Shown here: piece after piece, positions 1 through 63,299 of the stretch
How positions within the stretch are numbered: the first letter of the stretch is position 1
How the letters are laid out: each line of letters begins with the position of its first letter
Assembly (NCBI GenBank): GCA_007695175.1
Contig: REEH01000124.1
Location: 1 to 63,299 of the forward strand
From: Spirochaetaceae bacterium
GTDB lineage: Bacteria; Spirochaetota; Spirochaetia; DSM-27196; Alkalispirochaetaceae
Length of the DNA stretch: 63,299 bases
Direction: 5' to 3'
Program-made: the position numbers and the translations under genes
The notes under the pieces: model-generated
Databases searched by the model: none
What the model saw: only the letters and a program-made list of their open reading frames with translations
Told to the model about the DNA's origin: nothing

Positions 1-1
1 G

Positions 2-67
2 GCGGATCTCTCGGACGAGCGCATCCGCAAGTGGGTCCGTTCCGTACGCTCTCTCCTGCCTGCTTGA
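2..67 (+). CDS. C-terminal end of an unidentified protein (partial)
   Basis: An open frame enters from the left edge and stops at a TGA at 65-67, giving about 21 residues that end in SVRSLLPA. The residue mix (charged helix-like, Arg-rich) is compatible with a real protein tail, but there is too little to identify a family. The TGA overlaps the -35 box of the promoter that follows, as expected for a gene end placed tightly before a tRNA operon. It could also be chance open frame. Confidence 0.4.
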   Translation, partial: ADLSDERIRKWVRSVRSLLPA

Positions 68-92
68 CAATTTATACGTACTCTGGTATTTT
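64..92 (+). promoter_or_regulatory. Sigma70-type promoter for tRNA-Thr/tRNA-Trp/secE operon
   Basis: TTGACA at 64-69, a 17-nt spacer and TATTTT at 87-92. The predicted start near 99 is about 11 nt before the tRNA-Thr gene. It is the only good promoter before secE and probably drives both tRNAs and the secE-nusG-ribosomal protein run. Confidence 0.75.
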
Positions 93-109
93 CCTTCGAG
101 CCTGAAAAT

Positions 110-182
110 GCCCTTGTAGCTCAGTTGGCAGAGCACATCCATGGTAAGGATGGGGTCATCGGTTCAAATCCGATCGAGGGCT
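110..182 (+). tRNA. tRNA-Thr (anticodon GGU)
   Basis: Full cloverleaf: a 7-bp acceptor GCCCUUG paired with CGAGGGC (one G-U), D arm with AGUUGG loop, anticodon stem CAUCC/GGAUG with loop AUGGUAA giving anticodon GGU, T arm with UUCAAAU loop, discriminator U182. CCA is not encoded. It decodes ACC/ACU threonine codons. It sits upstream of tRNA-Trp and secE. Confidence 0.95.
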
Positions 183-212
183 CTGCGGTACGGTTTGAGC
201 CGTCTCGTATAT

Positions 213-286
213 AGGCCAGTAGCTCCAATCGGTAGAGCGCCGGTCTCCAAAACCGGATGTTGCGGGTTCGAATCCTGCCTGGCCTG
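213..286 (+). tRNA. tRNA-Trp (anticodon CCA)
   Basis: Cloverleaf with acceptor AGGCCAG/CUGGCCU, anticodon stem CCGGU/ACCGG with loop CUCCAAA giving anticodon CCA, T loop UUCGAAU, discriminator G286, no encoded CCA. tRNA-Trp directly before secE-nusG is a common bacterial arrangement and supports co-transcription with the protein genes. Confidence 0.96.
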
Positions 287-316
287 CTGTTGTGGCAGGA
301 TGATGAGGAGTCATTG

Positions 317-496
317 TTGAAGAAACTTATTGGTTTTGTTCGAAACAGTTACGCGGAACTCAAGAAGGTGACCTGGCCCTCCCGGGAAGAAGTGGGTTCC
401 TCCACGCGGGTAGTGCTCATTTCCGTCGTTATCTTCGCGATTATTCTCGGTACCCTGGATTATCTCTTCCTGGCCGGGATCGACCTGCTTTTCTGA
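317..496 (+). CDS. secE: Preprotein translocase subunit SecE
   Basis: A 59-residue single-spanning subunit of the SecYEG protein-conducting channel in the inner membrane. The conserved cytoplasmic motif ELKKVTWPSREE is at residues 14-25 and one hydrophobic segment covers about residues 32-52; the short, one-helix form is the usual non-enterobacterial type. The start is a TTG at 317 with GAGGAG at 305-310 placed 6 nt before it. A TTG at 314 is the only close alternative, and the ATG at 257 lies inside tRNA-Trp so it is rejected. nusG starts 1 nt after its stop, as in the classical secE-nusG pair. Confidence 0.95.
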   Translation: MKKLIGFVRNSYAELKKVTWPSREEVGSSTRVVLISVVIFAIILGTLDYLFLAGIDLLF

Positions 497-497
497 C

Positions 498-1055
498 ATG
501 GCTAAAAACTGGTACGTACTGCACACATACTCGGGATACGAGAACAAGATAGAACGCACGATCCGCATGCTCATGGAAGAGGGCAAGTTTGGTGATGCCC
601 TGATCGACATCAAGGTTCCGGCGGAAGAGGTGGAAGAGCGTACCAAGGACGGGAAAAAGCGGATCACCAGCAGGAAGTTCCTTCCCGGGTATATCCTGCT
701 GGAGATGGATCTTCCCGAGATCGGGTGGAAGAACATCCTGGCGGAAATGCGCCGGATAAACGGGGTAACCGGATTCGTCGGGTCCTCGCCGGGAGCCAGG
801 CCGCATCCGATTTCTCCGGAGGAAGCGCGTTCCATTCTTCAGAAAACGGGAGAGATCAAGGGTGACCGCGTGCATCGCCAGAAGGAAACCTTTGTTTCCG
901 GTGAGACGGTTCGGATAACCGAGGGCCCTTTCAATACCTTTACCGGTACGGTGGAAGAGGTCAACAACGAGAAGGCCAAGCTTCGGGTGACGGTCGGCAT
1001 ATTCGGCCGGTCCACACCGGTGGAGCTTGACTTCGCCCAGGTAGAGAAATTGTAA
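498..1055 (+). CDS. nusG: Transcription termination/antitermination factor NusG
   Basis: A 185-residue NusG that binds the RNA polymerase clamp and links it to Rho or to the ribosome through S10. The N-terminal NGN domain (about residues 4-115) begins with the typical [15 protein letters not shown] segment is seen near residues 134-162 ([21 protein letters not shown]). Length matches the family. It starts 1 nt after secE and is followed by an 88-nt leader before rplK. The target S10 gene lies 12.6 kb downstream in the same direction. Confidence 0.97.
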
Positions 1056-1143
1056 TTCGTTTCTGCGTCCGGGTTCCCCTGAAAGGGAGTCTGGTGGGAG
1101 TCATCCGGTCATCCGGAGACGGTAGAACCACAAAGGAGGCCGT

Positions 1144-1575
1144 ATGGCTAAGAAGAAGGTTGTGACGCAGATCAAGCTGCAGGTTCCCGCCGGTAAGGCA
1201 ACTCCGGCACCCCCGGTCGGTCCGGCTCTCGGTCCGCACGGTGTAAGTGCACCTCAGTTTGTTCAGCAGTTCAACGACGTCACAAAGAACTATGAACCAG
1301 GATTAACGATCCCTGTCGTCATTACCGTGTACGCTGATCGTTCCTTCTCGTTCATCACAAAGACCCCTCCCGCGGCGGTGCTTATCCGTCGCTCGATCGG
1401 TCTGGACAAGGGATCGGCGGAGCCCAACAAGGTGAAGGTGGGCAAGATCACCCGTGCCCAGCTTGAGGAGATCGCCAACACCAAGATGAAGGATCTCAAC
1501 GCCAACGATCTCGACGCGGCAGTGAAGATTATCGCCGGTACCGCCCGCAGCATGGGCGTAACAGTGGAGGGCTGA
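1144..1575 (+). CDS. rplK: 50S ribosomal protein L11
   Basis: A 143-residue L11, a component of the GTPase-associated centre of the large subunit together with L10 and L7/L12. The N-terminal proline-rich stretch ([20 protein letters not shown], about residues 18-37) and the C-terminal RNA-binding helix ending near residue 143 are clear. AAAGGAGG a few bases ahead of the ATG is a strong ribosome binding site. The 88-nt gap from nusG contains the direct repeat TCATCCGG TCATCCGG near 1103-1118. rplA starts 1 nt after its stop, the usual L11-L1 operon. Confidence 0.97.
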
Positions 1576-1576
1576 G

Positions 1577-2251
1577 ATGAAACGGGGAAAGAAGTACCAG
1601 GAAGCCCTGAGTAAAATCGACCGCACCAAGCAGTATCCTCTGGAAGAGGCGGTAGCTCTCGTAAAGGAAACGTCCTTCGCCAAGTTTGATGAGACAATTG
1701 AACTCTCCCTCAATCTCAACCTGAAGAAAAGCCAGACCGTGCGTGACACCATGGTGCTTCCGCACCAGTTCACCGGGGAGAAACAGATTCTTGTTTTTGC
1801 CAAGGGTGACAAGGCGGAGGAGGCTCGCGCCGCCGGTGCATCCTTTGTGGGCGACGATGACCTCATCGAGAAAATCAAGGGAGGCTGGACGGGCTTTGAC
1901 GTTGCCGTGGCCACACCGGATATGATGAAGGACGTGGGCCGTCTCGGTCCGATCCTCGGTCGCCGCGGCCTGATGCCCAACCCCAAGACTCAGACTGTCA
2001 CGATGGACCTTGCCGGCGCGATTGCGGAACTCCGCAAAGGCCGGGTGGAGTTTCGGTCCGACAAGACGGGTGTTGTTCACATGCCGGTGGGCAAGGTTTC
2101 CATGGATCCCGCGGGCATCGCGGAAAACGTGCAGGCGATCATAACGGAAGTACGGAAACGACGTCCCCCGGAGTCAAAGGGCACCTTTCTCAAGACAGTT
2201 GCCGTTTCATCTACAATGGGCCCCGGGGTCCGGGTCGCGATGGGAGAATGA
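1577..2251 (+). CDS. rplA: 50S ribosomal protein L1
   Basis: A 224-residue L1 that forms the mobile L1 stalk at the E site of the 50S subunit. It carries the family motif [15 protein letters not shown] (about residues 136-150) and a two-domain layout of usual length. In many bacteria L1 represses the L11-L1 mRNA; the short rplK-rplA spacing permits such coupling, but no clear L1 site was identified here. Its stop overlaps an ATG (2248) of the next frame; the better rplJ start lies 2 nt past the stop. Confidence 0.97.
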
Positions 2252-2253
2252 GC

Positions 2254-2790
2254 ATGAAAGCGGATTACGAAACACGCGTTAACGACGAGAAAGTCGGTGC
2301 CGTCGATGCGTTGAAAGAGATGTTTTCCCAGGTGGGAGACTATGTTTTTACCGACTATCGGGGCCTGACGGTGGAGCAGATCACCAATCTGCGTGCGCGG
2401 CTTCGCGAAAACGGGGCGGACTACCGCGTGGTGAAGAACCGCTTCGCCCGGATCGCCTTCCAGCAGCTGGAGAAACCGGACGTGGCGGACTACCTGGTGG
2501 GTCCCACCGCGGTAGCTCTCGCCGCCGGTGATGCCGCTCCGGTGGTGAAAGCGATCATGGATTTTTCCAAGGATGCTCCTCTGGAAGTAAAGGGTGCGCT
2601 CCTGGGGGACCGGGTATATACGGCCGCCCAGGCGGTGGCGTTCAGCAAGCTTCCCTCGCGCCTCGAGCTGATCGCTCAGCTCATGAGCGTGATGCAGGCG
2701 CCCTTGCAGAATTTTGTGTATGCTACCAACGCGGTGCCCACCAAACTGGTGCGCACGCTGCAGGCAGTTGCCGACCAGAAGGCCGGCTGA
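2254..2790 (+). CDS. rplJ: 50S ribosomal protein L10
   Basis: A 178-residue L10, the base that carries the L7/L12 dimers on the ribosomal stalk. The N-terminal 23S-binding domain contains DYRGLTVEQITNLRARLRE, and the C-terminal helix for L7/L12 binding is present. ATG 2254 is preferred because GGGAG at 2242-2246 is 7 nt before it; the overlapping ATG at 2248 would leave only 1 nt. Unlike many bacteria there is no room for a long L10 leader between rplA and rplJ, so any stalk autoregulation must use another site. Confidence 0.96.
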   Translation: MKADYETRVNDEKVGAVDALKEMFSQVGDYVFTDYRGLTVEQITNLRARLRENGADYRVVKNRFARIAFQQLEKPDVADYLVGPTAVALAAGDAAPVVKAIMDFSKDAPLEVKGALLGDRVYTAAQAVAFSKLPSRLELIAQLMSVMQAPLQNFVYATNAVPTKLVRTLQAVADQKAG

Positions 2791-2871
2791 TAGAACCAAG
2801 GTATTCAACCGGCGTTAGTCTTCGACAACCGTTGCCTGCTATCGCCGGATAACAGGAAAGGAGAAGGTAAT

Positions 2872-3264
2872 ATGGCAGCCATAACAAAAGAGGACATCCT
2901 CGAAGCGATTGCAGGAATGACCGTGCTTGAAGTAAGCGAGCTGGTCAAGATGATGGAAGAGAAGTTCGGCGTGACCGCCGCGGCGCCCGTTGCAGTAGCA
3001 GCGGCCGGTGGCGCAGCCGCCGGAGCTGAAGACGAGGTGGAGGAGCAGACCGAGTTTGACGTGATCCTCAAGGGCGTCAAGGACGGTGCCAAGATCGGCG
3101 TCATCAAGGCGGTTCGCACCGTTGTCTCCGGTCTCGGTCTGAAAGAAGCCAAGGAGCTCGTGGAGGCAGGTGACAAGCCGGTACGGGAAGGTGTTTCCAA
3201 GGACGAAGCGGCGGAGATCAAAAAGACACTCGAGGAAGCAGGCGCTGAAATCGAGGTCAAGTAG
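2872..3264 (+). CDS. rplL: 50S ribosomal protein L7/L12
   Basis: A 130-residue stalk protein that recruits translation GTPases. The N-terminal dimerisation domain (about residues 1-35) is followed by an Ala/Gly hinge, here long (roughly residues 38-56), and the C-terminal domain with [16 protein letters not shown] and [22 protein letters not shown] before ATG 2872 gives strong initiation, in keeping with the several copies needed per ribosome. The 81-nt gap after rplJ shows no clear terminator; a hairpin follows this gene before rpoB. Confidence 0.97.
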
Positions 3265-3301
3265 CTCTGGTCGTCCGGAATTATCTCATCTGAAGCTCGT
3301 A

Positions 3302-3338
3302 CACCACCGGTGTTGTCATACGCCGGTGGTGCGTTTTT
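3302..3338 (+). terminator. Attenuator-like terminator between rplL and rpoB
   Basis: A 9-bp perfect stem (CACCACCGG 3302-3310 with CCGGTGGTG 3323-3331), a 12-nt loop, then CG and five T. The form is that of an intrinsic terminator. Partial termination between L7/L12 and RNA polymerase genes is known in other bacteria and lowers rpoBC expression relative to ribosomal proteins; that role here is inferred. Confidence 0.75.
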
Positions 3339-3365
3339 GTCCCAAGCCGGGGCCGGGAGGTGCAC

Positions 3366-6869
<3,504 letters not shown>

Positions 6870-6884
6870 AGGAGCGAAACCGGT

Positions 6885-11111
<4,227 letters not shown>

Positions 11112-11129
11112 AACGCTGTAGAGTGGTCT

Positions 11130-11159
11130 TGACAACCGGGGTGTCTCCTTGGTAATGTG
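11130..11159 (+). promoter_or_regulatory. Promoter upstream of rpsL
   Basis: TTGACA at 11130-11135, an 18-nt spacer and TAATGT at 11154-11159. The -35 is perfect and the -10 is weak. The predicted start is near 11166, giving a leader of about 24 nt before the rpsL ATG at 11190. It would let rpsL-rpsG be expressed independently of rpoBC. Confidence 0.6.
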
Positions 11160-11189
11160 CCGCTCTACGAAAACGGAGTACAGGAAAAG

Positions 11190-11564
11190 ATGCCAACGAT
11201 CAATCAACTCATCCGAAAAGGAAGAGTGCGACAGTTTAAGGGAACAAAGTCTCCCGCATTGCAGCAGTGCCCGCAGAAGCGCGGCGTATGCACCCGGGTC
11301 ATGACGGTTACCCCCAAGAAACCCAATTCCGCGCTTCGGAAGGTCGCTCGCGTGCGCCTGTCCAACGGAATCGAAGTGACGGCCTACATCCCCGGTATCG
11401 GGCATAACCTGCAGGAGCACTCGGTGGTGCTGCTCCGGGGCGGGCGTGTCAAGGACCTGCCGGGTGTACGCTACCATATTGTACGGGGCTGCAAGGACAC
11501 GCTCGGTGTCGAGGATCGGCGCAAGGCGCGGTCAAAGTACGGCACGAAACGGCCCAAGGCGTAG
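11190..11564 (+). CDS. rpsL: 30S ribosomal protein S12
   Basis: A 124-residue decoding-centre protein. It has the invariant loops [12 protein letters not shown] and [13 protein letters not shown], with lysines at the classical streptomycin-sensitivity positions, so no resistance allele is visible. The start [12 protein letters not shown] at ATG 11190 matches S12 proteins; an upstream GTG at 11157 would overlap the -10 region of the promoter and is rejected. Downstream rpsG starts after 15 nt. Confidence 0.97.
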
Positions 11565-11579
11565 GAGGACTGTTCAGTC

Positions 11580-12053
11580 ATGCCAAGACGACATATACCG
11601 CAGCGTAAACCACCGCTGATGGATCCGCGACACAAGGATGTCACCGTCTCCCGGTTCGTCAACCGGATGATGATACACGGCAAGCGCTCGATCTCGCAGG
11701 GAATCATGTATGAAGCCATGGAGGAGATCGAGAAGAAGATCGCCGATGCGACACCGGTGGAGGTCTTTCACAAGGCGCTGGAGAACGTAAAACCCATCAT
11801 TGAGGTGAAAAGCCGGAGAGTGGGTGGTTCGACGTACCAGGTGCCCGTGGAGGTCAAGGAAGGACGCCGTGAAGCGCTGGCGATGCGCTGGATTATCAGC
11901 GCGGCCCGCGGGCGCAGCGGCAAATCCATGGGGCAGCGCCTGAGTCAGGAGCTGATGGATGCCTTCAACGGCACCGGCACGGCTTTCAAGAAGAAGGAAG
12001 ATACTCACCGCATGGCGGAGGCGAACAAAGCCTTTGCCCATTATCGCTGGTAA
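11580..12053 (+). CDS. rpsG: 30S ribosomal protein S7
   Basis: A 157-residue primary 16S-binding protein that organises the head of the 30S subunit and contacts the E site. The start MPRRHIPQRK and the motif RVGGSTYQVPVEV are typical, and the C-terminal part with KKEDTHRMAEANKAFAHYRW is intact. In most bacteria fusA follows; here fusA is absent and a 341-nt non-coding region separates it from tuf. Confidence 0.97.
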   Translation: MPRRHIPQRKPPLMDPRHKDVTVSRFVNRMMIHGKRSISQGIMYEAMEEIEKKIADATPVEVFHKALENVKPIIEVKSRRVGGSTYQVPVEVKEGRREALAMRWIISAARGRSGKSMGQRLSQELMDAFNGTGTAFKKKEDTHRMAEANKAFAHYRW

Positions 12054-12394
12054 TAGCGAACGGATGCACCGGCAGGGGATGACACTGTCGGTGCGAGGAT
12101 GATATACTCTGCTCCTGAGAGTTGCTGAAGGGGATCGGGTGCGCGCGGGATAACACCGTTGCGGCAAACTGATCCCGGGGAGCCAAACCGTCGTACCTTG
12201 TGTACGGCAGGTGGCGCCGTACCGTCGCGGCCGTTGGCCCGGCAGAAACCCACGGTTTGCCGTCCTTGACACCATGACGGCGGTTCCCTATAATCCGGTT
12301 CCCAATTCAGATTGCCGACGGATGTTTATCAGGCGGCAATGTCTGTGTGAATTATCATTTTTTCGTCGTTTGTAACGGTGCAAGGAGGACGACA
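12054..12394 (+). other. Structured non-coding region and tuf leader where fusA usually lies
   Basis: 341 nt without a gene. It holds a 10-bp hairpin with one G-U (12065-12093) just after rpsG that lacks a T run, a second hairpin GTACGGC/GCCGTAC (12202-12222), the tuf promoter (12266-12294), and a leader hairpin ATTGCCG/CGGCAAT (12311-12340) within the tuf 5' untranslated region. No fusA remnant was recognised. The leader hairpin ends 54 nt before the tuf start and could affect mRNA stability; no known riboswitch is recognised. Confidence 0.55.
12266..12294 (+). promoter_or_regulatory. Perfect consensus promoter of tuf
   Basis: TTGACA (12266-12271), 17-nt spacer, TATAAT (12289-12294): an exact sigma70 consensus, the strongest promoter seen in the window. 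Transcription should start near 12301, giving a leader of about 94 nt before tuf. This suits the most abundant cell protein. Confidence 0.85.
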
Positions 12395-13585
12395 ATGGCC
12401 AAGAGCAAATTTGAGCGAACAAAACCGCATGTTAACGTCGGTACCATCGGTCACGTTGACCACGGAAAAACGACGCTTACCGCTGCCATGACTATGGTGA
12501 GTGCCGCGAAGTTCGGTTCCCGCGTCATGAGCTATGACGAGATCGACAACGCTCCGGAAGAGAAGGAGCGCGGTATCACGATCAACACGCGTCACGTAGA
12601 GTACGAGACGGACAATCGTCACTACGCGCACGTGGACTGTCCGGGTCACGCGGACTACGTAAAGAACATGATCACCGGTGCCGCCCAGATGGACGGCGCA
12701 ATCGTGGTTGTGGCCGCAACGGACGGTGCTATGTCCCAGACCCGGGAGCACATTCTGCTCGCCCGGCAGGTGGGTGTGCCCAAGATCATCGTGTTCATCA
12801 ACAAGACCGACCAGGTGGATGATCCCGACATGATCGAGCTTGTTGAAGAAGAGGTTCGTGACCTTCTCAACGCGTACGACTTCCCCGGTGACGAGATTCC
12901 CGTTATCAAGGGCAGTGCCTTCCTGGCGATGGAGAATCCCGCCGACGAGGAGAAGAACAAGGTCGTTTTTGAGCTCTTCGAGGCCATGGACGAATACTTC
13001 CCCGTCCCCGAGCGTGCCGTGGACAGGGACTTCCTTATGCCGATCGAGGACATCTTCTCGATTCAGGGACGTGGAACGGTTGTTACCGGTCGTATTGAAC
13101 GGGGCAAACTGCACGTTGGTGATGAGGTGGAGATCGTGGGTATCCGGGATACACAGAAGACCACCTGTACCGGTGTGGAGATGTTCAACAAGCTCCTTGA
13201 CGACGGTCAGGCGGGAGACAACGTGGGCGCTCTGCTGCGCGGTATCGACAAGAAAGCGGTCGAGCGCGGACAGGTGCTGGCGAAGCCCGGTTCCATTACG
13301 CCTCACAGGAAGTTCAAGGGTCAGGTTTATGTCCTGAGCAAGGAAGAGGGCGGTCGCCACTCTCCCTTCATGTCCGGTTATCGTCCGCAGTTCTACTTCC
13401 GTACCACCGATGTTACCGGTACGGTTATGCTGCCGGAGGACAAGCAGATGGTCATGCCCGGTGACAACACGGAAATCCACGTTGAACTGATCAAACCGAT
13501 CGCGATGGACCAGGGGTTGCGCTTTGCAATCCGCGAGGGAGGCCGCACCGTAGCGAGCGGCCAGGTCATCGAGATCGTCGAATAA
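12395..13585 (+). CDS. tuf: Translation elongation factor Tu
   Basis: A 396-residue GTPase delivering aminoacyl-tRNA to the ribosome. G1 is GHVDHGKT, switch I carries [15 protein letters not shown]3 is DCPGHAD and G4 is NKTD; domains 2 and 3 follow with the usual C-terminal [19 protein letters not shown] 12395 is chosen ([20 protein letters not shown]) with AAGGAGG at 12382-12388; the upstream in-frame ATG at 12347 has no such site and would extend the protein abnormally. It has its own consensus promoter and a strong downstream hairpin, so it is largely a separate transcription unit. Only one tuf copy is in the window. Confidence 0.98.
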
Positions 13586-13604
13586 TGACGGCTGATCGGC
13601 CGCG

Positions 13605-13643
13605 ATTAAGCCTTGTTGCTGAGGCAATAAGGCTTAATTTTTT
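13605..13643 (+). terminator. Strong terminator/attenuator between tuf and rpsJ
   Basis: ATTAAGCCTT (13605-13614) pairs with AAGGCTTAAT (13629-13638) and is extended inward by a G-U and TTGC/GCAA to a 15-bp stem with a TGAG tetraloop, followed by six T (13638-13643). It ends 14 nt before the rpsJ ATG, a gap that holds only the ribosome binding site, so the S10 cluster must be reached by read-through or regulated antitermination. Confidence 0.88.
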
Positions 13644-13657
13644 GTCTTGGAGGAACC

Positions 13658-13966
13658 ATGCCTGGTGAGAAGATTCGGGTCCGCCTGCGCGGCTTCGATG
13701 TGCAGCTGGTGGATCAGAGTGCCGCGTCAATCGTGCAGACGGTGCAGAAGGCGGGTGCGTCCGTATCCGGTCCTATACCGCTGCCGACGCGGATAAACAA
13801 GTATACCGTTCTGCGATCGCCCCACGTGAACAAGAAGGCGCGTGAGCAGTTCGAGATGCGTACCCATAAGCGGCTCATAGATATCATTGAGCCCTCTTCG
13901 GCAGTGATGGACTCGCTCATGAAGCTTGAACTTCCGGCCGGCGTGGATGTTGAGATCAAGCAGTAA
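13658..13966 (+). CDS. rpsJ: 30S ribosomal protein S10 (NusE)
   Basis: A 102-residue head protein of the 30S subunit that also acts with NusB and NusG in antitermination. The segment [20 protein letters not shown] is diagnostic. TTGGAGGAA 14-6 nt before ATG 13658 gives good initiation. It is first in a tightly packed 12.7-kb run to rplQ. The gene starts immediately after a terminator-like hairpin with no promoter in between, so its own expression probably depends on read-through from tuf. Confidence 0.97.
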
Positions 13967-13979
13967 CAGGAAAATAACG

Positions 13980-14612
13980 ATGGTTGGTCTGATTGGGAAA
14001 AAAATCGGGATGACCCAGGTCTTTGATGACGCGGGATCACTCATCCCAGTGACGATTCTGAAAGTCGAGCCAAACCTTGTGGTGGCGCGGCGCACCCCGG
14101 AGCGGGACGGCTACTCGGCAGTCGTGCTTGGAGCGACTCCCCAGAAGGAGTCACGCATGACGAAGCCGGTGCTGGGTCAGTTCAAGGACGGCATGGCGCC
14201 CCGGAGCGATCTCTTTGAGTTCAGGGATTTCGACCAGGAATGCGAGGTTGGCGATGAGCTGGGTCTCGATATTCTGAAGGACGTGGGCTTCGTCGACGTC
14301 ACCGGTACCAGTAAGGGTAAGGGGTTCCAGGGAGTCATGAAGCGCCACAATTTTGGTGGCGGACGCAAAACCCACGGTTCCAAGTTTCATCGAGCGAACG
14401 GTTCGACCGGTATGGCGGCCTATCCCTCGAAAGTGATCAAGGGAACCAAGATGGCCGGCCGGATGGGTGGCGAGAAAAGCACCGTTCTGAGTCTGCAGGT
14501 GGTTAAGGTTGATCCGGAAAGCCAGGTAATCCTGGTCCGGGGCGCGGTCCCGGGTCGGGCTAACGCCGTCGTGCGAATCCGGCCGGCCGTCAAACGGCCG
14601 ATGTACGGTTGA
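13980..14612 (+). CDS. rplC: 50S ribosomal protein L3
   Basis: A 210-residue assembly-initiating protein whose long loop reaches the peptidyl transferase centre. The loop motif [20 protein letters not shown] and following [13 protein letters not shown] are conserved. ATG 13980 ([15 protein letters not shown]) matches family starts and has AGG/GAAA upstream; the earlier in-frame ATG at 13926 lies inside rpsJ and is rejected. The spacing to rpsJ is 13 nt. Confidence 0.97.
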
Positions 14613-14628
14613 TAAGAAGGTCTGAGCG

Positions 14629-15270
14629 ATGGATGTAAACGTTTTATCGACGGCAGGTAAGGAAACGCGGACACTGGCACTTCCGGACGGGGTATTTGCC
14701 CGGCCCGTGAGCGACGGTGCCATATATCACGCGATTCGCAACGAGCTTGCCAACAACAGGGTCGGCACGGCTTCCACGAAGACCCGCGGTTTCGTCAACT
14801 ACGGTGGACGCAAACCGTGGCGACAGAAAGGGACGGGGCGTGCCCGCTCCGGTAGCCGGCGATCACCCGTGTGGGTAGGTGGTGGCACCATATTTGGTCC
14901 TCTGCCGCGGGATTACAGTTACAAGCTGCCGCGGAAGATGAAGCGGGCCGCGATGATGTCGATACTTTCGCAGAAAGTGCAGTCCCAGGATCTGATGGTG
15001 GTGGAGGATTTCTCCATCGAAAGCGGGAAGACCCGCGACATGGTTGCGCTTTTGCGCGGCCTGACCGACGCGAACAGGGTCGTGCTCGTTACCGCCGGGG
15101 ATGATCCCATTCTCAAGAGAGCGGCGCGGAATATACCCTGGCTGCAGTTTCTGAGCTGGAACCGGCTGCGGGCGCACGATCTGTTCTACGCTCACAAGGT
15201 GATCGTCATGGAATCGGCGGCGAAATCACTCGGTGATTTTTATGATGGGACCCCGGGAGGTGAGAAATGA
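14629..15270 (+). CDS. rplD: 50S ribosomal protein L4
   Basis: A 213-residue protein lining the peptide exit tunnel. The tunnel loop region with [20 protein letters not shown] is clear near residues 60-80. In E. coli L4 also represses the S10 operon by attenuation; the hairpin ahead of rpsJ makes a comparable loop possible here but this is inference. Its TGA overlaps the rplW ATG by 4 nt, indicating translational coupling. Confidence 0.97.
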
Positions 15271-15551
15271 ACCCGGAACAGATAGTGATACAGCCCATAC
15301 TGACGGAAAAGAGCAACGGACAGCGTGAGTTTGGAGAGTACACCTTTCGGGTGGATCCCCGGGCAAACAAGGTTCAGATCAAGGATGCGGTGTCGCGGCT
15401 CTTCGGTGTTCACGCGGTACGATGTCGGATCGTCAACGTGAAATCAAAGCCGAAGCGTACCCGCGCGGCCAAGGGCCGTACCGCTTCCTGGAAGAAGGCT
15501 GTCGTCAAACTGGCGGATGGTGAACGCATCGCCGCCTTTGAAGGCGCGTAG
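15267..15551 (+). CDS. rplW: 50S ribosomal protein L23
   Basis: A 94-residue protein at the exit of the nascent-peptide tunnel, docking site for trigger factor and SRP. Family features are ILTEKSN near the start, FRVDPRANKVQIKDAVSRLF and the basic loop KSKPKRTRAAKGRTASWKKA. It starts inside the rplD stop (ATGA overlap) and ends 12 nt before rplB. Confidence 0.96.
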   Translation: MNPEQIVIQPILTEKSNGQREFGEYTFRVDPRANKVQIKDAVSRLFGVHAVRCRIVNVKSKPKRTRAAKGRTASWKKAVVKLADGERIAAFEGA

Positions 15552-15563
15552 GAGAGGTTACTG

Positions 15564-16391
15564 ATGGCGATTAAAACCTATAAGCCGATTACGCCCGGCT
15601 TGCGGTTCAAGACCACGCTGAAAAATGATTTGTTGGACAACGACAAGAAACCGGAACGCAGCCTTACCAAGGGCAGCGCTTTCCGGGCCGGTCGTGACAA
15701 CAATGGGCGTATCAGCGTGCGCAGAAGGGGCGGTCGTCACAAGCGGCTGTACCGGGAGGTCGATTTCAAGAGGGACAAGATCGGTGTTCCTGCCCTGGTG
15801 AAGTCGATTGAGTACGATCCCAACCGGAGCGCCAATATTGCGCTGCTTTTCTACGCCGACGGGGAGAAGCGCTACATTATTGCCCCCAAGGGCCTGCAAG
15901 TGGGCTCAACGGTTGAGAGCGGGCATAAAGTGGCACCCGAAGTGGGAAACTGCATGGCTCTCGAGAGCATGCCCCTGGGTACGGTGGTGCACAACGTGGA
16001 GCTCCAGTACGGCAAGGGAGGACAACTGGTCCGGTCCGCCGGAGCGTCCGCAACGGTAGTAGCCGCTGAAGGCGACTACGTAACGGTCCGACTGCCTTCC
16101 GGAGAGATGAGAATGGTTTTTCGGCGCTGTCGGGCGACTGTCGGTGCCGTCGGGAACGAGGACCATATGAATGTTTCGCTCGGTAAAGCGGGGCGCTCGC
16201 GCTGGCTCGGCCGGCGTCCAAAGGTCCGGGGAGTTGTGATGAATCCCGTCGACCATCCCCATGGCGGTGGTGAGGGTCGCACAAGTGGCGGTCGTCATCC
16301 CGTTTCACCCTGGGGAGTGCCCACGAAAGGGTACAAGACCAGGAAGAAGCGGAAATCCTCCAGCAAGTTCATAGTCAAGAAGCGGAAGTAG
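15564..16391 (+). CDS. rplB: 50S ribosomal protein L2
   Basis: A 275-residue protein close to the peptidyl transferase centre and needed for subunit association. It has the RNA-binding body [17 protein letters not shown] and the highly conserved C-terminal segment [14 protein letters not shown] containing the histidine important for activity. GAGAGG before ATG 15564 is the ribosome binding site. The length is that of typical bacterial L2. Confidence 0.97.
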
Positions 16392-16400
16392 GAGCAGGTT

Positions 16401-16682
16401 GTGTCGCGTTCAATAAAAAAGGGACCCTTCATCGAGAAAAGTCTCTACACACGGGTCGTGGAGATGAATAAGGCTGATCAGAAGAAGATGATCAAGACCT
16501 ATTCCCGTACTTCCACGATCATTCCGGAGATGGTGGGCCTGACGATATCCGTGTATAACGGGAAAGCCTGGGTTCCGGTATACGTGACGGAGAACCTTGT
16601 GGGCCACAAACTGGGTGAGTTCTCGCCGACGCGGTTGTTCCGCGGTCATGCGGGATCGGACAAAAAAGCCGGTCGGCGGTAG
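16401..16682 (+). CDS. rpsS: 30S ribosomal protein S19
   Basis: A 93-residue head protein that pairs with S13 near the A-site finger. The sequence begins [15 protein letters not shown] and contains [20 protein letters not shown] and [11 protein letters not shown], all typical. The start is GTG 16401 with AGGAGCAGG just ahead. It lies 9 nt after rplB and 11 nt before rplV. Confidence 0.97.
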
Positions 16683-16693
16683 GGGTATAGAAA

Positions 16694-17044
16694 ATGGGAT
16701 ACAAAGCAACGGCACGGTTCGTCCGGATATCCCCTTTCAAGGCACGGACGGTTGCGGATATCGTGCGAAGAAAGCCCTATCCGGAAGCGATCGCGATTCT
16801 GAACAACGTACCCAACAAGGGAGCATCCCTTCTGCGGAAAGTTATTCAGTCCGCCGCGGCGAATGCGCTGAGCAACAACCGCAACCTTGATGAGGAAATG
16901 CTGTATGTCAGTGAGCTCTACGTCAACGAGGGGCCGCGAATGAAGCGCCTCTGGGTGCGAGGTCGTGGAAGAGCGGATATGCTTCTCAAGAGAATGAGCC
17001 ACATAACGGCGGTCGTGGATCGCATTGACCAGGTGGGAGAGTAA
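16694..17044 (+). CDS. rplV: 50S ribosomal protein L22
   Basis: A 116-residue protein whose extended hairpin lines the exit tunnel. Characteristic segments are [18 protein letters not shown] at the N terminus and [20 protein letters not shown] in the hairpin. Macrolide-resistance deletions of the loop are not seen. Its stop is 1 nt before the rpsC GTG. Confidence 0.96.
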
Positions 17045-17045
17045 C

Positions 17046-17753
17046 GTGGGACAGAAAGTCAATCCGTACGGAATGCGCCTCGGAATCAACAAGACCTGGC
17101 GCTCCAAATGGTATGTGGATCCTCGCGAGTATGCGGACACGCTGCATGGGGACCTTCAGCTGCGCAAGGTGTTGAATGATGCACCCGAAACGAAGGGTGC
17201 TGATATCGCAGAGGTGGAGATAATCCGGCATCCCCAGAGGATTACGCTGGTGATACATACCTCGCGCCCGGGAGTGATCATCGGGACGAAAGGCTCCAAT
17301 ATTGAGAAGATCGGAGGCCGGTTGCAGAAGACTGCGGGCCGGAAGATTCAGATCAAGATCAAGGAGATCAAGCGTCCCGAAACACACGCTCAGGTGGTGG
17401 CACTCAATATCGCACGCCAGCTCAAGTCGAGGGGTTCCTTCCGACGGACCCTGAAGATGGCCGTGAACAACGCCATGAAAGCGGGTGTGCAGGGTGTGAA
17501 GGTGCATATCGCGGGTCGTCTCGGCGGAGCGGAGATGTCCCGAAGCGAGCAGCAGAAGGCGGGGCGAGTCCCCCTTCACACGCTGCGCGCGAATATCGAT
17601 TACGGTTTTGCCGAGTCCTTTACGACGTTCGGCACGATTGGCGTAAAGGTCTGGATGTTTCACGGTGAGGTGCTCTCAGGTGAGACAAAGCAGGACGCGG
17701 GTGCGGTGGTCCGTAAAAACCGGCGAGAACGCACCCCGGCGAGGAGTTCCTGA
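17046..17753 (+). CDS. rpsC: 30S ribosomal protein S3
   Basis: A 235-residue protein at the mRNA entry channel with helicase function. It has the start [12 protein letters not shown], the KH domain motif [14 protein letters not shown] and the C-terminal GIGVKVW-type end (here [15 protein letters not shown]). GTG 17046 is chosen because GGGAG lies just upstream and the sequence then begins as in other S3 proteins; the ATG at 17025 would add seven residues inside rplV. Its stop overlaps the rplP ATG by 1 nt. Confidence 0.97.
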
Positions 17754-18178
17754 TGCTGAGTCCAAAACGAGTTCGGTTCAGAAAACGGCAGCGCCGGGTC
17801 AAGCGAGATCTGCGCGGGATCGCCACGCGGGGCAACTCGGTCGCTTTTGGCGATTACGGCCTGGTCGCACTCGAGGGAGAGTGGATAACGAATCGACAGA
17901 TCGAGGCCGCCCGTATCGCGATGACCAGGAAAATCAAGCGCGGCGGAAAGGTGTGGATCCGCATTTTTCCGGATGTTCCCTACACCAAGAAGCCGGCGGA
18001 AACGCGCATGGGTAAAGGAAAGGGCAGCCCTGAGTCATGGGTTGCGTCGGTCAAGCGCGGCACGGTTCTTTTTGAACTGGCCGGTGTTGGCCACGAGCTC
18101 GCGGAACAGGCCATGAACCTGGCGGCGAGCAAGCTTCCGATCAAAACACGGTTTGTTTCCCGGAAGGGAGTCGAATAG
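17753..18178 (+). CDS. rplP: 50S ribosomal protein L16
   Basis: A 141-residue protein near the A site of the 50S subunit. The start [15 protein letters not shown], the central [19 protein letters not shown] and the loop [16 protein letters not shown] are diagnostic. The ATG overlaps the rpsC TGA, so translation of the two is probably coupled. Confidence 0.97.
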
Positions 18179-18180
18179 AT

Positions 18181-18384
18181 ATGCGAAACTCATTTCGAGA
18201 TTTGACGTTTGAGGAGCTCGTAGCCAGGCGGGTGGAGCTCCGGCGGAAGTATCTTGATGCACGCATCGACCACGTGGTGGGTCACGTGGAAAACCCGCTG
18301 GAGAAGCGCACCCTGCGGCGGCAGATCGCGCGGCTGAACACGCTGATCTACAACCATGCCGATGTGCAGGCTATAGAGGAGTAA
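18181..18384 (+). CDS. rpmC: 50S ribosomal protein L29
   Basis: A 67-residue two-helix protein near the tunnel exit. It shows the [22 protein letters not shown] helix pair in pieces and the conserved [19 protein letters not shown] end. ATG 18181 follows the rplP stop by 2 nt with GGAG upstream in the rplP end. Its position between rplP and rpsQ is the usual one. Confidence 0.95.
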
Positions 18385-18390
18385 TTGAGA

Positions 18391-18660
18391 ATGGCAGTCG
18401 AAGCGATACGGACGACGGGAAAAAAGACTGTTCAGGGTCGCGTAATCAGCGACAAGATGGACAAAACGATCGTCGTTCTGGTTGAAGGTCGCCAGGTGCA
18501 CCCCTTGTACCGGAAGTACGTGAACTTCTCAAAGAAGGTGAAGGCTCACGACGAGAAGAATGAAGCTGGTATTGGCGACATGGTGCGCGTGGTGGAAGCT
18601 CGGCCCATCAGCCGGGACAAGCACTGGCGTCTTGTAGAGATCATCGAACGGGCACGCTGA
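18391..18660 (+). CDS. rpsQ: 30S ribosomal protein S17
   Basis: An 89-residue primary 16S-binding protein. The family core is [19 protein letters not shown], followed by [19 protein letters not shown] and [26 protein letters not shown] at 18376-18381 sits 9 nt ahead of ATG 18391; the in-frame TTG at 18385 is too close to it and would add two residues. Confidence 0.96.
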
Positions 18661-18671
18661 GGGTAACTATT

Positions 18672-19040
18672 ATGATTCAGATGCAGACGTTTCTGAACGT
18701 CGCCGACAACAGCGGCGCGAAACGCGTCCAGTGTATCAAGATTCTCGGCGGCAGCAAGAGGAAGTATGCTTCCGTGGGGGACATAATTGTGGTCGCGGTC
18801 AAGGATGCGATTCCCAATGCACCGGTCAAGAAGGGTGCGGTGGAGCAGGCAGTGATCGTTCGGACCACGAAGGAGTTCCGTCGGAAGGATGGCACGTACA
18901 TACGCTTTGACGACAACGCCTGCGTGCTGATCGACAAAGCGCAGAATCCAAAGGGGAAGCGAATCTTCGGCCCTGTGGCGCGGGAGCTGCGGGAAGCCAA
19001 CTATATGAAGATAATCTCCCTTGCCCCGGAGGTTTTGTAG
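18672..19040 (+). CDS. rplN: 50S ribosomal protein L14
   Basis: A 122-residue protein at the subunit interface. Diagnostic segments are [20 protein letters not shown] and [23 protein letters not shown] at the C terminus. It is the first of the spc-type genes here, with 11 nt after rpsQ and 9 nt before rplX. Confidence 0.97.
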
Positions 19041-19049
19041 GAACGCCGT

Positions 19050-19358
19050 ATGAAGACAAAGCTGAAGAAAGATGACACGGTGATGGTGATCGCCGGAAAA
19101 GACAAGGGTAAGACGGGACGTGTTCTCAAGATTGACCGGGACGCCGGTAGGATACTCGTGGAAGGTGTGAACATGGTGAAGAAGGCGCAGAAGAAGCGCA
19201 ACCAGAACGACACCGGCGGGATCATAGAGCGTGAGTCACCGGTAAATATCTCCAACGTCATGTACGTCGGTAAGGATGGAAAACCGACCAGGCTCGGGTT
19301 CCGCCTCCAGGGAAGCGAGAAGGTACGGTTTTCACGAAAAACGGGAGAGACGATCTGA
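19050..19358 (+). CDS. rplX: 50S ribosomal protein L24
   Basis: A 102-residue assembly-initiator protein with an N-terminal KOW motif ([20 protein letters not shown]) and the conserved [12 protein letters not shown] segment. Its TGA overlaps the rplE ATG by 1 nt. The length is normal for the family. Confidence 0.96.
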
Positions 19359-19909
19359 TGGCAGCGAGTGTACCAACGATGCGGAAGATATACGATGAAT
19401 CGGTCCGCTCGGAATTACAGAAGGAGTTTGGGTACAAGTCCGTCATGGAAGTCCCCCGACTCGAGAAAATCGTGCTCAGCATGGGTGTCGGTGAGGCGAT
19501 CCAGAACAAGAAAGCTCTGGATAATTCGCAGAACGAGTTGACCCTCATCGCCGGCCAGAAAGCGGTGCGCACAAAAGCAAAGAAGTCGATAGCGAACTTC
19601 AAGTTGCGGGATGGAATGGAGATCGGTGCTAAAGTCACGTTGCGCCAGGAAAAGATGTGGGAGTTTCTGGATCGGCTGGTGAACGTTGCGTTGCCGCGGG
19701 TCAAGGACTTCCGGGGAATCAATCCCAATGCTTTCGATGGCCACGGAAACTATTCCCTGGGCATCACGGAGCACATCATTTTCCCGGAAATCGACTATGA
19801 CAAGATCGATCAGATCACCGGTTTGAATGTCGTCGTGGTTACCACCGCGAAGACGGACCAGGAAGCGCGTGCGCTTCTGACGAAGTTGAACTTTCCATTC
19901 CGGAAGTAA
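19358..19909 (+). CDS. rplE: 50S ribosomal protein L5
   Basis: A 183-residue 5S rRNA-binding protein. Conserved parts are the N-terminal [15 protein letters not shown]-like region (here [20 protein letters not shown]), [19 protein letters not shown] and the C-terminal [20 protein letters not shown]. The ATG overlaps the rplX stop. Fifteen nt separate it from rpsZ. Confidence 0.97.
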
Positions 19910-19924
19910 GGAAGAGGGGGCTCG

Positions 19925-20110
19925 ATGGCTAAGAAGTCGCAGATAATCAGGGCACAACGGAAACCAAAATACACGTCGCGCCGGACAAACAGGTGTCGCG
20001 TTTGTGGGCGACCTCGCGGATACATGCGCAAGTTCGAGATGTGCCGCGTCTGTTTCCGGAAACTGGCGAGCGAGGGGTTGATCCCTGGTGTTACCAAGTC
20101 GAGCTGGTAG
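19925..20110 (+). CDS. rpsZ: 30S ribosomal protein S14, zinc-binding short form
   Basis: A 61-residue type Z S14. Four cysteines (Cys24, Cys27, Cys40, Cys43) form the zinc site in [12 protein letters not shown] and [11 protein letters not shown]. The short zinc form replaces the roughly 100-residue zinc-free S14 of E. coli. A zinc-dependent version together with zinc-type L36 suggests normally zinc-sufficient growth; zinc-free paralogues are not in the window. Confidence 0.97.
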
Positions 20111-20119
20111 GAGTAAGTA

Positions 20120-20518
20120 ATGAGTGTTTCAGATCCCGTAGCCGACATGTTGACAAAGATTCGGAACGCCAGCATGGCCAGATTTGAACGGGTGGACATT
20201 GTTCCTTCCCGCCTCAAGCTTGAGATCATCAAGATTCTGAAGAACGAAGGCTACATAAAGAACTTCAAGAAGGTAACTCAGGACGAGCGTGACACGATCC
20301 GCGTGTTTCTGAAGTATGACGACAAGCAGCAGCCGATCATTCACGGCATCAAGAAGATTTCCACCCCCGGTCGACGGGTGTATACGGGATATAAGAAGAT
20401 GCCACGGATTCTGAATGGGTACGGTACGCTGATAGTCTCCACGTCGAGTGGGGTCACCACCGGCCGCAAGGCTGCGGAAAAGCGTGTCGGTGGCGAATTG
20501 ATCTGCTCGATCTGGTAA
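20120..20518 (+). CDS. rpsH: 30S ribosomal protein S8
   Basis: A 132-residue 16S central-domain binder, the translational repressor of the spc operon in E. coli. It begins [19 protein letters not shown] and ends with the conserved [26 protein letters not shown] in parts. Spacing is 9 nt after rpsZ and 14 nt before rplF. Confidence 0.97.
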
Positions 20519-20532
20519 GGGGAGATTTCGCT

Positions 20533-21072
20533 ATGTCTCGAATAGGACGTTTGCCGATCACCGTACCCAAGGGCGTGACAGTATCGCTCGAAGGTGCCAC
20601 AGTAAAGGTTAAGGGACCCAAGGGCGAGCTTGAGCAGGATGTGCGCCCGGAAGTGATCGTGGAAATAGATGGCGATACGGTGCTGATAAACCGGAAAAGC
20701 GAGTCAAAGAAGGCAAAAGGCTTCCATGGACTCTACCGGCAGCTTGTCCAGAATATGGTCACCGGTGTTTCTCAGGGCTTCTCACGGACGCTGCTCATCA
20801 ATGGAGTCGGCTACCGGTCGGAGGTGGGAAACAAGTCGGTTACCCTGAGCATCGGGTACAGCAATCCCATTGAGTTCATGATTCCCCAGGGGATAACGAT
20901 AACCTCCGAGGGAGCAAACAAACTGGTGGTGCAGGGAATCGACAAGCAGCTTGTGGGAAAGACAGCATCGGAGATCAGAAAGGTTCGTCCGCCGGAACCG
21001 TACAAAGGTAAGGGTATCAAGTACGAGGACGAGTACGTACGCCGTAAAGTGGGCAAGTCCGGTATCAAGTAA
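20533..21072 (+). CDS. rplF: 50S ribosomal protein L6
   Basis: A 179-residue protein near the sarcin-ricin loop, made of two repeated domains. Conserved pieces are SRIGRLPITVPKGV at the start and the C-terminal RPPEPYKGKGIKYEDEYVRR with a basic end. GGGGAG precedes ATG 20533. Confidence 0.97.
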   Translation: MSRIGRLPITVPKGVTVSLEGATVKVKGPKGELEQDVRPEVIVEIDGDTVLINRKSESKKAKGFHGLYRQLVQNMVTGVSQGFSRTLLINGVGYRSEVGNKSVTLSIGYSNPIEFMIPQGITITSEGANKLVVQGIDKQLVGKTASEIRKVRPPEPYKGKGIKYEDEYVRRKVGKSGIK

Positions 21073-21086
21073 GCAGGTAAACCGAT

Positions 21087-21446
21087 ATGAAGCGAGTAAT
21101 TGAGAAGAACAGACGCCGGTCGAAACGAAAACTGCGTATTCGCGGTCGTATAACCGGTACCGCCACCTGTCCCCGATTGACGGTGTTCCGGTCCAACCGG
21201 AATCTCTACGTGCAGGCGATTGATGACACCAAGGGAGCGACAATCGCTTCCGCGTCAACGGTCACCACGGAGTTGAAGCAGCTTTCCGCGAAAAAGGAAG
21301 ACGCCGCCAGGGTTGGTGAGGCTATCGGGAAAGAGCTCAAAGCCAAAAAGATCAAGGAAGTCGTCTTTGACAGGAACGGTTATCTGTATCACGGCGTTGT
21401 CAAGGCGCTTGCCGATGGAGCCCGTAATGCGGGCCTCAAGTTTTAG
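21087..21446 (+). CDS. rplR: 50S ribosomal protein L18
   Basis: A 119-residue 5S rRNA-binding protein. It shows [20 protein letters not shown] and [19 protein letters not shown], then the C-terminal [22 protein letters not shown], all family hallmarks. It lies 14 nt after rplF and 11 nt before rpsE. Confidence 0.97.
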
Positions 21447-21457
21447 GGGGTAATTCC

Positions 21458-21952
21458 GTGGATCATGGAATGGATAAAGAGTTTGCAGAGAAGCTCATCA
21501 AGCTGAACCGCGTCGCCAAGGTAGTCAAAGGTGGACGGAGATTTTCATTCTCCGCCCTCGTGGTTGTGGGTGACCGAAACGGGCGTGTCGGCTATGGATA
21601 TGGCAAGGCAAACGATGTCTCCGAAGCGATTCGCAAGGGTGTCGACCGGGCCAAGCGCGGCATGATCGAGGTGCCCCGGCAGAAATACACGATACCGCAC
21701 GAGATTCAGGGGCGTTTCAAGAGTGCCAATGTGCTTCTGAAACCGGCCGCACCGGGAACGGGAATCATCGCGGGCGGACCGGTGAGAGCCGTACTGGAAG
21801 TTGGTGGCGTACATGACGTGCTCAGCAAATCCATGGGCAGTCAGAACGCGATCAACATCGTAAAGGCGGTCTTCCAGGGGCTCGAGAGCATCATGAACGC
21901 CCGGCAGGTGGCGCACAACCGCGGTAAAAGTCTCAAGGAGATGTGGGGGTAA
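21458..21952 (+). CDS. rpsE: 30S ribosomal protein S5
   Basis: A 164-residue protein for decoding fidelity at the mRNA entry channel. The N-terminal double-stranded RNA-binding fold has [20 protein letters not shown] and [15 protein letters not shown]; the C-terminal part has [23 protein letters not shown] 21458 is favoured since the G-rich ribosome binding site is about 8 nt ahead; an ATG at 21470 is the alternative and would remove four residues. Spectinomycin-loop changes were not noticed. Confidence 0.95.
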
Positions 21953-21954
21953 TC

Positions 21955-22134
21955 ATGAAAGTGCGGATAACACTTGTGCGTAGCCCTATCGGACGGAAGC
22001 CGGACCAGCGCCGGACCGTGGAAGCCCTGGGGTTGCGTAAACTGCAGCACTCCGTTGAACAGGAACTCTCTCCGCCGATTCAGGGTATGATAAACCGCGT
22101 TTCGCATCTCGTAACGGTAGAGGAACTCAAATGA
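21955..22134 (+). CDS. rpmD: 50S ribosomal protein L30
   Basis: A 59-residue small 50S protein. It contains [20 protein letters not shown] and the helix [14 protein letters not shown]. The start is ATG 21955 with GGGGG 5-9 nt ahead; the ATG at 21943 lies in the rpsE end and is rejected. Its stop overlaps the rplO ATG by 4 nt. Confidence 0.94.
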
Positions 22135-22595
22135 ACATGATACGAGTACCGCAGGGAGCGGTGAGAAACAGGAAGCGTCTCGGACGGGGAATCGGCTCGG
22201 GCCTGGGCAAAACCTCCGGCAAAGGGCACAACGGACAGAATGCCCGCTCCGGTGGAGGGGTGCGTCCCGGTTTTGAGGGTGGTCAGATGCCCCTTTATCG
22301 CCGGATAGCACGGCGGGGCTTCTCCAACTACCGCTTCAAGATAGAGTACGAACCGATCAACCTGGACGTGCTCTGCGCAGCTTTTGAGGCAGGGTCGGTA
22401 GTGGACCTGGATGCTCTGAAGAACCGACGCATGGTGAGCCGAAACGTACAGTACGTGAAAATACTTGGCCGGGGCGAGTGCAGCCTGGCCCTGACGATCC
22501 AGGGACTCGCCGTATCGGCCGCGGCAAAGACCAAAATCGAGGCGGCGGGAGGCACCGTGACGGCGCCCGCGGCCGGCGCGAACGTGGAAGGGTAG
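22131..22595 (+). CDS. rplO: 50S ribosomal protein L15
   Basis: A 154-residue late-assembly protein. The glycine-rich N terminus ([19 protein letters not shown]) and [20 protein letters not shown] are typical. GAGGAA 5 nt ahead supports ATG 22131, with ATG 22137 as a second option. It precedes secY by 5 nt, the normal arrangement. Confidence 0.96.
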
Positions 22596-22600
22596 ACTGA

Positions 22601-23923
22601 ATGGCATCGAATCCAATCGCAGATATATTTCGCATCCGGGACCTGCGCGATAGGGTTCTTTTTACCCTGGCGATGCTGGCGATCTATCGGCTCGGGTCCA
22701 CGATCCCGATCCCCGGCATCAACGTCAACGCGCTGCGTCTGTATTTTACGACCCAGGCCGGCGGTGGCGTGTCCGTAACGGACTACCTTGACTTCTTTGC
22801 GGGCGGCGCATTCTCGAGGTTCAGCGTGTTCATGCTGGGTATCATGCCCTACATTTCCATGTCGATCATCATGCAGCTCCTGCTCCTGGTTTTCCCCTCT
22901 CTGAAGAAGATCTCCGAGGAGGAGGGGGGCCGGAAGAAGATACAGCGCTACACGCGATACGGTACGATAGTGGTAGCCCTGATTCAGTCTTTTGCCGTCA
23001 CCGTATACGCCGACAGTATACCGGACGCAATTACGATCTCCCGGGGCCTGTACACCTTCGTCTCGATTCTCTCGGTAACGGCGGGTACGGTCTTTCTCAT
23101 GTGGATCGGTGAACAGATCAACCAGCGGGGCATCGGGAATGGAATATCCCTTCTCATCTTCGCGGGTATCGTGGCGAGAATGCCCAACGCCTTCTGGATA
23201 CTTATCCAGAGTGTCCGCAGCGGTGATCTCAACCCGGTATTTCTGATGGCCGTGATAGGAATGTTCGTCGGTGTAATCGCTCTTGTGGTGTACGAGCAAC
23301 GGGGACAGCGCAAGATTCCCGTGCATTATGCCAAACGGGTGGTGGGTCGGCGCATGTACGGAGCTCAGAACACGTACGTGCCCTTCAAGATCAACCCCTC
23401 CGGTGTGATTCCCGTGATTTTCGCCTCCAGTATACTCACGTTTCCCCTGCAGATCGCCCAGGGGCTGGGACCTGAGGTGCGCTGGTTGCAGCGTGTCGCG
23501 CTGTGGATGCGTCCGGACGGAAATCCCTATATTATCGTCTACACCGTTCTGATCGTTTTCTTCGCGTACTTCTACACGCAGGTAACGCTCAATCCCCTGG
23601 AAATTTCCAAGAACATTCGGGAGAACGGGGGATCGATACCGGGTATACGAAGCGAGAAGATGGAGGAGTATTTCAGCCGCGTCCTCAACAGGATAATCCT
23701 TCCGGGCGCGCTCTTTCTTGCCTTCATCGCGGTCATACCGAGTCTTGTGCAACGGATGTTCAACTTTCCCATGGAGGTTGCCTTTCTGATGGGAGGTACC
23801 TCGTTGCTGATCATGGTAGGAGTTGACCTGGATCTGATGTCGCAAATAGAGGGGCATCTGAGGATGCATCACCATGAAGGCCTGACCAGGCGTGGTCGGA
23901 TCAAGTCGAGACGCAGTCTCTAG
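22601..23923 (+). CDS. secY: Preprotein translocase subunit SecY
   Basis: A 440-residue, ten-helix pore subunit of the Sec translocon; it assembles with the SecE encoded at the window start. Recognisable family segments are RLGSTIPIPGINVNALR near the first helix, GIMPYISMSIIMQLL in helix 2, and the cytoplasmic loop EEGGRKKIQRYTRYGTI. The C-terminal loop NPLEISKNIRENGGSIPGIR is intact. rpmJ follows directly; adk, map and infA, usual next neighbours elsewhere, are absent. Confidence 0.97.
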   Translation: MASNPIADIFRIRDLRDRVLFTLAMLAIYRLGSTIPIPGINVNALRLYFTTQAGGGVSVTDYLDFFAGGAFSRFSVFMLGIMPYISMSIIMQLLLLVFPSLKKISEEEGGRKKIQRYTRYGTIVVALIQSFAVTVYADSIPDAITISRGLYTFVSILSVTAGTVFLMWIGEQINQRGIGNGISLLIFAGIVARMPNAFWILIQSVRSGDLNPVFLMAVIGMFVGVIALVVYEQRGQRKIPVHYAKRVVGRRMYGAQNTYVPFKINPSGVIPVIFASSILTFPLQIAQGLGPEVRWLQRVALWMRPDGNPYIIVYTVLIVFFAYFYTQVTLNPLEISKNIRENGGSIPGIRSEKMEEYFSRVLNRIILPGALFLAFIAVIPSLVQRMFNFPMEVAFLMGGTSLLIMVGVDLDLMSQIEGHLRMHHHEGLTRRGRIKSRRSL

Positions 23924-23938
23924 GCAAAGGATGGTTTG

Positions 23939-24055
23939 ATGAAAGTTCGTGTCAGTGTAAAACCAATTTGTGCGAGTTGCAAAGTTATCCGGCGACGCGG
24001 TGTCGTTCGGGTGATATGCAGTAATCCAAAGCACAAGCAGCGTCAGAAGGGGTAA
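23939..24055 (+). CDS. rpmJ: 50S ribosomal protein L36, zinc-binding form
   Basis: A 38-residue protein, the smallest gene of the cluster. It reads [20 protein letters not shown] and continues to a C-terminal KHKQRQKG. Cys11, Cys14, Cys27 and His32 make the zinc ribbon of the C+ type. ATG 23939 follows GGCAAAGGATGG, and the stop TAA is at 24053-24055, 3 nt before rpsM. Its place between secY and rpsM is conserved in bacteria. Confidence 0.96.
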
Positions 24056-24058
24056 GGG

Positions 24059-24424
24059 ATGGCTCGCATAGCAGGAATCGATCTGCCCAACAAGCACGTG
24101 GATATCGCTTTGACGTACATATACGGTATCGGCCGCTCGTCGGCCATAAAGATCTGCAGGACTACCGGAATAGATACGGAGCGGCGGATCAACGATCTCT
24201 CGCCGGAGGAGATAAATGAACTCCGGCAGTCAATCGAGAACGACTATACGGTAGAAGGTCGTCTGCGAACGCTGGTATCGCTCAACATCAAAAGGTTGAT
24301 GGATATCGGGTCGTATCGTGGACTTCGTCACCGGAAAGGCCTTCCCGTCCGCGGTCAGCGGACGCGAACCAATGCGCGCACGCGCAAGGGTAAACGGAAG
24401 ACCGTCGCCGGCAAGAAGAAGTAG
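24059..24424 (+). CDS. rpsM: 30S ribosomal protein S13
   Basis: A 121-residue head protein contacting the P-site tRNA and the 50S. The start [20 protein letters not shown], the helix-hairpin-helix [12 protein letters not shown] and the basic tail [20 protein letters not shown] are diagnostic. It begins 3 nt after rpmJ with AGGGG ahead. Confidence 0.97.
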
Positions 24425-24439
24425 GGAGGCGGGGCAAAC

Positions 24440-24823
24440 TTGGCCAAAACAACCAAAAAGAAGAAGGAAAAGAAGTCTCTATACGAGGGTCGCGTCGTTA
24501 TACAGGCGACCTTCAACAACACGATCGTTACCATTTCCGACATGAACGGGAACGTAGTTTCCTGGAGCAGTGCCGGATCGCTGGGGTTCCGGGGAGCGAA
24601 GAAGTCGACTCCCTATGCAGCGCAGACCACGGCGGAGACAGCGGCGCAGAAGGCACTCCAGTTCGGTTTACAGGAAGTTCACGTTTTCGTGAAAGGACCT
24701 GGAATCGGACGGGAGTCCGCGGTGCGCGCCCTGGGGCAGCTGGGCCTGCAGGTGCGATCAATAGAGGATATCACGGCAATCCCGCACAACGGGTGCCGGC
24801 CGCGAAAAAGCCGACGCGTTTGA
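24440..24823 (+). CDS. rpsK: 30S ribosomal protein S11
   Basis: A 127-residue platform protein at the mRNA exit. It has a Lys-rich N terminus, then [20 protein letters not shown] and [19 protein letters not shown], with a typical C-terminal [13 protein letters not shown]. The start is TTG 24440 with AGGGAGGCGGGG ahead; no ATG is available. rpsD, which follows rpsK in many bacteria, is absent and rpoA comes next after 24 nt. Confidence 0.96.
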
Positions 24824-24847
24824 GCGTGGTCGGAAAAGGAGATTGCT

Positions 24848-25900
24848 ATGGCTCGAAAAGCTCTTCTCAAGGGATTTAAACGCCCGAAAAACATAACCTT
24901 TGAGCCCAGCGAATCAACGCCGAACTACGGGACTTTTATCGCGTATCCCTTCGAAAGGGGCTACGGAACTACCATCGGTAATTCCCTGCGGCGCGTATTG
25001 CTCAGTTCGATACCCGGTTGTGCAGTAACGGCCCTGCGTGTCACCATTTACGACGAGGAGGGTAATCCTCGAGCGCTTTCGAGTGAGTTTGAATCCATTC
25101 CTGGCGTCGTCGAGGACACTCCCGACGTGGTGAACAAGCTGAAAATGCTTCAGGTTGCGCTGCCGGAGAACGTGGACCAGAAGGTGCTCTTCATCGAGTT
25201 CAAAGGGGCCCAGGCCGTCGCGGGTGAGGCCTTTGCCCTGGACGGCGTAACCGTTTCGAATCCGGAGCTTGCCGTCATGACCCTGATGGAGGATGCCCGG
25301 TTCGACATGGAGCTGCAGATCGATCTTGGTCGTGCCTACGTGCCGGCTGAGGTCAATGAAGAGTATGTGGACGAGGTCGGAACGATTGCGCTGGACGCAA
25401 TGTTCTCTCCCGTACGGCGTGTGAAATTTGCGATAGAAAACACCCGTATCGGACAGCGGAACGATTACGATAAGCTCATACTTGAGGTCTGGACCGACGG
25501 TACGATATCCCCGGTGGATGCGGTGGGTGAAGCGGCCAAAATCGCCAAGGATTATTTCGACGTATTCATAAACTTCAACGAGGACGAGGTAGGTCGTGAT
25601 GACGAGGAAGATGAGGACATGCGCTTTATCCGACAGATCCTCGCTACCCCCGTGGAAGAACTCGAACTATCCGTACGGGCCAGCAATTGTCTCAAGAACG
25701 CGAATATCAACAATCTGGGTGACCTGACGCAGCGGACGGAAGATGAGATAGCCAAGACCAGGAACTTCGGGAAGAAATCCTTGCAGGAAATCAAGGAAAA
25801 GCTCCATGAGTGGGATCTGAACCTGGGCATGACCGATTACTCTATGCTGAAGGACAATCCGATTTTCCTCAAGAAGAAGGAAGAGCAGAATGAAGCATAA
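24848..25900 (+). CDS. rpoA: DNA-directed RNA polymerase alpha subunit
   Basis: A 350-residue alpha subunit, scaffold for beta and beta-prime. The N-terminal assembly domain contains [20 protein letters not shown]; an acidic linker (about residues 235-260, with [14 protein letters not shown]) leads to the C-terminal domain with [20 protein letters not shown] and [12 protein letters not shown], which contacts UP elements and activators. GGAGATT precedes ATG 24848. The stop overlaps the rplQ start by 11 nt. Confidence 0.97.
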
Positions 25901-26363
25901 AATTGGATACAACCGGCTTGGGAGGAAAACGGCGCATCGTGTGGCGATGACGCGGAATATGCTCACCTCCTTTTTCCGGTACGAACGGATCAAGACGACC
26001 AAAGCCAAGGCGCTGGCCGTACGCCGCAAAGCGGAGAAGATGATAACCCGCTCGCGTCTCGACAGCGTCCACAACCGGCGCATGATCGGGCGGGATATCA
26101 AGGACAAGGCGGTGCTCGCCAAGCTCTTTACGGACATCGGTCCGCGCTACCTGGAGAGGCCCGGAGGGTATACCCGTATCCTCAAGCTGGGTCCCCGTCC
26201 GAGCGACGCGGCGGAAATGGTGATTCTTGAACTCGTTTCCGACGTAGAGCAGCCGGGCAAGGACAAGAAAAAGAAGAAAAAGAGTGCGGCTCCGGCTCCG
26301 GCGAAGAAAGCGGAACCGGCACCACCGGAAGAAGCGGAAGCCAAAACGGAACCTGAGGCGTAA
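25890..26363 (+). CDS. rplQ: 50S ribosomal protein L17 with Lys/Ala/Pro/Glu-rich tail
   Basis: A 157-residue L17 at the tunnel exit. The core (about residues 1-118) starts [20 protein letters not shown] and includes [19 protein letters not shown]. Beyond it is a 35-40 residue low-complexity tail: a run of lysines followed by Ala/Pro/Glu repeats, absent from minimal L17 proteins and probably disordered near the tunnel exit. It begins inside rpoA (11-nt overlap) and is the last gene of the cluster, followed by a terminator. Confidence 0.96.
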
Positions 26364-26395
26364 AAATCACCCTGCGGTGGTGGATACCCTTGTAC

Positions 26396-26435
26396 GGCAG
26401 CCAGGCGGGAACACTCGCCGCGGCTGCCTTTTTTT
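26396..26435 (+). terminator. Intrinsic terminator closing the ribosomal cluster
   Basis: GGCAGCC (26396-26402) pairs with GGCTGCC (26422-26428); an inner GGCG/CGCC pair extends the structure, and seven T follow (26429-26435). It points rightward and ends where the convergent minus-strand gene stops (26434). Confidence 0.85.
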
Positions 26436-27291
26436 ATTCCAGAGCTCTCCGGGCGGCGCGTTCCAGCCGGGCCGGCGAGGAGGCACCCATCCAGCGGTCC
26501 CGAACTGTTCCCGTCCCGTCCACTACCACCGTCGTTGGTGTGCCTCGGATCGCAAACATCGTCGTCAGGGTCCCGTCGATATCCAGAATGACGGGATAGC
26601 TCATCTCCTTCTCCGCCACGAAGCGCTGCACGGCTTCCCGGGAGCGTTCGGAGCGTGTCATGTTTATCGCGATATATCGCAGCTGATCACCGTAGCGGTC
26701 AAAGAAATCCTTCTTGACCGGGAGCTCCGCGACACAGGGTGCGCACCAGCTTGCCCAGAAGGTCAGAACCAGGGGCTTCGGGCTGGTCGGAAGCGCCGCG
26801 GAGGATGGTGCCGGGAGGTATTCAGCCTCTTCCAGGATGGAGGCCAAACGATCCGCCTGGATGGACTGAGTGGAGGACTCGCCCACGGCGTGCATAACGG
26901 CCAGGGAGAAGAGGAAAGCCACGATTGCGGGCAGGGCGGTCATGAGAAGAGGGCGAATCCTTTCGCGGTCGCGCCGCAGGCCCGGAAGGAACAGCAGCAC
27001 CGCAACCGTCACGCCCGCCGCGACACCCCCCGGACCACCGGGTAACCGGAGAAGGATCACGGGTTCCGCGAGGATCGCTTCCCACCACCGGAAGAGAGGC
27101 CAGACCTTCCACAGGACGAAGCCGCCAAGAAGAGCGCGGTAGGAGGTCTTGCCTATCCATTCGATCCTTGCGCTGTCGGTGACTCCGGGAAGGAAGACGC
27201 GCAGAACGAGATAACCCGTGGTCAGGGCGATAATGGAGGGGACGATCATCGGAGGGAGGGCAAGAGGTCCGAGGAACAGTGCATCCGGCAT
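26434..27291 (-). CDS. Membrane protein with C-terminal thioredoxin-like (TlpA/ResA) domain
   Basis: 285 residues. The first ~140 contain about four hydrophobic segments (near residues 12-34, 50-62, 86-104 and 117-136). The rest is a TlpA/ResA-type thioredoxin domain with the redox motif WCAPC (Cys183, Cys186) and the cis-Pro region RGTPTTVVVD. The predicted role is thiol-disulfide exchange outside the inner membrane, for example reduction of periplasmic proteins; the partner is unknown. ATG 27291 is used; the longer open frame to 27561 runs through a short tandem repeat (Trp-Arg-Gly repeats) and is rejected. It is convergent with rplQ. Confidence 0.8.
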   Translation of the reverse strand: MPDALFLGPLALPPMIVPSIIALTTGYLVLRVFLPGVTDSARIEWIGKTSYRALLGGFVLWKVWPLFRWWEAILAEPVILLRLPGGPGGVAAGVTVAVLLFLPGLRRDRERIRPLLMTALPAIVAFLFSLAVMHAVGESSTQSIQADRLASILEEAEYLPAPSSAALPTSPKPLVLTFWASWCAPCVAELPVKKDFFDRYGDQLRYIAINMTRSERSREAVQRFVAEKEMSYPVILDIDGTLTTMFAIRGTPTTVVVDGTGTVRDRWMGASSPARLERAARRALE

Positions 27292-27335
27292 GTCCTCAAG
27301 GTACGATACTGGGGTGTTTACATCAACAGCACGCC

Positions 27336-27377
27336 GCCACCCGCGCCACCCGCGCCACCCGCGCCACCCGCGCCACC
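27336..27377. repeat. 9-bp minisatellite, about 4.7 copies
   Basis: The unit GCCACCCGC repeats without error at 27336, 27345, 27354 and 27363, then a partial GCCACC up to 27377. It lies between the start of the minus-strand thioredoxin gene (27291) and the plus-strand amidase (27468), so copy number would change promoter spacing rather than protein sequence. Confidence 0.9.
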
Positions 27378-27467
27378 AGATACGATCCGGCCCGACAGTG
27401 TCCTGACATCCCTCAGTGTATCCACCGGGGGGTTGCTGTAACGCGGTTCGGTGGAGATACTGCGGAA

Positions 27468-28814
27468 ATGAGTACGCTGCGTCGGATGTCCATTCCCGAA
27501 TGGAAACGGCTCTGGAAGGAAGACCGGCCCCGTTGGGCCGGCGAGATGCGTGATCGTCCATCGCGCTTTGACCGTAAACAGTGGAAGCGCGCCGTCCGTA
27601 ACTGGTCCAACGAGATACCGCCGGATCATGTGGCGGCCCATTCTCCGGCCGGAGAGGGTGAGGATCCGCCTTTTGCGGGCGTTCCCTTCCTCGTGAAGGA
27701 TCTTTTTGATGTAACCGGCGAGGTGACCGGCTGCAGTTCCCCGGTCCTTACGGAGGCGGTACAGGCGAAACCCGCACGGCGTGATGCGGAACTTGTCCGG
27801 AAACTGCGGACGAGGGGCGCCTGTCCGGCAGGACGCACTCACATGAACGAGTTTGCCTACGGTCTGGATGGAAAGAACGCTCATACCGGTGACTGTCCTC
27901 ACCCGCTCGATTCATCCAGGATTTCCGGCGGATCTTCCAGTGGTTCCGCCTGGGCGGTCGCGGCGGGGATCGTTCCCCTCGCGCTGGGTACCGACACGGG
28001 TGGTTCCATTCGCGTCCCGGCCGCTCTCTGTGGAATCCTTGGATACCGCCCTGCCTGGAATCCTGATGATACGGCAGGAGCATTTCCTCTCGCTCCCTCC
28101 TTTGATACGGCCGGATGGTTTACCGCCGATGCGGGAGACATGTACACCGTTCTGGAGGAACTCCTCCCGGCCTTCACTGCACCGCGGGAACGTTCCGGAG
28201 ACGAGAAGGTGTTCCGGTACTATCTGCCACCGGGGGTAGAACTGGAGCCGCAGCTTTCCGAGGCGATCGAGCTCTGGAAGGAGCGGATCCAGGGGGAATC
28301 CCGTGGAATGATACGAATAGAGCCGCTCCCACGCTCATGGGATGATCGCATTCGGGACGTGATGCAGGAATCTCTTGACGCTTACAACGTCGTCGGGTCG
28401 AGCGAAGCGTGGAACGTACACCGGGATTGGCTCGATCCATTCCGGGAGTGGTACCAGCCCGTCGTGTGGTCCCTCATTGATCGGGGAAGACACTGGTCGG
28501 AGGAACGCCGACGGGAAAGCGGTGTCGTTGTGGCACGGATGAAGGAAATTATCCTGGCCGTGCTGGAAGAAACCAGCGGCGGTCTGATAATTCCCGCTAC
28601 ACCTGTGGCGACGCCCCGGTCGGAGGAGGTGGACAGCGCGTTTCGGGAAGAGACGATTAGGCTCAATGCCCCCGGTTCCATGGCAGGGGTGCCCGTTCTC
28701 TCCGTCCCTGTTCATCTTGACGCGATCAGGAGCGGTGGTCTCCAGGTGCTCGTGCCGCCGGAAAAGGAAGATCGTCTGGCACCGGTGCTGCAAACGTTGC
28801 GGGAAAATACCTGA
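27468..28814 (+). CDS. Amidase signature family protein (GatA-like)
   Basis: 448 residues of the amidase signature family. The Ser-cisSer-Lys triad is visible: Lys77 in GVPFLVKDLF, Ser156 in SGGSSSGSA and nucleophile Ser180 in GTDTGGSIRVPAA, with spacing close to GatA. It could be the GatA subunit of Asp/Glu-tRNA amidotransferase, but gatB and gatC are not adjacent, and it is shorter than the ~485-residue GatA; a stand-alone amidase is possible. ATG 27468 has GGTGGAGA about 10 nt ahead. It is followed at once by the promoter of the PerR-like gene, whose -35 starts right after this stop. Confidence 0.8.
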   Translation: MSTLRRMSIPEWKRLWKEDRPRWAGEMRDRPSRFDRKQWKRAVRNWSNEIPPDHVAAHSPAGEGEDPPFAGVPFLVKDLFDVTGEVTGCSSPVLTEAVQAKPARRDAELVRKLRTRGACPAGRTHMNEFAYGLDGKNAHTGDCPHPLDSSRISGGSSSGSAWAVAAGIVPLALGTDTGGSIRVPAALCGILGYRPAWNPDDTAGAFPLAPSFDTAGWFTADAGDMYTVLEELLPAFTAPRERSGDEKVFRYYLPPGVELEPQLSEAIELWKERIQGESRGMIRIEPLPRSWDDRIRDVMQESLDAYNVVGSSEAWNVHRDWLDPFREWYQPVVWSLIDRGRHWSEERRRESGVVVARMKEIILAVLEETSGGLIIPATPVATPRSEEVDSAFREETIRLNAPGSMAGVPVLSVPVHLDAIRSGGLQVLVPPEKEDRLAPVLQTLRENT

Positions 28815-28843
28815 TTGACCGACTCCGGTATGTGCCCTATATT
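28815..28843 (+). promoter_or_regulatory. Promoter of the PerR-like gene, start codon at about +1
   Basis: TTGACC (28815-28820), a 17-nt spacer and TATATT (28838-28843). Transcription should begin about 7 nt later, at the A of ATG 28850, and there is no ribosome binding site, so a leaderless mRNA is predicted. Confidence 0.7.
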
Positions 28844-28849
28844 GATTGT

Positions 28850-29245
28850 ATGAGTTCCCGCACGAGAAAAAGCAAGCAACGGGATCGTATTCTCGAGCTG
28901 CTGGAGAACGAGCGCATCCACGTCACGGCCAACTGGGTCTACGACCAGCTGCGCAAGGAATTCTCCGCTTTGAGCCTGGGCAACGTGTATCGCAACCTCA
29001 ATATTCTCGTGGAACAGGGCGAAGTAAATCGGCTGCCCTTTGGCAGCACCTTTGACGTGTACGAGGCGGCCCGGGATCCTCACTGCCATTTCGTCTGTGA
29101 AGGTTGCGGATTGATTGAGGATGTTCCCATGCCCCGCTCACTGCAGCAGACGATGGACCAGGCGGTTCTGGACGAGACGGGACACACTGTGAGTCGCACG
29201 ACCGTGGAGTTTCACGGCTGGTGCCGCCAATGCCGGGAGCAATAG
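28850..29245 (+). CDS. Fur-family regulator, PerR-like
   Basis: 131 residues. An N-terminal winged helix (about 8-65) is followed by a dimerisation domain. Candidate regulatory-metal ligands match PerR: His24, Asp69, His78, His80 and Asp91; the structural zinc site has Cys83, Cys86, Cys125 and Cys128. In PerR the metal-bound histidines are oxidised by peroxide, which releases DNA, so a peroxide-stress repressor is likely, although Fur or Zur function cannot be excluded by sequence alone. Translation is probably leaderless from ATG 28850; an in-frame upstream start at 28832 lies within the promoter. No catalase or peroxiredoxin gene is adjacent. Confidence 0.85.
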   Translation: MSSRTRKSKQRDRILELLENERIHVTANWVYDQLRKEFSALSLGNVYRNLNILVEQGEVNRLPFGSTFDVYEAARDPHCHFVCEGCGLIEDVPMPRSLQQTMDQAVLDETGHTVSRTTVEFHGWCRQCREQ

Positions 29246-29257
29246 CTCGAAAAAGCC

Positions 29258-30535
29258 TCAGATCACCGTCCCGGCGGGTATAATCGCATTCTTGGGCACG
29301 ACGATGATACCGTCCCGGACAAAAACGCGGTCGTAATCACCATCGGGGGGGATACCGTTCCACCCGATGACACATCCCTCTCCAATGCGGGCGTTCTTGT
29401 CTATGATCGCCTGCCTGATCCGGCAGTGCTTCCCGATACCGATCGCGGGTGCCTCCGTTCCGTTTTCGGTCCGTAAGGGGCCCGGTTCCTCGTAATAGTC
29501 CGCTCCCATGCAGATTACACCGTCCAGCTCGCATCCCTCCTCTATGATGGTGCGGATACCGATTACGCAGCGGTTGATGACGCTCTGCGTGATGATGCAA
29601 CCGTCCGCGGCAAGAGAGCGGGATATCGTACAGGAGTTGAGTTTTGAGGGTGCAAGATCACGCCGTCGCGTGTAGATCGGCATCTCCTCGTCGTAGAGGT
29701 TGAAAGCCGGGCGGATCTCCGCGAGTCCAAGGCTGACCTGGTAGAAGCTCTCAATCGTACCGATGTCCTCCCAGAACCCGTCAAAGAAATAGGCGTGAAC
29801 ATGATGCTTCCTGATCATGTTGGGGAGGATTTCCTTCCCGAAATCGGCTTCATCGCTGTCCAGTACGGATTCCAGCGTCTCGGCGTTAAAGATATAGATT
29901 CCCATGGAGGCGAGATAATCCTTGCCTTCCACGTAGTTAGGCAGCGTGGCGGCGAGCCGTTTCGGTATGCGCAGGGCGGATATATCCTTTTCGATCGGCG
30001 GTTTTTCCGTGAAGCGCTTGATTCGCTTCGTCGTATCCACCGTGAGAATGCCGAAAGCGGTGGCATCTTCCCTCGTCACGGGCAGGACCGCCACGCTGGC
30101 TCCGGCCCCGCTCGCGACGTGCTCCTCAAAAAAATCCCGCAGATCCATCCGGTACAGCTGGTCACCGGAAAGGATCATGTAGTGGGAAGGTTTCTGCGTG
30201 CGGAAGTGCACCAGGTTTTTTCGCACCGCATCGGCGGTACCCTCGTACCAACCGGTGTGACTGAAGGTTTGCTCCGCCGCGAGGATCTCCACGAATCCGT
30301 CGGTGAAGGAATCAAAGATGTAGGTGTTACCGATGTGGAGATGGAGTGAAGCCGTATTGAACTGGGTCAGCACGTATATTTTCTTGAAGTTGGCCGCTAT
30401 GCTGTTTGAGAGGGGAATATCCACGAGTCTGAACTTTGCTCCGAAAGGTACGGCCGGTTTTGCCCGGTCCGCCGTGAGAGGATAAAGCCTTGTTCCCTTG
30501 CCGCCACCCATAACGATAGTCAGTACGTCTCGCAT
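29258..30535 (-). CDS. glgC: Glucose-1-phosphate adenylyltransferase
   Basis: 425 residues. GlgC makes ADP-glucose from glucose-1-phosphate and ATP, the committed step of bacterial glycogen synthesis. The nucleotide-binding loop GGGKGTRLYPLTADRAKPAV is near the N terminus, followed by FRLVDIPLSNSI and the substrate region SGDQLYRMDL; the C-terminal part is a left-handed beta helix with hexapeptide repeats. The partner synthase GlgA is encoded 3.6 kb away on the same strand. It is convergent with the PerR-like gene (12-nt gap) and divergent from mrfA. No clear ribosome binding site precedes ATG 30535. Confidence 0.95.
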   Translation of the reverse strand: MRDVLTIVMGGGKGTRLYPLTADRAKPAVPFGAKFRLVDIPLSNSIAANFKKIYVLTQFNTASLHLHIGNTYIFDSFTDGFVEILAAEQTFSHTGWYEGTADAVRKNLVHFRTQKPSHYMILSGDQLYRMDLRDFFEEHVASGAGASVAVLPVTREDATAFGILTVDTTKRIKRFTEKPPIEKDISALRIPKRLAATLPNYVEGKDYLASMGIYIFNAETLESVLDSDEADFGKEILPNMIRKHHVHAYFFDGFWEDIGTIESFYQVSLGLAEIRPAFNLYDEEMPIYTRRRDLAPSKLNSCTISRSLAADGCIITQSVINRCVIGIRTIIEEGCELDGVICMGADYYEEPGPLRTENGTEAPAIGIGKHCRIRQAIIDKNARIGEGCVIGWNGIPPDGDYDRVFVRDGIIVVPKNAIIPAGTVI

Positions 30536-30596
30536 GAAACCAGTGTAGGGCCAGTACTGATCCAGGTCAAGGAAACGTGGTATTCTCTGTAGCGAT

Positions 30597-32927
30597 ATGG
30601 TTGAAGAACTCTTGCGGGACCTTCGTTCCGACTCCTCCTTTATGGAGCACGTGCGTCACTGGAAAACGGTGGATTCCTGGCCGGGGGAATATGGAGAGAT
30701 TCCCCGATTCATCGATTCACGTTTGCTGGACGCGCTGCAGCGGCAGGGCATCGATCGTCTCTACTCACATCAGCTGGAGGCAATCCGGCACGTCACGGAG
30801 GGGCGCAATGTCGTGGTGGTTACGCCCACCGCATCGGGAAAGACGCTCACCTACAATGTGCCGGTGCTGGACAGGATACTCCGGGAACCGGATTCCCGTG
30901 CCCTGTACCTCTTCCCCACCAAAGCTCTCACCCAGGATCAGCAGGCGGAGCTGAACGATACGATCGAGAAGGGATCGCTCCCCGTGGCGGTCATGACCTA
31001 CGACGGCGATACGCCACGCTCGATACGCTCTTCCGTTCGGACCCGGGGCAGGATCGTTGTCACCAATCCCGATATGCTGCATACGGGGGTCCTTCCCAAC
31101 CATACCAGATGGGCACAGTTCTTCCAGAATCTCCGGTACGTGGTGATTGATGAGCTGCACGTGTATCGCGGCATTTTCGGTTCTCATGTAACCAACGTAA
31201 TCCGAAGACTTACACGGGTGGCTCGTTTTTATGGAGCGGATCCGCAGTTCATTCTCTGCTCCGCTACGATCGGGAATCCCCGGGAGCTCGCGGAGAGAGT
31301 GGTGGGAGTGCCGGTAGAGCTGGTTGAAAAGAACGGCGCACCCCGGGGCGAGAAGCACCTCATACTCTACAATCCGCCCCTGGTCGACAGGGTTCAGGGC
31401 ATCCGGCAGGGAGTCGTCCACGCCTCGGTGAAGCTGGCTCTCCGTTTTCTGCGGCGGGGAGTAAAGACCATCGTCTTTTCCCGGTCCCGGCAGCGGACGG
31501 AGCTGGTGGCTGATTATATCCGGAAAGACCTGGAGAATATATTTACCGAAAACGAGCGGATCCGGGTCGAATCCTATCGCGGCGGATACCTCCCCTCGGA
31601 GCGCAGAAGCATCGAGAAGGGACTCCGGGAGGGCACCATTCAGGGGGTGGTCTCCACCAATGCGCTGGAGCTGGGAATCGACATCGGCGGCCTTGATGCC
31701 GCCGTTCTCGGCGGTTTTCCCGGAAGCGTAGCGGCGGCGCTGCAACAGGCGGGGCGCGCCGGGCGCCGCCGGAGTGTATCCATAGCCGTTCTGGTGGCAA
31801 GCTCCTCCCCCGTGGATCAGTACGTGGTGGAACACCCTGATTTCTTTCTTGAGCGCAGTCCCGAATCGGCGTGGGTCAATCCGGACAATCCCTACGTTCT
31901 CATGGATCAGTTGAAATGCGCCGTTTTCGATCTGCCCATGGACCGGTCGGAGCACTTTGCTCCGGGGGTCGAGGACCTTCTGCGGCTGCTGGAGGAGAAT
32001 GGCGTGGTTCACCGGACCGGGGACAGGTGGCACTGGTCGGATCAGTCCTACCCGGCGGAATCGGTAAGCCTGCGCAGCGCTACCAGTGACAATGTCGTTA
32101 TCGTGGATACGACCGATGGTGCCGACCAGGTGATAGGTGAAATGGATCGTCCTTCGGCCAAGGAATTTCTCTTTGACAACGCTATCTACATTCATCGAGG
32201 CACACAGTACGTGGTACGGAAGCTCGATATCGATAATCGACAGTGCCGGGTGGAACTCAGCGAGGTCAACTATTTCACCGATGCCCTGGTGAAGGTTGAC
32301 GTACAGGTCCTGACCGAGGATGAGGAAGTGCCCGCCGTCGGGGGCGCTCTCCTTCTCGGAGATGTACTGGTTCGCTCCGTCGTGGCCAAGTTCAAGAAGA
32401 TCCGGTTCAGCACGCACGAGAATGTGGGATACGGCGATATAGACCTCCCGGAGGAGCAGATGCACACCCGGGCGGTGATGACCGTCTTTCCTCCGGGACA
32501 TCCCGCACGGAAAGCGCTGGACGCCCTCAGTCCCGCCGCGCGCCCGGTTGCCCTGAACCGGCTTGCCCGACTGGTGCGCAACGTGGCGCCGGTCTTCCTC
32601 ATGTCCGTACCACAGGATCTGGGAGTTTACTCCGCCGTGAGAGATCCGCATTTCGGGGAGCCGGCCTTCTTTCTCTACGACCGGTATCCCGGTGGGAGCG
32701 GTCTGGCGGAGGCCTTTGCCGCCGCTCTTCCCGCAATTATGACCGCCGCCAGGCACAGGGTCACGGGGTGCGGCTGTTCCTCCGGTTGTCCTTCCTGTGT
32801 CGGCCCGGTGGACGCCGCCGAGGGATGGGAGGGCAATCCCCGGGAAGCGGTTCGCACGGTGCTTGAGGGGTGGCTTGAGGGACGGTTTGAGGACGCAAAC
32901 TGGTCCGGGGAGGTTCCTCAGCGGTGA
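30597..32927 (+). CDS. mrfA: MrfA/YprA-type DEXH-box DNA helicase with C-terminal zinc-binding DUF1998
   Basis: 776 residues. The N-terminal helicase core shows the Q-like LYSHQLEAI, Walker A TPTASGKT (residues 76-83), the DEXH motif VIDELHVYRGIFGSH, and motif VI QAGRAGRR. The C terminus carries the four-cysteine cluster CGCSSGCPSC of DUF1998. In B. subtilis the homologue YprA/MrfA acts with the nuclease MrfB in excision of mitomycin-type DNA lesions. The next gene is the MrfB homologue and overlaps by 4 nt, which strongly supports this identity. ATG 30597 is 10 nt after a TATTCT box and lacks a ribosome binding site. Confidence 0.9.
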   Translation: MVEELLRDLRSDSSFMEHVRHWKTVDSWPGEYGEIPRFIDSRLLDALQRQGIDRLYSHQLEAIRHVTEGRNVVVVTPTASGKTLTYNVPVLDRILREPDSRALYLFPTKALTQDQQAELNDTIEKGSLPVAVMTYDGDTPRSIRSSVRTRGRIVVTNPDMLHTGVLPNHTRWAQFFQNLRYVVIDELHVYRGIFGSHVTNVIRRLTRVARFYGADPQFILCSATIGNPRELAERVVGVPVELVEKNGAPRGEKHLILYNPPLVDRVQGIRQGVVHASVKLALRFLRRGVKTIVFSRSRQRTELVADYIRKDLENIFTENERIRVESYRGGYLPSERRSIEKGLREGTIQGVVSTNALELGIDIGGLDAAVLGGFPGSVAAALQQAGRAGRRRSVSIAVLVASSSPVDQYVVEHPDFFLERSPESAWVNPDNPYVLMDQLKCAVFDLPMDRSEHFAPGVEDLLRLLEENGVVHRTGDRWHWSDQSYPAESVSLRSATSDNVVIVDTTDGADQVIGEMDRPSAKEFLFDNAIYIHRGTQYVVRKLDIDNRQCRVELSEVNYFTDALVKVDVQVLTEDEEVPAVGGALLLGDVLVRSVVAKFKKIRFSTHENVGYGDIDLPEEQMHTRAVMTVFPPGHPARKALDALSPAARPVALNRLARLVRNVAPVFLMSVPQDLGVYSAVRDPHFGEPAFFLYDRYPGGSGLAEAFAAALPAIMTAARHRVTGCGCSSGCPSCVGPVDAAEGWEGNPREAVRTVLEGWLEGRFEDANWSGEVPQR

Positions 32928-34138
32928 CGGACCTTTACGATCGTCTTCGCCGCATCCGCGAGCGAAAAAGCGACGGTGGCGGCCGGGGGGTGCGGGATCG
33001 ATCTCCCGGTACGGACTGGGATCGAGCATGCCCCGGCGTGTATCGGCGCACCCGGGATATGGTACTTCCCGCCCGTTTCGGTGAACAGATTGACGATCAC
33101 GGAGGATGGATCGGTATCTCCTCTCTGTTCCGGGTCGGAGAGTGCCTGACTCCACTCTTTCTCGATGTCGAGACGAGCGGGCTTTCCGGTGGTTCCGGGA
33201 GCGTCGCATTCCTGGTGGGGCTTGGCCGGTTGCGGCGCCGGGAAGAGGGTGTCCTGGTCCGGGTGGAACAGTTCTTTCTCTCCGATCTCGGTGCGGAAAG
33301 CGAGTTCACCGCTCTTCTGCACGAAACGATCGAGAGCGCCGGCGGGGCGGGTACACCGGCCCCGCCGGCCTATGTAACGTACAACGGTGCGGGCTTTGAT
33401 CTCCCGGTGCTGCGGACCCGGGCGATTCTGGCTCGCCGGTCGTTTCCGGAGTATCTCCATCTGGACCTGCTCCCTCCGACACGGCGACTCTACTCACCGG
33501 TTATCGGCAGCTGTCGACTTACCGCGGTAGAACGGCGCGTGCTATGTCTTGAGCGGGAAAATGATATTCCCGGGAGCGAGGTGCCGGAGCGATACCTTCG
33601 CTTTATCCGTACCGGGCAGACCAGGGACCTGTCCCCGGTTATGGATCACCATCTCCAGGATATCGCTCATCTCGCTTTCCTCGGCCTGCACCTGAACGAC
33701 ACCATTTTGCGCTACCCCGAGCAAGATTCCCGGGAGGACCGGGCCGGCGCCGGGCCTGACGAGGCGGGGTTGCTCCGGATGCTGCTTGAAAGGGGAAGTC
33801 CCGGGGAGCGGGTCCGAGCGGAGGAAATCCTGTACCATCGCGTCTACGACAAACCGCCGCGGGACGGTGTGGAGTGGATCAGCATTGCCCGGCTTCATGC
33901 GTTGGTGGCGCGCCGCAGAAACGACTGGAACGAACTGTGCCGGACGCTGCAACTGATACGCGGACAGGGAGGTACCCTGCAGGATGCGGTGGATCTTGCC
34001 ATTCAGCTTGAGCACCGATCCCGGGACTACATCGCCGCCCTGAGTGTGGTCCGTGAAGCCGGTGAGCAATTCGGGTGGGATGCGGCCCTTCGCCACCGGG
34101 AAGCGCGGCTGAATCGGCGAATCAACCGTTCGGCGTGA
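32924..34138 (+). CDS. mrfB: MrfB/YprB-type RNase H-like exonuclease
   Basis: 404 residues. An RNase H-like DEDD exonuclease domain follows a ~70-residue N-terminal region: Asp81 and Glu83 in FLDVETSGL, Asp159 in YNGAGFDLPVL, and a further Asp in HHLQDIAHL. The C-terminal ~120 residues are helical and TPR-like, as in YprB. It is the nuclease partner of the MrfA helicase; both are needed for the mitomycin C repair route described in B. subtilis. The GTG start overlaps the mrfA stop (GTGA). Its 3' end overlaps the convergent glgA gene by 17 nt. Confidence 0.88.
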   Translation: MTDLYDRLRRIRERKSDGGGRGVRDRSPGTDWDRACPGVYRRTRDMVLPARFGEQIDDHGGWIGISSLFRVGECLTPLFLDVETSGLSGGSGSVAFLVGLGRLRRREEGVLVRVEQFFLSDLGAESEFTALLHETIESAGGAGTPAPPAYVTYNGAGFDLPVLRTRAILARRSFPEYLHLDLLPPTRRLYSPVIGSCRLTAVERRVLCLERENDIPGSEVPERYLRFIRTGQTRDLSPVMDHHLQDIAHLAFLGLHLNDTILRYPEQDSREDRAGAGPDEAGLLRMLLERGSPGERVRAEEILYHRVYDKPPRDGVEWISIARLHALVARRRNDWNELCRTLQLIRGQGGTLQDAVDLAIQLEHRSRDYIAALSVVREAGEQFGWDAALRHREARLNRRINRSA

Positions 34139-35561
34139 TGAGCTCCCGGTACACATCCTCGTAGGCGGCGGCGGAACCGTCCCAGCGGAAGTCTCGGCTC
34201 ATGCCAAGGTCCTGCATCCGGCGAATCCGATCCTTCCTGTTCAGGAACGTCCGCACCGCTTCGTGCAGGGCCAGAAAGATACCCTCCGGGGAGTACCGGC
34301 GAATCAGAAAGCCCGTTTCCTCATCCACCGTATCGGCCAGCCCCCCCGTGGCCGTCACAATGGGTATCGTCCCGTATCGCATGGCGTACATCTGGTTCAG
34401 TCCGCACGGTTCATAGGTGCTTGGCATCAGAAAGAAGTCACACCCCGCCTCGATCCGGTGCGCCAGGGCGTGGTCGTACCCGATAATCGCGGAAAAATTG
34501 GGCAGTCGCTCCGCGAGCTTCCGAATCTCTTCCTCGCACCATACCTCGCCGCTTCCCAGGAAAACAAACTGCAGGGGCAGCTCCGTGCACACTCTGTAGA
34601 GACTTCCGTGTCCCGGACCAAAGAGTGCTCCGATGCCCTTCTGTTCCGTCAGACGGGTAACCATACCGACCAGGGGAATCTCTTCATTTCGTGGCAGACC
34701 GAACTCATGCTGCAGAGTCCGTTTGCATACACCCTTGCCCGAGAGATCATGGCGCGAGAAATTCGCCGCTATGGAACGGTCCGTCTCAGGGTCCCATTCC
34801 TCGTCGTCGATCCCGTTCAGTATGCCCCTCAAGTGGTCCGCCCGCCCGGCGGCTTCGCCCTGCAGGCCGAATCCGTACGGGGCAGTCTGAATCTCCCGGG
34901 CGTAGCGGGGACTCACTGCGACGATACGTCCCGCCGTTCGGAGCGCTCCCCGTACGAGGTTGACCTCCCCCTCCGCGACGAGTCCTGCCTCATCCAGCTG
35001 CTGACTGGACAGCCCCGTGTTCTCCGCATCACGTGCGGGGTACCAGCCCTGGTATCCGAAGTTGTGTATCGAGAAGACCGTCCCGGCGCCGGCGAGGCTG
35101 GTTTCGCCGTAAAAGGCACGATGGAAAAGGGGTGTAAGGGCCGTCGGCCAGTCGTGGGAATGGATTATACGGGGAGACCAGCCCAGGGCCATGGCGATCT
35201 GGAGAGCACCGCGGGAGAGCAGGGAGAAGCGGCGCAGGTTGTCCTCGTAGGCGGAGGAGGCGGAGGGTCCGTATATGCCGGGGCGGGCGAGCAGCGCTTC
35301 GTGATCAATCAGGTAGAGCTCCACCCCGTCATGCGCACCCTGAAACACACCGATCCACTCCTCCCGGTATCCCAGGGGTACTCCCACGGGAATGCGGAGG
35401 TCGGTGAAAGCGGTTGTCTCCACCGATGCGTACCGGGGAAGAACCACCGTTACGCGATGCCCCCGTTTGACAAGAGCCTTTGCCAGGGCCGCGACGGCAT
35501 CGGCGAGTCCTCCTGATTTCGCGTGGGGATGAAACTCACTGCTGACGAAGAGTATATGCAC
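34122..35561 (-). CDS. glgA: Glycogen synthase (ADP-glucose, GT5)
   Basis: 479 residues. GlgA extends alpha-1,4-glucan chains from ADP-glucose produced by GlgC. The N terminus HILFVSSEFHPHAKSGGLAD contains the ADP-glucose-binding KSGGL. The C-terminal Rossmann half has PSTYEPCGLNQMYAMRYGTI and the following TGGLADTV. The GTG at 35561 is chosen because it lies 2 nt after the stop of the upstream acetyltransferase gene and the sequence then matches the family start. A longer frame to 35738 would overlap that gene. There is no ribosome binding site, consistent with translational coupling. Confidence 0.93.
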   Translation of the reverse strand: MHILFVSSEFHPHAKSGGLADAVAALAKALVKRGHRVTVVLPRYASVETTAFTDLRIPVGVPLGYREEWIGVFQGAHDGVELYLIDHEALLARPGIYGPSASSAYEDNLRRFSLLSRGALQIAMALGWSPRIIHSHDWPTALTPLFHRAFYGETSLAGAGTVFSIHNFGYQGWYPARDAENTGLSSQQLDEAGLVAEGEVNLVRGALRTAGRIVAVSPRYAREIQTAPYGFGLQGEAAGRADHLRGILNGIDDEEWDPETDRSIAANFSRHDLSGKGVCKRTLQHEFGLPRNEEIPLVGMVTRLTEQKGIGALFGPGHGSLYRVCTELPLQFVFLGSGEVWCEEEIRKLAERLPNFSAIIGYDHALAHRIEAGCDFFLMPSTYEPCGLNQMYAMRYGTIPIVTATGGLADTVDEETGFLIRRYSPEGIFLALHEAVRTFLNRKDRIRRMQDLGMSRDFRWDGSAAAYEDVYRELITPNG

Positions 35562-35563
35562 AG

Positions 35564-36406
35564 TCAGAGATAATAGCTTATACGGTAGAGCGATACAAAC
35601 GTAAAACCCATCCCGCGGTACAGTTTCTGCGCCGTGCGGTTGGTCTGTTTCACGAAAAGGGAAGCATCGCGCTTTTCCCTGCCGATCCGCTGCAGCAAAT
35701 GACTCATGAGCCATCGGGCGACGCCGCGGCCGCGCCATTCGGGAAGGGTAAAGACGCCGCCGATCTGGTCGGTCCGGAGCCCCCGGGCGTTGGTTGCCAC
35801 CCGGGCAATGATCTGGTCACGATGGAGAGCAACCAGGACGAGATGGTTGGACAGGCTGTCCAGAAGGTGAGCCTTGCTGTGGGCCGGTACCGGCGTCCGT
35901 CCGGGAAGCAGCACTTCTTCCATCTCATATGCGATTTGCACCTGCAGGAGGGCGCGCCATTCCCGTGGCTGCGGCGTGGCGATCCGCAGTTCCGGCAGGG
36001 GCGGCGGGAGCAGGGAAGGAAAGGAGTGGTGCGGCAGGTACAGCAAATCGTAGGCCACCGTGTCCCGCACCTGGGGAGAGAGAAGGGCGTCCAGCGCCTG
36101 TACGTCATGTTCAGTGCCCATGACGGTGCGGATCCTTGGAAAGAGACCTATTCGTTTTTTCAGCTGTGATCGTTCCCGAAGGTCAGGACCGACGGCGTCC
36201 ATGGCAAAGGGCATGAACAACCCCGACGGCCCCTGATACAGTACGGCCCGGTCCGGCAGGTGGAGAAATCTCCCTCCCCGGCGTCCCCGCGGGTCCAGGG
36301 AGGATCGTCGGTAATGGTCGCTCAGACCTGTCGTCGATGGCTCATGATCCCGCAGAAATGTCTCCAGCCTCGGTGCGGGGCGATACCCGATCGTTTCCCA
36401 GGACAT
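35564..36406 (-). CDS. GNAT-family N-acetyltransferase
   Basis: 280 residues. The C-terminal ~130 residues form a GNAT domain: the acetyl-CoA loop is in GVFTLPEWRGRGVARWLMSH, followed by SLFVKQTNRTAQKLYRGMGF, the usual end of the fold. The N-terminal ~140 residues are less conserved and could be a degenerate second GNAT unit. The substrate is unknown. It lies 17 nt after the GH3 gene and 2 nt before glgA in the same run, so it may act in cell-wall or carbohydrate metabolism, but that is only context. Confidence 0.8.
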   Translation of the reverse strand: MSWETIGYRPAPRLETFLRDHEPSTTGLSDHYRRSSLDPRGRRGGRFLHLPDRAVLYQGPSGLFMPFAMDAVGPDLRERSQLKKRIGLFPRIRTVMGTEHDVQALDALLSPQVRDTVAYDLLYLPHHSFPSLLPPPLPELRIATPQPREWRALLQVQIAYEMEEVLLPGRTPVPAHSKAHLLDSLSNHLVLVALHRDQIIARVATNARGLRTDQIGGVFTLPEWRGRGVARWLMSHLLQRIGREKRDASLFVKQTNRTAQKLYRGMGFTFVSLYRISYYL

Positions 36407-36423
36407 TATCGTGCCTTCGGGAT

Positions 36424-38208
36424 TCAGGGATGGGTGAGGGAGAGCGGGAGAATGCCCGTGGGCTGGTAATCGCCCTGGAGGACGCTGAATCCCGCTTCAA
36501 AACTCTCCGTTCCCCACCCGTAGACAGCAATAGCGTCTTCGATCCAGGGGAGGGCTCCCAGGTAGACCGGTGTCAGGATACTGTAAACGATGATCCGTTT
36601 GTCGCTGTCCCGGAGCATCTGGAGTATCTCCAGCGTATTGGGATCGCTGAGAAGGAATATGATCGTATCGTACCGACTCGCCATCTCCACGAAGCGTGCA
36701 CGATCGCTCGCGAGAGAGGAGTAGAAATTGGTGCCCGAAAAGAAGAGCTCTCCCGCCCCGGGGTAATACCGTCGTCCCACGGAGAAGAAAAGGGGATCCC
36801 GTCCCGCCAGAAGGACCCGCTCACCCGGGGCCGCTCGATGGGGAAGGTTGCGGTCCCGGATCATCGTAACGCTCCGTCCCGCCTGGTCCAGGAAGAAGGT
36901 CCTTGCCTCAGGAATCCGTACGAACTCCCGGATCGACCCTGTTTCCGGAAAGAGAGGAACGCGCCACTCCGGTATGAGATAGGCAATTTTTACCCGCAGG
37001 ATGCGCCGAACCGATTCATCCACCCGGGCGCGGAACTCCGGCTCCTCCCGGTACGCGTTGATGAGGGTGCGCCAGATCTCTCCATCAAAGGCGGGAGTGC
37101 GGGAAAGCATCACGCTGTCGTTACCCGCCAGTATCGCCTGTTTGACCAGTTCCGCGAAGGACCAGTTGTTCCTTTCCGCGTACACCAGCGCCCCGCCCAT
37201 GTACAGATCGTCCGTCACCACGACGCCCTGGAACCCGAGGATCCCGCGCAGCAGGGTAATATTGAAGTACGGGGAGAGGCTTGCCGGCGTCGCCACGCCG
37301 GTGATCTCGGGAAAACTCAGATGTCCTCCCAGTACGGCCGGCACCCCCTCGCGAACAAGCATGCGGAAGGGGAAGAGCTCCCGTTGCCAGAGGGTTTCAA
37401 AGTCCTCGTCCAGCACCGGCAGGACGCCGTGACTGTCACCGGTTGCATTTCCGTGTCCAGGAAAGTGTTTTGCCGTGGCTATCACACCGGTCTGTTCGAG
37501 TCCGCGATAGAAGGCGAGGCCCAGAATGCCGGTCTGGTGCGGGTCCGACGAAAACGCCCGGGGACCGATCACGTGTGCTTCCGGGTTGGTGTAAACGTCC
37601 ACGGTGGGGGCAAAGTTCATATTGACACCGAGCGCGCGCAGTTCAAGTCCGATGTACCGGGCACTCATGAGGGCGTCGTAGGGGAGACCTGACGCGCCTA
37701 TGGCCATGTTTCCCGGTGTGATGAGAGTCCCGTCCTTTATATGCCGGACCCAGCCGCCCTCCTGATCGGTAGCGGTAAAAAGGGGAATGCCGCTCGCCGT
37801 GTCGATACTGGCCTGCTGCATCGTGCCGAGGGAACGGGCCAGTACGTTGAGGTTCTCCGCGTTCCAGCCGAATATCTTTACGCCTCCGAGGTTGCGTTCC
37901 CGGATCCAGCGCATGATCTCCTGCGACGGCTCCTGTCCGTTCCATGCAAGCATCAGCACCTGGGCGACCCGCTGCTCGTCGGACATGGAGGCGATCAGTG
38001 TATCCACGTGCCTGTCGATCACCTCGTTCGAATCGGGCCAGCGAACTCCCTTGAGCCGCTCCGCCGGGAGCGACCAGAAGAGGCCGCCCGATACCGAGGG
38101 GGTTGCTTCATCCAGGGGTGTGGTAAACCGCTCCGGCCCCTGAAGGCCGGACGCGGGAAAGGCTTGTACGAAGAGAGCCGCCAGCAGAATGGGGAGAAAC
38201 CGCCGCAT
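36424..38208 (-). CDS. Secreted glycoside hydrolase family 3 (beta-N-acetylhexosaminidase type)
   Basis: 594 residues with a signal peptide (about 1-20, RRFLPILLAALFVQAFPAS). The GH3 barrel has the NagZ-type signature KHFPGHGNATGDSH (Lys247 to His260), where Asp258 and His260 form the acid/base dyad, and the nucleophile Asp333 in VVVTDDLYMGG. NagZ enzymes remove N-acetylglucosamine from muropeptides; this longer, exported version also has a C-terminal domain of about 200 residues. It probably acts on peptidoglycan or chitin-type oligosaccharides outside the cytoplasm. It sits 42 nt downstream of ccdA. Confidence 0.87.
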   Translation of the reverse strand: MRRFLPILLAALFVQAFPASGLQGPERFTTPLDEATPSVSGGLFWSLPAERLKGVRWPDSNEVIDRHVDTLIASMSDEQRVAQVLMLAWNGQEPSQEIMRWIRERNLGGVKIFGWNAENLNVLARSLGTMQQASIDTASGIPLFTATDQEGGWVRHIKDGTLITPGNMAIGASGLPYDALMSARYIGLELRALGVNMNFAPTVDVYTNPEAHVIGPRAFSSDPHQTGILGLAFYRGLEQTGVIATAKHFPGHGNATGDSHGVLPVLDEDFETLWQRELFPFRMLVREGVPAVLGGHLSFPEITGVATPASLSPYFNITLLRGILGFQGVVVTDDLYMGGALVYAERNNWSFAELVKQAILAGNDSVMLSRTPAFDGEIWRTLINAYREEPEFRARVDESVRRILRVKIAYLIPEWRVPLFPETGSIREFVRIPEARTFFLDQAGRSVTMIRDRNLPHRAAPGERVLLAGRDPLFFSVGRRYYPGAGELFFSGTNFYSSLASDRARFVEMASRYDTIIFLLSDPNTLEILQMLRDSDKRIIVYSILTPVYLGALPWIEDAIAVYGWGTESFEAGFSVLQGDYQPTGILPLSLTHP

Positions 38209-38250
38209 AATCGGAGAGGATAACAGATTCCTCGCCGGGTGTCTCCCTTT

Positions 38251-39192
38251 CTATATCCCCTGGTACATCAGCCACCGGCTGAGCATTACACCAAGATCCA
38301 GCACGCCGGTCCACTGAAGGATGCCCGCGATCAGCAGTACAAGAGCGATCGAGGAGCCCACCGGCTTGAGTGGAGCCAGTCCGCGCAGGAGGCGCGAAGC
38401 CGGATGGAATGCCGCAAGGATCAGCAGGAGCAGGGAAAAGAGAATCCGTGAAGCTTCCCGGTTGGTACTGCTCCACTGCTGGAGGCGGTATCCGCTGGAG
38501 AGGATTACCGCGTTTATCTGCTGGAACCGGCCAAAGGCGATGAGGAGACCGATGCCGACAAGGAAGAGTCCACTGACCACCCGTATCCTGCCCAGGTGAG
38601 GCTTGATCCTGTTCAGGTACGCCGTGACCCGGGTGAAAGCGAGGCCGGTCGCAAGGAAGGGGATGCCCAGGCCAAGAGAGTAGGAGAGTAGCAGCAATCC
38701 GGCTCGGGCGATATGTCCTTCCGCCCCGGCCAGAAAGAGAATCGACGCGAGAATCGGGCCTATGCAGGGACTCCATCCGGCACCGAAGGCCATCCCCACC
38801 GTCATTGCCCCCAGTGCCCCCGCCGGGCGGGACCGGACGTGGATGCGGCGTTCGCGATTCAGAAACGATACGAAATCAAAGGTGATATTCAGACCGAGAA
38901 GTACGACGACGAGGCCGGCCGCCAGGTTCATCCACGTCAGGGCCGAGGTAAAGAGAAGAGCCGGGCCGGCAAAAAGTATGCCCAGTGCGACAAAGACGAT
39001 GCTGAACCCGAGCACGAAGAAAGCCGTTCGGCCCAGGATTTTCACACGATCGCCGGATCCCCGGGAAAGATCCTGAAAACTGAGCCCACTGACAAAGGAG
39101 AGGTACGATGGAATGAGCGGCAGCACGCAGGGGGAGAGAAAGGAGAGCAGTCCCGCCACGAAGGCGATCAGGACTGATACGTCACCGCTCAT
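38251..39192 (-). CDS. ccdA: CcdA/DsbD-type transmembrane thiol-electron carrier
   Basis: 313 residues, hydrophobic throughout with about eight membrane segments, longer than the six-helix minimal CcdA. The two redox cysteines are in LSPCVLPLIPSY (Cys22) and GWSPCIGPILAS (Cys143), the family signature. It carries electrons from cytoplasmic thioredoxin across the membrane to extracytoplasmic thioredoxin-like proteins. Its partner TlpA is encoded just upstream with an 11-nt overlap. No cytochrome c maturation genes are adjacent, so general disulfide reduction is as likely as a haem role. Confidence 0.9.
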   Translation of the reverse strand: MSGDVSVLIAFVAGLLSFLSPCVLPLIPSYLSFVSGLSFQDLSRGSGDRVKILGRTAFFVLGFSIVFVALGILFAGPALLFTSALTWMNLAAGLVVVLLGLNITFDFVSFLNRERRIHVRSRPAGALGAMTVGMAFGAGWSPCIGPILASILFLAGAEGHIARAGLLLLSYSLGLGIPFLATGLAFTRVTAYLNRIKPHLGRIRVVSGLFLVGIGLLIAFGRFQQINAVILSSGYRLQQWSSTNREASRILFSLLLLILAAFHPASRLLRGLAPLKPVGSSIALVLLIAGILQWTGVLDLGVMLSRWLMYQGI

Positions 39193-39823
39193 CAGGCGAG
39201 GCCTCGAGCTCCAGTATGTCGCGCATTGTTCCCAGAATTACCGGATCTTTCCAGTCCAGGATACCGATAACCATTCCCAGGACGAAACCGTCGGAACTGA
39301 TGAAGTACGTCGTGGGAAGGCCGCGAACACCATAATTGGAGGAAACCCGGCCCGTGGGATCGAGGAGAATCGGGAAGGTGTATCCGTACTCCTGAATGTA
39401 ACCACTGACGGTGCCGCGGTCCTCCTGAACACTCACCGCCAGAATCCGGAAGGGCAGATCCGCCAGCTCCCGGTGCATGATCTCCATGGCGGGCATTTCC
39501 TCCCGGCACGGAGGACACCAGGTTGCCCAGAAGTTGAGAAAAACCACTTCACCCCGATGGTCCCGGAGGCGTATCTCTTCATCCTGGAGTCCGGCCAGGG
39601 TGAAATCGACGGTAGCGATGTCCTGCTCAAAGGGACGCACACCGATGGACGCAAGCAACTCTCTCTGCAACTCCCGGCGCCCTGCCGGCGCGGGTGCGAC
39701 CCGCTCGGTACCGGCCTCTTCCGGGACAGTCTCCTGCGTTCCACCGGCGGAGACGCTCGCCCCGGCGGACAGGATGAGGAGTGCCGCCAGAACAGCGCTA
39801 CCAGCTAAGTATCTACCTCTCAT
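39182..39823 (-). CDS. Exported TlpA/ResA-like thioredoxin
   Basis: 213 residues. A signal sequence or anchor (about 5-27, no lipobox cysteine) precedes a short linker and a TlpA-type domain with FLNFWATWCPPCREEMP (Cys103, Cys106) and the cis-Pro region RGLPTTYFIS. It would receive electrons from the CcdA encoded next to it and reduce disulfides in the periplasm. ATG 39823 is used since it begins a typical signal sequence and overlaps the upstream stop by 4 nt; the frame extends to 39958 without support. This is the second TlpA-like protein in the window. Confidence 0.9.
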   Translation of the reverse strand: MRGRYLAGSAVLAALLILSAGASVSAGGTQETVPEEAGTERVAPAPAGRRELQRELLASIGVRPFEQDIATVDFTLAGLQDEEIRLRDHRGEVVFLNFWATWCPPCREEMPAMEIMHRELADLPFRILAVSVQEDRGTVSGYIQEYGYTFPILLDPTGRVSSNYGVRGLPTTYFISSDGFVLGMVIGILDWKDPVILGTMRDILELEASPDER

Positions 39824-40527
39824 AATATAGTAAAAATAAAACTTTCCAGGTCCGTTATCAAGAGCGCAACCAGATTGTATGCCCCATGTCCCAGCACAAG
39901 AGCGGATAGACGTCCCGTGCGCATCCAGAAGACACCCAGGGCCACCCCCGCAAGGCACGCCAGGACTACCGCTTCCGGACCCTGCCAGGCGTGACCGGCG
40001 GCGAAGAGTATCGCCGCCAGAGGTACCGCGAACAGGGCTCGCAGGCCGGCCTGTCCAAGCCGTGTGAGAAGGTACTTGCGGAAAAGAAGCTCCTCCACCC
40101 AGGCTACCGAAAGAAGAGCCGCCGCCAGAAGTACCGGCGAGGCTCCGCCGGTACGATCGTGCATCTCCGGGGAGCCGAATCCCCAGTGGACCGGGAGCAG
40201 TCCCGCCACGGCCCGGGTTGCGCCGGCCAGGACGAGAAGGACCGCGAATACGAAGAGGGCCGATGGGAAGAGGGCCGATGGTACAAGGGGGCTCACGCCG
40301 GCGGACCGGCGAGGCATCCCCGCGGACCCGCGACCCACCCCGCCGTGGGAAGAATCCCCGTGCGTCTCCATCAGGTAGAGCAAGAGCAACCCGAAAACCG
40401 CGCTTCGCAGTACAACCCGGAAAAGGGTGAAGTCATCGAGTATCACCACGCCCGCCGACGGACCGGGAAGGATGGCAGGCACCAGGTAAAGAGCAAGCAC
40501 TATAGCCGGTTCCCGCAACTCTCTCAT
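39820..40527 (-). CDS. CPBP-family intramembrane metalloprotease (CAAX protease-like)
   Basis: 235 residues with several membrane segments. The CPBP motifs are present: EELLFRKYLL (Glu145, Glu146, Arg150), a histidine in FAAGHAWQGPE and another in LGHGAYNLVA. Members are prenyl-protein proteases or bacteriocin-immunity type proteins; the target here is unknown. ATG 40527 is chosen because the frame further upstream crosses the divergent promoter region. A 15-bp direct duplication (near 40254-40283) repeats Ser-Ala-Leu-Phe-Pro. It leads the minus-strand run CPBP-TlpA-CcdA-GH3-GNAT-GlgA. Confidence 0.8.
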   Translation of the reverse strand: MRELREPAIVLALYLVPAILPGPSAGVVILDDFTLFRVVLRSAVFGLLLLYLMETHGDSSHGGVGRGSAGMPRRSAGVSPLVPSALFPSALFVFAVLLVLAGATRAVAGLLPVHWGFGSPEMHDRTGGASPVLLAAALLSVAWVEELLFRKYLLTRLGQAGLRALFAVPLAAILFAAGHAWQGPEAVVLACLAGVALGVFWMRTGRLSALVLGHGAYNLVALLITDLESFIFTIL

Positions 40528-40538
40528 CACCGGCGCGG

Positions 40539-40567
40539 ATTGTGCCACGGATGGGTCCAATTGTCCA
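40539..40567 (-). promoter_or_regulatory. Promoter for the CPBP-tlpA-ccdA run (minus strand)
   Basis: On the minus strand TGGACA (40567-40562), 17-nt spacer, CACAAT (40544-40539), giving a start about 4-6 nt before ATG 40527. The -10 match is moderate. It is divergent from the PilZ gene promoter, with the two -35 boxes 14 bp apart. Confidence 0.45.
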
Positions 40568-40581
40568 CGGTTTTCACGTAT

Positions 40582-40611
40582 TTGATTCCTTACGCTCTTT
40601 TCCTGTACAAT
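40582..40611 (+). promoter_or_regulatory. Promoter of the PilZ gene
   Basis: TTGATT (40582-40587), 18-nt spacer, TACAAT (40606-40611). The start is expected near 40618, directly before GGAGGA (40618-40623). This excludes the ATG at 40610 as start, because it lies in the -10 box, and favours GTG 40628. Confidence 0.65.
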
Positions 40612-40627
40612 GGGGCTGGAGGACTCT

Positions 40628-41716
40628 GTGCCCCTCGTATTACTGATCTTAGCGCTTCTCGTGACTGCCGTGCTCGCTTTCTTCCTTTTCAAGGCGGGAG
40701 GGGGACGCTTTCCCTGGATACAGTTCTACATCCGGGGGAAAGAGTCGGGCTTTTCGCTCCCGGAAATCACACTCCTCCGCAGAGTCGCCGTTGCAAATCG
40801 GCTCAAGCAGCCCATGTCGCTCTTCTGGAGCGTCAAGACGCTGGACCGGTGCATACGTTCCGCGATCGTCGGTTTTCGTGCCGCCGGCGAGGTTGACAAC
40901 CCCCGCAACACGGAGTTTATCAACAAGCTTCTGGATTTTCGTGCCCGTGTGGAATTTGCCCAACCCAAGTACCGGTTGGGTTTGACCTCCACCAGGGGAA
41001 TCACGCCCGGACAGTCCTTCAAGATTACCCTTAAAGGCACCGGTGTATACATTTCCAAGCTCGTCGAAACCAACCGAAGGTACATGGCGATCACATACCC
41101 GCGCGGAAAGCCCCTGCCTCCCGGTTTCTCCTGGAAGAAACAGACCCTGCGCGTATACTTCTGGCGCCAGGAGGATGCGGGATACTTCTTCGAGACGCGG
41201 GCAATCGGTGACTTCCTGGACCGGAAAGTGCCGATCCTCCACGTAAACCACGTGGACAGCATCGTTCGTACCCAGAAGCGACGATCCATCCGGCGAGAAG
41301 CTCGCGTGCCCGCAACGCTGTTTCCCCTGAAGACAATAAACCAGGCGAGTGAATCGGAGGAGCGGGCCGGTGGCTATCGCTGCAAGCTGCTGGACATTTC
41401 CGAGGATGGCGCCGCTGTTGCCGTGGGGGGAAAGGTGAAAGCGGGCTTGCCGGTCAAGATTCAGACGCGCCCCGGGGACGAAACGCTCATCCTCAATGGT
41501 GTTGTCAAAGCGGCCACCTTCCAGCAGAAGAACAACGTCAGCGTATTGCATATCGAGGGGCAGCGCCCGTCACCCCCCATGCGCATAAAGATCCTGATCT
41601 TTGTGTACGCTCTCTTCGATGATGAAGGGAAAACCGGTCGGAAGAGTGGTTCCCCCGCCGTTCCGCCTCCAGCCGAAGAGCGCGGAAAGGAAACGGACGC
41701 GGAGAACGCGCAATAA
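40628..41716 (+). CDS. Membrane-anchored PilZ-domain protein (c-di-GMP effector)
   Basis: 362 residues. One N-terminal membrane segment (about 2-22) is followed by a ~200-residue region with a YcgR-N-like barrel around GLTSTRGITPGQSFKITL, then a PilZ domain with the c-di-GMP-binding arginines in QKRRSIRREAR and the DISEDGAAVAVGG motif. The C-terminal tail is Pro/Glu-rich. It probably senses c-di-GMP at the membrane and controls motility or envelope functions; spirochetes such as Borrelia use PilZ proteins in this way. The start is GTG 40628 with GGAGGA 4 nt ahead. The anchor is unusual for YcgR-type proteins, which are mostly soluble. Confidence 0.85.
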   Translation: MPLVLLILALLVTAVLAFFLFKAGGGRFPWIQFYIRGKESGFSLPEITLLRRVAVANRLKQPMSLFWSVKTLDRCIRSAIVGFRAAGEVDNPRNTEFINKLLDFRARVEFAQPKYRLGLTSTRGITPGQSFKITLKGTGVYISKLVETNRRYMAITYPRGKPLPPGFSWKKQTLRVYFWRQEDAGYFFETRAIGDFLDRKVPILHVNHVDSIVRTQKRRSIRREARVPATLFPLKTINQASESEERAGGYRCKLLDISEDGAAVAVGGKVKAGLPVKIQTRPGDETLILNGVVKAATFQQKNNVSVLHIEGQRPSPPMRIKILIFVYALFDDEGKTGRKSGSPAVPPPAEERGKETDAENAQ

Positions 41717-41721
41717 CCGTA

Positions 41722-41750
41722 TTGCAATTGGGGCGGGCTGCCCGTACTAT
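41722..41750 (+). promoter_or_regulatory. Promoter placing ATG 41758 at about +1
   Basis: TTGCAA (41722-41727), 17-nt spacer, TACTAT (41745-41750). The ATG of the next gene follows 7 nt after the -10 box with no ribosome binding site, so the transcript is predicted to be leaderless or nearly so. Confidence 0.6.
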
Positions 41751-41757
41751 TTAGAAC

Positions 41758-42951
41758 ATGAAAACGAGAGTTCGATATACGGTTTTTCTGCTATCCTTCT
41801 TCCTTTTATTCGGGGGCGGACTCTATGCCCAGAACGATCGGCTGGAAATGTTTCAGTCAAACTTCGCATCGGCGAATCTCCAGACCAAAATGGAGATCCT
41901 GCGCGCGGCGGGCGCGGAGGATCCCGCCCGGTTCGGCCCCCTGTATCGCCAGGCGATCGAGCACGTAATCAATAATTCCGGCAGGATTACCGGGGAGTCG
42001 ATGCTGAGGGAGATGGCAATGCTCGCCACCAACCGCATCGACGATGGATCCTATAGTCCCGCGGCGGCGGACCTGTGGCGACTTTTCCAGGATCACGGAG
42101 AAACATCCTTTCGTATACGTGCCCTGGAGGTGCTGGGCAATGTCGGATCCGGGAATCCCGACGTGGTGGAGGGAGTTATCGACTGGGTGCGGCGACAGCA
42201 TGTTGTTTCCGAGGGCGGAGGGAGACCGGACCTGCAGGTGCTCGCCGCGGCGGTGGATACCCTGGGGGAGTTTGGTGATTCCCGGGCGTTCGCCGTTCTT
42301 ATCGATACCGTACTCCTGCAGTATCCGGGCTTCGTGACGGCATCGGCCCGGCGGAGCCTGGCCGGATTGGAGGGTGACGTTGTCGCCCTGTCCTTGTCCT
42401 CCCTCAGGAGTCGTCCGCTCCTCGAACGGAGACCGCTTTTCTCGCTGCTTCTGACGGCGGGATTCCTCGATGAGGGAGAGCAGCGGGAGCTGTCCCGGGA
42501 GCTTCTCGCGGACACGCTCAATGTCTCCACCAGTGACCTGCGAGCTCAGGAGGAAGCACGGCAGATCCGGTTTGCCGCAGCCCAGATCCTGCGCGACGGC
42601 CGGTACGATCCGGCAACACCCCAGGTCATTCGGCACTTCAACCAGACGGTGCTCGAGTTTGAGCGCGGACGTATTTCCAGCGGTCCCTTACTGGAGGCCG
42701 TAGCGACGGTGGGGGCGATGGGCAACGAGGATGCCGCTCAGAGGCTCACGCAGTACCTTGATCTGCTGAACACCTACACCGAGAGCGACCGGCCGCAGGA
42801 CACGCAGATCATGCTCGCCGTGATAGGAAACCTGGAAACTCTCGGATCACCGATCGCATACAACTCCCTCTTCTATACGACGATGCTGGAAAACTATCCC
42901 CGCACAGTTCGTGAGCGGGCGAGACAAGCGGCAATGGCGGTGGCGCGCTAA
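41758..42951 (+). CDS. Exported HEAT-repeat-like protein of unknown function
   Basis: 397 residues. A signal peptide (about 1-24, ending LYAQ) is followed by an alpha-helical protein with repeated pairs resembling HEAT/armadillo units, for example RIRALEVLGNVGSGNPDVVE and AAVDTLGEFGDSRAFAVLID, and a further unit with LLEAVATVGAMGNEDAAQRL. Such repeats bind proteins; a periplasmic scaffold is plausible. No catalytic motif was seen. Its own promoter directly precedes it, and comEC follows after 9 nt, possibly in the same transcript. I do not recognise a named family beyond the repeat type. Confidence 0.75.
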   Translation: MKTRVRYTVFLLSFFLLFGGGLYAQNDRLEMFQSNFASANLQTKMEILRAAGAEDPARFGPLYRQAIEHVINNSGRITGESMLREMAMLATNRIDDGSYSPAAADLWRLFQDHGETSFRIRALEVLGNVGSGNPDVVEGVIDWVRRQHVVSEGGGRPDLQVLAAAVDTLGEFGDSRAFAVLIDTVLLQYPGFVTASARRSLAGLEGDVVALSLSSLRSRPLLERRPLFSLLLTAGFLDEGEQRELSRELLADTLNVSTSDLRAQEEARQIRFAAAQILRDGRYDPATPQVIRHFNQTVLEFERGRISSGPLLEAVATVGAMGNEDAAQRLTQYLDLLNTYTESDRPQDTQIMLAVIGNLETLGSPIAYNSLFYTTMLENYPRTVRERARQAAMAVAR

Positions 42952-42960
42952 TACTAGTAT

Positions 42961-44460
42961 GTGAGACATTCCTTTTTTGACGCTACCCTGATCTCGGCGC
43001 CGGCGATTCCGGCGGCCCTGCTGGTGATGCTGGGGCTCTCGGGCGCAGCCGAGAGCGCTATCATTCTACTTCTTGGTGCGGCGGCGACGCTCTTCTTCCT
43101 GATTGCCCGGCAACTCCTCAAGGGGGTCCTCTCGGCGGGAGCCCTCCGGGTCTGCGCGGGATTACTCCTGGGTGTCCTTGTGATTATGGCGGGGTTCCTG
43201 CGGCTTCACGCTCCCGCCACGAGGTTGTACCCGGGCATCCCGCCGCACGCGGTGGTCGCTCTGGAGGGACGCGTGCTGGAGGATCTCCGCCCGGGCTCCT
43301 CGCCCTACCGGGTGATTCCGGTGGAGGTGCACCGCCTTGAGGATCGGCAGAGCTGGCGCAGCGAGGTCTCCGGGCGCGTAACCCTTATCTGGCAGGGCGG
43401 GGAGTACCTGCAGGCCGATGGGAGGCGGATCATTCCCGTCCGGGGCGACATGATCCGGATCACCGGTCTTGCCGGCATTGAGCGGGGCTCTCCCGCACCG
43501 CTCATCTTCACAACCCCCGAGAACATAACCCTTGCCGCCTCGGCCGGGCCGCCGGCCGTCCGGCGCACCATTCGCGACGCGATCCGGTCACGCCTGGCCC
43601 GTCTGGATCCTCGTGGTGGAGCCATGATTCCGGCTCTGCTCCTCGGTGACCGGGGCGCTCTCTCACCGGAACTCTCCGACGCAGTCCGGGCCGCCGGGGC
43701 CGCGCACGTTCTGGCGCTGAGCGGGATGCACCTGGGCGTGCTGGCGGTGATTCTGCACCTGGGTCCCCTCCGGTTCCTGCCGCGCCGGTACCGCGATCTT
43801 GTGGTCCTGCCCGTTCTGGCCGGTTACGTGTGGATTGCCGGCTGGATTCCCTCGCTGGTGCGCGCCATGGTGCTGATCACCGTTGCCACGACAGCGCGAG
43901 TCCGCCGACGACCGGTCCCCGTCCCGCTGCTTCTGGCACGAACGGTAGTCGCAACGGGCATTATCGCACCGCGGATTGTCGGGAATGTGGGCTTTCAGCT
44001 CTCCCTGCTGGCGCTGGCGGGAATAGTGCTTCTGGCTCCGCTTCTGCTGGACTGGCTGGGACGCTTCCTGCCGCGTCCCCTGGCGGGGTACGTGGGGGTC
44101 ACCCTGGCGGCGATGATGGCCACGGCTCCGCTCTCACTGGGGATCTTTGGAACGGTATATCCCGCGGGAATCGTCCTGGCGGGCGTGCTTTCCGCCCTTA
44201 TCGTCCTGCAGATGTGGGGGGGGATCGCTTTCATGGTCTTCGCGACAACACCGGTGGTGGGCACCGTACTTGCCGCGCTGATACGTGCCAACGCTCTGCT
44301 GGTGGAGAGGACTGCCCGGCTGGGATATCTCTTTCCGGTAATACGTAGCGGACCACACCTCCTGATCGCGGCTGCTCTCGCTTCGGCGGGGATTCTGGCG
44401 ATTGTTGTCAGACGTCGGCTCGTACTAAGGTGTCCTCATGAACCACGATTCGATTTCTGA
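42961..44460 (+). CDS. comEC: ComEC/Rec2-type DNA-uptake channel protein lacking the hydrolase domain
   Basis: 499 residues. N-terminal membrane segments and an OB-like extracytoplasmic part (around residues 80-180) are followed by the Competence domain with HVLALSGMHLGVL and many membrane helices to the end. Full-length ComEC of ~750 residues ends with a metallo-beta-lactamase-like domain, which is missing; the protein stops at an intact 3' end that overlaps rsmA by 23 nt. It may still form the transport channel, with the nuclease supplied separately. The start is GTG 42961, 9 nt after the previous stop, without a good ribosome binding site. Confidence 0.82.
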   Translation: MRHSFFDATLISAPAIPAALLVMLGLSGAAESAIILLLGAAATLFFLIARQLLKGVLSAGALRVCAGLLLGVLVIMAGFLRLHAPATRLYPGIPPHAVVALEGRVLEDLRPGSSPYRVIPVEVHRLEDRQSWRSEVSGRVTLIWQGGEYLQADGRRIIPVRGDMIRITGLAGIERGSPAPLIFTTPENITLAASAGPPAVRRTIRDAIRSRLARLDPRGGAMIPALLLGDRGALSPELSDAVRAAGAAHVLALSGMHLGVLAVILHLGPLRFLPRRYRDLVVLPVLAGYVWIAGWIPSLVRAMVLITVATTARVRRRPVPVPLLLARTVVATGIIAPRIVGNVGFQLSLLALAGIVLLAPLLLDWLGRFLPRPLAGYVGVTLAAMMATAPLSLGIFGTVYPAGIVLAGVLSALIVLQMWGGIAFMVFATTPVVGTVLAALIRANALLVERTARLGYLFPVIRSGPHLLIAAALASAGILAIVVRRRLVLRCPHEPRFDF

Positions 44461-45280
44461 GATCCGGGCACTTCTGGAAGACCAGAGTATTGCGCTGAAG
44501 AAACGTTTCGGCCAGAACTTCCTCACCGACGGAACTATTCGCGCGCGCCTGGGCGAGTTGATCCGGGATGCGGTTGCCCTGCCCGGCGGGGACACCGGTG
44601 AAGTATGGGAAATCGGACCAGGGCTCGGAGCATTGACGGATCAGCTGCGGCCGTACCAACTGCCCTTGCGGCTCTTCGAGATAGACCACGGCATGATCCG
44701 CATTCTCCGGAACCGCTATGGAGATTCGATACCCATCGAGGCGGGGGACTTTCTGGATACCTTTCCGGCGCTGCTGAACCGTCTGCCGGCGCCCCCGGTA
44801 CCGCGGGCAATCGTGGGAAATCTGCCCTATCACAGCGCCGGAGCGATCATACCCCGCATCGTCGAGGAGGGAATCGAAACGCCGGTGATGGTATTCCTGC
44901 TTCAGAAAGAGATGGTGGACCGGCTTTCCGGCGCCCCCGGTACGGCGGATTACAGCGCCCTCTCGGTACTGGTGCAGACCCACTACCACGTTCTCCGCAA
45001 ATTCTCCGTCCCGGCAACCGCCTTTTACCCGCGGCCGAGGGTGGGATCGGCGGTTGCGCTCTTCCGGCAGAGGCCGGACCGGCCGGATCGCAGCCTTGCC
45101 CGGACAATCTCCCTTGTGACCAGGACCGCCTTCGCTCAGAGAAGAAAGATTTTGCGCAATACGCTGCGGGATTATCTCCCGCAGCTTGAGGCGTGTGGTA
45201 TCAGTGCGTTACTCCGACCGGAGCAGCTTGCTCCGGAGGAGTTTGCCGCGATCGCCAGGGCATGCCAGGAGCAGCCCTGA
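44438..45280 (+). CDS. rsmA: 16S rRNA A1518/A1519 dimethyltransferase
   Basis: 280 residues. RsmA (KsgA) dimethylates two adjacent adenines near the 3' end of 16S rRNA during 30S maturation. Motifs are KKRFGQNFLTD at the N terminus, the SAM loop EIGPGLGALTDQL, and the catalytic NLPYHSAG. The C-terminal domain contains FYPRPRVGSAVALF and RTAFAQRRKILRNTL. ATG 44438 has AAGGTG ahead and lies inside the comEC end. It is convergent with dapA with a 4-nt gap and no clear terminator. Confidence 0.94.
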   Translation: MNHDSISEIRALLEDQSIALKKRFGQNFLTDGTIRARLGELIRDAVALPGGDTGEVWEIGPGLGALTDQLRPYQLPLRLFEIDHGMIRILRNRYGDSIPIEAGDFLDTFPALLNRLPAPPVPRAIVGNLPYHSAGAIIPRIVEEGIETPVMVFLLQKEMVDRLSGAPGTADYSALSVLVQTHYHVLRKFSVPATAFYPRPRVGSAVALFRQRPDRPDRSLARTISLVTRTAFAQRRKILRNTLRDYLPQLEACGISALLRPEQLAPEEFAAIARACQEQP

Positions 45281-45284
45281 GGCG

Positions 45285-46160
45285 TCAGATTATCCCGTAG
45301 CTTCCGAGGAGCGCGTCTATCGTATCCCTGTCCCCGGCGCTCAGAGGCACCATGGGCAGCCGGTAGCGTTCCGTGCAGAAACCGGCCCGATGCATCATAT
45401 ACTTGATCGGAATCGGGTTGGTGTCGATAAAAAGGGCCTTGAAAAGGGGCAGCAACTCGAAATGGTCCTTCCGGGCGTGCTCAATATCTCCCCGCAGGGC
45501 CTGGTCGATCATTTTCACCACCCGGGCGGGGACGAGGTTGCTCGCCACTGATATTACTCCCCGGCCACCCAGGGCGGTAAGGGAGAAAGCCAGATTGTCG
45601 TCACCGGAGAGTACGTCAAAGTCGTCGGGCATGGCAGCCAGGACGTCCATCATCTGCGGGATGCTGCCGCTCGCTTCCTTGACCGCCACGATATTCCGGT
45701 GCTCCGCGAGGCGTCGCACCGTCGCCGTTTCGATATTCTTTCCGGTGCGGCCCGGGATGTTATAGACCACCATGGGGAGGTCAACCTCCTCGGCGATGGT
45801 GGTGAAGTGCTGGTAGAACCCCTCCTGCGAGGGCTTGTTGTAATAGGGAGCCACCTGGAGACTCGCGGCGGCGCCCAGTTCCTTAGCCTGGGAGGTCATA
45901 TCGATCGCCTCCGCGGTAGAGTTGGAGCCAGTGCCGGCGATCACCGGGACACGGCCCCGGGCTTCATCGATCACGATACCCACGACGCGAACGTTCTCCT
46001 CGTGTGTGACCGTGGGGCTCTCACCGGTGGTCCCCACCGGGACGAGACCCGCGATGCCCGCGTCGATCTGGGCGTTGACGATGCGCCGCAGCGCCCCCTC
46101 GTCCAGTTTGCCGTCCGTGGTGAAGGGCGTTATCAGCGCCGTATAAACTCCTCTGAACAT
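45285..46160 (-). CDS. dapA: 4-hydroxy-tetrahydrodipicolinate synthase
   Basis: 291 residues. DapA condenses pyruvate with aspartate semialdehyde in the lysine/diaminopimelate pathway. The active site is complete: Schiff-base Lys161 in IVAVKEASG, Tyr133 in VVYNIPGRTG, and Thr44-Thr45 in PVGTTGESPT. Length is normal. It is third in the minus-strand run pta-dapB-dapA, 24 nt after dapB. The product feeds DapB directly, and in spirochetes the pathway provides lysine and wall diamino acid precursors. Confidence 0.95.
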   Translation of the reverse strand: MFRGVYTALITPFTTDGKLDEGALRRIVNAQIDAGIAGLVPVGTTGESPTVTHEENVRVVGIVIDEARGRVPVIAGTGSNSTAEAIDMTSQAKELGAAASLQVAPYYNKPSQEGFYQHFTTIAEEVDLPMVVYNIPGRTGKNIETATVRRLAEHRNIVAVKEASGSIPQMMDVLAAMPDDFDVLSGDDNLAFSLTALGGRGVISVASNLVPARVVKMIDQALRGDIEHARKDHFELLPLFKALFIDTNPIPIKYMMHRAGFCTERYRLPMVPLSAGDRDTIDALLGSYGII

Positions 46161-46184
46161 TTGATACTCCTTGTCCGTTTTGTG

Positions 46185-46955
46185 TCATTCAAAGAGGTCG
46201 TCGAAGAACGCTTCCACGGAGTAAACTCCCCTTCGTCCGACGATCCATTCCGCCGCCTGCACGGCCCCTACCGCAAAACCCTGCCTCGAACGGGCGCGGT
46301 GAGTCAACTCCACCGTATCCGCGGTGGAGTCGAGCATCACCGTGTGGGTCCCCGGGACAGAACCGACGCGGCCGGAAATGACGTGCAGCTCCTCCCGTTC
46401 AATCCGCCGATGCACCGTTTCAACCTGGATCAGGCGCTTCTCCTTCAGCTCTTCCTGCATAACCTGGGCGACCGTAATCGCCGTGCCGCTGGGACTGTCT
46501 TTCTTGAGGCGGTGGTGCAGCTCCACCAGGGCCGCATCGTACTCGCCCGTGCGGGACGCCAGGCGTGCGGCATATCGTGCGACGCGCACGAACATGTTGG
46601 CTCCGACGGAGAAGTTGGAGCCGTAGACCAGACTCGTTCCCGCCGCCCTGACTGGAGCCAGAACTTCCTCGCGCCGGTCTTCCCAGCCCGTTGTCCCCAG
46701 GACGGCCGCCCAACCGGCGCGGGCGTAGGCCTTCGTGTTGGCCTGAACGCTGTCGGGCAGCGCGAAGTCGATCGCCACGACGGGTTCACCGGGACTGTCG
46801 CCCTCTGCAAGGATTCGAATAGCTTCGTCCAGGGAAGGGGCCGTTGCCCCGGATGCGGCGGGATCGACTATCGCAGCTATGGCATGACCCCGGTCCCTGA
46901 GAACTCTCTCGATCTCATGTCCCATCTGGCCGTATCCGACGATTACCGCTTTCAT
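46185..46955 (-). CDS. dapB: 4-hydroxy-tetrahydrodipicolinate reductase
   Basis: 256 residues. DapB reduces the DapA product using NAD(P)H. The N-terminal dinucleotide loop is GYGQMGHEIE, and the substrate motif is recognisable in ELHHRLKKDSPSGTA, close to the family EHHHxxKxDAPSGTA. A central VLGTTGW and the GSNFSVGANM segment are also typical. It starts 11 nt after the pta stop, so co-transcription with pta is likely. Confidence 0.93.
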   Translation of the reverse strand: MKAVIVGYGQMGHEIERVLRDRGHAIAAIVDPAASGATAPSLDEAIRILAEGDSPGEPVVAIDFALPDSVQANTKAYARAGWAAVLGTTGWEDRREEVLAPVRAAGTSLVYGSNFSVGANMFVRVARYAARLASRTGEYDAALVELHHRLKKDSPSGTAITVAQVMQEELKEKRLIQVETVHRRIEREELHVISGRVGSVPGTHTVMLDSTADTVELTHRARSRQGFAVGAVQAAEWIVGRRGVYSVEAFFDDLFE

Positions 46956-46966
46956 CGGGTTGTTCC

Positions 46967-47965
46967 CTATCCGGCCTGGCAGAGAGTAACCGCCGAGGTG
47001 ATAACAATGTCCTCAACGGAGCAGCCCCGGGAGAGATCACTGACCGGTTTGGCGAAACCCTGGAGAAACGGACCGTATGCTTCCGCACCGGCGAGGCGCT
47101 GTACCAGCTTGTATCCTATGTTGCCGGAGTTGAGATCGGGAAATATGAGAGTATTTGCCGTGCCGGCTACCTTCGAGTCGGGGGCCTTCTTCGTCCCGAT
47201 CGCGGGAACGATGGCCGCATCCACCTGCAGGTCTCCGTCAACGGCGAGATCAGGCTCCCTTTCCCTGACCAGGGCGAGCGCCTGCGTGACTTTTTCCACT
47301 GCTTCGTGCTGGGCCGATCCCTTGGTGGAAAAACTGAGCATCGCCACCCGGGGTTCGGTAGCAAGGAAGGTGCGGCAGCTCTGAGCGGCGGCGATCGCAA
47401 TCTCCGCCAGCTGCTCCACCGTGGGATCCGGAATCGTGGCGCAGTCGGAAAAAACCATGTGACCATCCACGCCCCACTGGGGATCGTTCATCTGCATCAC
47501 GAAGCAGCTGGAGGCAAACTTTGTTCCGGGAGCGGTGCCGACGATCTGGAAGGCGGCGCGCAGAACGTTTCCCGTGGAGTGCTCCGCACCGGCCACCATC
47601 CCGTGGGCGTCTCCCATCCGTACCATCATGGAGCCCCAGTTAAGGGGCTGCAGGATCTGTTCCATCGCCTGCTCGAGAGTCATGCCTTTCTTCCGGCGCA
47701 GCTCCTCCAGTCGGGCCGCATATCGCTCCCGGTCGGGTGAATCGGCGGGATCGAGGACCTCGATCCCTTCAAGCGTTATCCCGACCTTCTCCGCCGCCGA
47801 CCGTACCGCCGAGGGGGATCCCAGGAGCGTGACGGAGGATGCGAGATTGTCATCGATCAAAATACGGGCCGCCTGGATCGTCCGTGGCTCCGTACCCTCC
47901 GGCAACACGAGCCTATGCTGCAGTTCCCGGGCGCGATTCTTCATGGTTTCCACAAATTTCATCAT
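46967..47965 (-). CDS. pta: Phosphate acetyltransferase
   Basis: 332 residues. The short Pta form without an N-terminal extra domain interconverts acetyl-CoA and acetyl phosphate, used with acetate kinase for ATP formation in fermentation. The conserved segments [33 protein letters not shown] and [20 protein letters not shown] are clear. ATG 47965 has GGGAGGAACAGG upstream; the longer frame to 48265 overlaps the divergent tyrA gene and is rejected. ackA is not in the window. It leads the run that includes dapB and dapA. Confidence 0.95.
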
Positions 47966-48050
47966 CCTGTTCCTCCCGTGGATTGTATATCTATATTGAT
48001 CTTCCCAAGGTAGCATGGATTCACAAAAATGTAACGTGAGAACTCCTGAC

Positions 48051-48080
48051 TTGAGTTTGCTCCCTCTTTGGTTGCATACT
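48051..48080 (+). promoter_or_regulatory. Promoter placing GTG 48088 at about +1
   Basis: TTGAGT (48051-48056), 18-nt spacer, CATACT (48075-48080). The TyrA-like GTG at 48088 begins 7 nt later, as in the perR and HEAT-like gene promoters. A weaker GTG at 48103 with GGGGAG before it is an alternative translation start. Confidence 0.5.
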
Positions 48081-48087
48081 CCGAAAG

Positions 48088-48861
48088 GTGAAACGGGGAG
48101 ACGTGGAACAGCAGCGGGCGGCGGTGATCGGACTTGGTCGCTTTGGACTCTTCTGGGCGGGCATGCTTGCCCGGGAATACCGGGTGGTTGGAACGAGCAG
48201 GCGGACCATTGAGACGCTGCCCTCCGGTGTAGCACAGGTGCCTCTGGAGGAGGCTCTCTCGGCACCGCTGGTATTTCTCACCGTTGCCATTTCGGCGATG
48301 CCCGGCGTGCTGCGCCGGATATCGCCTTATCTGAAACCGGGAACAACGGTGGTGGACACGTGCTCCGTGAAAGTCTTTCCGGTGCAGCAGATGCAGCTGC
48401 TCCTCCCGGAGCATACCGGTATCATCGCGTGTCACCCCATGTTCGGACCTGACTCCGCCCGGGAGCGGACGGACAGACTTCCCGTAATTCTGTGGCCCGT
48501 CCGGGACCGGTACCAGCGCTATGACGAACTGACGAGGATCTTCTCCGGGCTGGGTATGCGGGTAGCCGAGATGACGCCGGAGGACCACGATTGGGAGGCT
48601 GCGTTTACCCAGGGGGTCACGCATCTCGTTGGACGTCTTCTGAGCAGGATGGAGCTGAAGCCCAGTGAGATCGGTACGCTAGGTTACACGCGGCTCCTGC
48701 AGGTAATGGACCAGACCTGCAACGATCCGGAAGAGCTATTCCGGGACCTGCAGCGCTATAACGCCTCGACCAGGGAGATGCGTCGCTCCTTCTCCCGGGC
48801 TCTCGCGGAGGTTGAAGAAATGCTGGGAGGAGAGGAACCGGAGATCCGGGGGCCATCTTGA
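48088..48861 (+). CDS. Prephenate dehydrogenase-like (TyrA family)
   Basis: 257 residues. The NAD(P)-binding loop [14 protein letters not shown] near residue 15, the [13 protein letters not shown] segment and the substrate region [11 protein letters not shown] match prephenate/arogenate dehydrogenases of tyrosine synthesis. The C-terminal helical half is shorter than in full-length TyrA (about 280 residues or more) and no ACT domain is present. Aromatic-pathway neighbours are absent, so the assignment is by sequence only. It is divergent from pta; the shared 122-bp region holds promoters for both. Confidence 0.78.
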
Positions 48862-48894
48862 CGCGGGAGGTTGCGCGCGATAGCCTGAGGCGGT

Positions 48895-49326
48895 ATGGCG
48901 GAACTACGAATACGGACAATTGACGAGTCCGAGCTGGAAACGGTCCTGGCGGAGGATCTGGAGTTTGACGGAACGATCGAGCACGCGGATCCTCTCCTGG
49001 TAAAGGGCCGTCTCTCCGGAGAGGTCCACGCCCAGGCGGACCTCTATATAGCCGCATCAGCGGTTCTGGATGCCGACATTGAGGCCGCCCGGGTATCGGT
49101 CAAGGGTACCGTTCACGGTGATATCACCGCCACCGAGAGGATTGAGCTCTTTTCAGGAGCCACCATCGGCGGGAACATCAGGACCCCGGATCTCATCATC
49201 CAGAGCGGCAGCCATTTCACGGGGACGTGCCGAATGGACGATCCGGTGAAGGCTCACGCAAAAGCCGACAAAGACAGGGATGGAAAAAACGATGCAAAAG
49301 AGAGTTCCGGAGAAGAAACAGTCTGA
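48895..49326 (+). CDS. Bactofilin
   Basis: 143 residues. A short N-terminal tail is followed by the bactofilin beta-helix (about residues 24-110) with repeating hydrophobic turns, for example LLVKGRLSGEVHAQADLYI and VSVKGTVHGDITATERIEL. The C terminus is charged and disordered (Lys/Asp/Glu-rich). Bactofilins polymerise without nucleotide and position wall-modifying or envelope proteins; in helical bacteria they shape the cell. It precedes a TPR protein whose start lies within this gene, suggesting a linked function. Confidence 0.9.
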   Translation: MAELRIRTIDESELETVLAEDLEFDGTIEHADPLLVKGRLSGEVHAQADLYIAASAVLDADIEAARVSVKGTVHGDITATERIELFSGATIGGNIRTPDLIIQSGSHFTGTCRMDDPVKAHAKADKDRDGKNDAKESSGEETV

Positions 49327-49975
49327 ATCGCCCTGGCGGCGGAGCGGCGGACGGACCTTGACGCTTTATGCGGTGCTGGTGGTACTTGCTGCGGTCGTGA
49401 CGGCCCCGACGATCGCGCAAGACAGGCCGGATGCACTTGTACTGTACCGGCAGGGACGATTTCAGGATGCGGTAAATGTAACGCTGCAGGAGCTCGAAGA
49501 AAACGCGGCAAACCTCGATGCCTACACGGTGCTCGGGTGGAGCCTCCTGGCGCTCAATCGCCTTGAGGATGCCCTGGATTACGGTCAGCGGGCTATGCGT
49601 GTCAGCCGCTTCGATCACCGTATCGTCCACATACTGGGGGAAACCAACTACCGGCTGGGTAATTACGTGGAAGCACTGCAGTTTCTCCAGGATTACGCGG
49701 CTCTCGCTCCGGCGGGACGACAGATCGACCAGGTCTACTACCTGATGGGTGAAGTGTTTCTTCGATTTGAGGAGTACAATCACGCCGACATCGCTCTCAC
49801 CACCGCCGTACATCTCAATGGGGATCGTGCCGCATGGTGGTCTCGGCTCGGCCTCGCCCGGGAACGGGCGGGAGATGATGCCGGCGCCGGTGAAGCGTAT
49901 CGGCAGGCACTGCAGCGTAATCCCGGCCATGCCGAGGCCCGGGCCGGTCTGGAGCGTACCGGTCAGGACAGCTGA
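49280..49975 (+). CDS. TPR-repeat protein with N-terminal membrane anchor
   Basis: 231 residues. Charged N-terminal residues (about 1-25) lead into one hydrophobic segment (about 27-46) ending near an AQD cleavage-like site, then three or four tetratricopeptide repeats (ALVLYRQGRFQDAVNVTLQE, YTVLGWSLLALNRLEDALDY, HILGETNYRLGNYVEALQFL and a last ALQRNPGHAEARAGL). It is likely to be an extracytoplasmic protein-interaction adaptor. ATG 49280 overlaps the bactofilin gene by 47 nt; ATG 49292 is also possible. Neither has a strong ribosome binding site. Confidence 0.8.
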   Translation: MEKTMQKRVPEKKQSESPWRRSGGRTLTLYAVLVVLAAVVTAPTIAQDRPDALVLYRQGRFQDAVNVTLQELEENAANLDAYTVLGWSLLALNRLEDALDYGQRAMRVSRFDHRIVHILGETNYRLGNYVEALQFLQDYAALAPAGRQIDQVYYLMGEVFLRFEEYNHADIALTTAVHLNGDRAAWWSRLGLARERAGDDAGAGEAYRQALQRNPGHAEARAGLERTGQDS

Positions 49976-50039
49976 TCGCGATTTATCTCATTTATTTCTA
50001 TTCTCGGGTGGTATATTCGCCGATAGAGGTATGGAGGCT

Positions 50040-50852
50040 ATGCGTAAACTCTCACTGATCCCAGGGCTGTTTGTTTTTTTCCTGCTGCCGATGATTCTGA
50101 TGATCTCATCCTGCGGAAACGTGCTGCAGGGAAACCTGTTCCAGAACTTTGATGGCCCCCCGGAAGCAGGGGACATTCTTCGCAAGCACGTCCAGGCCGA
50201 TGGAACGGTGGCACCCGGCAACGCGGCAGCCTTCATCCGTGATCTCGATGACGCAGCCTCAAGCCCCCGCTTTTTCCGGGAACTCTCAGCCGCGGACCGC
50301 AGGAAGCTCGATACCGCTCTCAGGAGCGTATACGGGGAGGAGAGCGGAGTGGAACTGCCCCTCAGACAGAAAGCGGCGATACTGGCCGGTGAAGTGAATA
50401 TGCGCGGTAACGATGCCGGGGCCACCGCAAACAACGCAATCGATGTTCTCACCGGCGACGGCACGGAAATTTTCGAGGATTCCCGGGCCCTTCTGGACGA
50501 GATAATTCCCGCCGATGCCATGGGCGATCCCGCACGAATAAAGGCGATTCTGGATAATCTTGCCGCAGCCGGCGACGCGTACGAAGCTCTGGGAAAGACC
50601 CTGGACGGGGACAACACGGCGCCGGCCGGCACCAATATGGGCGCGGTAGCGCAGAACGCTCTCGTGGCCATAACGGTCCGGAATATTGTGGGAGCCAACG
50701 GGGACACGGCGAAACTTGCCGCGGCGATCGCCGATCCCGACGGGGAGATCCAGGACCCCGATTTCGGAGACGACGGTGTCTTCGGTCCGGAGGGGAGTCC
50801 CCTTCGGAATATCTTCAACAAGGCTGGCCTCGGAGGTGTCCTTGACGATTGA
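50040..50852 (+). CDS. Lipoprotein of unknown function
   Basis: 270 residues. The N terminus is a lipoprotein signal with basic start, hydrophobic core (about 5-22) and lipobox ISSC. The mature part is rich in Ala/Asp/Gly, mostly helical, with no recognised domain. ATG 50040 follows GGAGG; ATG 50031 (three residues longer) follows GAGG, and the choice is not settled. A TATATT box at 50012-50017 may serve as -10. The last 11 nt overlap the outer-membrane barrel gene, so the two are probably produced together and may function as a pair. Confidence 0.78.
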   Translation: MRKLSLIPGLFVFFLLPMILMISSCGNVLQGNLFQNFDGPPEAGDILRKHVQADGTVAPGNAAAFIRDLDDAASSPRFFRELSAADRRKLDTALRSVYGEESGVELPLRQKAAILAGEVNMRGNDAGATANNAIDVLTGDGTEIFEDSRALLDEIIPADAMGDPARIKAILDNLAAAGDAYEALGKTLDGDNTAPAGTNMGAVAQNALVAITVRNIVGANGDTAKLAAAIADPDGEIQDPDFGDDGVFGPEGSPLRNIFNKAGLGGVLDD

Positions 50853-52134
50853 GGGCAGGACTCACGAGAACCCTTTCCGGAGTCGTCGCCACGTCCCGCC
50901 GGCTGCGATTCTTCTCCTCGCCTTCCTGTTCCAGACGCATACAGGTGTCGCGCAGACGATCAGGCAGAGGGAGTTTGTGCCCCTCTCGCCACGGATCATG
51001 GCTCAGGGGCGCTCCCACGTGGCGATCGCCCGAGGCTATGAAAGCCTTTTTACCAATCCCGCCGGAATCGCCTGGACGGAGGAGCCGGAGCTGACCCTGC
51101 CGTCCCTGACGCTCTGGGCACACTCCCGGCCCGATCTGCTTCTTTCCACGATCGGCGCCCTCGGTGCCGACGAGACCCTGGACGAGCAGGAGGGAGATCC
51201 CGTGCTGGATACCCTCAAGGAGCAGTTCACCACAAACGGTTTCGGTATGGGGACTGCCCTGGGAATCGGGTACGTGGGACACGGCATCGGGTTGGGCATC
51301 AACGTGGCGACCGACAGTTATCTGTACGGCGAGACCTTTCCCCTGGGCCTGGAAGGTGAAGTCCAGCAGCAGTTGATGCTGGCAATCGGGTACGGAAGAC
51401 CCTTTGAGGTGGGACCGCTCTCCCTCGCCCTGGGCGGCACGCTGCGCCCGACCTTGCGAATCGTCTCTCTGGTGGATTCGGAAGCAGCGGCCGATCTGGT
51501 TTCGGAGTTCTTCGGAGTAGACGCGGATGAGGGAAGTGAGAACGGCGGCGATCCCCTGGATACCCTGACGGCGCTGAACGGGTACGGTGTAGCCTTTGAC
51601 GTCGGGATCATGGCACGCTACGAGACCTTCACCCTGGGCGTACAGGCCCGGAACCTCTTCAACACCAATATGGAGTATTCCCGCAACAGCCTGGGCGACG
51701 TTATCAGCGCGCTAACCTCCGGAGGCCTCCCAAGCCGGGCAAGCGACAGGAGCGATCCCTCCTTTGTGAGTGAGAATTACGTGGTGCCGGTGGAATACAG
51801 TTTCGGACTCGCCTGGCAGCCGCACCTGGGAGACTTTGCCTCCATTCTTGATCCGAAACTCCACTTCCAGGTAACGGACCCCTTCAAGCTGACGGACCCG
51901 GACCGCAACAGGCCCCGTTCCTTCTGGACGCGCCTGCACCTTGGATCGGAAGTGCGGGTGCTGAACTTCTTTGACTACCGACTTGGTATCAACCAGGGCT
52001 ACCTGACGACGGGATTCGGAGTGGACCTGGCCTTCTTCAATATCAGTTTTGCCCTCTACAGCCAGGAATACGGCCGATACCCTGGAGACCAGCAGGTGGG
52101 CGGGGCGTCCCTGGAGTTTGCCTTCCGATTCTGA
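50842..52134 (+). CDS. Outer-membrane beta-barrel protein, FadL/UPF0164-like
   Basis: 430 residues. A signal peptide (about 18-38, PPAAILLLAFLFQTHTGVAQ) precedes a segment LSPRIMAQGRSHVAIARGYESLFTNPAGIAW that resembles the start of FadL-type barrels (given here as a description of position near residues 48-78). Alternating beta strands follow and the last residue is Phe (LEFAFRF), typical of barrels recognised by BamA. Treponema UPF0164 proteins are of this kind and are thought to import hydrophobic compounds. TTG 50842 has GGAGG (50832-50836) 5 nt ahead; the earlier in-frame ATG is inside the lipoprotein gene. Confidence 0.78.
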   Translation: MTIEGRTHENPFRSRRHVPPAAILLLAFLFQTHTGVAQTIRQREFVPLSPRIMAQGRSHVAIARGYESLFTNPAGIAWTEEPELTLPSLTLWAHSRPDLLLSTIGALGADETLDEQEGDPVLDTLKEQFTTNGFGMGTALGIGYVGHGIGLGINVATDSYLYGETFPLGLEGEVQQQLMLAIGYGRPFEVGPLSLALGGTLRPTLRIVSLVDSEAAADLVSEFFGVDADEGSENGGDPLDTLTALNGYGVAFDVGIMARYETFTLGVQARNLFNTNMEYSRNSLGDVISALTSGGLPSRASDRSDPSFVSENYVVPVEYSFGLAWQPHLGDFASILDPKLHFQVTDPFKLTDPDRNRPRSFWTRLHLGSEVRVLNFFDYRLGINQGYLTTGFGVDLAFFNISFALYSQEYGRYPGDQQVGGASLEFAFRF

Positions 52135-52156
52135 CGGAGGGCTGCGGGTGTTGCCC

Positions 52157-52186
52157 TTGACATCCCCCCTTGCCTGTCGCTAAAGT
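52157..52186 (+). promoter_or_regulatory. Promoter of tRNA-Lys
   Basis: TTGACA (52157-52162), 18-nt spacer, TAAAGT (52181-52186). The start would be near 52193, 14 nt before tRNA-Lys. Confidence 0.7.
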
Positions 52187-52206
52187 TTCAACCGCAAAAA
52201 GGACTC

Positions 52207-52279
52207 GGGCCGCTAGCTCAGTTGGTAGAGCAACGCCCTTTTAAGGCGTGGGTCGCTGGTTCGAACCCAGCGCGGCTCA
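52207..52279 (+). tRNA. tRNA-Lys (anticodon UUU)
   Basis: Cloverleaf with acceptor GGGCCGC/GCGGCUC (one G-U), anticodon stem ACGCC/GGCGU with loop CUUUUAA giving UUU, T arm GCUGG/CCAGC with UUCGAAC loop, discriminator A279 of the local numbering (52279). CCA is not encoded. It reads AAA/AAG. Confidence 0.96.
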
Positions 52280-52292
52280 GAGGAATGAAGCC

Positions 52293-52321
52293 TTGACGGA
52301 ACAGCCCGTTCCCGCTACATT
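52293..52321 (+). promoter_or_regulatory. Promoter of tRNA-Glu
   Basis: TTGACG (52293-52298), 17-nt spacer, TACATT (52316-52321), in the 65-nt gap between tRNA-Lys and tRNA-Glu. The expected start near 52328 is 17 nt before the tRNA. Confidence 0.65.
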
Positions 52322-52344
52322 CCCGTCGTCAGAGTACGACATTC

Positions 52345-52416
52345 GTCTCCTTCGTCTAGTGGTTAGGACACCGGGTTTTCATCCCGGCAACGCGGGTTCG
52401 ATCCCCGCAGGAGATG
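52345..52416 (+). tRNA. tRNA-Glu (anticodon UUC)
   Basis: Cloverleaf with acceptor GUCUCCU/AGGAGAU (G-U at the first pair), anticodon stem CCGGG/CCCGG with loop UUUUCAU giving UUC, T arm CGCGGG/CCCGC-type with UUCGAUC loop, discriminator G52416. It is the intact, promoter-bearing copy; its 3' part from the anticodon stem onward is repeated exactly at 55038-55084. Confidence 0.95.
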
Positions 52417-52419
52417 CTA
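52373..52419 (+). repeat. Left copy of 47-bp direct repeat (putative attL in tRNA-Glu)
   Basis: 47 bases from the anticodon stem of tRNA-Glu to 3 nt past its end are identical to 55038-55084; flanking bases differ on both sides. Exact repeats of a tRNA 3' half at the two ends of a segment are the usual footprint of tyrosine-recombinase integration, with the tRNA kept intact on one side. Confidence 0.88.
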
Positions 52420-52562
52420 ATTAAACCGTTACAGGGCCTCATCGTGTCTTCCCGGAGACGAGAATCGGTGACGTCTCGCAGCAACAATCCTCATGGCGTC
52501 ACGGGTACTCAACTGCCCTGGCAAGTTCTCTCGAGTGACTCATCTAAACGGGTCCACCTCCA

Positions 52563-52631
52563 TTGGCTTTGACCCGATTACATGGTATATTCGGGTCAGA
52601 TAGCGACCTGAATAGGATGCTTTTCGGGTCA
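52563..52631 (+). promoter_or_regulatory. fic promoter with four operator half-sites
   Basis: TTGGCT (52563-52568), 17-nt spacer, TATATT (52586-52591). Perfect inverted half-sites TGACCCGA (52570-52577) and TCGGGTCA (52591-52598) flank the -10 region; a second pair, CGACCTGA (52604-52611, two mismatches) and TCGGGTCA (52624-52631), lies 33-34 bp further, ending 5 nt before the GTG. Upstream, 52420-52562 has hairpins GAGACG/CGTCTC (52455-52477) and GTGACG/CGTCAC (52468-52502) but no gene. Confidence 0.65.
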
Positions 52632-52636
52632 GAAGG

Positions 52637-53779
52637 GTGATTGGCGTGGGTGAGTTTATCTGGGAACACAATGAGTGGCCTCGTTTTCGGTATGACACAG
52701 GGCAACTCTTGCAGGCCCTTGGTCACGCTCGATCGCTGCAGGGCGCACTTCTCGCTCACGCCGATGCGTTTTCACTGGTAGATCAACGGGATCTTTTTGT
52801 TGACGAGGCGTACGCTACGTCCGAGATAGAAGGGGAAAAGCTCGATCGCGAACGGTTGCGGTCTTCGGTGGCCGAGCAACTCGGCCTCCCCACGGCGGGA
52901 ATGCCGGTGCCCGATCCCCAATCCGACGCCCTGGTTTCCGTCTTGCTTGATGCTACCAGGAACTACGACACGCCCCTAACCGCCGAAAGACTGTTCGGGT
53001 GGCAGGCGGCACTCTTCCCGACAGGTTACTCCGGTCCGTTTAAGGTAGAGGTAGGAGGCTGGCGCCAAAGCGCCGCCCCAATGCACGTCGTATCCGGCTC
53101 GATGGGACGGGAACGAATCCATTTCACCGCGCCGCCGGCAGAGCGCCTCGACGATGAGATGCGCCAGTTTCTCTCCTGGTGGAATGGCCCCTCCCGTGAG
53201 AAGGACGGCATCCTTCGGGCCGGTGTGGCCCACCTGTATTTCGTGACGATTCATCCCATTGCTGATGGCAACGGCCGGATTGCTCGGGTACTTACTGACA
53301 TGGCCCTCGCCCAGGAAGAGCGAACCGCTCGCCGGTTGTATTCACTTTCTCACCGTATTCATTCCGTTCGATCCGAATACTATCGTATCCTGGAGGATGT
53401 CCAACGGGGCGATCTCGAAATCACCGAATGGCTCCTCTGGTTTCTGGAGACGTACGCCCACAGCCTCACCTCCGCGGAGGGACGCATACACCGGTCGCGC
53501 GTGATCGATCGCTACTACCGATGGATGGCCAGTATTCCCCTCAATGACCGGCAGACCAAGGTGATGAAGAAGATGATCGAGGCATATCCGGAGAGATTCT
53601 CCGGGGGAATGACAAACAAGAAGTACGTCTCCGTCACCGGCACGAGTAGCGAGTCCGCTAAACGTGATCTCGTCGATCTGGTGCGTAACGGCCTCCTCAA
53701 AAAGGGCGATGCCGCCGGCCGATCAACCTACTATGTGCTTGCATCTCTTGATACCGAAGGTGAACCTGGATCGTCGTGA
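52637..53779 (+). CDS. Fic-family AMPylase-type protein with self-inhibition motif and C-terminal winged helix
   Basis: 380 residues. The N-terminal region has the DUF4172-like WEHNEWPRFRYD, then an inhibitory helix motif TSEIEG (residues 61-66, matching S/T-x-x-x-E-G) and the Fic core HPIADGNGRIAR (His206 to Arg217), where Ile replaces the usual Phe. The last ~90 residues look like a winged helix (TNKKYVSVTGTSSESAKRDL and then LVRNGLLKKG). Fic enzymes add AMP to protein hydroxyls; the N-terminal inhibitory glutamate makes it class II. The C-terminal DNA-binding fold and the operator array suggest autoregulation. GTG 52637 is preferred; GTG 52646 is also possible. Confidence 0.87.
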   Translation: MIGVGEFIWEHNEWPRFRYDTGQLLQALGHARSLQGALLAHADAFSLVDQRDLFVDEAYATSEIEGEKLDRERLRSSVAEQLGLPTAGMPVPDPQSDALVSVLLDATRNYDTPLTAERLFGWQAALFPTGYSGPFKVEVGGWRQSAAPMHVVSGSMGRERIHFTAPPAERLDDEMRQFLSWWNGPSREKDGILRAGVAHLYFVTIHPIADGNGRIARVLTDMALAQEERTARRLYSLSHRIHSVRSEYYRILEDVQRGDLEITEWLLWFLETYAHSLTSAEGRIHRSRVIDRYYRWMASIPLNDRQTKVMKKMIEAYPERFSGGMTNKKYVSVTGTSSESAKRDLVDLVRNGLLKKGDAAGRSTYYVLASLDTEGEPGSS

Positions 53780-54768
53780 CAAACGTCAAAACCCGATATC
53801 CCGCGTTCGGTCCCGACTGCGGGCGTTGGCGAGAATCTCCTCCACAATCTGCCGGCTCCGGTGTGCGCCCGGTGCAACGCATGGCGTTCGATTCGATCCA
53901 GAGATTCCGAGGTGGAACAGAAGCGGGGGCGAAGGAGGAGGCCACCGTGGGTGCCGGCGTCTCTTCGAACAGTCCCGCCCTGAGGTCATGCGGGGTATTG
54001 GAGCGCAGGGCGAAGAGCAGTGGGCGGCCAAGAGCGGTCGGTCAAACAACGGCTGTCGCCTTGCAGCAGGTCTATGGCTACTACGATGCCGTCGTCGAAT
54101 CAGACATTTCCCGAGCTGACGGTGTCGCCAGGAATCCGCAACGAGTCAAAAATCTGATGCGTTCCTACGCCCTTTTCGTCGCTTCTGACACCAAGATGGC
54201 TACTATACGCACAGATATGATTGTGAACAGCCTCGATACTCTCGACTACAATACGATATTGTCATACATAAACGCTCTCAAGCAGATCTTTGTCATCGAA
54301 GACCTGCCCGCCTGGAACCCCAAGCTTCGTTCACGCAGCGCAATCAGGACTACTGACACGCGTCAATTCATCTATCCCTCAATTGCTGTTGCCGCCCTGG
54401 GACTCGGCCCCCAGGATCTTCTCAACGACCTCGAGACAATGGGACTCTTCCTTGAATCACTCTGTGTTCGCGACCTGCGGGTCTTCGCCGGCGCCCTTGA
54501 TGGGTCGGTGTATTACTACCGGGACAAGTCCAGCCTTGAGTGCGACGCAGTCATCCATCTTCGAAATGGAGATTACGGCCTGGTCGAGGTCAAACTGGGC
54601 GGCAGTGCCCTCGACAACGCCGCCGCGAATCTTCTGAAATTACAACAGAAGATCGACATCGAGCGCATGAAGAGCCCTTCGTTTCTGATGATCTTGACCG
54701 GCACAAAGTTTGGCTACCGCCGTGATGATGGGGTATACGTTATTCCGATCGGGTGTCTCGGAGAATAA
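53776..54768 (+). pseudogene. Truncated ATPase of the DUF4143 family (ATPase half lost)
   Basis: From about 54015 the frame matches the C-terminal half of AAA_14/DUF4143 proteins: GRPRAVGQTT, then DISRADGVARNPQRVKNLMR, TILSYINALKQIFVIEDLPA, and the end YGLVEVKLGG with the nuclease-like Glu-x-Lys and YVIPIGCLGE. The N-terminal ATP-binding domain (about 170 residues, Walker A and B) is missing; 53780-54010 reads as unrelated low-quality sequence open in this frame. It is most likely a deletion remnant. If translated from GTG 53776 the product would have 330 residues and an unnatural N terminus. It directly follows fic with a 4-nt overlap of frames. Confidence 0.65.
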
Positions 54769-55037
54769 TGGTCTCTGGCGCAAATTGTTCTTCTGAGCAG
54801 CATATGACAACGTGCGCCTGTACTGATGATCATAACATGGCTGTCCGAGGAGCAGGTAACCGGGCGTGCGTAATCCGGAACACCCGGTGAACCCGTTTCC
54901 AACGAGCGCGTCGTTTAACGACTGGATAGTGTAGCAAAAAGTGCAGCATTTTTTACCTCAATTCGTGCTATACCGTGGTACGAACTGATACGTAGACAAT
55001 AAGAAACAATAAGATACGAGCTGGTCGGTTTCCGGCT
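54769..55037. other. Non-coding right end of the islet
   Basis: 269 nt with no credible gene on either strand. It is more AT-rich than its surroundings and has a short direct repeat, ACAATAAGA (near 54998 and 55008), and a T-rich stretch near 54950. It may hold the former recombination arm sites; nothing further can be claimed. Confidence 0.5.
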
Positions 55038-55084
55038 GGGTTTTCATCCCGGCAACGCGGGTTCGATCCCCGCAGGAGATGCTA
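55038..55084 (+). repeat. Right copy of 47-bp direct repeat (putative attR, tRNA-Glu 3' fragment)
   Basis: Identical to 52373-52419. It contains the anticodon loop, variable region, T arm and 3' acceptor strand of tRNA-Glu but not the 5' half, so it is not a working tRNA. Confidence 0.88.
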
Positions 55085-55087
55085 TCT

Positions 55088-55112
55088 AAGCCCCGCGGTG
55101 TAGGGGTTTATT
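55088..55112 (+). terminator. Probable original tRNA-Glu terminator
   Basis: AAGCCCC (55088-55094) pairs with GGGGTTT (55103-55109) with one G-U, followed by TATT. It starts 4 nt after the right repeat, where a terminator for tRNA-Glu would have been before the islet inserted. The T run is weak. Confidence 0.45.
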
Positions 55113-55121
55113 CCTTCGACA

Positions 55122-55328
55122 TTACGTTTCTCTTCCCATCGCCCGCCGAAGTATACGAAACGAATTGTACGGCCGGTCGATCGACCTGGTCGCCCTCGGA
55201 TGAACTTGCCCCGAGCAAGGCTGGACGACGAGGTTCCGTATTGCCTCAATGGTGTGCTGTTGCTGCGTTCGGTCGATCCTGCCAAGCTGTTTCTGAGCAA
55301 TACGCAGGATTTCGATCGCGTAACTCAC
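55122..55328 (-). CDS. RelE/ParE-like toxin, shortened
   Basis: 68 residues starting MSYAIEILRIAQKQLGRIDR, which resembles the first helix pair of RelE/ParE toxins (~85-90 residues). The middle continues to DRPYNSFRILRRAMGRET, a weak match to the YRIRVGDYRVIY strand, and then stops; the last strands and C-terminal catalytic residues are absent. It may be an inactivated toxin. The GTG start overlaps the antitoxin stop by 4 nt, the usual toxin-antitoxin order. A neighbouring frame continues the similarity poorly, suggesting frameshift decay. Confidence 0.6.
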   Translation of the reverse strand: MSYAIEILRIAQKQLGRIDRTQQQHTIEAIRNLVVQPCSGQVHPRATRSIDRPYNSFRILRRAMGRET

Positions 55329-55531
55329 GCCTCGTAGTCTTCCCGGATTTCCTGCACGGCTTGTTCGAACGGAATACGGTCGGCAGTGTGCTGCTGTGCA
55401 GCATCATACGCACGGATATCGTCAAGTTCCTCGAGCTCACTGACAATTTGTTCCCAGTCCGAAACAGGCAAGAGGATTGCTTTACGGTTCTGCTGTTCAT
55501 CAACAACGTATTCTGGATGCACGTTCACCAT
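55325..55531 (-). CDS. Phd/YefM-like antitoxin
   Basis: 68 residues, MVNVHPEYVVDEQQNRKAIL at the start, then LPVSDWEQIVSELEELDDIR and a C-terminal acidic part ending EIREDYEA. The composition and the DDIRAYDAA region match small antitoxins paired with RelE toxins, which bind DNA at the N terminus and neutralise the toxin with the C terminus. GAGGT 7 nt before ATG 55531 is a fair ribosome binding site. The downstream toxin gene overlaps by 4 nt. Confidence 0.65.
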   Translation of the reverse strand: MVNVHPEYVVDEQQNRKAILLPVSDWEQIVSELEELDDIRAYDAAQQHTADRIPFEQAVQEIREDYEA

Positions 55532-55891
55532 GATATAACCTCACGACCTGTATTCACGGATTGGCGGCAGAAATCTATTCTTCTATCACCGTCTCGCTCC
55601 ATGATCAGCAGCTCAACATCGATGAGCGCAAGGGCAAGCACCTGCACCTATCCGACCGGTGAGCCCGAACGGCGCTGACTTCCCGTGACCTCAAGCTGCC
55701 TGCGACGGTAACGTCGGTCTTACGGATCACGTTGTACACATCAGGAGGGACGATCGTAGTATGCCGCGTTCCCGCTTCCTTTTCGAGGTACGCCAGGGAG
55801 GCGATGCTGTCGTAGCCGACGAGAACCTTGCTGTACCGTCGCGGGCTTGCAGATCGAGCTGACTCTTCCTACTATTCGAAAGGAGGTCAAC
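55532..55891. other. Non-coding or decayed region upstream of the sulfatase gene
   Basis: 360 nt. On the minus strand, 55859-55608 reads as an open stretch with protein-like composition (KVLVGYDSIASLAYLEKEAG, then TTIVPPDVYNVIRKTDVTVA) without a start. A second frame closer to the antitoxin (about 55640-55527) reads LALALIDVELLIMERDGDRR and ends with a stop overlapping the antitoxin start. They may be pieces of one decayed gene in two frames; the family is not recognised. The sulfatase ribosome binding site is at 55880-55888. Confidence 0.4.
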
Positions 55892-57331
55892 GTGAACAAA
55901 CCGAATGCTGCCGGGGCGGCGCAACCCAACGTGATTGTCTTCTTCACTGACCAACAACGGTGGGACACCTCCTCGCTCCATGGAAATCCACTTGATCTCA
56001 TGCCGAATTTTGAACGGATGGCGTTTCGAGGAACGCATCTCCCACACCATTTTACCTGTCAGCCGGTGTGTGGTCCGGCTCGCGCGTGCTTTCAGACCGG
56101 ACGATACGCGACCGAGACCGGTTGTTACCGTAACGGGATCCCGCTGCGCGACGGAGCGCACACGCTGGCTACTGAGTTCAACACCGCCGGTTACCATACC
56201 GGGTACATCGGGAAATGGCATCTCGGTGGTACCACACCAAACTGGGATCGGGACCAGCAGGAACCGGTGCCTCCGCAGCGACGGGGAGGATATCGGGAAT
56301 GGCTCGCCGCGGACATGCTGGAGTTCGCTTCCGACGCGTACGATACGCGGCTCTTCGACACCGACGATTGCCTGGTGAGACTGCCCGGATACCGCGTCGA
56401 CGCCCTGACCGACGCGGCGATCCGCTTCGTGGATCGCCACCAGCGGGAACCGTTCTTTCTCTTTCTCTCGTTTCTGGAGCCGCACCACCAGAATTCCCGC
56501 GACGACTATCCTGCGCCGCGGGGGTATGAGGAGCGTTACCGCGGTGGATGGATCCCGCCTGATCTCCAGCATCTGGTCGGATCCGCCGCCAAGCACGTCG
56601 CCGGCTACTACGGGATGATAAAGCGCCTCGATGAAGCTCTGGGACGCTTACTTGAAACGCTAGCCAGTCTCGGCCTCGAAGACGACACCGTGCTTCTCTT
56701 CACTTCCGACCACGGAAATCATTTCAAGACGAGGAACGGCGAGTACAAGCGTTCTTGTCACGACGCCTCGATCCGCGTGCCCACCGCGATCCAGGGGCCG
56801 GGTTTTGATGGTGGTGGACGTGTCGAGGCGCTTACCAGCATTGTCGACCTGATGCCCACCTTGCTGGACGCTGCCGGAATCCCCCTTCCCGCGAGCGTCT
56901 CGGGACGCTCCATACTACCGCTGCTCAAGCACGGCACCGATCCAGCCGGGATTGGCATGGCCTCCCGCGAGGGTCGAACGGATTCCGCCTGGCCCGACGA
57001 CGTATACGTACAGATAAGCGAGTCGCAGGTTGGGCGCGCGGTCAGGACGCGACGATGGAAGTATTCGGTCGTCGCGCTCGATGTGGATCCGGTATCGGAG
57101 TCGCGTGCGGACAGGTACACGGAGGAGTGTCTCTACGATCTCGTCTCGGACCCGTATGAGCTCGAGAATCTGATCGATGAGCCCGCGTACCGGCGGGTGG
57201 CTGAACGGATGCGCGTTCGTCTTCTGAAACGAATAATGTCAATTGAGGGTGAGGTACCGGAGATCATACCGGTTCCACCGGGCGCAGCTTCAGGGCAGCG
57301 GGTCGTACTACCGGAGGAAATCGATGCGTGA
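55892..57331 (+). CDS. Type I sulfatase (formylglycine-dependent)
   Basis: 479 residues, no signal peptide seen, so probably cytoplasmic. The metal-binding N terminus NVIVFFTDQQRWD is followed by the sulfatase signature CGPARACFQTGR (Cys60 to Arg71), where Cys60 would be converted to formylglycine, and later GYIGKWHLGG and LLFTSDHGNHF for metal and substrate contacts. It would remove sulfate from a small sulfated sugar or related ester. Maturation needs an anaerobic or aerobic sulfatase-maturating enzyme, not found in the window. GTG 55892 is used because AAAGGAGGT lies 5 nt ahead. It converges on an AGE-family epimerase gene. Confidence 0.88.
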   Translation: MNKPNAAGAAQPNVIVFFTDQQRWDTSSLHGNPLDLMPNFERMAFRGTHLPHHFTCQPVCGPARACFQTGRYATETGCYRNGIPLRDGAHTLATEFNTAGYHTGYIGKWHLGGTTPNWDRDQQEPVPPQRRGGYREWLAADMLEFASDAYDTRLFDTDDCLVRLPGYRVDALTDAAIRFVDRHQREPFFLFLSFLEPHHQNSRDDYPAPRGYEERYRGGWIPPDLQHLVGSAAKHVAGYYGMIKRLDEALGRLLETLASLGLEDDTVLLFTSDHGNHFKTRNGEYKRSCHDASIRVPTAIQGPGFDGGGRVEALTSIVDLMPTLLDAAGIPLPASVSGRSILPLLKHGTDPAGIGMASREGRTDSAWPDDVYVQISESQVGRAVRTRRWKYSVVALDVDPVSESRADRYTEECLYDLVSDPYELENLIDEPAYRRVAERMRVRLLKRIMSIEGEVPEIIPVPPGAASGQRVVLPEEIDA

Positions 57332-57369
57332 GTACCGGCGGCTGACCTGGAGCAGACCGTTACCGTAGA

Positions 57370-58695
57370 TTACTTCAACAGGATAAGCATCTTCAGCAGG
57401 CACCGGGCGATGTGGTACGGATCCTTGATCGGAAGCGCCACCACGCGACGGAGAGGTTGACCCCTCCGGTCTCGAATATGCAACCACTCGCGGCCGGCGG
57501 GATCAGGAAAGACACGGAATGTGTAATCCCGAAGACGGAGGTACCACTCCAGGAGAACGTCATTGTCCATTTCCATCGCCAAGGCCAGGGTAGCGTACAT
57601 GCCCTCGACGTGGGGCCACCACAACTTCAGCGACCAGTCGTTCCGCACCGTCGAGAAGAGTGACTCTCCCGAAAGCGGGTCATCACACTGAAAGAGCTCT
57701 TCGATACCGCTTGTACTATCCGGTTTGGTGCCGGGCCCGATAAATGTCAACAGTCCGCCGTTGACCGAATCCCAGGCGGCGTGGAGTGTGCTCATAATCC
57801 CTTCCACGAGCATTGGTCCGGTCCAGCCGGCCTGACCTGCGAGATCCACGTGGTCACCCAGCAATCCGTACGTCTCGAGGGTGTGACCGGGATTAGCGTA
57901 GCGCAACAGGGCGGAGGAGGGCGGTTGCGCACCGGCGGGTTCCGCCGCACTTTTTCGCGGCACGAGCTCCCGGAACGATCCGTCCGGCCGGAGGAAGCGA
58001 TCGCGCAGATCCCGGAAGGTATCAAGAATGAACGTCTCGGCGACCGCGCGAGGTCTGAGTTCGCCCGCGGCCATGGCCAGGATCATCCGTGACCCGAGAG
58101 CCTCCATTCCCGGCGGTTCCGGATACGGGTGGGTTTTGAACGCGCCCCGTCTGAGGTCGCCGATAGTTCTTTCCAGGATGCCCTGTGCTACCGCGGTTGC
58201 CTCGGGTACGTCGAAGGCGTGTCCGTAGGCCGCCATCCCCATCAGCACGAAACAGTCGCTGTACGTACTCGCCCGCGGATCGTCGTTATCACCCAATCCG
58301 AGCGCTCTGAGGTTGGAAGGCTTTCCCTCCCGCGTCACCACAAACCGAACCCGCTTGTCCGCGTCGATCCCGTAGCGGGTTATGAAGCGATACAGCGAAC
58401 AGGCGGCCTCGTCCACCCGCAAGAGCAGGGCATAGTCAGCCGGGCTTGAGCCTTTGGCCGCGCCGTCCTCGCTGCGCAGCGTATCCTCGAGAAAACGGTG
58501 GAGTCGCGAGAAAAGCCACAGCAGGCGGCCCTGCACCCAGAGGAACTTGTGATCCGCCACGCGTTCTCCGGTGATACCGTCAAAGCAGGCGAAGAAACCG
58601 CCCTCGACTCTATCCAGTCCTTCCTCGAACCAGAACGGTAATACTTCGGTTGTGAGACGTTCGAAGATCCGTCGGTATTCGCTGTCGAATTTCAT
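57370..58695 (-). CDS. AGE-family sugar epimerase/isomerase
   Basis: 441 residues with the alpha/alpha-barrel pattern of the N-acylglucosamine 2-epimerase family. Conserved spots are KFLWVQGRLLWLFSRL near the N terminus, NPGHTLETYGLL and WWPHVEGMYATL, containing the histidines that act in catalysis. Members epimerise or isomerise free sugars (N-acylglucosamine, cellobiose, mannose); the exact substrate cannot be told. GGAGGAG is just before ATG 58695. It is divergent from the ROK regulator and probably controlled by it. Confidence 0.86.
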   Translation of the reverse strand: MKFDSEYRRIFERLTTEVLPFWFEEGLDRVEGGFFACFDGITGERVADHKFLWVQGRLLWLFSRLHRFLEDTLRSEDGAAKGSSPADYALLLRVDEAACSLYRFITRYGIDADKRVRFVVTREGKPSNLRALGLGDNDDPRASTYSDCFVLMGMAAYGHAFDVPEATAVAQGILERTIGDLRRGAFKTHPYPEPPGMEALGSRMILAMAAGELRPRAVAETFILDTFRDLRDRFLRPDGSFRELVPRKSAAEPAGAQPPSSALLRYANPGHTLETYGLLGDHVDLAGQAGWTGPMLVEGIMSTLHAAWDSVNGGLLTFIGPGTKPDSTSGIEELFQCDDPLSGESLFSTVRNDWSLKLWWPHVEGMYATLALAMEMDNDVLLEWYLRLRDYTFRVFPDPAGREWLHIRDRRGQPLRRVVALPIKDPYHIARCLLKMLILLK

Positions 58696-58771
58696 CGCTC
58701 CTCCAAGAAATCCTTGACGACTCCCTGTTTCACCGATACAATTAATTCACGATACGAAAGAATAGATGTGA

Positions 58772-58796
58772 TTATAGCATAATACGAGCTATAACT
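58772..58796. promoter_or_regulatory. Palindromic operator between AGE epimerase and ROK regulator
   Basis: TTATAGC (58773-58779) and GCTATAA (58789-58795) form a 7-bp inverted repeat with a 9-nt spacer in an AT-rich 129-bp intergenic region. The left arm reads TATAAT on the minus strand (58777-58772) and the right arm TATAAC on the plus strand (58791-58796), so each arm may also be a -10 box for one of the divergent genes. The -35 matches are weak. It is a likely site for the ROK protein. Confidence 0.5.
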
Positions 58797-58824
58797 GTAT
58801 ATAGGAAAGGTATTTGTTGACTAC

Positions 58825-59994
58825 ATGACGGGAAATAATTTTCTTCCGTCCGCCAGCAGAACAGTACATCTCTCGGATCTCAACAAGCGACGGGTTGTTG
58901 ATGTGCTGCTGGAGTCCGAGCAGTTCTCCCGGCGTGAGCTCGCCGCACGGACAAACCTTGCCAACTCGACGATATCCACGATTACGACGGAGCTGATCGA
59001 GGAGGGTCTGGTGAGGCGGATCGGTAAACGAGGACAGTCCTCGGCAGGTCGTCGCGAGGAGATTGTGGCCAGAAACCCTCGAGCGGTAACGGTAATAGGC
59101 GTGCATTATACCACCGACGCATGTACCTTCGGACTGATCGACTTCGGTCTGGGAATCGTGGAAGAATTCGGCATTCCTCGCGACGACTACGATCCGGAAC
59201 ATATAGACGAAGCGATCGTCCGAGGCATCGATCAGCTGCTGGAGCACCACCGGCTCGAGCGTAATGTCCTGGGCGTCATCCTCTCCCTGCCTAACAATCC
59301 CGTGCGGGAACAGGTGGTGACATCCCGTGTCTCTGAGCGGCTGGATATCCCCGTGTTCGGAATCAACAATGTCACCGCAATGGCGGTGTACTACAACTAC
59401 GTCCGGTCGCGAGCGATCGGTGATACCTTTTCCCTCGTATATGTTGGTACGGGAATCGGCTCGGGCCTGGTTATCCGTGGCGAGGCGTACCACGGTGTCA
59501 ACGGAAACGCCTCGGATCTGGGGCATCTCTTCATCAGGGAGTCGTCGAGCACGTGTCGGTGCGGGTTGACCGGCTGCCTCGAGACCTTTTCTTCCCTTGA
59601 CGCGATCGCCCGACGGGTAGCCGATCAGTTTCCCCAGGCAGGTCTCCTGAAAGGTGATCAACTGGTTGATTTTCTCGAAAAAAAGCTGTGGGCCGGTGAT
59701 CGATTCGTGGAGGAACTGATCGATTCCACCTGTGCTGATCTCGCCCGCGGTATCCGTAATCTGGTAGCGATCCTCGATCCTGGCACGATCCTCGTGGTGA
59801 GCCGACTCAATCGGCTCAACCCGTTTTACGAGGGTCGGCTGCGGGATCATTTCTACGCAGGTCTGGCCGCGCCGACTGTTCAGACGACTCGTCTTGAGTT
59901 CGGCGAGTACCATCCGGAGGCGGGAATCGTCGGAGCGAGTCTTTATTTGTTCAGAACACTTTTGGGCGGAACTGGGTCCTCCCGAGTGGAATAG
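58825..59994 (+). CDS. ROK-family transcriptional regulator (NagC/XylR type)
   Basis: 389 residues. A winged helix (about residues 15-75; RRELAARTNLANSTISTITT) is joined to a ROK sugar-binding domain. The zinc site is at His234, Cys244, Cys246 and Cys251 (TCRCGLTGCLE). The position of the kinase catalytic Asp appears as Asn (INNVTAMA, residues 180-187), so it should bind sugar without phosphorylating it. Such proteins repress transport and catabolic genes until an inducing sugar binds. It lies between the epimerase (divergent) and the ABC importer (22 nt downstream). Confidence 0.88.
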   Translation: MTGNNFLPSASRTVHLSDLNKRRVVDVLLESEQFSRRELAARTNLANSTISTITTELIEEGLVRRIGKRGQSSAGRREEIVARNPRAVTVIGVHYTTDACTFGLIDFGLGIVEEFGIPRDDYDPEHIDEAIVRGIDQLLEHHRLERNVLGVILSLPNNPVREQVVTSRVSERLDIPVFGINNVTAMAVYYNYVRSRAIGDTFSLVYVGTGIGSGLVIRGEAYHGVNGNASDLGHLFIRESSSTCRCGLTGCLETFSSLDAIARRVADQFPQAGLLKGDQLVDFLEKKLWAGDRFVEELIDSTCADLARGIRNLVAILDPGTILVVSRLNRLNPFYEGRLRDHFYAGLAAPTVQTTRLEFGEYHPEAGIVGASLYLFRTLLGGTGSSRVE

Positions 59995-60016
59995 AGCACA
60001 TCAAGGAGGTGTGATT

Positions 60017-61312
60017 ATGAGACGCTGTTTTGTTGTTTGTTTGGTCGTCCTGCTGGTGATGGCATCGGGTTCTGCATTCGCTCGCGGTGCCCGGGAGGCG
60101 GACGATACCGTCACGATACAGATCGGGCTGGCACCGCGCGAGGTGGGACAGACGTTTCCGGCGTTGCTCGACGAGTTCCGGGCGGCAAATCCGAATATTC
60201 GCGTCAACTGGCTGGAGGTCCCCGGGGTTCCCGGTGAGCAGAAGAACCTTTACGTGACCAACCTGATCGGCGGAAGCGACGAGCCGGATATCATGGCTCT
60301 CGATATCATCTGGCCCGGTGAGTTTATCGCCAACGGATGGACCATCCCGCTGAACGATTACTTCACCGACGCCGAACTAGCGGAGTTCAACCCTGCGTTG
60401 ATCGATGCGGCAACAACTCTCGACGGCGAGGTACACGCGATTCCTTTCTACCAGAACGCGGTTCATTTTTTCTATCGCCGGGACCTCCTGGAGAAGTACA
60501 ATCTCAGCGTTCCCACTACATGGTCGGAGCTTGAGGAAGCGGCCCGCGTGGTTGTTGAGGGAGAAAACAATCCCGATCTCGTCGGATACACCTCGATGTG
60601 GGCGCAGATCGAGGGTCTGTTCATGAACTACCTGCAGTTCCTCTGGGGTGCCGGGGGAAACATGGTGGATGCCCGCGGACGTGTCGCGGTGGATACCGCC
60701 GAAGGACGAAAGGCTCTCAACCAGATGGTGGGAATGCTCGACCGTGGTACCGCGCCGGAGAGTATACTGACCTATCGCCCCAATGATGCAATGGCGTTGT
60801 TTCGCCAGGGGCGTTCGGTCTTTATGGTGGTACAGGGTTTCGTATGGCCGATCATAACGGAACCGGATTCGCCGGTAGCGGACGTTGTAGAAATGGGCAG
60901 TATCCCCGTTTTTGACGGCCAGAATCCTGAAACGACACGACGGCACGCGATCGGGGCGTGGATGTTCGCGATCAACCCCAATAGTCGGAATGTTGACGCC
61001 GCGGTTGAGCTTATCCGTTTCCTCACGCGGGAAGAGAACCAGGTTCGGCTCGGTGTCGAGACCGGCAACCTGCCGCCGCGACTCGGGATGGAGAATAACC
61101 CTGCCCTGATCGATGCAGTGCCGATTGCTGCGCAGCAGTTCCGAAACTTCGCGCTCGGTGATGTGCGGCCCTCCGTCCATACCGGCGAGAATTATACGGA
61201 GTTTTCCGATATCATGCAGAGGCATATCCACTCCGCGCTTACCGGAAATATGTCGGTTAATCAGGCACTGCGATCCGCTCAGGCGGAAGCGGACGCGCTG
61301 CTTGGTAAGTAA
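60017..61312 (+). CDS. ABC sugar transporter, extracellular solute-binding protein (family 1)
   Basis: 431 residues. A signal peptide (about 1-22, CFVVCLVVLLVMASGSAFA) is followed by a family 1 binding protein: TIQIGLAPREVGQTFPALLD, the linker EPDIMALDIIWPGEFIANGW and GEVHAIPFYQNAVHFFYRRD with aromatic residues for sugar stacking. No lipobox Cys is seen, so it is periplasmic and soluble. It delivers the sugar to the two permeases encoded downstream. AAGGAGGT gives a strong start at ATG 60017. It is 22 nt after the ROK gene. Confidence 0.92.
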   Translation: MRRCFVVCLVVLLVMASGSAFARGAREADDTVTIQIGLAPREVGQTFPALLDEFRAANPNIRVNWLEVPGVPGEQKNLYVTNLIGGSDEPDIMALDIIWPGEFIANGWTIPLNDYFTDAELAEFNPALIDAATTLDGEVHAIPFYQNAVHFFYRRDLLEKYNLSVPTTWSELEEAARVVVEGENNPDLVGYTSMWAQIEGLFMNYLQFLWGAGGNMVDARGRVAVDTAEGRKALNQMVGMLDRGTAPESILTYRPNDAMALFRQGRSVFMVVQGFVWPIITEPDSPVADVVEMGSIPVFDGQNPETTRRHAIGAWMFAINPNSRNVDAAVELIRFLTREENQVRLGVETGNLPPRLGMENNPALIDAVPIAAQQFRNFALGDVRPSVHTGENYTEFSDIMQRHIHSALTGNMSVNQALRSAQAEADALLGK

Positions 61313-61513
61313 CTCGCTACCCGGCCGGTAGGCCGCGTAGCTTGTCCATCGTCCGTTCAGCACGCGTTACGGTGTGACGGGGGGATCCGGGACCGACCCG
61401 GCGACGCGTGTCGTACGGTCGGGGCCGTTCCCCCGGTTGGTGGAATGTGTTCGTGTAACAGCGTGCACGGGCGTGACGGATCTCCGCACGAAGTTCGCAC
61501 AGAAGGGCTTTCA
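61313..61513 (+). other. GC-rich structured gap between binding protein and permease genes
   Basis: 201 nt without a gene in an otherwise tight operon. Short hairpins are visible: CCGGG/CCCGG (61387-61401) and a G-rich/C-rich pair near 61421-61437. There is no T run. Such a gap commonly lowers permease expression relative to the binding protein through mRNA processing or stabilisation; here that is inference. Confidence 0.45.
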
Positions 61514-62401
61514 ATGACGCAAACGAGACGCAGAAGTATGGAGGCAATACTACTGGTCATGCCGGCTCTGGCGGCGGTGATGTTGGTACTGCTTCTTCCC
61601 ACGCTCAACTCCCTCCGTATGAGCCTTACCAACTTTTCCCTGAGTCGACCGGGTCCGTTCGATTTCGTGGGACTCCAGAACTACCGGGCGGCGCTGCGTA
61701 TCGGCGAGTTCCAGAGATCGATCCGGAACACGTTCGTCTTCACCGCTGTCGGGGTGATGTTCCAGGTCTCCCTCGGTCTTGTACTGGCGCTATTACTCAA
61801 TCGGGCGTTAAAACTGCGGGGGCTTCTCCGCGCGACGATTCTCTTCCCCTGGGCATTGCCCACGGCACTCAACGCGATCGTCTGGCGCTGGATGTATAAC
61901 GCCGATCTCGGTGTATTCAACTTTCTTCTGCTCCAGTCCGGCCTGGTTCAGCAGCGAATAAACTGGCTCGGTGCCTCAAACCTGGCGATGGGCAGCATGA
62001 TCTTCGTGGCGGTATGGAAAACCAGTTCCTTCATGGCATTGATCATTCTCACCGGGCTGCAGACGATCCCGGATGATCTCTACGAAGCGGCGATCATAGA
62101 CGGAGCGTCGCCGTGGCAGCGTTTTCGGCGCATAACCTTTCCTTTCGTCGCACCGGCGATCGTACTTTCCATGCTCCTGCGCTCCATGGACGCGTTTCGC
62201 GCGTTTGAGTTGCCGTTCACCCTCACCGAAGGAGGGCCGGCGGGCACGACCCAAACGATATCGCTTTATGGATACCGTCAACTCTTCCAGTTTCTGAACT
62301 TTGACCGCGGTTCTGCCGTCGCCGTGCTACAGTTTTTGATGCTGCTGGTTCTCGGGATCGTTTACATCGTCATCCTGAGGAAGCGGGAGAAGGCACTATG
62401 A
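61514..62401 (+). CDS. ABC sugar transporter permease (MalF type)
   Basis: 295 residues with six membrane segments. The inner-membrane EAA loop is EAAIIDGASPWQRFRRITFP, the docking site for the ATPase. The N terminus is short, as in sugar permeases of the MalF/UgpA type. ATG 61514 has AAGGG about 6 nt ahead; a frame from 61445 has no support. Its stop overlaps the next permease start by 4 nt. No ATPase gene is seen in the window, so a shared MsmK/UgpC-type ATPase may be encoded elsewhere or downstream. Confidence 0.93.
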   Translation: MTQTRRRSMEAILLVMPALAAVMLVLLLPTLNSLRMSLTNFSLSRPGPFDFVGLQNYRAALRIGEFQRSIRNTFVFTAVGVMFQVSLGLVLALLLNRALKLRGLLRATILFPWALPTALNAIVWRWMYNADLGVFNFLLLQSGLVQQRINWLGASNLAMGSMIFVAVWKTSSFMALIILTGLQTIPDDLYEAAIIDGASPWQRFRRITFPFVAPAIVLSMLLRSMDAFRAFELPFTLTEGGPAGTTQTISLYGYRQLFQFLNFDRGSAVAVLQFLMLLVLGIVYIVILRKREKAL

Positions 62402-63234
62402 TATCGGATAGAGGCCGACAGGCTCGGGCTATTGCTCAGTACGCGCTCGTGCTGGCGCTGGTTGTGATCTTCTTCTTCCCGGTCGTGTGGATATTCCTCA
62501 CCTCGCTCAAACCGGGAGGAGAGATATACGCATGGCCCCCACGCTTTTTGCCCCAGGCGCCAACCCTCGACAACTACGTACGCGTTCTCACTGGTTCTCT
62601 TCTGGGTCGCTACATTCTCAACTCGATGATCGTCTCCTCTCTTTCCATGGTAACAATCATCTTCTTCGCATCCCTCGCCGCCTACGGGATCGCGCGCATC
62701 GGATTCCCGGGCAGCAATCTCGTACTGGTTCTCTTCATCGCGATGGCGATGTTTCCGCAACTCGCGGTGGTGCCCTCTTTATTTACGTGGTTTCGCGATC
62801 TGGGACTGATAAACACCTTTGCGGGGATCGTAATCGCGTACACGGGACTCTTTACACCCCTGGCGCTATGGATCCTCACTACGTATTTTCGAACGATCCC
62901 CCTTGAGCTGGAGGAGTCCGCCCGCATGGACGGGTGCGGTGTACTGCGGATGATCTGGCAGATAATCATTCCCGTCGCGAGGCCCGGAGTGCTCGCCGCG
63001 GCACTGATCGTGATCATCCAGACGTGGAATGAGTTCTTCCTTGCACTGGTGATCCTGGCGCGCAATCACCTCCGTACCGCTACGGTGGGGATCGCCCTGT
63101 ACCCGGGAGAATACGCCTTTCCCTGGGACCTCATAACGACCGCGACCTTTCTGGCGATCACGCCCATTTTCGTGCTGACGCTGGTGTTCCAGCGGCACAT
63201 CATCGGTGGGTTGACCTCCGGATCGTTCCGGTAG
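62398..63234 (+). CDS. ABC sugar transporter permease (MalG type)
   Basis: 278 residues with six membrane segments and the EAA loop ELEESARMDGCGVLRMIWQI. The C-terminal EYAFPWDLITTATFLAITP region and the final FQRHIIGGLTSGSFR are typical of MalG/UgpE-type permeases. The ATG overlaps the first permease stop (ATGA), so the two are made together. A further gene begins 41 nt downstream. Confidence 0.93.
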   Translation: MISDRGRQARAIAQYALVLALVVIFFFPVVWIFLTSLKPGGEIYAWPPRFLPQAPTLDNYVRVLTGSLLGRYILNSMIVSSLSMVTIIFFASLAAYGIARIGFPGSNLVLVLFIAMAMFPQLAVVPSLFTWFRDLGLINTFAGIVIAYTGLFTPLALWILTTYFRTIPLELEESARMDGCGVLRMIWQIIIPVARPGVLAAALIVIIQTWNEFFLALVILARNHLRTATVGIALYPGEYAFPWDLITTATFLAITPIFVLTLVFQRHIIGGLTSGSFR

Positions 63235-63275
63235 CCGTCAAGGTATACATAACATAACCCTGGAGGAACAAATCA

Positions 63276-63299
63276 ATGACGACGAACGAAGCGCTACGG
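63276..63299 (+). CDS. Start of next gene of the sugar cluster (partial)
   Basis: TGGAGGAA (63261-63268) precedes ATG 63276, which opens a frame MTTNEALR running off the window. Its place after two permeases, with normal spacing, suggests a catabolic enzyme or an ATPase of the cluster; the eight residues do not identify it. Confidence 0.6.

Follow-up and report, generated by a model that had tools for sequence, protein, structure and literature searches.

Related systems

Several classes of integrase-free islands at RNA genes have been described. CIMEs are decayed ICEs or IMEs in which both att sites are kept and the genes for integration and transfer are gone (PMC5704250). At ssrA of Dehalococcoides, 15 islands without an integration module are known, and a CIME state has been suggested for them (PMC3146451). 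The tDNA islands collected by Islander consist of an intact tDNA and a displaced cognate fragment, with an integrase required; anticodon-centred sites account for 2083 of these islands, versus 1836 at the T-stem region (PMC4383910). Fragments of tRNA genes that stem from insertions are widespread (PMC9897764).

The islet described here is of a known kind, and CIME-like remnant is the most fitting name for it. As in a CIME, its ends (attL and attR) are both kept as direct repeats, in this case exact over 47 bp, genes for an integrase or for transfer are absent, and the target tRNA is restored. It differs from a CIME in that no accreted ICE or IME lies beside it now, in that its origin from an ICE or IME is putative, and in its size of only 2.7 kb; internal loss is seen only in a truncated DUF4143 gene. 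With the Dehalococcoides islands it shares an RNA-gene target, a direct repeat of the 3' end of that gene, and an interval that holds cargo only. The target is tRNA-Glu, however, whereas it is tmRNA in Dehalococcoides, and the islands there belong to a serine-recombinase system and are arrayed in tandem with others that have an integrase, none of which was found at the islet. The geometry is that of the A-type tDNA islands of Islander (intact tDNA with a displaced cognate 3' fragment oriented like it, identity from the anticodon arm), but the tyrosine integrase gene on which that collection relies is missing from the interval. The view taken in the original prediction, that an integrase is present in the known elements of this type, was overstated, as integrase-less islands flanked by RNA-gene repeats have been described (PMC5704250; PMC3146451).

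The tRNA-Glu gene and its displaced 3' half

The window (the whole stretch of 63 299 nucleotides that was analysed) is contig C118 of a genome of 3.72 Mb (G000), which is distributed over 256 contigs and 97% complete. The following features define the ends of the islet:

52345–52416, plus strand: intact tRNA-Glu(UUC), attL side of the islet (Rfam RF00005, 61.6 bits; ARAGORN, with the end at 52417)
52373–52419, plus strand: repeat copy 1, the 3' portion of tRNA-Glu, which begins at position 29 and includes the CTA that stands in the place of CCA (sequence comparison)
52376–52382, plus strand: anticodon loop TTTTCAT, putative 7-bp crossover segment, with CCGGG and CCCGG on either side
55038–55084, plus strand: repeat copy 2, the displaced 3' fragment of tRNA-Glu (attR) (sequence comparison)

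The two 47-bp copies are identical without a single mismatch and are spaced by 2665 bp from start to start, so that both the exact repeat and the spacing given in the original prediction were borne out by sequence comparison and shuffle controls. A 25-nt part of the repeat occurs twice in the window versus an expectation of zero from shuffles, even with three mismatches permitted, and the local match score of the two copies is 44 versus a maximum of 12.5 among 40 shuffled controls. The match is far above chance. The tRNA-Glu gene at 52345 is the only copy with a UUC anticodon found in the assembly; the CUC isoacceptor is encoded on contig C236.

The identity of copy 2 with the tRNA runs from position 29, which is base three of the anticodon stem on its 5' side, to the 3' end of the tRNA, and the fragment is oriented as the intact gene is. 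The anticodon arm reads CTGGG-TTTTCAT-CCCGG in copy 2 versus CCGGG-TTTTCAT-CCCGG in copy 1. These boundaries support the earlier proposal of a repeat that begins in the anticodon stem, as fits a crossover in the anticodon loop. When the 28 nt that precede copy 2 were compared with the 5' half of the tRNA, 7 of 28 positions were identical, and 44% of random islet segments align equally well.

An old tandem duplication of the tRNA region had been named beforehand as an explanation that would overturn the prediction. In the fuller form considered here, genes would have been inserted between the two copies of an unequally duplicated tRNA-Glu region, and the second copy would have decayed. Complete tandem tRNA-Glu genes do exist in the order (G008, G021). 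The perfect 47 bp on the 3' side stand next to 28 nt on the 5' side that retain no similarity, however, and decay would not end sharply at the anticodon stem. With a fragment that lacks its 5' half and possesses a separate terminator, this history is very unlikely. A full tandem duplication of the tRNA is likewise disfavoured by the missing 5' half upstream of copy 2.

Proposed history of the islet

The reading preferred here, to which a probability of about 0.7 is assigned, is that the islet is a partly deleted integrative element at tRNA-Glu(UUC) that has kept both ends and lost its integrase. The element would have been inserted into the tRNA gene by site-specific recombination, with a tyrosine integrase as the agent and a crossover in the anticodon loop. 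A new 3' half supplied by the element would have left the tRNA whole, and the original 3' half would have been displaced, together with a terminator, by 2665 bp downstream. Later deletions would have removed the integrase and most other genes of the element, leaving fic intact and depriving the DUF4143 gene of its ATPase half. We infer the crossover point, the nature of the enzyme, and the timing of the loss after insertion.

In such a CIME-like state the islet would depend for any movement on an incoming element that recognizes the same site. Recombination between its two ends may still be possible; present mobility without outside help is not likely. The predicted junction of a 2665-bp circle consists of the fragment flank CTGGTCGGTTTCCGGCT, the 47 bp, and ATTAAACCGTTACAGGG; the predicted empty site consists of the 5' half of the tRNA, the 47 bp, and TCTAAGCCCCGCGG. 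Because the presumably unselected fragment is exact and the frame of the DUF4143 remnant is still open, the data suggest that the islet is not very old.

The islet offers a nucleotide-precise case of a tRNA gene that records a past insertion after the recombination enzyme has gone. Loci such as this would be overlooked by island finders that are based on integrases and, if their ends still recombine, could serve as convenient natural test substrates.

Search for an integrase

Genes for an integrase, a transposase, or transfer functions were not found in the interval by means of ORF translations, Pfam, and six-frame pieces; the interval consists of fic, the truncated DUF4143 gene, and non-coding DNA, in agreement with the original prediction (tblastn was used in addition). 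None of the six-frame pieces tested from the non-coding stretches gave a Pfam match to an integrase remnant. Deletion of the integrase, deduced from absence alone, is regarded as probable, and the lack of a remnant is a point against the preferred reading.

Only two genes for tyrosine recombinases were detected in the assembly, both on contig C152 and scoring as XerD and XerC; the search was directed at tyrosine recombinases alone. Among related spirochaetes, G006 and G050 have more than these two Xer genes. A resident enzyme is therefore unlikely to move the islet, and mobilization in trans by a resident integrase, which had been put forward as one of two possibilities, was rejected within the range of this search: XerC and XerD stand alone in a 97%-complete assembly. 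An element sharing the site specificity of the islet was not detected in the genome of the window. Viral contigs contained no exact attP-like 3' half of tRNA-Glu and no relatives of fic that could serve as donors; for the DUF4143 gene, one distant relative was found on them.

Contents of the interval

Between the two repeat copies the following features were assigned:

52570–52636, plus strand: region preceding fic, contains inverted repeats of CGGGTCA and is conserved in front of the homologue in G006:C71 (DNA comparison)
52637–53779, plus strand: fic, 380 aa, intact, with DUF4172 and Fic domains, SoFic-like (Pfam; PADLOC SoFic, 2.3e-41; PDB 8cil, 1.3e-90)
53780–53997, no strand: non-coding stretch at the place of the missing ATPase half of the DUF4143 gene, no homology detected (tblastn; six-frame Pfam)
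53998–54768, plus strand: probable DUF4143 pseudogene, residues 165–423 of an ATPase of about 425 aa left, AAA domain gone (tblastn; Pfam PF13635)
54769–55037, no strand: right-end non-coding DNA, 49% GC, in which the short sequence ACAATAAGA is directly repeated (54996 and 55006; sequence analysis)

The motifs of the Fic protein were read from the translation. HPIADGNGR corresponds to the SoFic-type motif HPFx(D/E)GN(G/K)R with F replaced by I, and the N-terminal TSEIEG, of the inhibitory type, agrees with (S/T)xxxE(G/N); Pfam and PADLOC point to the same type. The closest solved structure is 8cil (E 1.3e-90). The protein is called SoFic-like rather than SoFic in the strict sense, because its score of 54.4 bits lies far under the cut-off of 550 for the NCBIfam SoFic equivalog. 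The CGGGTCA inverted repeats on the 5' side of the gene (52570–52636) may be an operator through which Fic controls its own gene.

A homologue of fic with 85% identity is present in a genome of the same genus (G006, contig C71), with no tRNA near it. DNA similarity between the two loci is confined to the promoter region and the gene (52570–53767 of the window), and fic therefore appears to travel as a unit of its own. This homologue also bears on the quality of the assembly. A chimeric metagenome join at a repeated tRNA sequence could be imagined, since the assembly, in 256 contigs, resembles a metagenome assembly, a relative of the same genus (L065, Spirochaeta sp.) is labelled a MAG, and tRNA sequences are common to members of a community. 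At 47 bp the repeat falls short of common k-mer sizes and read lengths, however, and with fic having so close a counterpart within the genus an artefact of this kind is highly improbable.

The remnant of the DUF4143 gene encodes a sequence that is 57% identical to a plasmid protein of Bacteroides ovatus (tblastn). Residues 1–164 are absent, which indicates a deletion within the islet, and the gene is most likely a pseudogene. Defence matches of the cargo in PADLOC are SoFic and PDC-S01, and with a SoFic-like Fic protein and a gene of the DUF4143 type the cargo looks like defence genes.

The base composition of the islet is not foreign, which counts against the preferred reading. Its GC content of 56.1% compares with a mean of 58.8% (sd 2.3), its tetranucleotide distance ranks 35 of 304, and a foreign composition was accordingly rejected, both measures being close to those of the window. 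Arm-type repeats of at least 9 bases common to both ends of the islet were not found.

Terminator-like flanks

Sequences that resemble the terminator of tRNA-Glu follow both repeat copies:

52422–52436, plus strand: TAAACCGTTACAGGG, left arm and loop of a hairpin found behind tRNA-Glu in the relative G001, right arm absent in the window (unique in both genomes, same offset)
55087–55110, plus strand: hairpin resembling a terminator, TAAGCCCC...GGGGTTTA, after the fragment, where relatives have the terminator of tRNA-Glu (fold −12.3 kcal/mol; relatives)

Bases just outside the two copies had been described as differing. Exact identity does stop at 47 bp, but a weaker similarity runs about 8 nt further and gives a 55-bp repeat with 95% identity; it is accounted for by the likeness of both flanks to tRNA-Glu terminators. 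The counterpart of TAAACCGTTACAGGG in G001 (L066, 9902–9916, minus strand) is part of a hairpin that is complete and folds. Among 61 genomes, the half-hairpin behind tRNA-Glu is common only to G001 and the genome of the window.

The flank of copy 1 may be native or may have been brought by the element from a G001-like donor. Since the T-stem of the tRNA-Glu of G001 differs from that in the window, G001 itself is disfavoured as the direct donor. The presence of half a G001 terminator beside copy 1 could mean that native flank, rather than the element, adjoins this copy, which would speak against the preferred reading. In a rival account, copy 1 and its flank are native, and the fragment and its terminator came with foreign or rearranged DNA when the tRNA took part in a recombination event, homologous or illegitimate, during transformation or a chromosomal rearrangement. 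The uniqueness of the half-terminator in both genomes and the broken synteny downstream of tRNA-Glu in the genome of the window are in favour of such an event. A fragment beginning within the anticodon stem would still need to be explained, however, most simply by an earlier site-specific integration, and the G001 allele has the different T-stem; this course of events is considered unlikely.

Comparison with relatives

The comparison covered about 40 loci of tRNA-Glu from the order and class; many of the contigs are short, and a larger island whose fragment lies far off would escape it. At most loci the tRNA is directly followed by a terminator hairpin, with no fragment within the DNA examined. 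Displaced 3' fragments of tRNA-Glu were found at four loci (the window, G046, G004, and G030), with an integrase in none of the intervals. The fragments of the three relatives gave scores of 18–19 versus shuffle maxima of 11–12:

G046 (L070, G046:C134, 2880–5601): a 34-bp fragment, 82% identical, lies about 2649 bp from tRNA-Glu and is followed by a terminator; the cargo, as judged by translations only, comprises two genes, one Gfo/Idh-like and one TIM-barrel-isomerase-like, resembles sugar metabolism, and is unrelated to that of the window
G004 (L065, G004:C265, 9544–11300): tRNA-Glu and its terminator are followed by one complete gene, which by translation resembles the AAA/DUF4143 type, and by an 18-bp T-arm fragment near the contig end
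G030 (L138, G030:C245, minus strand): an 18-bp fragment, followed by a separate terminator, lies about 220 bp behind an intact tRNA-Glu, with no gene between

In G046 the T-stems of the two 3' halves carry paired changes (GAGGG/CCCTC versus ACGGG/CCCGT), and both fold. The halves are separate foldable alleles, as would be expected if an incoming element had supplied one of them. A pattern search of 393 members of the phylum returned the fragment in the genome of the window only; the search demands the acceptor end AGGAGATG and covers a set without G046, and its negative is limited accordingly. The displaced fragments show that tRNA-Glu(UUC) has been struck repeatedly in this mostly uncultured group of spirochaetes. 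In G008 and G021 (L072, L073), complete tRNA-Glu genes stand in tandem at a distance of about 100 bp.

The absence of integrases from all four intervals, and the nearly equal lengths of two of them (2665 bp in the window and about 2649 bp in G046) with unrelated cargo, speak for a different reading, in which a minimal cassette lacked an integrase from the outset and was mobilized in trans by that of a second element using the same tRNA-Glu site. The broken DUF4143 gene speaks for decay instead, agreement in length between two cases can be chance, the genome of the window has XerC and XerD only, and none of the PF00589 matches listed adjoins a tRNA-Glu locus. A cassette of this type is accordingly improbable. 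More speculative still, and hardly to be expected, is a general docking site at tRNA-Glu(UUC) of these spirochaetes, into which small integrase-free cassettes (0.2–2.7 kb) would be inserted singly by outside enzymes in an integron-like traffic.

The search for an empty site that was proposed with the original prediction was successful in part. Relatives with tRNA-Glu and a terminator but no fragment were found; none of them shares the right flank. The genes found behind tRNA-Glu in G005 and G006 (partly also in G007, G008, G012, and G021) are located on contig C58 in the genome of the window (L110, G000:C58, 8847–16928), so that synteny is broken and the chromosome is rearranged at or beyond tRNA-Glu. 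Because the DNA past the fragment is syntenic with no relative, a strict empty site cannot be drawn; with the ancestral neighbours on C58, the state before insertion is not strictly reconstructable, a further point against the preferred reading.

Directly behind the terminator of the fragment, on the minus strand (55122–55531), a RelB-like antitoxin gene is accompanied by a short toxin-like ORF, which gave no significant Pfam match and may be truncated. The DNA downstream of the fragment includes, besides the RelB-like gene, a sulfatase.
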